Source of the DNA: Chthoniobacter flavus
GTDB lineage: Bacteria > Verrucomicrobiota > Verrucomicrobiia > Chthoniobacterales > Chthoniobacteraceae
Assembly (NCBI GenBank): GCA_945861435.1
Contig: CAMAUX010000042.1
Coordinates: 1-47,167 of the forward strand
Length of the DNA stretch: 47,167 nucleotides
Direction of reading: 5' to 3'
The translations under genes were made by a program, and so were the position numbers. Positions within the stretch are counted from its first letter, which is position 1. The number at the start of each line of letters is the position of its first letter. This document shows, one piece after another, positions 1 through 47,167 of the stretch. The notes under the pieces were generated by a model that was given only the letters and a program-made list of their open reading frames with translations, was not told the origin of the DNA and searched no databases.

Positions 1-220
1 CCCACGTCCAGCCCACGTCCAGCCCGCGTCCAGCCCACGTCCAGCCCGCGTCCAGCCCGCGTCCAGCCCGCGTCCAGCCCGCGTCCAGCCCACGTCCAGC
101 CCACGTCCAGCCCACGTCCAGCCCACGTCCAGCCCGCGTCCAGCCCGCGTCCAGCCCGCGTCCAGCCCGCGTCCAGCCCGCGTCCAGCCCGCGTCCAGCC
201 CGCGTCCAGCCCACGTTCGA
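1..220. repeat. 11-bp tandem repeat, about 20 units
   Basis: The unit is CCC(A/G)CGTCCAG. Nineteen units run without a length change from the window edge to about position 209, alternating only A or G at the fourth base, and a degenerate twentieth unit ends at 220. The array is cut by the window start, so its full length is unknown. There are no unique spacers between units, so it is not a CRISPR array. Because 11 is not a multiple of 3, it would change frame in every unit if it were coding. Confidence 0.95.
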
Positions 221-571
221 AACCAGCAGTCGAACCAGGCGCATTTTCCCGACCCGTCTCCACCGCTGTCCCCAAACACCTCCGCCTCTGTGCAAGGGAG
301 TCTGCTGCAATTCCCAACCGTCACCACACCTGGCGCATACCTGACACCCACCGGGCCGGCTGCCGTGGGCGGGGCGCAGCCAGCCTCCCCAACGGAAGCC
401 ACTGCACCCCAATCCCCCTAATCCCCCGACAGCACCGCCTTCGCCTCATCCCCATTCGCACCAGTTCACCCCCGGCCTTCCCTCAGTGGGCCGCCCCACT
501 CCGGAGATTCACCGCAACCTCACACCGACTCGAGCCCCCATACAGCACCGCACCCCTCCACAGCCCCGCGC
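221..571. other. Intergenic stretch, no gene seen
   Basis: About 350 bases of C-rich sequence separate the 11-bp repeat from the stop codon of the membrane-protein gene on the minus strand. I see no convincing reading frame, tRNA or strong hairpin with a T-tract here. Confidence 0.5.
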
Positions 572-1381
572 TCATCCACGACTCATCGCCATGAACTCCC
601 GGCGGTAGGGTTCCGCAGCAAAGAAACGCTGCCTCCCGATGATCCCACCCCAGCACGCCGCTCCCGCACCAAGAATGAGCGCCAACACCGCACCGTAGGC
701 CCCCAGAGCACCCCCACGCACCGCCTGCTGCCCAATCTCACGCGCCGCCTGCCCAGCCTGCGCACGCGCCGCGGGATCCGCCGCCACTCCCTGCATCTGG
801 TCAATCGCCGCTTTCGCCTGCCCCTCCAACTGCGCCGCCGCGCCAGGAGCCTGATTCTGAATCCCCTGCACCGCCGCAGGCATCGTCTGCGCCGCAAACT
901 GCGCTAATCCAGAAGCCCCCGCCAACACCCGCCCAACCGCTCCCCCCACCAACATCGCCGTCATCAGAGTCACCGCCGACCACGTCACCAACCCGTGCAG
1001 GAACCCATTCAGGTTGCCCGCCATCCGCCCGGCGACAAATCCCCCGAGGAACAGCGCCACAATACTGCTCGCAGTCCACCACAACGCCGCCCCCATCCCA
1101 ATCGCCGAGCCGGACGGATTATCAGCCGCCACAGGCCCCATACTGCTCAACCCGATCCCCACGCCCAGCAGGCTGAACACCAGAAGCACCGACACCGCCG
1201 TCATCCCCCCGGCGATAATCGCGCCCCATGACACCCGGGCAAAGGGTTTGTCCACCTGCGTACGCAAGGCTTCAGACAATCCCAATCCCCCGAGACGCCC
1301 ACCCCCACCCGCCATGCCTGCGTCCCCCGTCACTCCCATGCCGCCAGCACCCATCGCAATTTCTTCATTCGGATTAATCAT
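572..1381 (-). CDS. Four-helix, glycine/alanine-rich inner-membrane protein (PhnA-like family)
   Basis: The 269-aa product starts with a Gly-rich, low-complexity stretch of about 45 residues. A first membrane segment follows the motif RVSWGAIIAGG, then two more segments at about 95-150. A soluble Ala/Gln-rich loop (about 165-220) comes next, and the last membrane segment is near 225-250. The RVSWGAI-type opening followed by a Gly-rich helix is what I remember from bacterial membrane proteins often labelled PhnA-like. They have no established function. The gene stands alone, with repeats upstream (1505-1573) and downstream (1-220). The function is unknown, and the membrane topology is the only firm call. 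The ATG at 1379-1381 is the first start in the frame. Confidence 0.75.
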   Translation of the reverse strand: MINPNEEIAMGAGGMGVTGDAGMAGGGGRLGGLGLSEALRTQVDKPFARVSWGAIIAGGMTAVSVLLVFSLLGVGIGLSSMGPVAADNPSGSAIGMGAALWWTASSIVALFLGGFVAGRMAGNLNGFLHGLVTWSAVTLMTAMLVGGAVGRVLAGASGLAQFAAQTMPAAVQGIQNQAPGAAAQLEGQAKAAIDQMQGVAADPAARAQAGQAAREIGQQAVRGGALGAYGAVLALILGAGAACWGGIIGRQRFFAAEPYRREFMAMSRG

Positions 1382-1799
1382 AATAAATTACCCCCCATAC
1401 CCTTGAGAATCGAACGCCGGCCCGCCAATGGGCGGGTGAACATGAGGGGCGCCCCCGGTGGCAGGGTGACACACCCCGAGCACCCCAAATGCATAGGCAT
1501 TCGGCACTGGGCACTGGGCACTGGGCACTGGGCGCTGGGCACTGGGCACTGGGCGCTGGGCACTGGGCATTGGCAGAAGCCCCTCTGCGATCAGAGCAGC
1601 CCAGCCCACCCCAACCGCGCCCAAGCCCACCTCATACCAAGCCCCCTCATCTTGTGGCGCGCGCATCGCGCATACACCATATATTGTGCTTGCCTCCAAA
1701 TCCCACCGCATGGAGGCTTCAATCGCGGATCCATTAAGGCAAGACCCTGTTCACGCACATTTTCCCCATCCAGCCAGCCCACTCCATACATCTAGGCCT
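1382..1799. other. Intergenic region between divergent genes
   Basis: This 418-bp region lies between the membrane-protein gene (minus) and smc (plus) and must hold both promoters. It contains the 7-bp repeat described separately. The reading frames crossing it spell only the repeat peptide GHWALGT and are not credible proteins. I do not see a convincing sigma-70 pair. Confidence 0.5.
1505..1573. repeat. 7-bp tandem repeat CACTGGG
   Basis: Nine units of C(A/G)CTGGG run from 1505 to 1567 and a decayed unit ends at 1573. Every frame is open through the array, which explains several spurious reading frames with GHWALGT repeats here. It is a candidate variable-number locus close to the smc promoter region. 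Confidence 0.9.
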
Positions 1800-4700
1800 A
1801 TGTACCTGAAATCGCTCGAACTCTTCGGATTCAAGTCTTTCGCTCCCAAGACCAAGCTCGAATTCCACCGCGGCGTCACCGCCGTCGTCGGCCCCAACGG
1901 CTGCGGAAAATCCAACGTCCTCGACGCCATCCGCTGGGTGCTCGGCGAACAGTCCGCCAAAGCCCTGCGCGGGGGTGAAATGGCCGACGTCATCTTCAAC
2001 GGCACCGACTCCCGCTCCGCCGTCGGCATGGCCGAGGTCTCCATGACCTTCTCAGAGTGCGAGGAACAACTCGGCCTCGACTGGCATGAGGTCACCATCA
2101 CCCGCCGCATCTTCCGCGACGGCGGCTCCGAGTACCTCCTCAACAAAACCCCCTGCCGCCTCAAAGACATCCACCAACTCTTCATGGACACGGGTATCGG
2201 CCGTTCCGCCTACTCCATCATGGAGCAGGGCAAGATCGACATGATCCTCTCCTCCCGCCCCGAGGATCGCCGCGCCATTTTCGAGGAAGCCGCAGGCATC
2301 ACCAAGTACAAGAGCCAGAAGAAGGAAGCCCTCCGCAAACTGGAGGCCACAGACGCCAACCTCGTCCGCCTCGCCGACATCATCAAGGAGGTCAAACGCC
2401 AGATCGGCTCCCTCCAACGCCAGGCCGGCAAGGCCCGCCGTTACCAGACCCTCCTCGCCGACCTCAAGCTGCTCGAAACCCACTCCGCCAAGCGCCAGTT
2501 CGATCACCTCGAGGAACAGCGCTCCACCGCCCAGAGCGAACTGGCCCGCCTCACCGACACGCAGACCGAGTGCGAGTCCGAAATCGAACGCCAAGAGTCC
2601 GAGACCAGCGTCCAACGCGCCGCCCTCGAGGACATGGAGCAGCAGCTCAACTCCGCGCGCCAGACCGTCGGCGACCTCCGCAGCCGCATCTCCAACCACG
2701 AAAGCCGCATCCTCTTCAACACCGAGCGCGCCGAGGAATTCACGGGCCTCGTTGCCCGCTACCAAGAGGACGTCTCTTCCTCCGAAGAAAAGCTGCGCCT
2801 CGCACAGACCCAGCTCCGCGACACCGACTCCGAGCTCGAGCAGATCACAGAGATGCTCGCAGGCCAGCTCCGCATCCTTGAGGAAAAACAAGCCGCCACC
2901 AGCGGGCTCGTCGCCCAGCGCGTCGAAGCCGATCAGGCCATTCACGCCGTCAACGCCGAAACCAGCCGCATCGAGAGCCGCCTCAACACCCTGCGCGGCC
3001 AGGTGTCCATGGCCGCCCAGCAACGCGACGGTGCGGACGCCCGCCTGAGCATCCTCTCCGAGGAACTCCAGCAGCTGGAGTTCGGTTTCGCCCAAGTCAG
3101 CACCCAGCACGAATCCGCCAAGACCGACCTCGAACGCGCACTCGCCTCCCTCGAACAGGCCACCGCACAGGTCGCCGCCTCCGAATCCGCCTCCCGCGAC
3201 CTGCAGGGCCGCCTCACCACCGTCGATCAGGAACTGCGTGGCGTGGACCGCCAGCTCGGCGAGAAGGAATCCCGCCTCGAAGTCCTTCGCCAGCTCAACG
3301 CCGGCGGCGAAGGCTTCTCCGAAGGCACACAGAACATCCTGCGCGGACTCGACAACCCGGATTTCTTCAAACCCGCCATCCTCGGCGCCGTCGCCCAGTT
3401 CATCGAGGTGGCACCCGAATACGTCACGGCCGTTGAAGCCGCCCTCGGCGCCCATCTGCAAAGCATCGTGATGAAGGACAACATGGTGGCCGAATCGGTC
3501 ATCAAGACCCTCAAGGCCCAGAAGCTCGGCAAAGCGTGGCTCGCCCTGCGCGAGTTCGACCGCGTGTTCAAACACGTCGAGAATCAGGAGATGCGCCTGC
3601 CTGAAGGCGCCATCGACTGGCTCATCAACAAGGTCACCCCCGCGCCCGAACTGCGCCGCCTCATCGAGCGCCTCGTCAACCACACCATCCTTGTTCCCGA
3701 TCTCGAGACCGCCCTGCGCCTCTTCCCGCAAGACGGCTCCATGATCGTCACCCTCGATGGCGAGGTGCTCTCACGCGATGGCGTCCTCCACGGCGGCACC
3801 ACCAACGAAGCGCAGAACTCCATCCTCCAACGCAAAAACCAGATCCACACCCTGGAAGCCGAGGTCGACACCATCCGCGCCACCCACACCGCCCTCACCA
3901 CCCGCCGCGCCGAACTGGCTCAAGAACTCGAGTCCACACAGGCAAGCCTCGCTGAAGCACGGCAGGAGAAAGATCACGCATCCCTCCAATCCTCCACCCT
4001 CCGCGGCCAACTCAGCGCGCTCGACCGCGAACTGCGCGAGTCCGAACGCCGCCAACAGAACCTCGAGGGCGAGAAGGCCAGCTCCAGCGCACGCCAACAG
4101 GAAGCCGCCTCCAGACTCGAAACCCTCGAAGCCGAACTCGTCGCCCTCAACGGCCAGCGCGAAGAACAGGAAAGCCGCCGCCGCGAGGCGCAGGGCCAAC
4201 TCGAAACCCTGCGCGCACAGGAATTCGAACTCGCCGGCGAACTCAACGAACTCAAGATCAAGGTGGCCACTGAGCGCCAGCGCCACAGCTCCCTCCACCA
4301 TCAGCGCCAGCCCATGGAGGCGCGCCTCGCGGAACTCGGTGAGATGATCGTCCAGCGCCAGAGGGACATCACCACCTACAGCCAGCGCGCCGAAGGCACA
4401 GTCGCCGAAAACGCCGAGATCGAGTCCAACCTCGAACGCCTCCGCGGCGAGGTCGGCGAGGCCGAGGTCCAGGTCCACTCCCTCGTCGCCGAACGCTCCG
4501 CCATGGCCGCACAGGTCGAGGAATTCAACAACGCCCTGCGCATCCTGCGCCATCAACTCTCCGAAGCCCACAACCAGCGCAGCCGCGTCGAGGTGCGCTC
4601 CAGCCAGGTCGAGATGCGCCTCAACGCTCTCATCGAACACATCCAGAAACGCTACCAACTGGACCTCACAGGCTTCGAACGCGACCTCCACGGCCTCCGC

Positions 4701-5645
4701 GTCGCCGTCCGCGATCACCTCAAACGCGCCCAGCGCGGTGTTTCCTTCGGCGCCGAAACCGGCTCCGAAACCGACGCACAACCCGCCACGGACGCCACGG
4801 CATCCACCGATGCCGCCCCCGAGGAGGAGACCCCCGTCATGGAGGGCTTCGAACTCGACTGGGACCGCATCGAATCCATCGTGCGCGAGATCGACCAGCG
4901 CATCGACTCCATGGGCCCCGTCAACCTCGACGCCATCCAGGAATTCGACGAACTCGAGCAGCGCTACACCTTCCTCGAACAGCAAAACACCGACCTCACC
5001 AACGCCAAGGCCGAGCTCATCGACGTCATCGCCAAGATCAACCAGACCACCCAGACCCTCTTCGCTGAGACGTTTGAAAAAGTCCGCGTCAACTTCGCCG
5101 AGATGTTCGTCGAACTCTTCGGCGGAGGGAAAGCCAACCTCCTCCTCCTCGACGAAGCGGATCCGCTCGAGTGCGGCATCGACATCATCGCCAAACCCCC
5201 GGGCAAACAGCTCCAGTCCATCTCCCTGCTCAGCGGCGGTGAACGCACCATGACCGCCGTCGCCCTCCTCTTCTCCATCTACATGGTCAAGCCCGCACCC
5301 TTCTGCGTGCTCGACGAAATGGACGCCCCGCTCGACGAGAGCAACATCAACCGCTTCATCAAAATCCTCGACCGCTTCGTGGGCCAGAGCCAGTTCGTCA
5401 TCATCAGCCACCACAAGCGCACCATCGCACGCGCAGACGCCCTCTACGGCGTCACCATGGAAGAGCGCGGCGTCTCCAAGCTCGTCGGCGTCAAGTTCTC
5501 CAAGCGCGACGAATCCAAGATCCAGAACGACGTCCTCGGCACCTCCAACCCCTCGCCCGTCCCCAGCGTCGCCGAAAGCTTTGGCAAAAGCGGCGACCTC
5601 CACAGCGAAACCAGCGTGACCGCATCGGGCGACGGCGCAGCCTGA
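1800..5645 (+). CDS. smc: Chromosome segregation/condensation ATPase SMC
   Basis: The 1281-aa protein has the full SMC plan. An N-terminal ATPase half carries Walker A GPNGCGKS at residues 31-38, followed by a long Glu/Gln/Arg-rich coiled coil. The hinge lies near 515-665 and a second coiled coil follows. The C-terminal ATPase half has the signature LLSGGER near 1143 and Walker B FCVLDEMDAP near 1167. SMC dimers load on DNA with ScpA/ScpB and organise the chromosome. The genes for those partners are not in this window. I start it at the ATG at 1800 because MYLKSLELFGFKSF is the universal SMC N-terminus; the 38 upstream in-frame residues look like noise. At about 981-1013 a Thr/Asp/Glu-rich, low-complexity insert interrupts the C-terminal coiled coil near the head. 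Confidence 0.98.
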   Translation: MYLKSLELFGFKSFAPKTKLEFHRGVTAVVGPNGCGKSNVLDAIRWVLGEQSAKALRGGEMADVIFNGTDSRSAVGMAEVSMTFSECEEQLGLDWHEVTITRRIFRDGGSEYLLNKTPCRLKDIHQLFMDTGIGRSAYSIMEQGKIDMILSSRPEDRRAIFEEAAGITKYKSQKKEALRKLEATDANLVRLADIIKEVKRQIGSLQRQAGKARRYQTLLADLKLLETHSAKRQFDHLEEQRSTAQSELARLTDTQTECESEIERQESETSVQRAALEDMEQQLNSARQTVGDLRSRISNHESRILFNTERAEEFTGLVARYQEDVSSSEEKLRLAQTQLRDTDSELEQITEMLAGQLRILEEKQAATSGLVAQRVEADQAIHAVNAETSRIESRLNTLRGQVSMAAQQRDGADARLSILSEELQQLEFGFAQVSTQHESAKTDLERALASLEQATAQVAASESASRDLQGRLTTVDQELRGVDRQLGEKESRLEVLRQLNAGGEGFSEGTQNILRGLDNPDFFKPAILGAVAQFIEVAPEYVTAVEAALGAHLQSIVMKDNMVAESVIKTLKAQKLGKAWLALREFDRVFKHVENQEMRLPEGAIDWLINKVTPAPELRRLIERLVNHTILVPDLETALRLFPQDGSMIVTLDGEVLSRDGVLHGGTTNEAQNSILQRKNQIHTLEAEVDTIRATHTALTTRRAELAQELESTQASLAEARQEKDHASLQSSTLRGQLSALDRELRESERRQQNLEGEKASSSARQQEAASRLETLEAELVALNGQREEQESRRREAQGQLETLRAQEFELAGELNELKIKVATERQRHSSLHHQRQPMEARLAELGEMIVQRQRDITTYSQRAEGTVAENAEIESNLERLRGEVGEAEVQVHSLVAERSAMAAQVEEFNNALRILRHQLSEAHNQRSRVEVRSSQVEMRLNALIEHIQKRYQLDLTGFERDLHGLRVAVRDHLKRAQRGVSFGAETGSETDAQPATDATASTDAAPEEETPVMEGFELDWDRIESIVREIDQRIDSMGPVNLDAIQEFDELEQRYTFLEQQNTDLTNAKAELIDVIAKINQTTQTLFAETFEKVRVNFAEMFVELFGGGKANLLLLDEADPLECGIDIIAKPPGKQLQSISLLSGGERTMTAVALLFSIYMVKPAPFCVLDEMDAPLDESNINRFIKILDRFVGQSQFVIISHHKRTIARADALYGVTMEERGVSKLVGVKFSKRDESKIQNDVLGTSNPSPVPSVAESFGKSGDLHSETSVTASGDGAA

Positions 5646-5754
5646 GAACGTCCTCCAAGAATAATTCTCGATCCCGCTTCGTAATCCCGCCGTATGCATC
5701 CGCCTGCAGAGGCATGCGGAACCCGCGGCAAGAACGGAGCCGGGGCCGGGGCCG

Positions 5755-5826
5755 TGGGTTGGGAGGGACTCGAACCCTCAACCAACGCCTTAAAAGGGCG
5801 CTGCTCTACCATTGAGCTACCAACCC
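5755..5826 (-). tRNA. tRNA-Lys (anticodon UUU)
   Basis: Read on the minus strand, the 72-nt sequence folds as a standard cloverleaf. It has a 7-bp acceptor GGGTTGG/CCAACCC, D-stem GCTC/GAGC, anticodon stem GCGCC/GGCGT with loop CTTTTAA (anticodon TTT), and T-stem GAGGG/CCCTC with loop TTCGAGT. The discriminator base is A. CCA is not encoded and would be added after transcription. The gene is antisense to an open frame that extends the downstream lipoprotein gene, and this argues against that longer start. Confidence 0.95.
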
Positions 5827-5933
5827 ATCGAACCCCGTACGGCGCCTCACACTCCTCCACCCAGCGCCTCGGGAGCGTGCTAGATAGTGAACCCCCACTG
5901 GTGACGCAAGGAAATCTTCGCGCTAGGGTGCCA

Positions 5934-7079
5934 ATGCTCATGCACTCACTCCCCCCCCAGCATGCCAGCGCCCGCCTGCCAAGGGGCGCAACCAACTCCA
6001 TCCACCCTGCTTTCCACCAGAGGTTGCGGCTCGTCGCCCTGACTGCCCTCCTGCTTCTGGGCGCCTGCAATCGGGGCCCCCAATCCGCACACCCGGACAT
6101 CACCTCTCCCCGCCTCGCCCTCGAGGCACTCGGATCCCCCAAACCCCTCTTCCACACAGCAGCCGCCCAACCGTGGCTCCTCAAAGAGCACCCCGCCCTG
6201 CTCAGCGCAGAAAACAAAGACCCGCTCTCCCCTCGCAACCGCGCTTTTCAGCAAGCCCTCCAAAACCCCGGCCTCTTCCGGCAACTCGACCGCGAGGTGC
6301 GCTTCGAAGCCCTCCTGCTCACGGGCGACGTGGGCGAATGCAAACCCCTGCTCGAGCATCTCCAAAAATCGCCCGACTGGCACCTCGCCTACGTCGATCA
6401 CACAAGCTTCATCTTCCAACGCTCAGCCCGCGCCTCATGGAATGCATCCGAGCCCGACAGTCTCGCGTCTCACTTTGAAAAAAAGTCCGACCAAGCCACC
6501 GCCCTCGCCCTCTGCGCCCAGAAACTCCTCGCCTTGAAGATGAACGAGGCGGCCAAGACACGCCTCGAACGCGCCACCGAACTCGATTCCAAATGCGCCG
6601 ACGCATGGAATGGCTTTGCACGCTACCACCTCGCAATCGGCCATTGGGAAAAAGCCCTCACCTGCGTCGAACGCGCTTTGGAAAACGCTCCCGACTCCCT
6701 CGCCGCACTCGCCACCAAGGCCCAGATCCTTTTCACCGCAAGCCGCTTCGCCGATGCCTACGAGTGCTCCAAGAAACTCATCGAGGCCAGACCGGACGAT
6801 TCGTTCCTCCTTTTTTACCACGCCAAAATCGCCCACCAGTCCCACGCATACCAATCGGAGATCGCCGCCCTCGAAAAACTCATCAGCCTTGCAGAGGCCA
6901 ACCAGGCCACCACCTCCGGCTACCGCATTTACCTCGCCCAAGCCTACGCCGCACGCTCCGAAGCCGCCCCGGCCATCGCCCAACTCGAACGCGCCCTCGG
7001 CGACCCGGACCTCTCAGCCGAACAACGCTCCTTCTGCGAAGAGCTCCTAGGTCAGATCAAAAAACGTTCCCGCCGCTGA
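5934..7079 (+). CDS. TPR-repeat lipoprotein
   Basis: This is a 381-aa protein from the ATG at 5934; an ATG at 5940 is also possible. A hydrophobic segment ends in the lipobox LLGAC with the lipidated Cys at about residue 45, so export and membrane anchoring are likely. The C-terminal half has TPR-like helix pairs, for example the stretches around AWNGFARYHLAIGHWEKAL and LATKAQILFTASRFADAYE, which are typical protein-binding scaffolds. The frame is open further upstream but runs across the tRNA-Lys gene, and the N-terminus from 5934 already supplies a signal. The gene converges on the FKBP gene, with a hairpin between them. No specific partner can be named. Confidence 0.8.
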   Translation: MLMHSLPPQHASARLPRGATNSIHPAFHQRLRLVALTALLLLGACNRGPQSAHPDITSPRLALEALGSPKPLFHTAAAQPWLLKEHPALLSAENKDPLSPRNRAFQQALQNPGLFRQLDREVRFEALLLTGDVGECKPLLEHLQKSPDWHLAYVDHTSFIFQRSARASWNASEPDSLASHFEKKSDQATALALCAQKLLALKMNEAAKTRLERATELDSKCADAWNGFARYHLAIGHWEKALTCVERALENAPDSLAALATKAQILFTASRFADAYECSKKLIEARPDDSFLLFYHAKIAHQSHAYQSEIAALEKLISLAEANQATTSGYRIYLAQAYAARSEAAPAIAQLERALGDPDLSAEQRSFCEELLGQIKKRSRR

Positions 7080-7126
7080 TCCTCCGACCTCACCGGGCTG
7101 GACCGGGACACGCCCAGAAAAGCAAA

Positions 7127-7156
7127 CACGGCCGATGACCTCGTCATCGACCGTGT
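7127..7156. terminator. Hairpin between two convergent genes
   Basis: An inverted repeat, ACACGG.CGATGAC paired with GTCATCG.CCGTGT with one mismatch, sits between the stop codons of the TPR lipoprotein (7079, plus) and the FKBP protein (7185, minus). It could end transcription from both sides, although there is no clear T-tract. Confidence 0.5.
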
Positions 7157-7184
7157 CCACAAAGCAAAGCTGACCGCCCCGCCC

Positions 7185-8390
7185 CTACTTCCGGATATCG
7201 AGCAACTCGATATCAAACACCAGCGTCCCACCGGGAGCCCCGCCGCCGGGATTCTCCCCGTAGGCCAGCCCAGCAGGAATCCAGAAGCGCCTCTTCTCCC
7301 CCTTCACCATCAACTGCACGCCTTCCGTCCAGCCCTTGATCACCTGGTTGAGCGGGAAACTGGTCGGCTCCCCGCGGGTCACCGAACTGTCAAAAAGCTT
7401 ACCGTCCGTCGTCCACCCAGAATAATGCACGCTCACCGTGTCGGTGGCCTTCGGATGATCCTTCCCTGTCCCCTCGGAGATCACCTTCGATGCGAGCCCG
7501 GAATCCGTCTTCTGCGCATCGGCCGGCGCTGCGGCCACATCCGCCGGAGCGGCGGGCGGCGGCACCCCTGCCTTGAAGGAAACCAACTCCACCTCCACCA
7601 CAAGTCCACCCGCAGGCGCTCCCGGAGGGGTCTCACCACCAAACGCCAGCTTCGCAGGAATCCACACCACCCGCTTCTCCCCGTTCACCATCGTCTGGAT
7701 CGCTTCCGAAAGCCCGCCAATGCGGAACTTGTCCAGCGGCACCTCCGCCGGCTCACCCTGCTGTGCGGTGCTCTGCAGCAAATCCCCGTCCGCACTCCAA
7801 AGCGCGAGGTTCACACTCACCGTATCAGCCGCCTTGGGCGACGCAGCCCCCGTCCCCTTGGTAATGACCTGCATCGACGCACCAGCACCCGTCTTCTGCG
7901 CATCCGCCGGCGCAGTCAACGCAGGCGCCTTCGGCCCCTTCTTGATCGAGATCAGCTCAATGTCGAACACCAGCATCCCACCCGGACGCCCGCCCCCCGG
8001 ATTCTCACCATAGGCAAGACCCGCAGGAATCCAGAACCGGCGCTTCTCGCCCTCCACCATCAACTGCACTCCCTCCGTCCATCCCTTGATCACACCCTTG
8101 AGCGGGAAACTCGTGGGTTGCCCACGCTTCACCGAACTATCGAAAAGCTTCCCGTCCGTCGTCCATCCCGAGTAGTGCACCGTCACCGTGTCCGCCGCCG
8201 CGGGATGCTCCGTACCGGTCCCCTCGGAGATCAGCTTGGATACGAGACCGGACGCCGTTTTTTCCGCATCCTTGGGAGCGGCCTGAACATCTGCGGGAGC
8301 TTCGAGCATAGTGTCTTTGGAAAAGAGTGGTTGAGGAATGGAAAGGAGCGTCGCTCCAATACAGAACAGCAGGGGGATCCGGTTTTTCAT
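7185..8390 (-). CDS. Secreted peptidyl-prolyl isomerase with three FKBP domains
   Basis: This 401-aa protein has a signal peptide (about residues 1-24), so it acts in the periplasm or at the outer membrane. Three FKBP modules lie at about 48-150, 170-274 and 298-401. They are joined by Pro/Ala-rich linkers with the repeated phrase APADAQKT or a close variant. Modules 1 and 3 are nearly identical and keep the active-site segments VHYSGWTTDGKLFDSS, GWTEGVQLM and IPAGLAYG. Module 2 has diverged: VNLALW replaces VHYSGW, LLQST replaces LFDSS and GLSEAI replaces GWTEGV. It may therefore be structural. FKBPs catalyse proline cis/trans isomerisation and assist folding. I start it at the ATG at 8388-8390, which gives the signal peptide; the frame is open upstream but that part is not protein-like. 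Confidence 0.92.
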   Translation of the reverse strand: MKNRIPLLFCIGATLLSIPQPLFSKDTMLEAPADVQAAPKDAEKTASGLVSKLISEGTGTEHPAAADTVTVHYSGWTTDGKLFDSSVKRGQPTSFPLKGVIKGWTEGVQLMVEGEKRRFWIPAGLAYGENPGGGRPGGMLVFDIELISIKKGPKAPALTAPADAQKTGAGASMQVITKGTGAASPKAADTVSVNLALWSADGDLLQSTAQQGEPAEVPLDKFRIGGLSEAIQTMVNGEKRVVWIPAKLAFGGETPPGAPAGGLVVEVELVSFKAGVPPPAAPADVAAAPADAQKTDSGLASKVISEGTGKDHPKATDTVSVHYSGWTTDGKLFDSSVTRGEPTSFPLNQVIKGWTEGVQLMVKGEKRRFWIPAGLAYGENPGGGAPGGTLVFDIELLDIRK

Positions 8391-8785
8391 GGGTGCGAAG
8401 CGGCGGATCCTTCGCTGCAAGCGACCAAGTGTCAACCGCAGTCCATCCGCCACCGAGGGCCAATCCCAGACACGGATCCGACGAAGATCCGCCATCCGCA
8501 GACACAGAGAGCCGGAAAATCCATCACGCGACTGGCTCCCACCGCCGCATAGCCTCTCATGCCTCCTCTGAACGATGGCTCCCGCATACCCATCGTTGCC
8601 CGATAACCGCCACACGCATCCTCTCACCTCCCCAGCCCCTGTTCGGCCGCGCACCAAAACCGCACCCCGCGCCATCCCACAAGATTTTCCCATTCCCAAT
8701 TTCCCGTTTCCGCTTTTCAATCCAAACCTCACCCGGGATCGCGCTCCCTGCGCACCTTCCCTCCACCCCTCCTCGACAGCCCCCC
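8391..8785. other. Intergenic region between divergent FKBP and PQQ-propeller genes
   Basis: The 395 bp probably contain both promoters. The only structure I see is an inverted repeat, GGCGGATC(C)TTCG at 8402-8414 against CGAAGATCCGCC at 8482-8493, with a one-base bulge and about 67 bases between the arms. No convincing -35/-10 pair or gene is visible. Confidence 0.4.
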
Positions 8786-10045
8786 ATGAAACCCCTGGCC
8801 ACACTCGCCGTCCTCGCACTCACCACCCTCCACCTCCCCGCCCTCGACTGGCCCCAGTGGCGTGGCCCACAGCGCGATGCCGTCGTCTCCGACCCCCAGC
8901 ATCCCCTCACCAAAATCTCCTCCGAGCCCAAGATCCTCTGGAAAGTCCCAGCAGGCGAAGGCCAAGCCTCACCCGTCCTCTCCAAAGGACGCCTCGTCTT
9001 CCTCGATTCCGTCTCCGGCAACGAAACCGCCCACTGCCTTGACGCCGCCACCGGCAAGGAAATCTGGAAGGCCACCATCGCCCCCACCGTCCAGTTCCAG
9101 AACAACTACGGCGACGGCCCGCGCTGCACCCCCCTCATCGATGGCGACCGCCTCTACGTCCAATCCTGCAGCGGCGAATTCCAATGCCTCAACTTCGCCG
9201 ACGGCAAACTCCTCTGGCAGGTCAGCTTCGGCAAGGACTACGGCGCCACCTTCCTAGGCAACTCCAGCAAGGACCCCGAAGCCAAGGAAACCGCATCCCG
9301 CAGACACGGCAACAACGGCTCCCCCGTCGTCGATGGGGACCGCATCTTCGTTCCCGTCGGCAGCACCAAAGGCGCCACCCTCGTCTGCTTCGATAAACTC
9401 AAGGGCAAGGAACTCTGGCGCGCTGGTTCCGACAACACCGCCTATGCCTCCCTCATGATCGCCACCCTCGGCGGTATGCGCCAGGCCGTCCACTTCACCG
9501 CCGACGCACTCATGGGAGTCGATGCCGCCAAGGGCACCATCCTCTGGCGCGTCCCCCTGAAGACTGGTGCCAAGCGCCACGTCTGCACCCCCGTCATCTC
9601 CGGGGACACCGTCACCGTCGCCTCCACCAGCATCGGCACCCTCAAGTTCAAAATCTCCCAGCAGTCCGGCAAATGGAGCGCCGATCAGGCATGGGCCGCT
9701 GCCGATCTCAAGACCGTCATCGGCACCCCCGTCCTCGCCAATGGCCACCTCTACACGCAGGGCGCCGGCTCACGCACCGACCTCGTGTGCGTCAATTACG
9801 AAACCGGCGCCACCCTCTGGTCCCAACCCGGCCTCGGGGATTACGCCGCGCTCTCCGTCATCAACGACCGACTCCTCGCCCTCAACTCCACAGGCGAACT
9901 CCTCGTCCTCAAGCTCAACCCCGCCAAATACGAGCTCCTCGGCCAGTTCCAAGCCTGCGGCAAAACCTGGACCAGCCCCGCTTACAGCGACGGAAAACTC
10001 TTCATCAAGGACGGCGCCAACATCACTGCCATCCAGCTCGATTAA
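8786..10045 (+). CDS. Exported PQQ-like beta-propeller protein
   Basis: This is a 419-aa protein with an N-terminal signal sequence of about 20 residues, followed directly by DWPQWRGPQRDAV. That WPQWRG opening is characteristic of exported PQQ-like propeller proteins that are very common in Verrucomicrobiota and Planctomycetota. Repeated blade motifs follow, such as LDAATGKEIWKATI, NFADGKLLWQV, DKLKGKELWRAG, DAAKGTILWRVP and NYETGATLWSQPG, each an Ala/Thr-x-GK-x-x-W type. I see no enzyme domain beyond the propeller. It may be a binding or scaffold protein rather than a true quinoprotein dehydrogenase, which would be about 550-700 aa. It is monocistronic, divergent from the FKBP gene. Confidence 0.9.
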   Translation: MKPLATLAVLALTTLHLPALDWPQWRGPQRDAVVSDPQHPLTKISSEPKILWKVPAGEGQASPVLSKGRLVFLDSVSGNETAHCLDAATGKEIWKATIAPTVQFQNNYGDGPRCTPLIDGDRLYVQSCSGEFQCLNFADGKLLWQVSFGKDYGATFLGNSSKDPEAKETASRRHGNNGSPVVDGDRIFVPVGSTKGATLVCFDKLKGKELWRAGSDNTAYASLMIATLGGMRQAVHFTADALMGVDAAKGTILWRVPLKTGAKRHVCTPVISGDTVTVASTSIGTLKFKISQQSGKWSADQAWAAADLKTVIGTPVLANGHLYTQGAGSRTDLVCVNYETGATLWSQPGLGDYAALSVINDRLLALNSTGELLVLKLNPAKYELLGQFQACGKTWTSPAYSDGKLFIKDGANITAIQLD

Positions 10046-10340
10046 TCCCGATCCTCCGGGATCTCACCGCAGCCCCGGCGTGCTTCCCCGCACGCAATCT
10101 TCCTTGCGCACTCGCTGAGCCCGCCCCGCTGCAGGCCTCTGGTGCGCGGGTGCACATTGCTCGAACGGCTGAACTCGTGCGCTCATGCACGCAGGTGCCC
10201 CACACGCGCCCACACGCGCCCACAAAGGCCATGCGTTCCATCGCACTCCGCGCGCCCCCCCCAAATGCCACCGCCCTCGTCCTTCCCCTGATTGTCTCTT
10301 GCGCCACACCACCGATTGGGAAGAGTCTCTGCCCCTTCTC
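10046..10340. other. Intergenic, upstream of the ABC-F gene
   Basis: Just under 300 bases with no credible gene. A small direct repeat (CACACGCGCC repeated near 10200-10222) is present. The ABC-F frame is open through part of it, but the translation is not protein-like. Confidence 0.4.
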
Positions 10341-12308
<1,968 letters not shown>

Positions 12309-12312
12309 TCCC

Positions 12313-13683
12313 ATGAGCATGCACTGGCCACAACTGCTCAACACCGCACGCCTCGGCCGCAACGCACCCCCGGCACCCCCCAACCCCGCACGCTCCGAAT
12401 TCCGCCGCGACTCGGACCGCATCACCTTCTCCACCGCCTTCCGCCGTCTTCAGGACAAGACGCAGGTCTTCCCGCTCGCCGACAACGACTACGTCCGCAC
12501 CCGCCTCACCCATTCCTTGGAAGTCGCAAGCGTCGGCCGTTCCCTCGGCGCACGCGTCGGCGCCGTGCTCTGCGAACGCCATTCCCTCCGCGATTCCCAC
12601 GCCTCCGACTTCGGCGAAATCGTCTCCGCCGCCGCTCTCGCACACGACCTCGGCAACCCACCTTTCGGCCATTCCGGCGAGGACGCCATCCGCCACTGGT
12701 TCCGCACCTCCACCCACGCCCGCGACGCAGCCGAGTATCTCACCGACGCGCAACGCGCCGACATCAACCGCTACGAGGGCAACGCACAAGGCTTCCGCCT
12801 CATCACACGCCTCCAAATGCCCGACAACCCGGGCGGCCTCCAACTCACCTGCGCCACCCTCGGCGCCTTCACGAAGTACCCCCGCGAATCCCTCCTTCCC
12901 CCCTCCGACAACCCCAGAGGCGCGGCCTCCAAAAAGTTCGGCTTCTACCAAAGCGAACGCCCTCTGTTTGAAGAAGCCGCCGCCGCCTGCGGCCTCCTGC
13001 GCCGCCACCCCCATGCCGCATGGTGGTGCCGCCACCCGCTCGCCTTCCTCGTCGAAGCCGCCGACGACATCTGCTACCGCCTCGTCGACTTCGAAGACGG
13101 ATTCCGCCTCGGTCACCTCTCCTACTCCGAGGTCCGCGACAGCTTCCTCGCACTCATCCCCGCAGACCAACACCCCGGCCGTCTCCACGACGCACACAGC
13201 GACGGACGCCGCATCCAAATCCTCCGCGCCGTCGCCATCGGCTGCGCCATCGAACGCTGCGCCGAAATCTTCCTCGCCAACGACAAAGCCCTCCTCGCCG
13301 GCACCTTCGACACCCCTCTCATCGACACCACTCCGGAGGAACCCGCCTGGACCCAAATCCAGAATCGCTCCCGCGACACCATCTACTCCACCACCCGCGG
13401 CGTCGAAATCGAAGCCGCAGGATTCGAAGTCCTCGGCGGACTCCTCGACATCTTCGTCTCCGCACTCAACGACCTCGCCAACCGCGGCGAACTCGCCTCC
13501 CCGCGCTCCCGCAAACTCCTCCACCTCGTCCCCGCTGAAACCCTCGGCCCCTCGCGCCAACCCGATCCAGACGACTACACACGCCTTCTCCGAATGCTCG
13601 ATTTCGTCTCCGGCATGACCGACAGCTTCGCCGTCACCCTCTACAAAAAAGTCCGCGGCATCTCGCTCAGCCAGCATTCCTAG
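12313..13683 (+). CDS. dgt: Deoxyguanosinetriphosphate triphosphohydrolase (HD superfamily)
   Basis: The 456-aa protein starts like the dGTPase family, with the basic region SEFRRDSDRITFSTAFRRL followed by QDKTQVFPL. The metal-binding HD residues are visible: His in RLTHSLEV, HD in AALAHDLGNPPFGHSGE near residue 110, and a later Asp in AADDICYRLVDFED. The enzyme hydrolyses dNTPs, classically dGTP, to the deoxynucleoside plus tripolyphosphate. It helps set dNTP pools and can restrict phage. It starts 4 bp after the ABC-F stop codon. An alternative ATG lies two codons in. Confidence 0.95.
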   Translation: MSMHWPQLLNTARLGRNAPPAPPNPARSEFRRDSDRITFSTAFRRLQDKTQVFPLADNDYVRTRLTHSLEVASVGRSLGARVGAVLCERHSLRDSHASDFGEIVSAAALAHDLGNPPFGHSGEDAIRHWFRTSTHARDAAEYLTDAQRADINRYEGNAQGFRLITRLQMPDNPGGLQLTCATLGAFTKYPRESLLPPSDNPRGAASKKFGFYQSERPLFEEAAAACGLLRRHPHAAWWCRHPLAFLVEAADDICYRLVDFEDGFRLGHLSYSEVRDSFLALIPADQHPGRLHDAHSDGRRIQILRAVAIGCAIERCAEIFLANDKALLAGTFDTPLIDTTPEEPAWTQIQNRSRDTIYSTTRGVEIEAAGFEVLGGLLDIFVSALNDLANRGELASPRSRKLLHLVPAETLGPSRQPDPDDYTRLLRMLDFVSGMTDSFAVTLYKKVRGISLSQHS

Positions 13684-13797
13684 CCCCGCGCACGCCTCAC
13701 ACGGCCAGCAACCAAACGCGGCAGAAACAACCCGCGCGCACTCCGCTTTCCCAGCCAAGGTTTGCTTTCCCACAACCCCCCGGTAACTTCCCATCCC

Positions 13798-14211
13798 ATG
13801 GAACTTCTCGCCCCTGAAAGCCCACTCGCCGAACGCACCCGCAGCCTCTGCCAGGCACTGCTCGACGCATCCGAGTTCTCCTCTCTCAAGCGCGACCTCG
13901 ACGCCTTCATGGGCGACGAAGGCCTCAAGTTCCGCTTCCAGCAAGTCAACGACCTCGGCCGCCTCCTGCACGACAAACAAAGCCACGGCCTCGAACTCAA
14001 GGGCGACGAAATCGAGCAGTTCGAATCCCTGCGTTCCGAACTCATGTCCAGCGCCATCGTCCGCGACTTCCTCGCCGCACAGGACAAAGTCCAGCAACTC
14101 CACTCCATCGTCGCCAAGTTCCTCGACAAAACTCTCGAACTCGGCCGCATCCCCGAATGGGACGACGTTCAGAGCGGCTGCTGCAACACCGGCGGCTGCG
14201 GCTGCAACTAA
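13798..14211 (+). CDS. YlbF/YmcA-family protein with Cys-rich C-terminus
   Basis: This is a 137-aa all-helical protein starting MELLAPESPLAERTRSLCQ. The centre resembles the YlbF/YmcA (RicF/RicA) fold, with SFxxLKRDLDAF-like and LRSELMSSAIVRDFL helices. It ends in SGCCNTGGCGCN with four cysteines at 128, 129, 134 and 136. In Bacillus, RicA/RicF/RicT form a complex that carries iron-sulfur clusters on Cys residues and affects RNA processing. Whether this homolog does the same is inference. I prefer the ATG at 13798 to the in-frame ATG at 13762, because the extra 12 residues are not conserved-looking. Confidence 0.8.
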   Translation: MELLAPESPLAERTRSLCQALLDASEFSSLKRDLDAFMGDEGLKFRFQQVNDLGRLLHDKQSHGLELKGDEIEQFESLRSELMSSAIVRDFLAAQDKVQQLHSIVAKFLDKTLELGRIPEWDDVQSGCCNTGGCGCN

Positions 14212-14243
14212 GCCACACCCCTCCGCGCCCAGCCCCGGCGCCT

Positions 14244-14312
14244 CCCGCTATTTGCGTAAAAAAGCGGGTGCCACGTCACGCACCCCTTCCCGATTCACGG
14301 CCCGTGCGTGAC
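14244..14312. terminator. Inverted repeats between convergent ylbF-like gene and retron operon
   Basis: Two hairpins lie between the stop codons at 14211 (plus) and 14321 (minus). CCCGCT (14244-14249) pairs with AGCGGG (14263-14268). GTCACGCAC (14275-14283) pairs with GTGCGTGAC (14304-14312). Their position fits transcription termination on either strand; T-tracts are weak. Confidence 0.45.
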
Positions 14313-14320
14313 TCCCATCA

Positions 14321-15490
14321 TTACCGCCCAATTCGCAGCACCCTTCCAAAAGGCGGATCATTGGCCCGCGTATCCACGTAGATCCAGAGCGTCGGATACG
14401 ATGCCGTCGGCGGGAAAGCCCCATATCCATCCGTCAGATAGATGAGCGCATCCACATGCATGCACTCCTCCCGCTGACGCTGTGCCACCCAATCAAACGC
14501 AGGCCGGAAATCCGTCCCGCCTCGCCCAGCCACGGTGAATTTCCCAAAGGGGACCGCCTCGTGCGTTTCGTAAACCACCGCATCCGCCACCGCCGCGTCC
14601 ACCTGGAGCAACGTCACCCTGCAGTCCACGGTGGCGCGCAGATGCTCGATCTCTCCGAGCACCTTGCGCAACTGCTCCTCGCTCATCGAGCCCGAGGTGT
14701 CGATCACCACCACCAAGTTCTCCACCCCGGGCCGCCCCAGTGAGGGAAGATAGATCCCCTGCCACACATGCCGACGATTGGGCGGCATCAACCGGTAATC
14801 GTCCTTGCGCACCGAAGACATGAACTGCGCCAGCACAGCCTGCCACGGCACCTCCTCAGACACCGCCGCCGCCAACTCCCCACGAAAGCCCCCGCGCAAA
14901 ATCCCCCGCCCCTGCCCCTCCTTCACCAACTCCCGCCGCAATTCACGCCGCATCCATTCGCGTTCCTCCTCCGAGAGCGTGCCTCCATCCTCCGCATAAC
15001 CACCGCCCTCATTCCCCGTCAGATGCTGGTCGAACCGCCCCCATCCGCGGCTCTTTCCAAACAGATCCCCCACCCCTCCCCTCGCCGCCAGGTCCTTGTA
15101 AATCTCCTCGCTGGTCATGCTCGAAAAACGCCTGTCCAGCAGACCCTCCGCGGGCATCTGGAACCCAAAGTCATCCAGCATCAAATTCGTCGCGTAATCG
15201 GCCGCGATGTTCCAAAGCTCGGGCTCCCTCTCCCCCCTCCGATCCGCGTGCCCCAGCACGCAGTGCAGAAGCTCGTGCGCCAGCACAAACACCCGCTCAG
15301 CCTCCGAGAGGCCCTCGCAGAAGCCCCGGTGAAAAAACACCCGCATCCCGTCGGTCGCCATCGTCCGGCACCACCCGCCCTCCGTCGCATCCACCATCCC
15401 CAGTCGCGCCAGCGCCGCGCCAAGATACGGCTCGTCCAACATCAACTGCACCCGCGCCCGCACAAGCCACTCCGGCCACTCGTCGCTCAC
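14321..15490 (-). CDS. DUF2201-type metallopeptidase-like / VWA domain protein of the retron operon
   Basis: The 389-aa protein has two parts. The N-terminal part holds FVLAHELLHCVLGH, an HExxH zinc motif at residues 72-76 with a further His at 81, followed by the Asn/Asp-rich helix ELWNIAADYATNLML. This is the arrangement of putative metallopeptidases of the DUF2201 group. The C-terminal part is a VWA-like domain with an intact MIDAS: DTSGS (264-268), Thr in GGTDF (about 326) and Asp in LTDG (about 354). A charged linker (about 165-200) joins them. The GTG start at 15490 overlaps the stop of the MoxR gene by 4 bases (GTGA), so translation is probably coupled. MoxR ATPases typically remodel VWA proteins, so this is the likely effector or its trigger. 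No substrate can be named. Confidence 0.88.
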   Translation of the reverse strand: MSDEWPEWLVRARVQLMLDEPYLGAALARLGMVDATEGGWCRTMATDGMRVFFHRGFCEGLSEAERVFVLAHELLHCVLGHADRRGEREPELWNIAADYATNLMLDDFGFQMPAEGLLDRRFSSMTSEEIYKDLAARGGVGDLFGKSRGWGRFDQHLTGNEGGGYAEDGGTLSEEEREWMRRELRRELVKEGQGRGILRGGFRGELAAAVSEEVPWQAVLAQFMSSVRKDDYRLMPPNRRHVWQGIYLPSLGRPGVENLVVVIDTSGSMSEEQLRKVLGEIEHLRATVDCRVTLLQVDAAVADAVVYETHEAVPFGKFTVAGRGGTDFRPAFDWVAQRQREECMHVDALIYLTDGYGAFPPTASYPTLWIYVDTRANDPPFGRVLRIGR

Positions 15491-16473
15491 AGCACAAGAT
15501 CCCCGTGCTTCGCCATGAACTTCCGCACCCCCTGCAGCCTCCCAAACGTCCTCGACACCTGCAGCATCTGGCGCAGCAACAGCACCGCAAGCTCCGGCTT
15601 GAGCCGCGTCAACAGCGTCGCCGCCGCCTCCCCCACATCCTCGTGCCTCGCAATCGCCGGCACATACGCCACCAACGCGTACTGATCCGCCAATCCCTTC
15701 GGCAGCGGCGCGCTCGCAGGCGCCGCCAGAATCGCCCGAATCTCCGCCTCCCCAATCGAATTGCGGCAGAAGCTCAGGAACTCGATCGCCGCTCCCTCCC
15801 CCACAGTCCCCACATACACCGCCTGATCCTCCGCACGCACCCCCCCAAGGGAACCCACCACATCGGACACCATCTCCCAGGAGCGCGGCGTCGGAAATCC
15901 GCGCTCGGGCTTGCTCATGTCGAAAAGGAGTTCCCGCCGCAGACTCAGGAAACCAATCACCAGCGGATGCACCTCACGCCCCGTCGCCCACGCACGCCAG
16001 TCTTCGAAGTCCGTCTCAAACTCCAAATGAATGAACCGATTCGCCAGCGCAGCCGGCATCCGGAACACCACCGACGCATCCGTGGACCGGTTCCCTGCCG
16101 CCACAATGCGCCAGCCCTCCGGCAGCACATACTCCCCAATGCGCCGGTCCAGCGTGAGCTGGTAAAGACTCGCCTGCACCAGCGGCGGCGCCGCATTGAG
16201 CTCGTCGAAAAACAACAGCCCCGTGCTCTCCGCATCGTGCGGCAGAAACGACGGCGCACACCAATGCGCACGCCCATCGCGCACCATCGGCAGCCCGCGC
16301 AAATCCGTGGGATCCAGCAGCGGCGCACGCACATCCCTCACCTCCAGCCCCGCCTCCGCAGCCACCTGCCGCACCACCGAACTCTTCCCCACCCCGGGCG
16401 GCCCCCAAAGAAAAATGGGCCAGCGTGTCTTCACGAGAGAGTTGAGCGACTCAATGATTCGGGAGGGGCGCAT
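15487..16473 (-). CDS. MoxR-family AAA+ ATPase of the retron operon
   Basis: This is a 328-aa single-domain AAA+ protein. Walker A is GPPGVGKS at residues 24-31, Walker B LLFFDEL at about 85-91, and the sensor-1 Asn sits in VAAGN near 127. Conserved ANRF near 143-146 likely includes the arginine finger. The C-terminal helical lid follows. The phrase DPTDLRGLP and the helix-2 insert region are typical of MoxR. MoxR proteins form rings that act with VWA partners to activate or assemble targets, and its 4-base overlap with the VWA gene supports that pairing. I start at the ATG at 16471-16473 (MRPSRIIESLNSL); the in-frame upstream residues look non-coding. It lies 91 bp after the unknown third gene. 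Confidence 0.93.
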   Translation of the reverse strand: MRPSRIIESLNSLVKTRWPIFLWGPPGVGKSSVVRQVAAEAGLEVRDVRAPLLDPTDLRGLPMVRDGRAHWCAPSFLPHDAESTGLLFFDELNAAPPLVQASLYQLTLDRRIGEYVLPEGWRIVAAGNRSTDASVVFRMPAALANRFIHLEFETDFEDWRAWATGREVHPLVIGFLSLRRELLFDMSKPERGFPTPRSWEMVSDVVGSLGGVRAEDQAVYVGTVGEGAAIEFLSFCRNSIGEAEIRAILAAPASAPLPKGLADQYALVAYVPAIARHEDVGEAAATLLTRLKPELAVLLLRQMLQVSRTFGRLQGVRKFMAKHGDLVL

Positions 16474-16564
16474 GCAGAATGGATGGTTTGAATGAGAATG
16501 TGGTGAGAGAAGACCGCAGGCCCGGTCCGCTTCAGGGACCGCACCGCAGTGAAAAAGCCACCGC

Positions 16565-17482
16565 TCAGGAAATGTCCGTGAATTCAGGATGCGGGGCAAA
16601 CCAGCGCCCCATCATCTCCTGCTCCTCGCGATCCAAGCTCAACCCGCAGGAGAGCGGAAAATCTGCCCACCGGTTGAACTCAAGCTCCGCAAAGAACACC
16701 GTCTCCAGATCCACCGCCTCCTCAGGATACTGCAGACGAAACTGCAGCCTCGAGGGTGTCTCCATCTTCTTGGGATAAACCCGCAGCAGATCGCCCCGCT
16801 CGCACGCGGCCAGCAGACGAATCACTTCAGCCTCCTTGTTAAACTGAAAAATGACATCGTCCTTCCCCACTCTCCCCCCCTTTTTTTTCAAGTCCGGCTG
16901 TGTGTACTCCAGCCTTCTCCACTTCTCTCCCTCTCCCACCTCCACGATAGCGTCACTCACGTCCCACAGACAACCGTCCACTCGCGGTGAAGTCATCCAA
17001 AGCCCCACCCCTTCAGGCCCCAACCCAAGCCTCCCCCGCTTCAGATCCGACGCCAGCGGCCCCTGCTCGTACAGACGCCCAGCCCAAAAACTCGGATACC
17101 ATCCCGCAGGCCTGCTCTCGCTAAAATACGCGTTGCCACGGTTCGTCAGCACCACGGACGCCTGGCTCACTTTCCAATCCCGCAGAGGCCCAAGATGATC
17201 CTCGCTCGTCACCCGGAACCGCGTCGACCCACTCAAAAAACGCGCCTCCGACAACAACACGGCAACCTCCATCGCTTTCTCAGAAAGGTAAAACGGGGAA
17301 AGCGCAGTCCCCTTCTGCGCCGCCAGCGATGCACGGATCTTCCCCGCAAGACGACTCCCCCCACTCACCTTCAACCCCGCACGCAACCGCTTCTCCAAGC
17401 TCACGCGAAACGCCTCGTCCGGATGGTAAAACGCCGCCACCGCCAATAGCGTCGTGCTGCGTATCAAGGGTTGGGACGCCAT
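16565..17482 (-). CDS. Unrecognised protein, second gene of the retron operon
   Basis: I do not recognise this 305-aa protein. It has no signal peptide or membrane segment. The first 90 residues look helical and basic (YHPDEAFRVSLEKRLRAGL). The rest alternates short strands with Trp/Tyr-rich turns (GWYPSFWAGRLYEQGPL, DGCLWDVSDAIVEV) and ends acidic. There are only a few Cys residues and no zinc or catalytic triad pattern. It starts 5 bp after the RT stop codon and precedes the MoxR gene, so its product is expected to work with the RT and the MoxR-VWA pair, perhaps as an adaptor. That role is inference from gene order only. The ATG at 17480-17482 is the first in frame. Confidence 0.8.
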   Translation of the reverse strand: MASQPLIRSTTLLAVAAFYHPDEAFRVSLEKRLRAGLKVSGGSRLAGKIRASLAAQKGTALSPFYLSEKAMEVAVLLSEARFLSGSTRFRVTSEDHLGPLRDWKVSQASVVLTNRGNAYFSESRPAGWYPSFWAGRLYEQGPLASDLKRGRLGLGPEGVGLWMTSPRVDGCLWDVSDAIVEVGEGEKWRRLEYTQPDLKKKGGRVGKDDVIFQFNKEAEVIRLLAACERGDLLRVYPKKMETPSRLQFRLQYPEEAVDLETVFFAELEFNRWADFPLSCGLSLDREEQEMMGRWFAPHPEFTDIS

Positions 17483-17487
17483 ACCGC

Positions 17488-20226
17488 TTAAGCAGCCCCC
17501 CCCTTCGAACTCCCAATCGCCTCCCGCAACGCACGGAATTCCCCGGGTTGCACCTTCGCCAACTGCGCCACCCGCCCCCCAAGCTCCGCAGCACTCATCT
17601 CACGACCATCCCACTCCGGCGCCCGCCCCTGCGTCACCCGGTGCACCGCCGCACGCAGCCGACGCCGCACCCAGCGCGGCACGTTCGCCTTCACGTTCAC
17701 CACGAGCCCCGTCACCATCTGACGCCGCCCGCGCCGGTAAATCTGCGTCTTCTTCGGATCCAACTCATACCCCTGCTTCCTCAGCAGCTTCACCACAAAG
17801 GGCAGAATCCGCTTCGTGTCCGTTCCCCCGGAAAACGTCAGGTCATCCGCATAGCGCGTGTACGCGATTCCAAAACGCGCAGCCACTTTCTCCAACGCCC
17901 GGTCCACCCCGGTCAACACAAGGTTCGCAACCACAGGACTCGTCGGCGCACCCGTCGCAAGCGCCCCCCCGTAACAGCAAATCTCCGTCAGCAAACTCAT
18001 CGCCCCGCCGGAAAGCGTCTGCGAATACCGCCTGTACAACGCCCCAAAAACACGGTCCCGGAGCGTCGAAGGGAAAAACCCGCGGATGTCCACATTCACC
18101 ACCATCTCCCGCCCCACATGCGCCGACGCATTGCTCAGGATGGAGTGCCCGGGACGAAACCCGTGGCACGACTCTGCCAGCGCAAGCGTCCCCAGCCCGT
18201 TGTCCACCATGCGCCGCTGCAACCGCTTGAGCGCAGCACTCGGCGCCGTGATCACACGCCTGCCCCCCGACTTCTTGGGCACCTCCGACACCTTGTAAAA
18301 ACGGTCGAACGCGCACCCCGGCTTCGCCCCAGCCTTGCGCGCGTGGTGCGCGAGATGCAGCAGCAAACCTGCATCCCGCAGCGAGAAGCACGCCGCCAAC
18401 TCGTACGCATAACGGTCCGTCGCAGCCATCCCCTGCGCAGCCCGGATTGCAGGCACCAACGCCACCAACGCCCCCCGCGAAAAATGCTTCTCAAGAAGCC
18501 CCCCGAGCCCCTCCTGCAAGTGACACCTCGACCACAATTCCCCAGGCCCAAGCTCCACCACCGCCAACTCAAGGAACCGCTCCCGATCGTGCTCATAGGC
18601 ACGCCTCACCAACTCTTTGCCCCCATCACGCAACGCTGCCAGAAGCACGGCCTTCTCGGATTCTTGAACCGCAGCAACCAACGCGTGGAACCGACCGCGA
18701 TCCTCCGCATACCAACCCAGCAGCGCCGCTCCTCCCCCAAGCCTCTTCCAATGCGCCAGCAGCGGCACCAGCAACGCAAGCCGCAGACGCCCCAGCCCCA
18801 GAACATTCCCGTCCAGCCCGTATCCCCGCACACACTTCAGCAGAAACCTCACATCCCCCGACTTGCGATACATGCGCAAAATCATCCGCTCCCCGGCCCG
18901 CCGATCCGCCTCCAGAGCCCATCCCAAAACATCCCTCCCAAAAAACTCACTCGCGAGCTTCCACTCCGCAATCGATCCCAGCTCAGCAAGAAATCGCTTC
19001 CGCACCACCAGCGGCAGTTGCGCCGCGCTCGCTACTCGCAGAAACCCAAACTCCTCCGGGTGCGCGCACAACAAACCTGCAAGCCAGCGCCCGGGCGTGC
19101 GCTCAAGCAGCGTGTCCAACAGGTCACGCGCCATCGTCTCCCTCCCCTTGGAGCGTTCCATCGCCTTCACCGCACACCGCCGCCACAGCGGCCCCGGCTC
19201 AGACCACGTCCGCAGCCACGCCTCGTAATGCCTCATACCAGCTCCCCCTGCCGCACCCAGCTTGCGCAACACCGCAACCGGCTGATCCGTCAAATGCCGC
19301 CAGTTTGCAGGATCCTCGTCCATGAACTCCACCCACGCATCCGGCGCACTCAGGATGAAGCGCGCATCCACCCACTCTTTCTCCTTCAACACCGCGTTCA
19401 CCATCACGATAGCCGCCTCGGACGCCCCAGCCTCCGGCCTCGTCACAGGCCCCGCTCTCCGCATCAGCGGCACCAACAACGCCCACCGCCCCCTCACCGG
19501 CACCCGCCCAAGCACAATCTCAAGCTCCGGGCCACCGAAATCACGGCGCTTGAACGCCCTCTCCACATCCCCCATCCCATACCGCCCCGTCATCAAGCCC
19601 GGCGCTTCCGGATTGCGCATCAACTGCTCCGCGTGTTCGCACTGCAACGCCGCAACCTCCTCGTCGCACAACGGCTCCCATCCCTGCTGACGCCACACCT
19701 GCCCCAATTCCTTGCTCCCAAAAAAATAGTCCAACGGCTTCGCCCCCAGCCTCACCAGAGCCTCACCTGGGCTCATAGCCTCCCGGGCATACCGCACAAG
19801 GCAGGCCAGCTTTTCCTCCTTCTTCATTTCCGAACCCTCTATCGCCTCCGCCGAAAGCTTCCCATCCACGGAACTGAACACAGCAAAGAGCAGGCTGTTA
19901 CGGACCTTCGGAATAATCTCCGCGGCCACCCCCTCCAGATCCCTCCTCTCCACCTCGCTCAACGGTCCTTCCAAGGCCAGCGCGAGAACGCATCCCAAGG
20001 CACTTATCGACACATCCCCATGCATCGCCGCATTGCGTGAAAGCCGCCCCATCCCCCAGCCGTGCTTCGCCGACGCCTCTCTCCATTCCATCAAAATCCT
20101 CCCCACCTCCCTCCCCAGCGCAATCTGCGCCTCCACCACGCCAGCCTCACCCCAGCGCACCGCATGCACCAGTCTCCCAACACCCGACAGGAGTTCTACA
20201 GAATTCAAAAAGGCAGCGTATGACAC
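17488..20226 (-). CDS. Retron-type reverse transcriptase with about 600-residue N-terminal helical extension
   Basis: The 912-aa protein is about three times the usual retron RT length. Residues about 605-912 form the RT. They include FYKVSEVPKKSGGRRVITAP (fingers), CHGFRPGHSI, and NASAHVG at 699-705, which fits the retron NAxxH motif. They continue with NVDIRGFFPS (first catalytic Asp), GAPTSPVVANL, YTRYADDLTFSG with YADD at 792-795, and VTGLVVN at 838-844, which fits the retron VTG motif. Residues 1-600 are rich in Leu/Ala/Arg helices with no recognisable catalytic motif, and look like ARM/HEAT-type repeats. A structured msr-msd-like RNA lies just upstream. The start is a GTG at 20224-20226, the first possible start in the frame, without a clear Shine-Dalgarno sequence. 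The product would make msDNA from the adjacent RNA. The fusion could equally be a scaffold for the MoxR-VWA partners. Confidence 0.95.
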   Translation of the reverse strand: MSYAAFLNSVELLSGVGRLVHAVRWGEAGVVEAQIALGREVGRILMEWREASAKHGWGMGRLSRNAAMHGDVSISALGCVLALALEGPLSEVERRDLEGVAAEIIPKVRNSLLFAVFSSVDGKLSAEAIEGSEMKKEEKLACLVRYAREAMSPGEALVRLGAKPLDYFFGSKELGQVWRQQGWEPLCDEEVAALQCEHAEQLMRNPEAPGLMTGRYGMGDVERAFKRRDFGGPELEIVLGRVPVRGRWALLVPLMRRAGPVTRPEAGASEAAIVMVNAVLKEKEWVDARFILSAPDAWVEFMDEDPANWRHLTDQPVAVLRKLGAAGGAGMRHYEAWLRTWSEPGPLWRRCAVKAMERSKGRETMARDLLDTLLERTPGRWLAGLLCAHPEEFGFLRVASAAQLPLVVRKRFLAELGSIAEWKLASEFFGRDVLGWALEADRRAGERMILRMYRKSGDVRFLLKCVRGYGLDGNVLGLGRLRLALLVPLLAHWKRLGGGAALLGWYAEDRGRFHALVAAVQESEKAVLLAALRDGGKELVRRAYEHDRERFLELAVVELGPGELWSRCHLQEGLGGLLEKHFSRGALVALVPAIRAAQGMAATDRYAYELAACFSLRDAGLLLHLAHHARKAGAKPGCAFDRFYKVSEVPKKSGGRRVITAPSAALKRLQRRMVDNGLGTLALAESCHGFRPGHSILSNASAHVGREMVVNVDIRGFFPSTLRDRVFGALYRRYSQTLSGGAMSLLTEICCYGGALATGAPTSPVVANLVLTGVDRALEKVAARFGIAYTRYADDLTFSGGTDTKRILPFVVKLLRKQGYELDPKKTQIYRRGRRQMVTGLVVNVKANVPRWVRRRLRAAVHRVTQGRAPEWDGREMSAAELGGRVAQLAKVQPGEFRALREAIGSSKGGAA

Positions 20227-20274
20227 GATGAGTTCAAAACATCCGCACGCCAGCGGCGGGGCGGCATAAAAAAA

Positions 20275-20475
20275 GAAGGCTGGCCGGCGTTACTTCAATC
20301 CCGTCCCGCGGACTCGGAGCGCAGGTTTTAGAACGGTGCATTTTGAGACGAGCTCGCGAATCTCAAACTGCACCGTTCTAAAACCTGCAGCGCCGAGTTC
20401 GCCCCGCTTGCCCGCCCCTTGCTTTCGATCCTGGCGAAACACCAGGTGAATCTAAACTTGTGCCGGCCAGCCTTC
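20275..20475 (-). ncRNA. Putative retron msr-msd RNA
   Basis: Read on the minus strand, the element begins with a1 (GAAGGCTGGCCGGC, 20475-20462) and ends with a2 (GCCGGCCAGCCTTC, 20288-20275), a perfect 14-bp pair. After a1 comes TTTAGATTC, where G at 20452 is a candidate branching guanosine. It is followed by the msr hairpin CCTGG-TGTTTCG-CCAGG (20446-20430), whose loop resembles the GTTTCG loop of the E. coli Ec86 msr as I remember it. The msd is a long hairpin: a perfect 20-bp stem (20388-20369 with 20340-20321), then one mismatch and 7 more pairs, around a 12-nt apex. An outer pairing, CCGAGT/ACTCGG (20393-20398 with 20312-20317), extends it. A run of 7 U follows a2 before the RT gene starts 48 bases further on. 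The location directly 5' of the RT is the canonical one. Confidence 0.9.
20312..20398. repeat. Long inverted repeat forming the msd stem
   Basis: The arms 20321-20340 and 20369-20388 are perfectly complementary over 20 bp. The inner arms TTTGAGA (20342-20348) and TCTCAAA (20361-20367) continue the stem after one mismatch. The outer arms ACTCGG (20312-20317) and CCGAGT (20393-20398) continue it after a small asymmetric internal loop. No other inverted repeat in the window that I found is this long or this perfect. Confidence 0.95.
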
Positions 20476-20780
20476 ACGTCCCCCCTCCCGTCACCCTCTC
20501 CAGCCAAACGACCCGCCCGCAAGGGACGGACCGCCTCTGCTGTTCTCAGGCGCAGTCGGGGGTTCATGCGCACAAATCTACCCCCGGGGGTGGGACATCC
20601 GCGGTACTCCCCCTCGTTTTCCTTCAAAAAAACATCCCTTTTCCACCGCATCCGGGCAGTCACCCCCCACCTCAACACCACCCAGCGCCACGCCGCCGTC
20701 ACACGAGCGACGCGCCTTTGTCGCACCACTTGCCTCTTGGCCTGAGCCCCCTCTCCGGAGAGGATACCCTCCTTAGCCCA
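20476..20780. other. Intergenic between the divergent retron RNA and ppk1
   Basis: The 305 bp should hold the retron promoter (minus) and the ppk1 promoter (plus). I see the 12-bp palindrome ACCCCCGGGGGT around 20580-20591 and the palindrome CCTCTCCGGAGAGG just upstream of ppk1 near 20750-20763. No clear -35/-10 pair is visible on either strand. Confidence 0.4.
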
Positions 20781-22937
20781 ATGAAGACTTTCTCGGCAAA
20801 TCACTTCCTCAGCCGCGAACTCAGCTGGCTCGCGTTCAACCAACGCGTCCTCCACGAAGCGCTCGACCCCGCCAACCCACTCCTCGAACGCGTCAAGTTC
20901 CTCACCATCGCCAGCTCCAACCTCGACGAGTTCTTCGAAGTCCGCGTCTCCGGCCTCAAACAGCAGATCGAAAGCGACGTCGTCGAACGCAGCGTCGACG
21001 GACGCACCGCCTCCGAAACCTTCCGCGCCATCCGCAAGCGCGTCCTGGAGATGAACGCCGAACTCTGCCGCTGCTGGCGCGATCAACTCGTCCCAGCCCT
21101 CGAAAAAAACGCCATCCGCTTCCTCGACGTCGAACACCTCAGCCCAGAACACCGCGAGTGGCTCGACCGCCACTACCTCTCCCATGTCCGCCCGGTGCTC
21201 ACCCCGCTCGGCCTCGACCCCTCCCACCCCTTCCCCCAACTCCTCAACAAATCCCTCAACATCGTCGTGGAACTCGAGGTCGAGCGCCATGGCCAGATGC
21301 AACGCCGCCTCGCCGTCGTCCAAGTCCCCCGCATCCTCCCGCGCCTCCTCCGCCTCCCAAGCCCCGAGGAAGAACGCTCCTACGCCTTCATGGGCCAGAT
21401 CATCGGCCACCATCTCGGCGACCTCTTCCCAGGCACGAAAATCCTCGGCTACTGGCAGTTCCGCGTCACCCGCAACTCCGAACTCTACATCGACGAAGAA
21501 GACGTCGGTAATCTCCTCAGCGCCGTCGAACAGGAACTCCACAACCGCAGACGCGGCGCCGCCGTGCGCCTCGAGGTCGAGCACCACTGCCCAGCCGCCA
21601 TCTACCAGTACCTCCTCGAAACCCTCGATCTCAAAGAGGACGACCTCTACATCATCGATGGCCCTCTCAATCCAGGTCGCCTCATGACCATCTGCGAAGG
21701 TGACCACTCCCCGGAACTGCGCGACAAACCCTTCGTCGCCCCCGTCGCCGCCGCCCTCCGCGATTCCTCCGACCTCTTCTCCGTCATCCGCAAACGCGAC
21801 GTCCTCGCCCACCATCCCTACGAAAGCTTCTCCAGCGTCGTCGACTTCCTCGAACAAGCCGCACGCGACCCCAACGTCCTCGCCATCAAGCAGACCCTCT
21901 ACCGCACCGGCGGCGACCCGCGCATCGTAGGCGCGCTCATGAAGGCCGTCAGCAACGGCAAACAAGTCACCGCCGTCACCGAACTCAAAGCCCGCTTCGA
22001 CGAAGCCAACAACATCCTCTGGGCCCGCCGCCTCGAGGAAGCCGGCGTCCACGTCGTCTACGGCATCGTCAACCACAAGGTCCACGCCAAGATCGCCCTC
22101 GTCGTCCGCCGCGACGAAGACGGCCTGCGCCGCTACGTCCACCTCGGCACCGGCAACTACAACCCCAGCACCGGCAGGCTCTACACCGACCTCAGCCTCT
22201 TCACCTGCGCCCCGGATTTCGGCGAGGACGCCACCAACCTCTTCAACCTCCTCACCGGCATCTGCCAGTTCCAAGGCGCCCGCAAACTCCTCCTCGCCCC
22301 TTTCACACTCCACTCCACCATGCTCGGCCTCATCAAAAATGAGACCGACGCCGCAAAACGCGGCCAACCCGCGCGCATCGTCGCCAAGATGAACTCCCTC
22401 GTCGACCGCGACATCATCGAAGCCCTCTACCGCGCCTCCCATGCAGGCGTGAAAATCGACCTCATCGTCCGCGGCATCTGCTGCCTGCGCCCTCAAATGC
22501 CCGGCATCAGCGAGAACATCACCGTGCGCTCCATCCTCGGCCGATTCCTCGAACACAGCCGCGTCTTCCTCTTCGAAAACGGCGGCCAACCCAAGGTCTT
22601 CATCGGCAGCGCCGACTGGATGCCACGCAACTTCTTCCGCCGCATCGAAGTCCTCACCCCTGTGGAAGACCCCGCACTGCGCGACCGCATCGCCCACGAA
22701 ATTCTCGACACCCTCCTCGCCGACAACAAACACGCATGGATGCTCGGCGAGAACGGCTCCTACGCCCGCCAAAGCCCTGCCTCAAATGTCCCTGAGCGCA
22801 GCGCCCAAGCCGACTTCATCGAACACGCCATCGGCCAATCCAAGAGCAAGCGTTCCACCAAGAAAAACGCACCCGATCACTCCCACCCCTCCCACTCGGG
22901 CCCCGCTACGCTGCGCCTCGAACCACGCCCCTTCTAA
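20781..22937 (+). CDS. ppk1: Polyphosphate kinase 1
   Basis: The 718-aa protein matches PPK1 over its length. The N-terminal domain has FLSRELSWLAFNQRVL and ASSNLDEFFEVRV. The head domain and two PLD-fold C-terminal domains follow. By my count His-435 lies in NHKVHAKIAL and His-592 in RFLEHSRVFLF, the positions described as phospho-accepting and catalytic in the E. coli enzyme. PPK1 reversibly polymerises the gamma-phosphate of ATP into polyphosphate at the inner membrane. The last 40 or so residues are a Ser/Lys/His-rich tail that looks disordered. I start at the ATG at 20781; the in-frame upstream translation crosses the promoter region and is not protein-like. It is divergent from the retron. 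Confidence 0.97.
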   Translation: MKTFSANHFLSRELSWLAFNQRVLHEALDPANPLLERVKFLTIASSNLDEFFEVRVSGLKQQIESDVVERSVDGRTASETFRAIRKRVLEMNAELCRCWRDQLVPALEKNAIRFLDVEHLSPEHREWLDRHYLSHVRPVLTPLGLDPSHPFPQLLNKSLNIVVELEVERHGQMQRRLAVVQVPRILPRLLRLPSPEEERSYAFMGQIIGHHLGDLFPGTKILGYWQFRVTRNSELYIDEEDVGNLLSAVEQELHNRRRGAAVRLEVEHHCPAAIYQYLLETLDLKEDDLYIIDGPLNPGRLMTICEGDHSPELRDKPFVAPVAAALRDSSDLFSVIRKRDVLAHHPYESFSSVVDFLEQAARDPNVLAIKQTLYRTGGDPRIVGALMKAVSNGKQVTAVTELKARFDEANNILWARRLEEAGVHVVYGIVNHKVHAKIALVVRRDEDGLRRYVHLGTGNYNPSTGRLYTDLSLFTCAPDFGEDATNLFNLLTGICQFQGARKLLLAPFTLHSTMLGLIKNETDAAKRGQPARIVAKMNSLVDRDIIEALYRASHAGVKIDLIVRGICCLRPQMPGISENITVRSILGRFLEHSRVFLFENGGQPKVFIGSADWMPRNFFRRIEVLTPVEDPALRDRIAHEILDTLLADNKHAWMLGENGSYARQSPASNVPERSAQADFIEHAIGQSKSKRSTKKNAPDHSHPSHSGPATLRLEPRPF

Positions 22938-23048
22938 ATTCCAGTTCTAACGGGGCCACGCCCAACGCTCCCACCACCCCTTCGCAGAGATCCATAGCGG
23001 GCCGGGTACTGGACAGCAGCAAACACCCCCGCTTTAGTCCCACCCCAA

Positions 23049-23384
23049 GTGCGCAATCTCACCAAACCCTTCAGCATCGGCGGTTTCATCGTCGGCGAAA
23101 TCTACCTCGGGTTCGCAGCCACCGCCCCCTACCACACCGGCGATCCCGTGGAACCGGGCGTCGTCATCCAACGCCTCCTCATCGGAGCTCTTTTCTTCGG
23201 CCCCTTCGGCGCACTCATCGGCATGGGCATCGGCCTCCTCGTCGGAGCCGCACTCCCCAAACCCTCCCCGGCAACCCGCACTCAAGACTCCGCATCCACC
23301 ACGCACGATCCGGCGAACGCCACCTCCAATTCGACCCCGATTCCCTCCTCTGCAAACATCTCCAACGACAAGGAAGCGCGGTAA
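23049..23384 (+). CDS. Small two-helix membrane protein, unknown function
   Basis: This 111-aa frame starts at a GTG. A first hydrophobic segment (FSIGGFIVGEIYLGFAA) and a second Gly-rich one (LLIGALFFGPFGALIGMGIG) are joined by a short loop. A Ser/Thr/Asn-rich tail of about 40 residues follows. Codon use is C-ending like the neighbouring plus-strand genes, which supports coding. No Shine-Dalgarno sequence is evident and no family is recognised. Confidence 0.55.
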   Translation: MRNLTKPFSIGGFIVGEIYLGFAATAPYHTGDPVEPGVVIQRLLIGALFFGPFGALIGMGIGLLVGAALPKPSPATRTQDSASTTHDPANATSNSTPIPSSANISNDKEAR

Positions 23385-23711
23385 TCCACAAGGAAGCGCT
23401 CTCATCCAAAGCGACGTCCCGAGGGACGCGCTCACATCCCTCCTCTGAAGGGCAACCCGCGTCGGAGTTGCAACCCAGAACGCCCCTCCACGCGCTCAGA
23501 CGCGCCCCCACTCCTCACGCTGGCTTTTTGTAAAACGCAGCCGGCGCGGTCTTGCGATACTTCGGCCGCATCCAGGCGAGATCGCAGCGACCAGCGAAAC
23601 CGCACTCATTGGGAGAGATGCCGCCCACGGCTGCCAGCTCGCACACAGACAAGCGTGCCCCAGAGCTTTCTTTTTTGTCGGTCGCAGAAAACGATGAGGC
23701 GCTCCTCCGCC
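23385..23711. other. Intergenic, upstream of the sulfatase cluster
   Basis: The region begins with a short duplication of ACAAGGAAGCGC (about 23368-23399). Around 23520-23690 a minus-strand frame reads ...LAWMRPKYRKTAPAAFYKKPA and then stops. It could be the end of a decayed gene, but I cannot assign it. No clear promoter for the sulfatases is visible. Confidence 0.35.
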
Positions 23712-25181
23712 ATGAAACACACGCTCGCGCACACCGCCACCCGCCAGCTGACATCGCTCGCCCTTTGCTTTGCCGCGGCAACCGACCTGCACGCAGCGGA
23801 CGTGCACCCGACATTTCAACCTCGTGCATCAGCAACACCGCAGGCAGGAGGGCCTGCGTCACGCCCCAACATCGTCTTCATCTTCGCCGATGACTGGGGC
23901 TGGGGCGACCTGTCCTGCCACGGGCACCCCTATGTGAAAACCCCGAACCTCGACCGACTCGCGAAAGAGGGCACGGACTTCTCACGCTTCACCGTCGCTA
24001 GCGGCGTGTGCTCGCCAAGTCGCACCGCCGTGATGACAGGACATTTCCCGGCCCGCTACAACATCGACGGCCACTTTGCGTGGGCGAAGAACAATGCGCA
24101 GCGCAACATGCCGGACTGGCTCGATCCAAAGACACCGACGCTGCCGAAGATGCTGCAATCCGCAGGCTATGCGACGGCCCACTTCGGCAAATGGCACCTC
24201 TCCAACGACATGATTCCAGATTCGCCGCTGCCGAAAGCCTATGGCTACGACGAATACGGGGCCTTCAACTGCGCAGGAGAGCAGATGCCGGTGCATGAGG
24301 ATGCCGACCACGCGATCGCGTTCATCAAGAAGAGCGCTGCGGCGAACAAGCCCTTCTTCATCAACCTCTGGATGCACGAGCCACACACCCCGTTCCACAC
24401 GGTGCCGAAATATGAATGGCGCTTCCCCGATATGGAAAGCCGCGAGGACCAGATCTTCGCTTCCGTGCTGTCCCATGCCGATGATCGCATCGGCCACGTG
24501 CTGGATGCCTTGGAGCGCCTGAATCTGACGGAAAACACGCTCGTCGTTTTCAGCTCCGATAATGGCCCCGCTCGCTCGGCCCGCCCCGCAAAACTGGAGT
24601 TGAGCTACGACACCGCCACCGGTGCGGGCTGGGGAATCGCGGCGTCGAAGGGAACCACCGCCGGCCGCAAGGGCTACAAGGCCGCGCTCTTCGAAGGCGG
24701 CATCAATGTGCCGTTCATCGCCCGCTGGCCCGGAAAAATCGCCGCAGGGAAGATCGACAACGCCTCGCTCATTTCCGCCGTCGATCTGCTGCCCACGTTC
24801 TGCGAACTCGCCGGCGCGAGACCACCCGATGGCTACCAACCCGACGGAATCAGCCAGGTCACCACGTTGAAGGGTAATGCGACCCCAACCCGATCGAAGC
24901 CCCTCTTCTGGCGCATGGATGGCGCATGGCCGCCAAAGGCGGATGCCCCCTTTCATTGGGCGACCTACGCGGTGGTGGACCGACAGTGGAAACTGCTCTC
25001 AAATCGCAACGGCAGCCACACAGAACTCTACGACATCGCCGCTGACCCGCTCGAAACCAAAGACCTCGCATCCGACAAACCCGGCGTCGTGCAGGAGATC
25101 ATGTCCACGCTCAATCAATGGAAATCCACCCTGCCAGAAAAGCCGAACAGCGATGTCTTTTCCGCGGAGCGCTCGAAATAA
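23712..25181 (+). CDS. Secreted sulfatase 1 of three (formylglycine-dependent)
   Basis: The 489-aa protein has a signal peptide ending near LHAAD. The sulfatase core follows: metal site FADDWGWGD, then CSPSR, in which the Cys is converted to formylglycine. FGKWHL and the second metal site SSDNGP come after. Formylglycine sulfatases cleave sulfate esters, mostly from sulfated polysaccharides in this phylum. Activity needs a maturase (FGE or anSME), none of which is in this window. The ATG at 23712 gives the best signal peptide; 23694 is possible. Base use is less C-biased than in the neighbouring genes. Confidence 0.95.
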   Translation: MKHTLAHTATRQLTSLALCFAAATDLHAADVHPTFQPRASATPQAGGPASRPNIVFIFADDWGWGDLSCHGHPYVKTPNLDRLAKEGTDFSRFTVASGVCSPSRTAVMTGHFPARYNIDGHFAWAKNNAQRNMPDWLDPKTPTLPKMLQSAGYATAHFGKWHLSNDMIPDSPLPKAYGYDEYGAFNCAGEQMPVHEDADHAIAFIKKSAAANKPFFINLWMHEPHTPFHTVPKYEWRFPDMESREDQIFASVLSHADDRIGHVLDALERLNLTENTLVVFSSDNGPARSARPAKLELSYDTATGAGWGIAASKGTTAGRKGYKAALFEGGINVPFIARWPGKIAAGKIDNASLISAVDLLPTFCELAGARPPDGYQPDGISQVTTLKGNATPTRSKPLFWRMDGAWPPKADAPFHWATYAVVDRQWKLLSNRNGSHTELYDIAADPLETKDLASDKPGVVQEIMSTLNQWKSTLPEKPNSDVFSAERSK

Positions 25182-25267
25182 GAAACCGAACCCTCATGGA
25201 ACACAGCCTTGCTGTTGCCTGTATCTCTCTGAAATCAACCATGCAGGCTGTTTTACGACCATTTTTG

Positions 25268-26686
25268 ATGCAGCTTCGCTGGCCGTCTTTACTGCGCTCG
25301 GCTCTCGCCGCCCCGCTGCTCGTGTCGCTTGGCGCTCTCCATGCCGCTGATGCGCCAAAGCCCAACGTCCTCGTCATCCTCGCGGATGATTTGGGTTACG
25401 CCGACATCGGCGTTCACGGCTGCAAAGACATCCCAACGCCAAACATTGACCGCATCGCGGCGCGCGGCGTGCGCTTCACCGATGCTTATGCGAACGGCTC
25501 CTTCTGCACGCCGACCCGCGCCGCTTTGATCAGCTGCCGCTATCAGCAGCGCTACGGCATTGAGGACCTCGGCGGGCCCCTGCCAGCGCAGGCCAATCCT
25601 TTGCCTCAACGCCTCAAGGCAGCGGGCTACGTGACGGGCATGGTGGGCAAGTGGCACCTCGGCTCGACCAGAGATTTCACGCCGGTGGATCGGGGCTTCG
25701 ATGAGTTCTTCGGCTTCGTCGGCGGCGGACATCAATACCTCGCCCAGCCGGGCGCAAAGGGCGAATACAACGCGCCCATCCTACGCAATCGCGAACCGGT
25801 AAACGAACAGCGCTACCTGACGGACGCCTTCGGCGAAGAGGCTGCCGCCTTCGTCGAGCGCCAGCGTGAATCAAAGAATCCTTTCTTCCTCTACCTCGCC
25901 TTCAACGCTGTGCACACGCCCTTGCAAGCCCCCGAGAAATACCGCACGCGCTTCCGCAACATCGCCGATCCCAAACGCCAGACCTATGCCGCCATGCTCA
26001 GCGCAATGGATGATGCCATCGGCCTCGTACTCGCAAAGCTTGAGCAGACCGGCAAACTCAACCAAACGCTCATCGTCTTCACAAACGACAACGGCGGCCC
26101 GACCACGCGCAACGCCGTCAACGGCTCGCTCAACACTCCCCTGCGCGGCTCCAAGTGCGAGACCTTCGAGGGCGGCATCCGTGTCCCCCTGCTCCTGCAG
26201 TGGCACGGCGTCATCGCACCCGGCACGACGTATTCAAAGCCCGCGATCAGCTTCGACATCAGCGCCACGGCCCTCGCCGCCGCGGGCGCCGACGCCACTG
26301 CCATCGACGGCGTGGATCTGCTCCCATTCGTCAAAGGCGACAAGTCCGGCGCACCGCACGACATCCTGTTCTGGCGCAGCCGCACGATGAGCAACAACTA
26401 CGGTGCGCGCCAAGGCGTTTGGAAATATGTCCATAGCACCGAAGGCGACGCAGCGCCCGGCCCCAAACAAAGACCCGCGCAAGACATGCTGTTCAACCTC
26501 GCAGACGATCTCGGTGAGCAACGCGATCTCGCCGCCCAACAACCCAACAAACTCGCCGAACTCAAGATGCTCTACGCCACCTGGAGCAATGAGGTCGACG
26601 CTGACTGCCGAAAGTTAGGACTCGAGCCGAAACCGTCCACCCCAGCCCCCGCCAAGAAAGCCACTCCCCCTGTAGTCTCACAATGA
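25268..26686 (+). CDS. Secreted sulfatase 2 of three (CTPTR type)
   Basis: This sulfatase is 472 aa from the ATG at 25268. In-frame ATGs at 25241 and 25196 are alternatives, the last of them 15 bp after sulfatase 1. The signal peptide ends near LHAAD. Metal site LADDLGYAD, then FCTPTRAAL with the Cys destined to become formylglycine, VGKWHLG and FTNDNGGP follow. The closing region has the usual sulfatase tail with MLFNLADDLGEQRDL. The CTPTR core and DLGYAD differ from its neighbours (CSPSR, DWGWGD), so it belongs to another sulfatase subfamily and probably has a different substrate. Its stop codon overlaps the start of sulfatase 3 (ATGA at 26683-26686). Confidence 0.94.
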   Translation: MQLRWPSLLRSALAAPLLVSLGALHAADAPKPNVLVILADDLGYADIGVHGCKDIPTPNIDRIAARGVRFTDAYANGSFCTPTRAALISCRYQQRYGIEDLGGPLPAQANPLPQRLKAAGYVTGMVGKWHLGSTRDFTPVDRGFDEFFGFVGGGHQYLAQPGAKGEYNAPILRNREPVNEQRYLTDAFGEEAAAFVERQRESKNPFFLYLAFNAVHTPLQAPEKYRTRFRNIADPKRQTYAAMLSAMDDAIGLVLAKLEQTGKLNQTLIVFTNDNGGPTTRNAVNGSLNTPLRGSKCETFEGGIRVPLLLQWHGVIAPGTTYSKPAISFDISATALAAAGADATAIDGVDLLPFVKGDKSGAPHDILFWRSRTMSNNYGARQGVWKYVHSTEGDAAPGPKQRPAQDMLFNLADDLGEQRDLAAQQPNKLAELKMLYATWSNEVDADCRKLGLEPKPSTPAPAKKATPPVVSQ

Positions 26687-28062
26687 ATCGATCCTTCACG
26701 CTCCTCACCGCACTGCTGCTCGCAACGCTCCACGCACTCCAAGCTGCGGATGCCCCCAAACCCAACATCGTATTCATCTACGCTGACGATTGGGGCTGGG
26801 GCGATTTATCCTGCCACGGAAACACATGGTTGAAAACTCCGCGCCTCGATCAACTGGCCAGTGAGGGCATTGATTTCCAGCAGTTCAATGTGCTCAGTCC
26901 CATCTGCTCGCCCAGCCGTGCCGCCGCCCTGACCGGGCGCTTTCCGGGTCGCTTCGGAATCAATACCGTCTTCGGCGTCGGCAAACCTCCGGAGATGCCG
27001 GACTGGTTGACCCCAAAAGCACCCACGATACCACGCTTGCTCAAAACAGCGGGCTATCACACAGGCCACTTTGGCAAATGGCATCTGGGGGAGGGGAAAC
27101 CAACCATGGCGGACTACGGCTTCGACGAGTCGGCCGTCTATCACGGACCAGGACCGAAAATCGGACCGTATGGAAACGAGATTCCCAATCGCGCGGTGAA
27201 GTTCATCGAGGCTAACAAAGACCGCCCGTTCTTCGTCAACGTGTGGCTGCATGAAAGCCATCTCACCCACAGCCCTTCGGACGAAGCCATGGCGGCATGG
27301 AAACATCTCGACCCCACGCAACAGGTCTACGCAGCGGTCATCACCGACGGCGACAACAAGGTCGGCATGATCCTCGATGCACTCGAGCGGTGCGGCATCG
27401 CGCAGAATACCTTGGTGGTTTTTTCCAGCGATAACGGCCCGGCAAAATCCAAGGAAAACGACAAAGGCGTTCCCGGAAAATATCGCAGCCACTACAGCAT
27501 CGGCGAAACCGGCGGCCTGAGGGGACAGAAAACCAGTCTCTTTGAAGGCGGCGTGCGCGTGCCCTTCATCGTACGCTGGCCGGCTCAGGCTCCCGCCGGC
27601 CTCAAAAACGACACAACCGTCCTGACCGCAGTGGATTTGCTACCCACCTTCTGCGCCGCCGCAAGAGTCCCCCCACCAGCCGACGTCAATGGCGACGGCG
27701 AAAATATGCTCCCAGCTCTCTCGGGCGTACCCCTCGCACGCACCAGACCCATTTTCTGGCGGATCAATGGCAATCAGAGGGACTCCGATTTCTGGCCTGA
27801 CCTGGCAGTACGCGAAGGCGATTGGAAACTGGTGACGACCTTCGATGGGCACAGGGTCGAACTGCACAACTTGAAGTCGAACCGCGCTGAAGACGTCTCC
27901 AAAGATCAGGCAAAGGAACATCCCAAAATCGTCGCTCACCTGAAAAAACTCGCGCTCGATTGGAATGCCACGCTCCCCGAGAAACCGGATTCCGAGTGCA
28001 TCAGCAAGGAGTCGCAACAACCTCCAAAGAAAAAACCTCAGACAAATGCCGAGGAGGCGTAA
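26683..28062 (+). CDS. Secreted sulfatase 3 of three
   Basis: The 459-aa protein has a signal peptide ending near LQAAD. Metal site YADDWGWGD, CSPSRAAAL with the formylglycine Cys, FGKWHLGEG and SSDNGPAKS follow. It ends in a Lys/Pro/Gln-rich tail. It resembles sulfatase 1 more than sulfatase 2 (shared DDWGWGDLSCHG and CSPSR), so the two may be related by duplication. The ATG overlaps the stop codon of sulfatase 2 by 4 bases, which suggests translational coupling. The three genes probably form one operon for the stepwise desulfation of a polymer. Confidence 0.95.
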   Translation: MNRSFTLLTALLLATLHALQAADAPKPNIVFIYADDWGWGDLSCHGNTWLKTPRLDQLASEGIDFQQFNVLSPICSPSRAAALTGRFPGRFGINTVFGVGKPPEMPDWLTPKAPTIPRLLKTAGYHTGHFGKWHLGEGKPTMADYGFDESAVYHGPGPKIGPYGNEIPNRAVKFIEANKDRPFFVNVWLHESHLTHSPSDEAMAAWKHLDPTQQVYAAVITDGDNKVGMILDALERCGIAQNTLVVFSSDNGPAKSKENDKGVPGKYRSHYSIGETGGLRGQKTSLFEGGVRVPFIVRWPAQAPAGLKNDTTVLTAVDLLPTFCAAARVPPPADVNGDGENMLPALSGVPLARTRPIFWRINGNQRDSDFWPDLAVREGDWKLVTTFDGHRVELHNLKSNRAEDVSKDQAKEHPKIVAHLKKLALDWNATLPEKPDSECISKESQQPPKKKPQTNAEEA

Positions 28063-28290
28063 GAACGCCTCGGCCAAACTCAAGACGAAGTCAGCAACCC
28101 ATTCATCACGACCACAAACGCAGATCTCAGGTGCCGGCGCCGTCCCCAACTTGGTGGGACTCCGAGCCTTAGCGCAGAAAACCCTCCGCGGCTTGAGTTC
28201 CCAGAAATCTCCTTGAGCGCATCACAGCGAGGCATTTCGCGCTTCGCTTTGACAACACTCACGCCCTCCCAAGCTGATCCACCCCGCCCA

Positions 28291-28319
28291 TTGACTCAGG
28301 CATGCCCCAATTGTTAATT
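28291..28319 (+). promoter_or_regulatory. Possible promoter of the rhodanese gene
   Basis: TTGACT at 28291-28296 is close to the -35 consensus and is followed after 17 bases by the AT-rich TTAATT at 28314-28319, a weak -10. Transcription would start within a few bases of the ATG at 28330, giving an almost leaderless mRNA. The -10 match is poor, so this is tentative. Confidence 0.3.
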
Positions 28320-28329
28320 TACTGAACCT

Positions 28330-28713
28330 ATGAAAACCCTCCTGTCCTCCCTCTGCGCACTCCTGCTGGCTCCCATCGCCCTCTTCGCGGGCGAGTTCCC
28401 CGACATCAGCCACGACGAACTCAAGAAAGCCATCGCTGAGAAGAAAGTCGCCCTCATCGACGTGAACGGCAGCCTCAGCTTCCAAACCGGCCACATCCCA
28501 GGCGCCATCGACTTCGCCTCCACCAAGGCCGAACTCGCCGGTAAACTGCCCTCCGACAAAAACGCCCTCATCGTCGCCTACTGCGGCAATGAACGCTGCA
28601 GCGCCTACGCCGCTGGCGCCAAGGCCGCTCAAGCCCTCGGCTACACCAACGTCAAGCACTACGCCAAGGGCATCCAGGGCTGGAAGGCTTCCGGCGAAAA
28701 CACCGAGAAGTAA
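28330..28713 (+). CDS. Periplasmic rhodanese-domain protein
   Basis: The 127-aa protein has an N-terminal signal (about 1-20, ending FAGEF) and a single rhodanese domain: ALIDVNG, GHIPGAIDF, VAYCGNERC and the GW of KGIQGWKASGE. Cys-85 is the expected persulfide-carrying residue in the active-site loop CGNERC, which has a second Cys at 90. Family members move sulfane sulfur or sense redox and metals. The substrate is unknown. A strong terminator follows directly. Confidence 0.92.
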   Translation: MKTLLSSLCALLLAPIALFAGEFPDISHDELKKAIAEKKVALIDVNGSLSFQTGHIPGAIDFASTKAELAGKLPSDKNALIVAYCGNERCSAYAAGAKAAQALGYTNVKHYAKGIQGWKASGENTEK

Positions 28714-28736
28714 TCCCCAAACCTTCACCCCATTTC

Positions 28737-28770
28737 AAAAAGGCCGGGACCTTCGGGTTCCGGCCTTTTT
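28737..28770 (+). terminator. Strong intrinsic terminator after the rhodanese gene
   Basis: A 10-bp stem, GGCCGGGACC paired with GGTTCCGGCC, closes a TTCG tetraloop at 28752-28755. It is preceded by AAAAA and followed by TTTTTCTTTTT. The flanking A and T runs would let it work in both directions. Confidence 0.93.
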
Positions 28771-28826
28771 CTTTTTCCCCGTTCTCCGCTTGCCCCGCCG
28801 CCCAGTTCCACGCCAATTTCCGCCCC

Positions 28827-29447
28827 GTGTTCGCTCCCACCCCGCAAACCCTGATCCTCCCGGAAGGCGACTTCGCCGCCTACATCTTCGACTGTGACGG
28901 CACACTCGCCGACACCATGCCCACCCACTACAAGGCGTGGTGCACCGCCCTCGGCGCCCATGCCGAGAGCTTTCCAGAAGCCATGTTCTACGAACTCGGC
29001 GGCGTTCCCACCATGCGCATCGTCGAGATCCTCAACGAACGCCACGGCCTCAGCCTCCACGTCGAAAACACCGTCGACCGCAAGGAAGCCGTCTTCCTCG
29101 AACTCAGCTCCGAAGTCGCCGCCATCGAACCCGTCGTCGCCATCGCTCGCCAGTTCGCCGGCCGCAAACCCATGGCCGTCGCCTCCGGCGGCCACCGCCG
29201 CATTGTCATGACCACCCTGCGCGCCCTCGGCATCGCGGAACTCTTCCAGACCGTCGTCACCGCCGAAGACTACAGCCGCGGCAAACCCGCCCCCGACCCC
29301 TTCCTCGAAGCCGCCCTGCGTCTCGGTGTCGCCCCGTCCTCCTGCCTCGTCTTTGAGGACACCGCCACCGGCATCGCCGCAGCCACCGCTGCAGGCATGC
29401 AATCCGTCCTCGTCGATCCCCCGACTCGCCGCATCACCGCTCGCTGA
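28827..29447 (+). CDS. HAD-superfamily phosphatase (beta-phosphoglucomutase-like)
   Basis: This is a 206-aa HAD hydrolase with motif I IFDCDGTLADT (nucleophile Asp and the +2 Asp), motif II VASGGH, Lys in SRGKPAPDPF and motif IV VFEDTATGI. A helical cap lies between motifs I and II, as in subfamily I phosphatases and beta-phosphoglucomutases. It probably dephosphorylates a small sugar phosphate or similar metabolite. The only start upstream of the motif I region is the GTG at 28827. It is 29 bp upstream of recQ. Confidence 0.9.
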   Translation: MFAPTPQTLILPEGDFAAYIFDCDGTLADTMPTHYKAWCTALGAHAESFPEAMFYELGGVPTMRIVEILNERHGLSLHVENTVDRKEAVFLELSSEVAAIEPVVAIARQFAGRKPMAVASGGHRRIVMTTLRALGIAELFQTVVTAEDYSRGKPAPDPFLEAALRLGVAPSSCLVFEDTATGIAAATAAGMQSVLVDPPTRRITAR

Positions 29448-29476
29448 CCGCGCGCTCCGCCCCACGCCCGCGCAGC

Positions 29477-31315
29477 ATGGTTTCCCAGAAGGTCCTCCTC
29501 TCCGCGCTCAAGCAGCACTTCGGCTACGACTCATTCCGCCCGCTCCAAGAGGACATCATCCGCGACACCCTCGCAGGCCGCGACACCTTCGCCCTCCTTC
29601 CCACGGGCGGCGGCAAATCCCTCTGCTTCCAGCTCCCGGCACTCCTGCGCGACGGCCTCACCGTCGTCGTCTCCCCCCTCATCGCCCTCATGAAGGACCA
29701 GGTCGATGCCCTCTGCGCGAGCGGCATCCCGGCCACCTTCCTCAATTCCACCCTCGATTCCACCGAGGCCCGCGACCGCTTCCGCGGCCTCTATCGCGGC
29801 GAGTTCAAGCTCCTCTACGCCGCACCCGAACGCCTCCTTCTCCCCCAATTCCTCGAAACCCTCGCAAAATGGAACGTCGCCCAGATCGCCATCGACGAAG
29901 CCCATTGCGTGAGCGAATGGGGTCACGATTTCCGCCCCGAATACCGCCAGCTCTCCAAGCTGCGCGAGATCTTCCCTGAAGCCCCGTTTCTCGCCCTCAC
30001 CGCCACCGCCACTGAACGCGTCCAGAACGACATCGTTCAGCACCTCGCACTCCGCGACCCGCGCCGCTTCGTCGCCAGCTTCAACCGCCCCAACCTCTCC
30101 TACAAGGTCGTCCCCAAATCCCGCCCACTCGACCAAATTCTCGAATTCCTCAAAACCCGCCCGCGCGAAAGCGGCATCATCTACTGCGCCAGCCGCAAGG
30201 CCACCGAGAAGGTCGCAGAAAAACTCAGCCAGCACGGCATCGACTCCCGCCCCTACCACGCTGGCCTCACCCCCAAACAACGCGCCGACCATCAGGACCT
30301 CTTCCTGCGCGACCGCGTCCGCATCATCTGCGCCACCATCGCCTTCGGCATGGGCATCAACAAACCCAACGTCCGCTTCGTCCTCCATCACGATCTCCCC
30401 AAAAACGTCGAAGGCTATTACCAGGAAACCGGCCGCGCAGGCCGCGACGGCCTCCCCAGCGAGTGCATCCTCCTCTTCAGCGCAGCCGACGTCGTCAAAC
30501 AAACCTCCTTCATCGAGGAAAAATCCGACCCCGACGAACAGCGCCTCGCACGCACTCAACTCCAGCAGATGGTCCACTTCGCCGAGTGCTCCAGCTGCCG
30601 CCGCTGCGAGCTCCTGCGCTACTTCGGCGAAACGTATCCAGACGATAACTGCGGCGGATGCGACAACTGCCTCTCCCCGCGCCAAACCTTCGACGGCACA
30701 CAGGCCGCCCAAAAACTCCTCTCCTGCGCCTACCGCATCCGCCAGAAAAACGGCTTCAACTTCGGCCTCAACCACCTCGTCGAAGTCCTCGTCGGCGCAC
30801 AAAGCGACCCCATCCGCCGCTGGGGCCACGACCAACTCTCCGTCTACGGCGTCGGCTCCGAACTCAAACGCCCCGCATGGCAGGCCATCGGTCGCGAACT
30901 CGTCCGCCTCGGCTTCCTGCGTCAATCCACGGAAAAGTTCACCACCGTCGAACTCACCCCCGAAGGACTCGCCGCACTCAAGGACCGCCGCCAGATCATC
31001 CTCACCAAACCCGCCGACATCGCTGAGAAAAAAACCCGCGCCCGCCGCGGCGAAATCGCCTGCGACGAAGTCCTCTTCGACAAACTGCGCGAACTGCGCC
31101 GCAGCATCGCCGACGAACGCAACGTCCCCGCCTACATCATCTTCTCCGACGTCCCGCTGCGCGAAATGGCCCGCCGCTACCCCACCACCCTCGTCGACTT
31201 CGGCCAGCTCCCAGGCGTCGGCGCACAGAAACTCCGCGACTTCGCTCAACCCTTCCTCCAGGAAATCCGCGCCCATCTCGACGACCACCCACCCATCGAT
31301 TTCTCCCACGAATAA
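29477..31315 (+). CDS. recQ: ATP-dependent DNA helicase RecQ
   Basis: The 612-aa protein has the full RecQ plan. Helicase motifs include FRPLQEDII, LLPTGGGKSLCFQ (Walker A), DEAHCVSEWGHDFRP (motif II and aromatic-rich loop) and QETGRAGRDG (motif VI). A zinc-binding set CSSCRRCELL...CGGCDNC, the winged helix, and a C-terminal HRDC domain (LRELRRSIADERNVPAYII) follow. RecQ unwinds DNA 3'-5' in recombination and fork repair. The length matches E. coli RecQ (about 610 aa). Confidence 0.97.
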   Translation: MVSQKVLLSALKQHFGYDSFRPLQEDIIRDTLAGRDTFALLPTGGGKSLCFQLPALLRDGLTVVVSPLIALMKDQVDALCASGIPATFLNSTLDSTEARDRFRGLYRGEFKLLYAAPERLLLPQFLETLAKWNVAQIAIDEAHCVSEWGHDFRPEYRQLSKLREIFPEAPFLALTATATERVQNDIVQHLALRDPRRFVASFNRPNLSYKVVPKSRPLDQILEFLKTRPRESGIIYCASRKATEKVAEKLSQHGIDSRPYHAGLTPKQRADHQDLFLRDRVRIICATIAFGMGINKPNVRFVLHHDLPKNVEGYYQETGRAGRDGLPSECILLFSAADVVKQTSFIEEKSDPDEQRLARTQLQQMVHFAECSSCRRCELLRYFGETYPDDNCGGCDNCLSPRQTFDGTQAAQKLLSCAYRIRQKNGFNFGLNHLVEVLVGAQSDPIRRWGHDQLSVYGVGSELKRPAWQAIGRELVRLGFLRQSTEKFTTVELTPEGLAALKDRRQIILTKPADIAEKKTRARRGEIACDEVLFDKLRELRRSIADERNVPAYIIFSDVPLREMARRYPTTLVDFGQLPGVGAQKLRDFAQPFLQEIRAHLDDHPPIDFSHE

Positions 31316-31417
31316 CCCAACCCAAACCAACTAGCCCACCACCCCGCCCCACCCTCTTTCCCCATTTCCTTCTTTCGCCCAAAGAAACCCCCAGACAACA
31401 CTCTTTACTCAACACCA

Positions 31418-32257
31418 ATGAAACAACTCCTCCCCTGCCTCATCGCACTCTCCCTCCCTTGGCTCTCCGTCACGGCTTCCGCCGCCGACGCACCCAAACC
31501 CCTCAAGGTCCTCCTCATCACCGGCGGCTGCTGCCACGACTACGCCGCCCAAAAGGACATCCTCAAGGCCGGCCTCGAGGCACGCGCCAATCTCGTCGTC
31601 GACCAAGTCCACACCGATGACAAGAGCGTCAAACCCCCGCTCTCCATCTACGGCAACCCCACCTACGCAAAGGGCTACGACATCGTCATCCACGACGAAT
31701 GCGCCGCCGGCATCTCCGACCAGGCCGTCATCGAAGGCGTCCTCGCCCCCCACCTCGACGGCATACCCGGCGTCAACCTCCACTGCGCCATGCACTCCTA
31801 CCGCATCGGCAACCCGGGCGAAGCCGTCACCACCGGCACCCCACGCAGCCTCTGGTTTGAATACCTCGGCCTCCAGTCCAGCGGACACGGCCCCCAGAAG
31901 CCCATCGAAATCACCTTCGCCTCCAACGGCCACCCCGTCATCAAGGGCCTCTCCAACTGGACCACCATCAACGAGGAACTCTACAACAACATCCAAATCT
32001 TCCCCTCCGCCCAAGCCCTCGCCAATGGCAAGCAGGTGGTTCCCCAAAAGGACGGCACCGAAAAAATCAACGACTACGTCGTCTCCTGGGTCAACAACTA
32101 CGGACCCAAGAAAACCCGCGTCTTCTCCACCACCATCGGCCACAACAACGACACCGTGAAGGACGCCCGCTACCTCGACTTCGTCACCCGCGGCATCCTC
32201 TGGGCCGCTGGTAAACTCGGCGACGACGGCAAGCCCGCCGAAGGCTACGGCAAGTAA
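31418..32257 (+). CDS. Secreted ThuA-domain protein, copy 1
   Basis: The 279-aa protein has a signal peptide ending near TASAAD. The ThuA-like class I glutamine-amidotransferase fold follows: KVLLITGGCCHDY, GYDIVIHDECAAGI, NLHCAMHSYRI, VFSTTIGHNNDTV and a C-terminal GILWAAGKL. The family was named after a trehalose-utilisation protein, and secreted members are numerous in Verrucomicrobiota and Planctomycetota. A precise reaction is not known. It is a paralog of the next gene (same openings and ends) and is separated from it by a terminator. Confidence 0.93.
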   Translation: MKQLLPCLIALSLPWLSVTASAADAPKPLKVLLITGGCCHDYAAQKDILKAGLEARANLVVDQVHTDDKSVKPPLSIYGNPTYAKGYDIVIHDECAAGISDQAVIEGVLAPHLDGIPGVNLHCAMHSYRIGNPGEAVTTGTPRSLWFEYLGLQSSGHGPQKPIEITFASNGHPVIKGLSNWTTINEELYNNIQIFPSAQALANGKQVVPQKDGTEKINDYVVSWVNNYGPKKTRVFSTTIGHNNDTVKDARYLDFVTRGILWAAGKLGDDGKPAEGYGK

Positions 32258-32297
32258 GTAATCCCCAACCCAGCAATCCCTTTACCACCCCAAACCC

Positions 32298-32341
32298 AAA
32301 ACCCCGTCCCGCCCAGCATCCGCTGGATGAGACGGGGTTTT
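32298..32341 (+). terminator. Terminator between the two ThuA genes
   Basis: An 11-bp arm, AAAACCCCGTC (32298-32308), pairs with GACGGGGTTTT (32331-32341). A nested CATCC/GGATG hairpin lies inside. The T-rich end TTTTCTTCC makes it a plausible intrinsic terminator, so copy 2 probably has its own promoter or depends on read-through. Confidence 0.85.
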
Positions 32342-32356
32342 CTTCCTCCCACCCCC

Positions 32357-33145
32357 ATGAAAAAGCTCAAGCTTCTCCTGCCACTCCTCCTCTCCCTCCT
32401 CACCTGCACCCCGCTCCTGCGCGCGGCCGACGCCCCCAAACCCCTGCGAGCACTCATGATCACCGGCGGTTGCTGCCACGATTACGAAGCCCAGAAAAAA
32501 ATCCTCAGCGAGGGCATCAGCGCACGCGCACGCGTCGAATGGACCATCGTCCACGAAGGCAAAGACCGCACCGACCGCAACAGCGCCTACTCCAACCCCA
32601 ACTGGGCGCGCGGCTACGACGTCATCGTCCACAATGAATGCTACGGCATGGTCGACGACGTCGCATTCGTCGAATCCATCGCCGCCGCCCACAAAGCCGG
32701 CACCCCAGCCGTCATGCTCCACTGCTCCACCCACAGCTACCGCATGGCCAAGACCGACGAATGGCGCATGGCCGTCGGCATCACCTCCATGAGCCACGAG
32801 AAAAACCGCGACCTCGTCATCAAACGCCTCAACTCCACACATCCCGTCATGCAGGGCTTCCCCGAAGTCTGGAACGATCCCGCCGACGAACTCTACAAGA
32901 ACGAAAAACTCTGGCCCAACACCATCCCCCTCGCCCAAGCCTACGGCGAGGACACCAAGAAGGACCACGTCGTCATCTGGGTGAATACCTACGGAAACGC
33001 ACGCGTCTTCTCCACCACCCTCGGCCATGGCAACGCCACCATGAGCCACCCTGTCTACCTCGACCTCGTCTCGCGCGGCCTCCTCTGGGCCTGCGGCAAA
33101 CTCGACGACAACGGCAAACCCGCCCCCGGCTACGAACCCAAGTAA
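32357..33145 (+). CDS. Secreted ThuA-domain protein, copy 2
   Basis: The 262-aa protein has a signal peptide (MKKLKLLLPLLLSLL..., ending near LLRAAD). The core parallels copy 1: ALMITGGCCHDY, GYDVIVHNECYGMV, MLHCSTHSYRM, VFSTTLGHGNATM and GLLWACGKL. It differs most in the middle, where copy 1 has a longer substrate-side loop. The ATG at 32357 gives a clean signal peptide. The two genes are a tandem duplication that has diverged. An A-rich heptamer repeat follows. Confidence 0.93.
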   Translation: MKKLKLLLPLLLSLLTCTPLLRAADAPKPLRALMITGGCCHDYEAQKKILSEGISARARVEWTIVHEGKDRTDRNSAYSNPNWARGYDVIVHNECYGMVDDVAFVESIAAAHKAGTPAVMLHCSTHSYRMAKTDEWRMAVGITSMSHEKNRDLVIKRLNSTHPVMQGFPEVWNDPADELYKNEKLWPNTIPLAQAYGEDTKKDHVVIWVNTYGNARVFSTTLGHGNATMSHPVYLDLVSRGLLWACGKLDDNGKPAPGYEPK

Positions 33146-33153
33146 ACAAGCCG

Positions 33154-33195
33154 CAAAGAACAAAGAACAAAGAACAAAAAACAAAGAACAAAAAA
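33154..33195. repeat. 7-bp tandem repeat CAAAGAA, six units
   Basis: Six units of CAAA(G/A)AA follow the second ThuA gene. Together with the 7-bp GAACCAA array at 46983-47038 it shows that A-rich heptamer arrays occur repeatedly between genes in this genome. Confidence 0.9.
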
Positions 33196-33245
33196 CAAGG
33201 CACGCACAACAACCGCCCCACCAACCCATCCACGCCGTCACCACC

Positions 33246-34076
33246 ATGCTCACCGACACCCACGCACACCTCGACTTCCCGGACTTCGCCTCCGACTTCG
33301 ATGCCGTGCTGGCCCGGGCTGAAGCAGCCGGCGTCCACCGCATCATCACCATCGGCACCACCGTCGAAGGCAGCCACCGCGCCGTCGCCCTCGCAGAGCG
33401 ACACCGCAACGTCTTCGCCACCGTCGGCATCCATCCCGGCCAAGCCCACGAAACCAACCCCGACTTCATCCCCCAACTTCGCACCCTCGCACGCAGCCCG
33501 CGCGTGGTCGCCATCGGAGAGATCGGCCGGGACCACCACCGCCTCCCCAGCATCCTCCAACCCGGACCCGATGCGGACATCGCTACCCAAGACCAAGCCA
33601 TCAAGGATGCCCAGGCTTCCGTCTTCGCCCAGCAACTCACACTCGCCGCCGAACTCGGCCTCAACGTCGTCATCCACGAGCGCGACGCATGGGACGACAC
33701 ACTCGCCCAACTCGCCCCCTACCATGGACGCCTGCGCGCCGTCTTCCACTGCTTCGGCAAGTCCCCGCAACACGCCCGCCAACTCCTCGCTCACAACCAC
33801 CTCGTCTCCTTCACCGGCATCGTCACCTTCAAAAACGCCGCCGTCGTTCAAGAAACCGCCCGCAGTCTCCCGGCCGGCACCTTCATGTTCGAGACCGACT
33901 GCCCCTTTCTCGCCCCCGTCCCGCACCGGGGCAAACGGGCCGAACCTGGGCAAGTCCGCATCATCGCGCAGCACATCGCCGACCTGCGCTCACAGTCCCT
34001 AGAGGAACTCGCCCTCCAAACCGAAGCCACCGCCAACAACTTCTTCCGCTTCAGCCCATCTCCCGATTGCCCGTAG
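33246..34076 (+). CDS. tatD: TatD-family metal-dependent hydrolase
   Basis: The 276-aa TIM-barrel hydrolase has TDTHAHLDF (first metal His pair), [42 protein letters not shown] and the final metal Asp in [20 protein letters not shown]. TatD enzymes are magnesium-dependent DNA exonucleases or phosphoesterases involved in DNA repair. The family signature GEIGLDYH reads GEIGRDHH here and is followed by a short insert (about 100-115). It sits 119 bp upstream of nuoB. Confidence 0.94.
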
Positions 34077-34195
34077 CGCGGGATCGCCCGCAACGCCCTC
34101 CACCGGCATCACCGTTATCAAACGGCCCGCAACGCCCACTCACGCGACCCACAAATGGCTTGAAGCCACCCCGCCCCCGACTAGGGTTTTGCCCC

Positions 34196-34720
34196 ATGCC
34201 AGTCACCGCACCAGTCGCTTACGACTCGAAAATCGAAGGCAATATCATCATCACCCAGGTGGATGCCGCCATCAACTGGATGCGCAAGAACTCCCTCTGG
34301 CCAATGCCCATGGGACTCGCCTGCTGCGCCATCGAACTCATGGCCTCTGGCGCCGCGCGCTTCGACATCGCCCGCTTTGGCTCCGAGGTCATGCGCTTCT
34401 CCCCGCGCCAGAGCGACGTGATGATCGTCGCGGGCACCGTCACTTACAAAATGGCCCTCGCCGTCAAACGCATCTGGGACCAGATGCCAGAGCCCAAATG
34501 GTGCATCGCCATGGGCGCCTGCGCCTCCAGCGGCGGCATGTACCGCAGCTACGCAGTCCTCCAGGGCATCGACAACCTCATCCCCGTCGACGTCTACATC
34601 AGCGGCTGCCCTCCACGCCCAGAAGCCCTCATCGAAGGCCTCCTGCGCCTCCAGCGCAAAATCGACACCGAACACTCCACCCTCGAGCAGAAGAAGGAAT
34701 TCTTCGCCCGCTTCTCCTAA
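34196..34720 (+). CDS. nuoB: NADH-quinone oxidoreductase subunit B
   Basis: The 174-aa protein keeps the four Cys ligands of cluster N2: Cys-43 and Cys-44 in [10 protein letters not shown], Cys-109 in [10 protein letters not shown] and Cys-138 in SGCPPRP. It also has [20 protein letters not shown]. In complex I it passes electrons to quinone. I start at the ATG at 34196 ([16 protein letters not shown]); the long open upstream frame overlaps tatD and is a shadow. nuoC follows after 63 bp. Confidence 0.97.
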
Positions 34721-34783
34721 ACCGCTTCTCCTTCCCAGCTTTCACAGCCCCACTTCCGACCGCACTCCGTCGCGCATCCCACC

Positions 34784-35359
34784 ATGGCCACCGCAGCCCT
34801 CAACGCCGCAGTCTCCGCGCTCACAACCAAATTCAAGCTCACCAAGGCTCCTGAATTCCGCGGCGAAACCACCCTCTGGCTTGAGGCCTCCCAACTCCGC
34901 GACGTCGCTCGTTTCTGCAAAGACGAACTCGGCTTCACCTACCTCGTCGACCTCTCCTCCGTCGACAACTTCGGCGAGGAACCCCGCTTCGAAGTCGTCT
35001 ACGAACTCTACCAGTTCGAGCGCGGCGATCACCTCCGCCTCAAACTCCGCGTCTCAGAAGATCACCTCGAAGTGCCCACCGTCTCCGACCTCTGGCCCAC
35101 CGCCAACTGGCACGAACGCGAAGTCTTCGACATGATGGGTATCCTCTTCGCCGATCATCCCGATCTGCGCCGCATCCTCATGTGGGACGGCTACCCCTTT
35201 TACCCCCTGCGCAAGGACTTCCCTCTCGCGGGTCGCCCCAGCGACATGCCCGACGTGGCCTTCACCAACAAGGCACCCCTTGAAGGCGGCCCCTTCGTCA
35301 CCGTCCCCTCCTGCGCCACCACCAAGGACCGCGAACCTCGCGCCCGTCATCAGGAGTAG
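34784..35359 (+). CDS. nuoC: NADH-quinone oxidoreductase subunit C (30 kDa)
   Basis: The 191-aa protein has the 30-kDa subunit signature: NWHEREVFDMMGILFADHPDLRRILM and PLRKDFPL. It lies on the hydrophilic arm of complex I, next to NuoB and NuoD. No nuoD follows and no nuoA precedes nuoB: the next 850 bp contain no gene. The rest of complex I must be encoded elsewhere. Confidence 0.96.
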   Translation: MATAALNAAVSALTTKFKLTKAPEFRGETTLWLEASQLRDVARFCKDELGFTYLVDLSSVDNFGEEPRFEVVYELYQFERGDHLRLKLRVSEDHLEVPTVSDLWPTANWHEREVFDMMGILFADHPDLRRILMWDGYPFYPLRKDFPLAGRPSDMPDVAFTNKAPLEGGPFVTVPSCATTKDREPRARHQE

Positions 35360-35955
35360 CATCCTTGGGCTCCAGGCCGCCGCGGTTCAGATCGCGAAGC
35401 GTACTTCACGCCGATCACCGCGACCTACGCGCCTCCCCTCAGCCGCGGCTGGCACTGATTTTCCGTCCCACGTGACAGTGGCACCTGGAAGAACCGCCGT
35501 CTGCAGATGTGGCATGTCACCCTGTTGCGCGATCCTCAATAGTGATTAATCCGGCCATTGATTGGTCCGGCCATTGATTAATCCGGCCATTGAATACTCG
35601 CGGTAATGATGCGGGCACGCGGCGTCTCAGTGCACAGCGAGCGAGGGATGAAGCCAACTTGCACCGCCCAAGCGTCACTACTTCGCCCCCCGCGTCCGCT
35701 GGTGTTTCACCCCCGGATTAACCAAAAAACGGCGATCGGGCGAGGCGTCGGGACGGAATCCTTTCAAAGGCAATGAAATCCCATTGCTCCCCAATGCACT
35801 TTTTGGGTCGCAATACACTTCGTCGCAAAACGGTTCCGTTTGAACGCACTCCTCCATTTTCGGAATGTTCATTGACGTATTTAGGATTAATCTAGGGCAT
35901 CCGGTCATTCACCCTGGAGCGTGTCCCAACACGAAACAGGCTTTCATCGCTTCCG
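35360..35955. other. Gene-poor stretch after nuoC
   Basis: About 600 bases follow nuoC with no supported gene. A 76-aa minus-strand frame (35678-35908, MTGCPRLILNT...) has a normal amino-acid mix but no Shine-Dalgarno sequence or recognisable motif. I treat it as a weak candidate only. The base composition is less GC-rich here than in the flanking genes. A 16-bp tandem repeat (35550-35597) lies inside. Confidence 0.4.
35550..35597. repeat. 16-bp tandem repeat, three units
   Basis: Three units of TCCGGCCATTGATTRR follow one another directly, the last ending AATAC. The core CCGGCCATTGA is invariant. It sits about 190 bp after nuoC. Confidence 0.9.
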
Positions 35956-36066
35956 CATGCCGGAGGCATGAGAGAAATTAGCCGGTCGGTGATCGCAATC
36001 CGCAAAAGCGGATGGAGGGAACCACCGGATCGCGTCTCCCCACGCGACGCGCCCCGGCATGGGGCG
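35956..36066. repeat. Dispersed multi-hairpin repeat, copy 1
   Basis: The element is a series of short hairpins: CATGCCGGAGGCATG, then GCCGGTCGGTGATCGCA, then ATCCGCAAAAGCGGAT, then the block GGAACCACCGGATC, then CCACGCGACG and finally CGCCCCGGCATGGGGCG. The same blocks in the same order recur at 47059-47167, and the first half recurs at 46795-46876. This copy is in an intergenic region near the end of the histidine-phosphatase gene. Confidence 0.9.
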
Positions 36067-36207
36067 CGAGAAGGACGATGATGAGAGGGATTTTGCCTGC
36101 CCCTATCGGCCCCACTCCTTGCAGGCGTCCAAAGAAAGACCACCCAGAGGCCCGATTGCGCCAAAACTACCGCCTCCCAAATCAAGCCCCAACGGCGCCT
36201 CCCGCGC

Positions 36208-36921
36208 CTACGCCCCTTCCTTCTTCAGTCCGCCCACGCCAGCCTGCACCCGCTCGCCCGCTGCACGCCCGCCGGCCCCCCGGTCGCTGAGCGGGCAGAA
36301 ATTCAGCAACTCGATCTCAATCGCGTGCTTCTTGTGCGGCTGCAACTCCAGCTGCGTCACACTGCCGTAATCCACGTTGAAGTGCGCCGTGTGCGCCAGC
36401 GGCGTCTCCAGCAGCAGCGAAAGAATCACCCGCACGATCCCCCCGTGGCACACCACCGCCACATCCCGGTGCGCGTTCTCCTCCAACACCCGTTGGATGC
36501 AGGGACGCACCCGCCTCCGCAACTCCTCGCCCGTTTCCCCGTTCGCGATCCCCCCGCGTTCCAACACCTCCAACCAGTCGTACGCCACCACCCCGAACTT
36601 CTCCTGCACCTCCGCCCAGCCGTGCCCCGTCCAGTCTCCAAAATCCACCTCACGCAACCCCTCCAGCACCACGGGCTCCATCCCACGCGCCTTGATCAAC
36701 GGTCCCGCCGTCTCACGTGCACGCACCATCGGACTCGCGTACACCGCATCCAACGGCGCATTCCCAAACCACTCCGCCAGCGCCTCCGCATGCGCATAGC
36801 CCAGCGGCGACAACCCCATGTCGATCCGCCCACCGCCAAACACCCGGTGATACCTCTGCTCCACCTCCCCATGACGGATCAAATACACGCGGGTGGGATG
36901 CTTGGGAATGTGCGCTTTCAC
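36208..36921 (-). CDS. Histidine phosphatase family protein (phosphoglycerate mutase-like)
   Basis: This is a 237-aa protein with the phospho-accepting YLIRHGEVE (His about residue 17), ASPMVRARETAGP, REVDFGDWTGHGW and the second catalytic His in VVCHGGIVR. It has an alpha-ribazole-phosphatase/GpmB-like core, and the exact substrate is not clear. A Gly/Ala-rich tail ends the protein. I choose the GTG at 36921 because GGAGG lies 8-9 bases upstream and the product begins just before the first strand. An ATG 45 codons earlier (37056) would add an unlikely Gly/Cys-rich leader. Confidence 0.88.
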   Translation of the reverse strand: MKAHIPKHPTRVYLIRHGEVEQRYHRVFGGGRIDMGLSPLGYAHAEALAEWFGNAPLDAVYASPMVRARETAGPLIKARGMEPVVLEGLREVDFGDWTGHGWAEVQEKFGVVAYDWLEVLERGGIANGETGEELRRRVRPCIQRVLEENAHRDVAVVCHGGIVRVILSLLLETPLAHTAHFNVDYGSVTQLELQPHKKHAIEIELLNFCPLSDRGAGGRAAGERVQAGVGGLKKEGA

Positions 36922-37165
36922 AGGGGTGTCCCTCCACCCTACCACCTCCCCATTCACCGTGGGAAACAGCGAAATCACACCGCCAAACGCCCCGCCCTCC
37001 CGACAGCCCCCATCGCATCCCCGTGCACACCTCTCCCCCTCACAAATGCTGATCACAACAGTGTTCCCAGCCCATCCGACACCACCCTGCGCACAGCCAC
37101 CGATAACGCCAAACGCAACAATCCTCCGTCCCCTTCCTTGGTGCCTCCGTGCCTTAGTGTGAGAT

Positions 37166-37825
37166 TCAACCCTGTGCCGCCGCTACCACCCGCATCTTGG
37201 GCACAATGATCCACCCGCTCTCCGACGCACCGTACGCATGCACCGCCCCGCTCACAGCCCGGTGCGCCGTCAGCGCACACAAGCCCGCATCCAGCAAATC
37301 CATGGACGTGAGCGCCTCCGTCCTCACACCGGCCGCCTCCAGCAAACGCGTGCGCACCACCCGCTTCTCCCGCGCACTCACACGCCCGCCAGCCAGCATC
37401 CACGCAATCGCGTGCGGGAAACTCTCAAAACAGCACGCCTCACCAAATCCTCCACCACCGTATAGCGGATGCGTACGTTCCAACTCCTTGAAAAGCGCCG
37501 CCCCAGCCAGCATCCACCCATAATAATCCCTCGGATGCCCCAACGCCGACTCAAGCGAGGGCGTCGCAAAACACTGGATCCCGTCCCTGCGCAACTCCTG
37601 TTCGGCCGGACGCGCCTTCCCATCCGCGCTCCAGCGACACGGCGCATCCACCGCCACCACACGCGCCCCCTGTTCCCGACACCACTGCGCCACAGCCACC
37701 GGATCCGCCGACACACACTGACCATGATACCGCCCCTCGCGCAGACTCACCGCGTGAAACCCCTTCCGAGGCGCCCCCACATCGATCCCCGCCACTACCA
37801 CAGACCGACTCACTCTGCCTTTCAT
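37166..37825 (-). CDS. DUF429 domain protein
   Basis: The 219-aa protein has VVVAGIDVGAPRKGFHAVSL at the start and VVAVDAPCRW, the RNase H-like fold motifs I associate with DUF429. FESFPHAIAWMLAGG, SMDLLDAGLCALTAH and a C-terminal GWIIVPK follow. The family has no established activity, though the acidic positions suggest a nuclease-like fold. A GTG one codon upstream (37828) is an equally possible start. It is 244 bp upstream of the histidine-phosphatase gene. Confidence 0.8.
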   Translation of the reverse strand: MKGRVSRSVVVAGIDVGAPRKGFHAVSLREGRYHGQCVSADPVAVAQWCREQGARVVAVDAPCRWSADGKARPAEQELRRDGIQCFATPSLESALGHPRDYYGWMLAGAALFKELERTHPLYGGGGFGEACCFESFPHAIAWMLAGGRVSAREKRVVRTRLLEAAGVRTEALTSMDLLDAGLCALTAHRAVSGAVHAYGASESGWIIVPKMRVVAAAQG

Positions 37826-37828
37826 CAC

Positions 37829-38134
37829 TTCCAGGCCTCCGTGGATTTCAGCGCCTCAACGGCCCCAACGGCCCCAACGGCCCCAACGGTTCCAACGGTT
37901 CCAACGGTTCCAACGGCTCTCAACGCGGTCGCCCGCAAAACCATCACCACGCAAAGAACCGTGACCACACCCATCGATCTCACGGGCGCCAGATAGGGAA
38001 GCACTCTCATGAGTTGGGACCCTATCCCATACCCCCTTTCGCAGCCATGCGGATCACGTGCGCTGTCCAAGCCCACCAGACCCCAGATCCACCCCCGCCC
38101 ATTTCACCACAAACCGTCCCGGAAAAAACGGCAC
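37829..38134. other. Intergenic between DUF429 and debranching-enzyme genes
   Basis: The stretch contains the 9-bp repeat at 37861-37914 and no credible gene. An 83-aa minus-strand frame simply reads the repeat as VGTVGAVGA. Its position would place a promoter for the DUF429 gene here. Confidence 0.45.
37861..37914. repeat. 9-bp tandem repeat GG(CC/TT)CCAAC, six units
   Basis: Three GGCCCCAAC units are followed by three GGTTCCAAC units, then a degenerate copy. The two halves are homogeneous, which points to recent local expansion of two variants. Confidence 0.92.
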
Positions 38135-40261
38135 TCAACCCGGCGCCGTCTTGACCCAGAGCCGCAGCACCTCCGCAACGCTCCACGCCTGGGCCACACA
38201 TCCCCGCGCGGCAAAGGGCGGCTGCGCATCAAAAATCTCGCTGATGGACCCAAGGCACGCCTCATCCAAGTGCTCCAACATCTGCGCCACGTAAACCCGC
38301 GCCTCCCCCACCCGCCCAGGATACACGCGCAGCCACGCATCCAGAAACGGCCCCACCAACCACCCCCACACCGTCCCCTGATGATACGCCGCATCCCGCG
38401 CGCGCAGATTCCCAAAGTACGTCGGCTTGTAATCCGGATGCCTTGGACTCAGCGAACGCAGGCCACGCGGCGTCCACAACTCGCGCTCCACCACCTCGAG
38501 CACCGCACGCCACCGCCCCTGCTCCAGCACCGGGTGCCGCAGCGAGAATGCGATCAACTGATTGGGCCTGCACGCCGGATCATCCCCGTGCTCTCCATCC
38601 ACCACATCAAAAAGACATCCCGCCTCCGCGTTCCAAAACCGCGCATTGAAGGACTCCGCCACGCGCCGCGCCTCAGTCTCCATCCGCAGACCCTCCACCG
38701 TGTCCCCGCCCTCGCGCAACCAACCCGCGAACAACCGCAGCGCATTATACCAAAGCGCATTGATCTCCACCGCCTTCCCCCGCCGCGGCGTCACCACCCA
38801 GCCCTCCACCTTCGCATCCATCCACGTCAACTGATAGCCCTCGGCCCCCTGCCTCAAGAGCCCATCCGCACCGTCCACACCAATGTGGAAGCGCGTCCCC
38901 TGCAGATGCCGCCCGATGATCTCCCGCAGCTTCGGGAACACCGCCTGCAAAGTCTGCCGATCCCCGCTGAGTTCCAGATACCGATCCAGCGCATGAAAGA
39001 ACCACAGGCTCGCGTCCGCCGTGTGGTACACCCCCTCGTTCTGACCATCCGGGAAAAAGTTCGGGATCAAGCCATCGCACACATGATGCGCGAAGGTCCG
39101 CAACACCCAGCCCGCCTCCGGCATCCGCCCAGTCACCATCGTGAGCCCCTCAAGGCTGATCATCGTGTCGCGCCCCCAGTCCGTGAACCAGTGGTAACCC
39201 GCAATCACCGAGCGCACCTCGTCTCCGGACGCATGCGCCCGCGCCACGTCCTCCACCCGCCCGCTCGGCGCAATGAGGAACTGGTCGGCCGCCAGCACCA
39301 ATTCCGCCACCGGCTCCTCGCGCAGCGCCGGATGCGCAATCGAGATCAACCGCCGACGACGCACCTGCTCAAAACGCCACGCCTGCTCAGGCCGCAGCGC
39401 AAGGAACGTGTCCCATCCCTCCGTGGACGCACTGAAGGTCACCGGCGCACGCAAACCCAACGCCAGCGAGAACACACCCGGACTCCACAACACCCCGCGC
39501 GAATGGTACCCGAGCTCCGCCTCCGTCGGATAACTCATCTCCCGATCCTCCCCACCCGCGTGCGTGAACACCCCAGCACGTTCCCCCACAAAAATCCGCA
39601 ACGCCGGCAGCGGATCCTCTCCGCGCACTTCGTAGTGCGACCCCACAATCTCCAGCACGTACGGCCGCCCGCTTCCCCTCCCCACCTCCTCCCCGTGCGG
39701 CCGAAACTGAAACGCAGGCCGCAGCTCCAAACGCACCTGCTCCGCTCCCGAAAGCAACCGGTACCCCACGTGCACCGTGTTCTGCCCGTGCACCACCACC
39801 ACCCGCTTCTCCACCTGCACCGACCCCACCTCAAAAACCCACACGGGAAGCTGCTCCTCCAACCTGAACTCCACCAGATGCCGGCTCTGCTCGTCCGCCC
39901 CGTCCTGTCCCTCTCCCGGAAGAAATCCCCCGATGCGCACCCGGTCGCCATCCGCTGTCAGCACGCTTTCCGCGAGGTGATTGAACATCACCACCCGCCC
40001 GAGCGGTGCCGGCAGCGCAGCAATCAGCAGCCCATGGTAACGCCGCGCCACCGCACCACCCACCGTGCCAGACGCATAGCCCCCAAGCCCATTCGTCAGC
40101 AGCCATTCCCGCCGCAGCAACGCATGCCCATCCGCGCCCCGCAAATCGCACCGGCGCGTCACCGCCGCCGCAGCAAGACCTGTCGCCACACCCGTAACAC
40201 CGGCCACCGCCGCCCCTTCCCCCACCGTGCCATCCGCAACCACAACGCTCCCCGCACTCAT
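38135..40261 (-). CDS. Amylo-alpha-1,6-glucosidase / bacterial glycogen debranching enzyme
   Basis: The 708-aa protein has the N-terminal domain signature TNGLGGYASGTVGGA and RRYHGLLIAALPAP. A catalytic (alpha/alpha)-barrel domain follows with YHWFTDWGRDTMISLEGL, ADASLWFFHALDRYLEL, TWMDAKVEGWVVTPR and YHQGTVWGWLVGPFLDAWL. The enzyme hydrolyses alpha-1,6 branches of glycogen or limit dextrins. The ATG at 40261 overlaps the treZ stop codon (ATGA), so the two are translationally coupled. A longer in-frame start would run into treZ. The first 40 residues after the start are Ala/Gly/Val-rich and may be a linker. Confidence 0.93.
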   Translation of the reverse strand: MSAGSVVVADGTVGEGAAVAGVTGVATGLAAAAVTRRCDLRGADGHALLRREWLLTNGLGGYASGTVGGAVARRYHGLLIAALPAPLGRVVMFNHLAESVLTADGDRVRIGGFLPGEGQDGADEQSRHLVEFRLEEQLPVWVFEVGSVQVEKRVVVVHGQNTVHVGYRLLSGAEQVRLELRPAFQFRPHGEEVGRGSGRPYVLEIVGSHYEVRGEDPLPALRIFVGERAGVFTHAGGEDREMSYPTEAELGYHSRGVLWSPGVFSLALGLRAPVTFSASTEGWDTFLALRPEQAWRFEQVRRRRLISIAHPALREEPVAELVLAADQFLIAPSGRVEDVARAHASGDEVRSVIAGYHWFTDWGRDTMISLEGLTMVTGRMPEAGWVLRTFAHHVCDGLIPNFFPDGQNEGVYHTADASLWFFHALDRYLELSGDRQTLQAVFPKLREIIGRHLQGTRFHIGVDGADGLLRQGAEGYQLTWMDAKVEGWVVTPRRGKAVEINALWYNALRLFAGWLREGGDTVEGLRMETEARRVAESFNARFWNAEAGCLFDVVDGEHGDDPACRPNQLIAFSLRHPVLEQGRWRAVLEVVERELWTPRGLRSLSPRHPDYKPTYFGNLRARDAAYHQGTVWGWLVGPFLDAWLRVYPGRVGEARVYVAQMLEHLDEACLGSISEIFDAQPPFAARGCVAQAWSVAEVLRLWVKTAPG

Positions 40262-42183
40262 AACACCTCCCCCTCCGGAACGAGCACCACCGCAGCCCGC
40301 CCCGGCATCTCCCAACCACGGCTCCCAAGCACCCAAGGGCAACCGCCTCCTCCATAGCGCAATTCCTCGCTGCTCCAACGCACCACCCACGCCCCCGCCT
40401 CACCAGGCGCTAGAAGGGGTTCCGCCATCGGCGCCAGCAAAAGATCCGCCCCAAAATTAAAGAGCAGCAGACGCTCCGGCGGTCCAAGAAAACGCACCGC
40501 CATGCAATCCTCCCGCAGCACAGCCCCGTCGATTCCACCGCAACGCGGGTCCCCAAACACAGGATCCTCGCGCCGCAACCGCAGCAAGTCCTGATGCAGG
40601 GCAAACACTTCCCCGTGCCCATCCACCTCGTCCCAGTCCAACTGACACGCACGGTACATCTCCTCGCTCCCAGGATCCGGCACCCCCAGAACATGAGTCC
40701 CCTCCACTCCACCTCCGCGCCCACCCACCGACGCGAACTGCGAGAGGAACTCCAAACGCCCACGCGCCACCGCCTCCGCCAACCCACGCTCGTGATCCGC
40801 AAAATACACGAAGGGACTCGACGCCCCGAACTCCTGCCCCTGAAAAAGCAGCGGCGTCCCGGGCCCGAGCAGCAGCAGCGCCGTCATCGCCCTCAACGCA
40901 CCAGGAGCCGCACTCCGATCCATCCTCAGCCCGCGCAGCGAGTTGGCCACCTGATCATGGTTCTGCAAAAAATTCACGAACCGCCACGGCTCCAGCCCCC
41001 TCGTTGAAGAACCACGCGCCTTGTCCTGCCAGAGAAACCTCTGCCCCTGAAAAAGAAACCCGTGCTTGAGCGCCGATAACAGCTCCTGCGCAGTGCCTCG
41101 GTAATCGTGGTAATACGCCTCGTGATGCCCACTGAGCGCCACCGTCGCGCTGTGGTGAAAGTCGTCGTTCCAGAGCGCATCCAACCCCATCCCCCCTTCC
41201 TCCTGCGGACGCAGCAATTCCGCAGCATTGGGCTCATTCTCCGCCACCATCCACACCGTGCGTCCGCACGCCGCCCGGCGCGCCTCACGCACCACCACCT
41301 TCAACACGTGCTCCGCTGAATCATCAAATACCTGCTGCGTCGCATCCAGACGCAGCCCGTCAAAGTGATACTCCTCGATCCAGTAACGCGCATTCTGCAC
41401 CACCCACTCGCGCACAGGCCCACAGCCCTCGCCGTCTAAATTCAACGAATCCCCCCACTCACTGCTGTGCGTGCGACTGAAGTACCCATCCGCAAACTGC
41501 CGCAGATAATTACCCGACGGCCCAAGGTGATTATAAACCACATCCAATAGCACCCCGATCCCCTCCGCGTGCGCACAGTCCACAAACGCGCGCACCTCCT
41601 CCGGATCGCCGTAAAGCCGCGTCGGCGCGTATAGCGCCACCCCGTCGTAGCCCCACCCAAAACGACCCGCAAACTCCGCCAGCGGCATCAACTCCACCAC
41701 CGTCACCCCGAGCTCCCTGAGATGTCCAATCCGCCGCGCCGCGCTCGCCAGCGTCCCCTCCGGCGTGAACGTCCCCACATGCATCTCGTAAAGCACCTGC
41801 CCCCGCGCACAAACCCCGCGCCACCCCGCATCCCGCCACTGGTACGCTCCGGGATCCACCACCTGCGAGGGCCCATGCACACCTTCCGGCTGATACCGCG
41901 ATACAGGATCCGGATACACACCGCTCTCCAAGCGGTACCGGTACAGCGTCCCGGCCCCCACCTCCTCCACGGATAGCCCAAAGTATCCGCCCGGCTCAGC
42001 CTCCATCGAGCGCAGTTCCCAACCCTCCTCCCCCATCCACTCAAGGCCCACGCAAGCATGATCGGGCGCCCACACCCGAAAATGCGTTCCCCCGCCGGGC
42101 TGCACCTCGGCTCCCGCTCCAAGGCGCCGCCGGATGCGCCCTCCCGCGAGGGGCGCAGCCCCAGTCTGTGTGATTGTAACCAT
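40258..42183 (-). CDS. treZ: Malto-oligosyltrehalose trehalohydrolase
   Basis: The 641-aa GH13 enzyme has an N-terminal CBM48-like domain (GTHFRVWAPDHACVGLEW). The catalytic barrel has YEMHVGTFTPEGT, DVVYNHLGPSGNYL, FDGLRLDATQQ (nucleophile Asp), MVAENEPN (acid/base Glu) and NFLQNHDQVANS. TreZ releases trehalose from maltooligosyl-trehalose. TreY, which makes that substrate, is not in this window. Coupling to the debranching enzyme suggests glycogen-to-trehalose conversion. The ATG at 42181-42183 is the first start. Confidence 0.94.
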   Translation of the reverse strand: MVTITQTGAAPLAGGRIRRRLGAGAEVQPGGGTHFRVWAPDHACVGLEWMGEEGWELRSMEAEPGGYFGLSVEEVGAGTLYRYRLESGVYPDPVSRYQPEGVHGPSQVVDPGAYQWRDAGWRGVCARGQVLYEMHVGTFTPEGTLASAARRIGHLRELGVTVVELMPLAEFAGRFGWGYDGVALYAPTRLYGDPEEVRAFVDCAHAEGIGVLLDVVYNHLGPSGNYLRQFADGYFSRTHSSEWGDSLNLDGEGCGPVREWVVQNARYWIEEYHFDGLRLDATQQVFDDSAEHVLKVVVREARRAACGRTVWMVAENEPNAAELLRPQEEGGMGLDALWNDDFHHSATVALSGHHEAYYHDYRGTAQELLSALKHGFLFQGQRFLWQDKARGSSTRGLEPWRFVNFLQNHDQVANSLRGLRMDRSAAPGALRAMTALLLLGPGTPLLFQGQEFGASSPFVYFADHERGLAEAVARGRLEFLSQFASVGGRGGGVEGTHVLGVPDPGSEEMYRACQLDWDEVDGHGEVFALHQDLLRLRREDPVFGDPRCGGIDGAVLREDCMAVRFLGPPERLLLFNFGADLLLAPMAEPLLAPGEAGAWVVRWSSEELRYGGGGCPWVLGSRGWEMPGRAAVVLVPEGEVL

Positions 42184-42221
42184 CGCTTTGCACCGGTTCC
42201 CCAGCCTCCCTCATCTCCCCG

Positions 42222-42271
42222 CATCACCACCCATCACCACCCATCACCACCCATCACCACCCATCACCACC
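42222..42271. repeat. 10-bp tandem repeat CATCACCACC, five units
   Basis: Five units follow each other just upstream of the treZ start codon (39 bp away). Translated on the plus strand it is Pro/His-rich noise. The proximity to the treZ promoter region means copy-number changes could affect expression. Confidence 0.92.
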
Positions 42272-42616
42272 ATCGGGCGCAGGGCCGCGGTGACGCCCCA
42301 CCGTCTTCCTCCCGCTCGTGCGGCTCCCCAACGCTCCACGCGAATCTCCCGCGGCCAGCCACCAGCCACGCTCCAAACAACGCTCCAAACAACGACCTTG
42401 AGCCCGCTCCTGAGCCCGCTCATCAACGGCCCATCACCTAAACCCACACCACACCCTCAATCACCATACTTCCCTCTTTCTTTCAGCCCTCCATCGAGTC
42501 CCTCAACAACTTCGTTCAACGAGCTTAAAAGCAAGCCCTCCAGCACTCCCATCCCAGCACCACCGAGCACATCAAAGACCATCCGGCACGCCCGGACTGC
42601 GCGCCCTAAAACCGTC

Positions 42617-42697
42617 CATGTCGTCCACGTCGTCCACGTCGCCCACGTCGTCCACGTCGTCCACGTCGTCCACGTCGTCCACGTCGCCCACGTCGTC
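42617..42697. repeat. 9-bp tandem repeat CACGTCGTC, nine units
   Basis: Nine 9-bp units, the first CATGTCGTC and two carrying GCC instead of GTC, then a degenerate end. All six frames stay open, producing VHVVHV and TTWTTW peptides that should not be annotated. A related CATGTCGTC array lies at 43601-43672 on the other side of the SGNH gene. Confidence 0.95.
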
Positions 42698-42821
42698 CAC
42701 CAAAGTTCCCCAGCCCACCAGAAGTCCGCATTCAGCGTCCCCCCACTCTCCACATCGAGAGCGGGGCGCTCGGCGGTGGTGCTGCGCTCCCGCAAATTGA
42801 TTCTCCCCACCCTTCCCAACC

Positions 42822-43502
42822 TCAGCTGCGACGTAGCCCGCGGCCCGCTCCCTTGGTCATTCCCCGCACCGCATCGGCGATCGCCCGCCCGAGCTTCGCG
42901 TGATCCGCAGCCTCCAAATGCAGACCATCGATCCGACTCCCCTTCACCACCTGCTGACAGTCCAAGTACGCACACCCAAGCGCCTTTGCCGCCCGTTCGT
43001 ACAAGGGCGGCAGCAGACGCACCTTCTCCGCCGCCCCCGAAAACTTCGCATCCAGTTCCGGCAAATGCTTCAGATCTGCGACGGGCGGCGGCGACACCAG
43101 GAGAACCCGGGGCGCCCCGCCATCCGGCCCCGTGCCACTGAGCTGAATGCTACGCGCGAGTTGGGCCGCACCGTCTGCAATGTCCCCGGCCGGCAGTGCG
43201 AAGCGCGTCTTCAAATCATTACACCCGAGCATCAGCACCACGATATCGATGGGCTGATGCGAAAGCAGACACGGCAGCAGGTACGTGCGTCCGTTGCGCC
43301 CCTCCTCCAGCGGATCATCGTGCACCGTCGTGCGTCCGTTGAGCCCCTCCTCGATCACGCGCACCCCGGCTCCGAGCAACCGCTGTGCGACCCCCGTCCA
43401 GCGCACACCCGGAGCGTGGCGAGTGGGCCGGCCCAGCTTCGCGCTAGCCACAGGATCCCATCCCCAAGTGTTCGAATCGCCAAAGCACAGCACATGTTTC
43501 AT
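42822..43502 (-). CDS. SGNH/GDSL-family hydrolase
   Basis: This is a 226-aa esterase-type protein with block I CFGDSNTWGWDP (nucleophile Ser), Gly in EEGLNGRTT, block III MLGCNDLK (oxyanion Asn) and block V DGLHLE (catalytic Asp and His). It resembles small arylesterase/lysophospholipase-type SGNH enzymes, probably acting on acyl or acetyl esters, and has no signal peptide. I start at the ATG at 43502 (MKHVLCFGDS). A TTG at 43520 would add six residues. AGGA immediately precedes the ATG, closer than usual. The gene is flanked by related 9-bp repeats on both sides. Confidence 0.9.
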   Translation of the reverse strand: MKHVLCFGDSNTWGWDPVASAKLGRPTRHAPGVRWTGVAQRLLGAGVRVIEEGLNGRTTVHDDPLEEGRNGRTYLLPCLLSHQPIDIVVLMLGCNDLKTRFALPAGDIADGAAQLARSIQLSGTGPDGGAPRVLLVSPPPVADLKHLPELDAKFSGAAEKVRLLPPLYERAAKALGCAYLDCQQVVKGSRIDGLHLEAADHAKLGRAIADAVRGMTKGAGRGLRRS

Positions 43503-43600
43503 TCCTGATTGCTGCCACAACCACCCCCGCCACTCAACGCCCCAATAGCACCAATGGCCCGGTGCACCACAGCCACCCAGCCCGCACCCCCCTCCCCATC

Positions 43601-43672
43601 CATGTCGTCCATGTCGTCCATGTCGTCCATGTAGTCCATGCCGTCCATGCCGTCCATGTCGTCCATGTCGTC
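43601..43672. repeat. 9-bp tandem repeat CATGTCGTC, eight units
   Basis: Eight units (CATGTCGTC, with one GTAGTC and two GCCGTC variants) lie between the SGNH gene and the gmhB-like gene, 45 bp upstream of the latter's start codon. It is the same family as 42617-42697 with CAT in place of CAC. Confidence 0.95.
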
Positions 43673-43717
43673 CATCACTCCCCTCCCACTTGCCAACCCG
43701 CGTATGCTTCCCCGCCC

Positions 43718-44257
43718 ATGATCGCCCACCACCCCGCCGTATTCCTCGACCGCGATGGCACCCTCATGGAAGAGGTCCACTACTGCAACGACCCCGCCAA
43801 AGTCCGCATCCTTGAAGGCGTGCGCGAAGGCCTCCTCCGCCTCCAGCAAGCGGGCTTCCGCAACATCATCGTCACCAACCAGAGCGGCATTGCACGCGGC
43901 GTCATCTCCCTCGCCCAATACGAAGCCGTCCAAGCCCGCCTCTTCGAACTCCTCGGCCACCACCTCATCGACGCCACCTACTTCTGCGCCGAAGGCCCCG
44001 ACAACCCCTCTCCCCGCCGCAAACCCGGCCCCGGAATGCTCTGGGAAGCCCGCGACGCCCACGCCCTCGACCTCACCCGCTCCTGGCTCATCGGAGACAA
44101 AACCTCCGACATCCAAAGCGGCCTCGCCGCCGGTGTCCGCTCCATCCTCGTCCACACCGGTTACGGCGCCACCGAACCACCCGACGCCGCCTGCCATGTG
44201 GCGAAAGACTTTGCCTGCGCCGTCGACTTCATCCTAAACCACCGCGATGGACGCTAA
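43718..44257 (+). CDS. HAD-IIIA phosphatase, GmhB-like (heptose bisphosphate 7-phosphatase)
   Basis: The 179-aa protein has FLDRDGTLMEE (motif I, Asp-11 and Asp-13), IVTNQSGIARG, RRKPGPGML and LIGDKTSDIQSGLAAG. The order matches D-glycero-D-manno-heptose-1,7-bisphosphate 7-phosphatase. Classic GmhB has a Cys/His zinc loop before the CRKP motif; here that loop reads FCAEGPDNPSPRRKPG and lacks most ligands. It may be a zinc-free variant or a related phosphatase. It overlaps kdsB by 11 bp, which supports a role in LPS inner-core sugar synthesis. I use the ATG at 43718, just before motif I. Confidence 0.85.
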   Translation: MIAHHPAVFLDRDGTLMEEVHYCNDPAKVRILEGVREGLLRLQQAGFRNIIVTNQSGIARGVISLAQYEAVQARLFELLGHHLIDATYFCAEGPDNPSPRRKPGPGMLWEARDAHALDLTRSWLIGDKTSDIQSGLAAGVRSILVHTGYGATEPPDAACHVAKDFACAVDFILNHRDGR

Positions 44258-44981
44258 GATCGCCGTCGTCATTCCCGCCCGTTACGGATCCACCCGTTTT
44301 CCGGGCAAGCCCCTGCACCCCATCGCCGGCAAGCCCCTGCTCCAGCACGTCTGGGAGCGCTGCCTGCGCGCACGCGGCATCGCCTCCGTCATCATCGCCA
44401 CCGACGACACCCGCATCGCCGAATGCGCCACCCGCTTTGGCGCTGATGTCGCCATGACCTCCCCCTCCCACCCCAGCGGCACCGACCGCTGCGCCGAGGT
44501 CGCCCGCAAACTGCGTTCCCACTCCCACATCATCAACGTCCAGGGCGACGAACCCCTCATCGACCCCCTTCTCATCGCCCGTCTTGCGCGCACCCTCGCA
44601 TCCAACCCCGCGGTGCCCATGATCACCGCCGCCACCCCCTTCAAACCTTCCGAGGACATCCAGCACCCCAACTCCGTCAAAGTCGTCCTCGATCGCCAAA
44701 GCGACGCCCTCTACTTCTCCCGCAGCCCCATCCCCTTTGTACGGGACGCCACCGCCCCCGTGCGGCATCTCCGCCACCTCGGCATCTACGGGTACTCGCG
44801 CAAGTTCCTCCTCTCCTTCGTGCGCTGGAAACCCGGTGCCCTCGAACGCGCCGAGTCCCTCGAACAACTGCGCGCCCTCGAAAACGGCGCCCGCATCCGC
44901 GTGGTCCTCACCGAGTCCGTCTCCGTCGGCGTCGACTCCCCCGCCGACCTCGCCATCGCCGAAAAACTCCTGCGCAGCTAG
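44247..44981 (+). CDS. kdsB: 3-deoxy-manno-octulosonate cytidylyltransferase
   Basis: The 244-aa protein has the CMP-KDO synthetase signature: VVIPARYGSTRFPGKPL at the start, ATDDTRI, SGTDRCAEVA, INVQGDEPLI, YFSRSPIPF, HLGIYGYSRKFL and the C-terminal GVDSPADL. It activates KDO with CTP for lipid A-core assembly in the cytoplasm. The overlap with the gmhB-like gene makes a small LPS-precursor operon. Its presence shows that the host makes KDO-containing lipopolysaccharide. Confidence 0.97.
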   Translation: MDAKIAVVIPARYGSTRFPGKPLHPIAGKPLLQHVWERCLRARGIASVIIATDDTRIAECATRFGADVAMTSPSHPSGTDRCAEVARKLRSHSHIINVQGDEPLIDPLLIARLARTLASNPAVPMITAATPFKPSEDIQHPNSVKVVLDRQSDALYFSRSPIPFVRDATAPVRHLRHLGIYGYSRKFLLSFVRWKPGALERAESLEQLRALENGARIRVVLTESVSVGVDSPADLAIAEKLLRS

Positions 44982-45611
44982 GCCCGACGCCCGCAACGCC
45001 CGCCCTTGAAGGGCCCGGGCGCTCTTCGCCCACGGCAGTCATCAACTTATCCTAAAAACGTGAATGGACGGCCCACGGAATCCCGGACCGCACGGAAGGA
45101 GAGGGGGGGAATGAAGGGAATGAGGAGGCTGAGAGTCTGTTGCGTGGTCCGTGCATTCAGTGCGTTCCGTGGGCCATTGGGAACTCTCCGGGTTCAGGCG
45201 ACTGCCAAGCCCTATCGGTGCCTGGGTACTTGAGGGTAACAGCCATGTTGTTACAGATCTGTGAAGATCGCTCAAAGAGACTCACCCAACGGGTGCGCCT
45301 GAAACGGAATGATTTTATTGAGGATCGCAAAATAGGGTGACCGAGCAGCGCCCAGAGGATGGGGATTCCGGGCGTCACCGTAATGTGCAACGCCCAATAA
45401 GCTGCAAATTCCGTTTCCAGAGAAACTCACATCAGATCCGACAAGTTTTCATCTCCGCATTGAGGCTGATTCAGGCCGCGGTAAACATCCTCCCACTCCA
45501 ACGCCCACGCCCCTCCCCAAGGAAGGCTCAACGCTGAGCATACGAACTGCGCAACACCCCAAAGTGGGACGGATTTGCATCCAACGATTGATCCTGTTAA
45601 ACGCGCGTCCC
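44982..45611. other. Gene-free region with a long imperfect inverted repeat
   Basis: About 630 bases lie between kdsB and the PrsW-like gene, containing the inverted repeat at 45070-45175. From 45220 the sequence becomes less C-rich and contains short frames with no recognisable protein features. I see no tRNA or intact gene. Confidence 0.5.
45070..45175. repeat. Imperfect inverted repeat of about 106 bp
   Basis: The outer arms GGCCCACGGAA (45070-45080) and TTCCGTGGGCC (45165-45175) are perfectly complementary over 11 bp. Further inside, GGACCGCAC (45085-45093) nearly pairs with GTGGTCC (45144-45150). The centre is purine-rich. It could be a miniature inverted-repeat element or a regulatory hairpin; no target-site duplication is clear. 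Confidence 0.75.
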
Positions 45612-46673
45612 ATGCACAGGGGTCTCCTCATTCACCGCAGCGGACAAGTCTTCGGACCCTACCTCCCAGCGACCGCCCACGAGTATCTTCTTCAGGGCAG
45701 ACTCCTCCCCCAAGACCTGACCAGCTGGGAGGGCGAACACTTGTCCGCCGCCATCCCCTTGGAACAATTCCTCACCAAGTGCGGATTGATTGCCCGAGAC
45801 ACCCACACAGTCGATTCCATGAGGGCCGCAATCCGAGACCTGCGCTCGTTTGATTTCAGCCTCATTTTTCCCTGGGCCACGATCCAGACGTTCTCGTGGC
45901 TGAAGGAGCACCGCATGATTCTCCTCGGAGTGGTGGGTTTGGCTCCCATCATCGCACTCGTGCTGGCTCCCTCCGTCCTCGCCGCCTACTGGGGCCTCGC
46001 CCTCTACTTCTCCTGCCTCTGGGCTCTGTTCTTCTACCACCTCCTCCAAACCCCTCAAATCCGCTGGCAGATTTGCGCCCTCTGCTTCGCCACCACAGCC
46101 GTCGTTTCCATCTCCCTGCTCACACTCGCTTATCAAATCTGGCCCATCAGCGCCCTGTTCTCCCTGGCCCAATCCGACTCCCTCCCCATTCAAGCCGCCG
46201 GAATGCTGCTCGGCGTCGCCATTCCCGAGGAACTGTGCAAAGCCGCCATCTTGTTCTGGCTTCTCCGCCGTCCGAACTCCCTCTTGTCCCCGCAGACCGT
46301 CGTGCTCATGGGGATGATTTCCGGACTCGGCTTCGGAATTCGCGAGGGCGTCAATTACCAGACCGGCCTCAACAAGGAGCTCGGTATCGATGGCGCCTAT
46401 TTCCTCAACATCGCCCGACTCACCTCCCTCCCTTTCCTTCACGCCATCTGGACCGGCATGGCCGGCTACTTCATCGCATTCGCCTCCCTCCACCCCAGAC
46501 GACGGCGGGGCCTCTGGGTGCTCGCAATCGGAGTGCCCGCCTGCTTCCACGCAACCTACAACATCCTCGGCTGGGATGTCCTCGGTCTGGGCTCCGCCGC
46601 CCTCGGAGTCGTGGTTCTCACCATCTACCTTTCCAGCGCCAACACTCTGCACGAACGCCTCTCCTCCCGATAA
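45612..46673 (+). CDS. PrsW-family intramembrane protease-like protein with N-terminal GYF-like domain
   Basis: The 353-aa protein begins with a soluble segment HRSGQVFGPYLPATAHEYLLQGRL that resembles a GYF_2 domain. About seven membrane helices follow. PrsW-type motifs are visible: IPEELCKAAILFW (Glu pair near 203-205), GFGIREGVNY, HAIWTG (near 277) and HATYN (near 313). PrsW proteases cleave membrane-bound anti-sigma factors in Bacillus, and bacterial members with GYF domains exist. The target here is unknown, and no sigma or anti-sigma gene is adjacent. The ATG at 45612 precedes the GYF-like segment. Confidence 0.85.
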   Translation: MHRGLLIHRSGQVFGPYLPATAHEYLLQGRLLPQDLTSWEGEHLSAAIPLEQFLTKCGLIARDTHTVDSMRAAIRDLRSFDFSLIFPWATIQTFSWLKEHRMILLGVVGLAPIIALVLAPSVLAAYWGLALYFSCLWALFFYHLLQTPQIRWQICALCFATTAVVSISLLTLAYQIWPISALFSLAQSDSLPIQAAGMLLGVAIPEELCKAAILFWLLRRPNSLLSPQTVVLMGMISGLGFGIREGVNYQTGLNKELGIDGAYFLNIARLTSLPFLHAIWTGMAGYFIAFASLHPRRRRGLWVLAIGVPACFHATYNILGWDVLGLGSAALGVVVLTIYLSSANTLHERLSSR

Positions 46674-46794
46674 TCCCATCCCTGCGCGCACCATTCCCTC
46701 CGTGCACGCCAGACCCGAAAAGCACTTCGTTAAGGCCTCATAGGCATTGCCTCAATGCGGTAGCTCAGCCGCAAAAAGTCCCTCTCACCGTCAG

Positions 46795-46876
46795 CATGCC
46801 GGAGGCATGAGACGCCAATAGAAAGCCAAGCCGGTCGGTGACCGCAGTCCGCGCAACGCGGACGAAACAGCACCCC
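46795..46876. repeat. Dispersed multi-hairpin repeat, copy 2 (partial)
   Basis: It starts with CATGCCGGAGGCATGA and continues GCCAATAGAAAGCCAAGCC, then GGTCGGTGACCGCAGTCCGC and GCGGACGAAACAGCACCCC. It matches the first half of copies 1 and 3 and lacks the CGCCCCGGCATGGGGCG end. Confidence 0.85.
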
Positions 46877-46940
46877 AAGGGACAAGCATCAATAGCACTT
46901 AGTTAAGGGCGCCGCTCGTGCCTTACAGAGGGTGCCCCAA

Positions 46941-47038
46941 GACCAAGACCAAGACCAAGACCAAGACCAAGACCAAGACCAAGAACCAAGAACCAAGAAC
47001 CAAGCACCAAGAACCAAGAACCAAGAACCAAGAACCAA
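46941..47038. repeat. 6-bp then 7-bp tandem repeats
   Basis: Seven units of GACCAA (46941-46982) pass directly into eight units of GAACCAA (46983-47038; the fourth is GCACCAA). A one-base insertion in the unit seems to have converted the period from 6 to 7. Confidence 0.93.
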
Positions 47039-47058
47039 CAGACACCCCCAACTTCAGC

Positions 47059-47167
47059 CATGCCGGAGGCATGAAAGCCAATAGCCGGTGGTGGACGCAG
47101 TCCGCAACGCGGACGAAGGGAACCACCGGATCCCAGTTCCCCACGCGACGCGCCCCGGCATGGGGCG
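47059..47167. repeat. Dispersed multi-hairpin repeat, copy 3 (cut by window end)
   Basis: CATGCCGGAGGCATGA, AATAGCCGGTGGTGG, ACGCAGTCCGCAACGCGGACGA, GGGAACCACCGGATC, CCCCACGCGACG and CGCCCCGGCATGGGGCG occur in this order, parallel to copy 1. It runs to the last base of the window. Confidence 0.9.

Follow-up and report, generated by a model that had tools for sequence, protein, structure and literature searches.

Organization of the Locus

The whole stretch of 47,167 bases of the Chthoniobacter flavus contig that was analysed, called the window here, carries on its minus strand an operon in the order reverse transcriptase (RT), a protein of no known family (X), a MoxR-type AAA+ ATPase and a DUF2201 protein, with the predicted msr–msd RNA of a retron upstream of the RT. 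The coordinates of these features are collected in Table 1, together with the methylase genes found in three related loci.

Table 1. Features of the retron locus in the window and methylase genes of related loci (G015, L072, L073 and L074 are the relatives described below).
Feature	Position	Strand	Remarks
a1 arm	20462–20475	minus	14/14 pairs with a2; two two-sided compensated differences from G015
Predicted 2'–5' branching G	20452	minus	TTTAGA context; AG 5 or 6 nt before the hairpin in 5/5 ncRNAs
msr hairpin	20430–20446	minus	CCTGG-TGTTTCG-CCAGG core; 7 pairs, UUU loop; two-sided changes in 3/7 pairs across relatives
msd	20308–20402	minus	Outer 13-nt imperfect stem and long inner stem
Outer msd stem, 13 nt	20308–20320 / 20390–20402	minus	85% complementary
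Inner msd stem	20321–20348 / 20361–20388	minus	20 perfect pairs, 1 mismatch, then 7 pairs
ATTGAAGTAAC stretch adjoining a2	20289–20299	minus	Identical in G015; probable template start
a2 arm	20275–20288	minus	Pairs with a1, 14/14
Retron RT, 912 aa	17488–20226	minus	Helical N-terminal part, about 1–640; RT domain, about 641–905, with NAxxH, YADD and VTG
X, 305 aa	16565–17482	minus	No known family; between RT (or methylase) and MoxR
MoxR-type AAA+ ATPase	15487–16473	minus	AAA_5 and AAA_3 above cut-off; Walker A and B
DUF2201 protein, 389 aa	14321–15490	minus	HExxH zincin-like and vWA domains; PF13203 1.2e-34, PF09967 8.6e-22
N6/N4-type DNA methylase, L072	10291–11094		SPPY motif; between RT and X
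N6/N4-type DNA methylase, L073	10285–11052		PF01555, SPPY motif; between RT and X
N6/N4-type DNA methylase, L074	2449–3201		SPPY motif; between RT and X

The RT matched 71 PADLOC families, the best 25 of which were all retron-type RT models, with RT_XIII at the top (228 bits, residues 644–904). NCBIfam returned a retron St85-family RT below the cut-off, the closest solved structure by sequence in the PDB was the Ec86 RT, and structural comparison of the modelled RT gave retron, group II and other RTs among the first 50 matches. Residues 1–640 gave no Pfam match and are predicted to be all helix with no strands, at low confidence around residues 107–290, in a model with a mean pLDDT of 66.5 that was built for the window protein only, from an alignment of five sequences.

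For X of the window, no Pfam or NCBIfam match above the cut-off and no PADLOC match was obtained. Since its structure model was poor (pLDDT 60.4), the fold search, with no match at E ≤ 0.001 and a best Z of 6.1, was left unused. The MoxR gene probably starts at ATG 16473, giving 328 aa, and not at TTG 16599 as in the list of open reading frames; MoxR of G015 is likewise 328 aa long from the matching Met. The DUF2201 protein contains HELLH in its zincin-like domain and DTSGSM (MIDAS) in its vWA domain, and by its HExxH motif it is a putative peptidase. No PADLOC retron effector model matched X, MoxR or the DUF2201 protein of the window and of G015 at E values up to 1.

The cassette has a YlbF-like gene and a polyphosphate kinase as neighbours in the window and does not lie in a defence island. 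Between positions 14000 and 20900, the promoter scan gave no sigma-70-like site, and 10 terminator-like sites were counted against a shuffle mean of 7.9. Elsewhere in the window, three consecutive sulfatase-like genes were recognized by eye from the translations on the plus strand (23655–28062), and short-period tandem arrays occur at 1–216, 42222–42271, 42613–42700, 43599–43675 and 46937–47038, with units of 11, 10, 9, 9 and 7 bp, respectively.

Architecture of the Predicted ncRNA

All the msr–msd elements that a first-pass annotation had placed on the minus strand were found there when checked in the sequence. The 14-bp a1/a2 ends pair at every position, and the msd stem, described as 20 perfect base pairs with 7 further pairs, contains both segments, separated by one mismatch. 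The distance of 48 nt from a2 to the RT is also right, provided that GTG 20226 is the true start. For the msr hairpin, the sequence and the place held and the pair count did not, the fold having seven pairs, two more than had been given. Its loop had been called UUUCG-type, and it folds instead as a UUU loop closed by G–C, which leaves the resemblance to the Ec86 msr suggested for this loop a presumed one. With its single hairpin, the msr is closer to that reported for Eco2 (PMC12405507). The choice of G 20452 as the predicted branch point agrees with the comparison of relatives, in which the AG is kept in all five ncRNAs and the alternative G 20457 is replaced by A in G015. In three of these ncRNAs (L072 and both of L073, named L073a and L073b), the AG before the hairpin is followed by a second G, so that either G may be used there. 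The stretch adjoining a2 has the counterparts TTCAAAGT in L072, TTTAAGT in L073a and TTTGAGT in L073b.

Perfect inverted pairs of at least 14 bp with a gap of 120–260 occur exactly once in the 47,167 bases, and these are a1/a2. Perfect stems of at least 20 bp with a loop of up to 60 also occur exactly once, as the msd stem, nested inside a1/a2. When the window was shuffled 60 times with its dinucleotides preserved, the 14-bp pairs averaged 0.017 and the 20-bp stems 0 per shuffle, and no shuffle contained the nested set, which bears out the earlier judgement that the ordered set is unlikely to have arisen by chance. A hairpin of at least seven pairs closing a G-UUU-C loop likewise has a single occurrence in the window, the msr hairpin itself, and the 211-nt RNA folds with an energy 8.5 standard deviations under the mean of 200 shuffles. 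A search of the whole window with Rfam at gathering scores gave no retron family, and the sole match was a tRNA elsewhere; the likeness to animal and plant microRNA precursors seen below the threshold is due to the long stem only.

Distribution of the Operon and Divergence of Its Genes

The initial genome scan with the RT alone gave no relatives. Using the N-terminal part (599 residues) against 213 genomes of the order, two were found, the genome of the window and G015 (contig CANJPY010000028.1), which belongs to the same family and carries all four genes of the window operon, arranged identically. Scanning the contigs of 84,980 species with a pattern of the RT C-terminus, which needs two short peptide patterns and lets RT relatives lacking them escape, gave four loci: G015, L072 from a contig labelled Akkermansia, L073 from an alphaproteobacterial MAG (labelled Beijerinckiaceae) and L074 from a contig labelled Phycisphaerales.

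In L073, the order is RT, DNA methylase, X, MoxR and DUF2201, and in L072 and L074 it is RT, methylase and X, with both contigs ending inside X. The succession RT–X–MoxR–DUF2201 is thus kept in the three loci that reach far enough (window, G015 and L073), and the full operon is known from only two loci besides the window. No methylase gene lies between RT and X in the window or in G015, and none was matched anywhere in the window. The NAxxH, YADD and VTG motifs are intact in all five RTs of the group. In the three full operons, the Walker A and B motifs of MoxR and the HExxH and MIDAS motifs of the DUF2201 protein are also intact, and the MoxR gene shares 4 nt with the DUF2201 gene.

Identity of the window proteins to those of G015 and L073 is 69% and 55% for MoxR, 63% and 46% for the RT domain, and 53% and 40% for the DUF2201 protein; for X, it is 32% with G015 and 37% over 113 residues with L073. 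The RT N-terminal parts of the window and G015 are 24% identical along one stretch of 428 residues and 30% identical along another of 233, and no significant match was found between those of this pair and those of L072, L073 and L074. Since these parts do not match and the helices were predicted for the window protein only, a single function shared by all of them is an assumption. The speed at which X and the RT N-terminal part diverge fits a sensing role.

The identification of X in L074 and L072 was upheld by a profile built without both (E values of 7e-14 and 1e-10, respectively), and X follows the RT or the methylase in all five loci. With the X profile, matches were obtained in 2 of 384 sampled genomes of the class (window and G015), in 1 of 317 of the order of L073 and in 1 of 320 of the order of L074, the last two being the genomes of L073 and L074 themselves; in none of these samples was there a match away from such an RT. 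The X-bearing retron system is rare and patchy within the genomes searched.

Neither the alignments of the N-terminal part and of the RT C-terminus nor the msr pattern found a relative in viral contigs. The RT matched 422 plasmid and 52 phage records, and no match covered more than 80% of the RT among the best 10 of the 422 and the best 5 of the 52. For X, there was no match among plasmids, and a Sinorhizobium plasmid stretch with an RT match (L075) had no match to X, MoxR or vWA.

In a tree of 27 rows, for which 27 of 30 candidate proteins were kept (L008, L039 and L075 were left out), a branch with a support of 98/99 separates the five cassette RTs from the other rows; L033 and L070 form long branches, and the deep order of the tree is unresolved.

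Conservation of the ncRNA in Relatives

An ncRNA was found upstream of the RT in the three relatives with upstream DNA (G015, L072 and L073). The L074 contig starts within the RT gene and is outside this comparison, which therefore comprises five ncRNAs from four of the five loci. The fifth ncRNA arises from L073, where two stand in tandem before one RT (L073a, 6909–7100, and L073b, 7213–7392), with different a1/a2 arms and hairpins.

Loss of the a1/a2 pairing and of the msd stem in close relatives of the RT had been named beforehand as the observation that would speak against a retron. The a1/a2 pairing was kept in the three relatives, and the long msd stem was clear in G015, L072 and L073b and weaker in L073a. 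Across the five ncRNAs, the arms form 14 pairs, 14 pairs (one of them G–U), 11 pairs plus 7 past a bulge, 9 pairs and 12 contiguous pairs. Between the window and G015, two positions of a1/a2 differ on both sides and are still paired, and the sequence of the long msd stem differs with the pairing retained. The best msd stems have 29 pairs with 1 mismatch in the window, 16 with 1 in G015, 21 with 2 in L072 and 20 with 2 in L073b. In L073a, the best stem has only 11 pairs with 1 mismatch, and a pair of 43-nt arms with 72% complementarity is present.

In the alignment of the msr hairpin, all 28 cells pair and three of the seven pairs show two-sided changes. This level of covariation was reached by 8 of 500 shuffles, and alignments that had been slid out of register paired at 32–57%. 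Taken alone, with four distinct rows, the covariation of the hairpin gives modest support to a conserved msr. The core GG-TGTTTCG-CC hairpin also occurs upstream of the RT, on the RT strand, in L042 (7347–7365) and L045 (9075–9093), which are retrons without the X–MoxR–DUF2201 operon; the core therefore accompanies the RT rather than the MoxR set. The system would offer a conserved msr core of very small size through which the RT may recognize its RNA, and L073 would be a natural case of an RT apparently served by two ncRNAs. The retron reading of the msr–msd and RT is supported by these comparisons, as the retron features that could be looked for in sequence were found and the pairing of the ncRNA is kept in relatives.

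Partner Genes Elsewhere and Genomic Context

Thirty other RT places were obtained from 387 sampled genomes of the phylum, and 20 of them were compared with their flanks for partners. None of these 20 Verrucomicrobiota retron loci had a match to X, MoxR or DUF2201 (tblastn, E ≤ 0.001). The DUF2201 domain is present in 6 of 40 genomes of the window's family and is therefore not housekeeping there. At the five other DUF2201 places (L065–L069), a MoxR match adjoins in every case and an RT match in none. Two of these MoxR–DUF2201 pairs, L065 (768–6728, in G015) and L066 (6974–11666, in G029), lie beside HEAT or LRV repeat proteins, and in L067 and L068 the one neighbour scanned in each had no Pfam match. 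The pairs of L065 and L066, without an RT, are possibly stand-alone conflict modules. The arrangement suggests a modular unit of repeat protein, MoxR and vWA, of which the repeat-like part is fused to the RT in the window.

In G015, a DISARM set (DrmC, DrmB, DrmA, DrmMI and DrmD, by PADLOC) starts about 260 nt past the DUF2201 gene and is followed by a further retron-like RT of 377 aa (L005, 10820–13446; L070, 820–17324), and about 1.1 kb ahead of the ncRNA there is a gene matching a candidate-defence model (PDC-S01). L073 has the BREX genes BrxF and BrxC about 5 kb ahead of its first ncRNA.

Proposed Function and Alternative Explanations

Retrons are bacterial units that make DNA from a small RNA, in most cases as a defence against phages, and for them in general 2'–5' priming, the formation of msDNA and the gating of an effector are established. 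We infer that the system of the window synthesizes DNA, acts in defence and includes an effector, and we hold with moderate confidence that it is a retron of a type outside the known retron models, in which RT–msDNA would keep a MoxR–vWA/zincin machine in check. Following retron biology, the C-terminal part of the RT would bind the msr hairpin, prime at G 20452 and copy from about position 20289 through the msd stem, and the product would be a branched RNA–DNA (msDNA) that stays bound to the RT. From the anatomy of the proteins, the RT N-terminal part and X may form a fast-evolving sensing and docking part, and the structure of the operon suggests that the RT–msDNA complex restrains the MoxR–vWA/zincin machine. 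Freed by a phage trigger, this machine would stop the infected cell, its ATPase remodelling client proteins and its HExxH domain cutting them; these last steps, too, are read from protein anatomy. Where a methylase is part of the operon, it could link the trigger to the methylation state of msDNA or of the invading DNA.

Control of the MoxR–vWA machine by the retron is favoured by the position of the G015 cassette beside DISARM and of L073 near BREX. The MoxR–DUF2201 pairs that occur without an RT and the location of the window cassette outside a defence island count against it. Chances appear evenly balanced for the wider proposal of a new type extending over three phyla, with a diverging sensor fused to the RT and an ATP-driven MoxR–vWA/metalloprotease gated by msDNA, some members having a methylase and at least one having two ncRNAs.

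It is conceivable, though rather unlikely, that MoxR–vWA is a maturation or assembly chaperone for RT–msDNA–X, with X or the RT N-terminal part as the toxic component. MoxR–vWA pairs elsewhere assemble or activate complexes, according to passages of PMC7159879, and X matches no fold with its poor model, both of which would suit such an arrangement. However, the HExxH motif is kept in the DUF2201 protein of all three full operons, and it would be needless for a pure co-chaperone.

A diverged member of retron type XIII is a very unlikely identity for the system, despite RT_XIII being the best PADLOC model for the RTs of both the window and G015 (253 bits for the latter). The match is limited to the RT domain, whereas two true type XIII RTs, those of L018 and L011, match almost the entire model with 582 and 603 bits. 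These two lie beside SWIM_XIII and WGR_XIII proteins (found in L038 and L040), and PADLOC detected no SWIM_XIII, WGR_XIII or HEAT-ARM_XIII protein among the partners of the window and G015. In addition, direct comparison of the RT N-terminal part with the WGR and HEAT-ARM proteins of type XIII gave no significant match, and the five cassette RTs do not join the type XIII pair in the tree, the deep order of which is not resolved. Membership in type XIII was rejected because SWIM and WGR partners are lacking and the RT_XIII match does not extend beyond the RT domain.

It is scarcely probable that X, MoxR and DUF2201 are chance or defence-island neighbours with no joint function. The DISARM set adjoining the G015 cassette and the RT-less MoxR–DUF2201 pairs in the same family would fit such a neighbourhood, but gene order and 4-nt overlaps are common to Verrucomicrobiota and an alphaproteobacterial MAG, and the constant place of X after the RT or methylase, with no X in the sampled genomes standing apart from such an RT, points to a joint unit. 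That the repeats are a terminator, an attenuator or the end of a mobile element instead of a retron RNA has a nearly negligible probability, since the long perfect stem and the T residues immediately 3' of the a2 arm on the minus strand, which this explanation has in its favour, stand against ordered elements unique in the window, RT-linked compensated changes, and a1/a2 arms and an msr hairpin present in the RT relatives, where it required their absence.

Comparison with Known Systems

The RT of the window shares the NAxxH, YADD and VTG motifs with those of Eco2/Ec67 and Ec86, whose RT–msDNA complexes have been solved and which are also its best sequence matches in the PDB, and a1/a2 arms are common to these systems; this motif set is named for Eco1 and Eco2 in PMC12405507, where the msr of Eco2 is described, like that of the window, with a single short stem-loop and the msd with a single long hairpin. 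Unlike Eco2/Ec67 and Ec86, the window RT carries about 640 extra N-terminal residues and has other partner genes, and no Toprim domain was found in it by Pfam. Type XIII resembles the window in the RT model that fits best and in long helical-repeat proteins, as judged from PADLOC names; it differs in its SWIM and WGR partners, which are absent here, and in that the RT N-terminal part of the window is without a significant match.

According to Kaur et al. 2020 (PMC7159879, in the text available), MoxR–vWA pairs remodel proteins and are proposed to form the core of conflict systems. There, vWA is proposed to capture a peptide, and ATP-dependent MoxR action to release the bound protein with its conformation altered; VMAP, iSTAND, FtsH and beta-propeller are given as third core components. 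The window is similar to these ternary systems in combining a MoxR AAA+ protein and a vWA with at least one further component; for X, the candidate third component, the lack of a Pfam match above the cut-off and the poor model gave no assignment to any of the four kinds. In contrast to them, its vWA is fused to a zincin-like domain, and in the main text of that article, as far as it was available, DUF2201 is absent, the RTs are those of diversity-generating retroelements and retrons are named once, as relatives of these.

Retrons are classified by effector and operon structure into 13 published types, as quoted in the accessible part of PMC12548924, and the PADLOC-DB 2.0.0 models were used here as a stand-in for the classification of Mestre et al. 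2020. In the literature searched, which lacked most subscription papers and Mestre et al. 2020, no paper was found linking a retron with MoxR, vWA or DUF2201. If the proposed control of the MoxR–vWA machine is true, it would join msDNA-gated abortive infection with the MoxR–vWA conflict systems proposed from sequence, which are separate in that literature, and the locus would offer a test case for the function of a MoxR–vWA machine in defence.

The closest precedent for the classification is Retron-Sda1 (PMC12548924, from the same accessible part), a retron whose partners, like those of the window, fall outside the 13 types and which was called a previously unknown type; it differs from the window in its III-A1-like RT and its HipA-like and DUF3037 partners. 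Since the cassette of the window and G015 fits neither the PADLOC effector models nor type XIII and no paper in the literature searched was found to join its parts, it is most likely a new retron type. What is novel is the rest of the operon, beyond the coordinates covered by the first-pass annotation: judged from its genes, this is apparently a rare, undescribed retron type that controls a MoxR–vWA machine.
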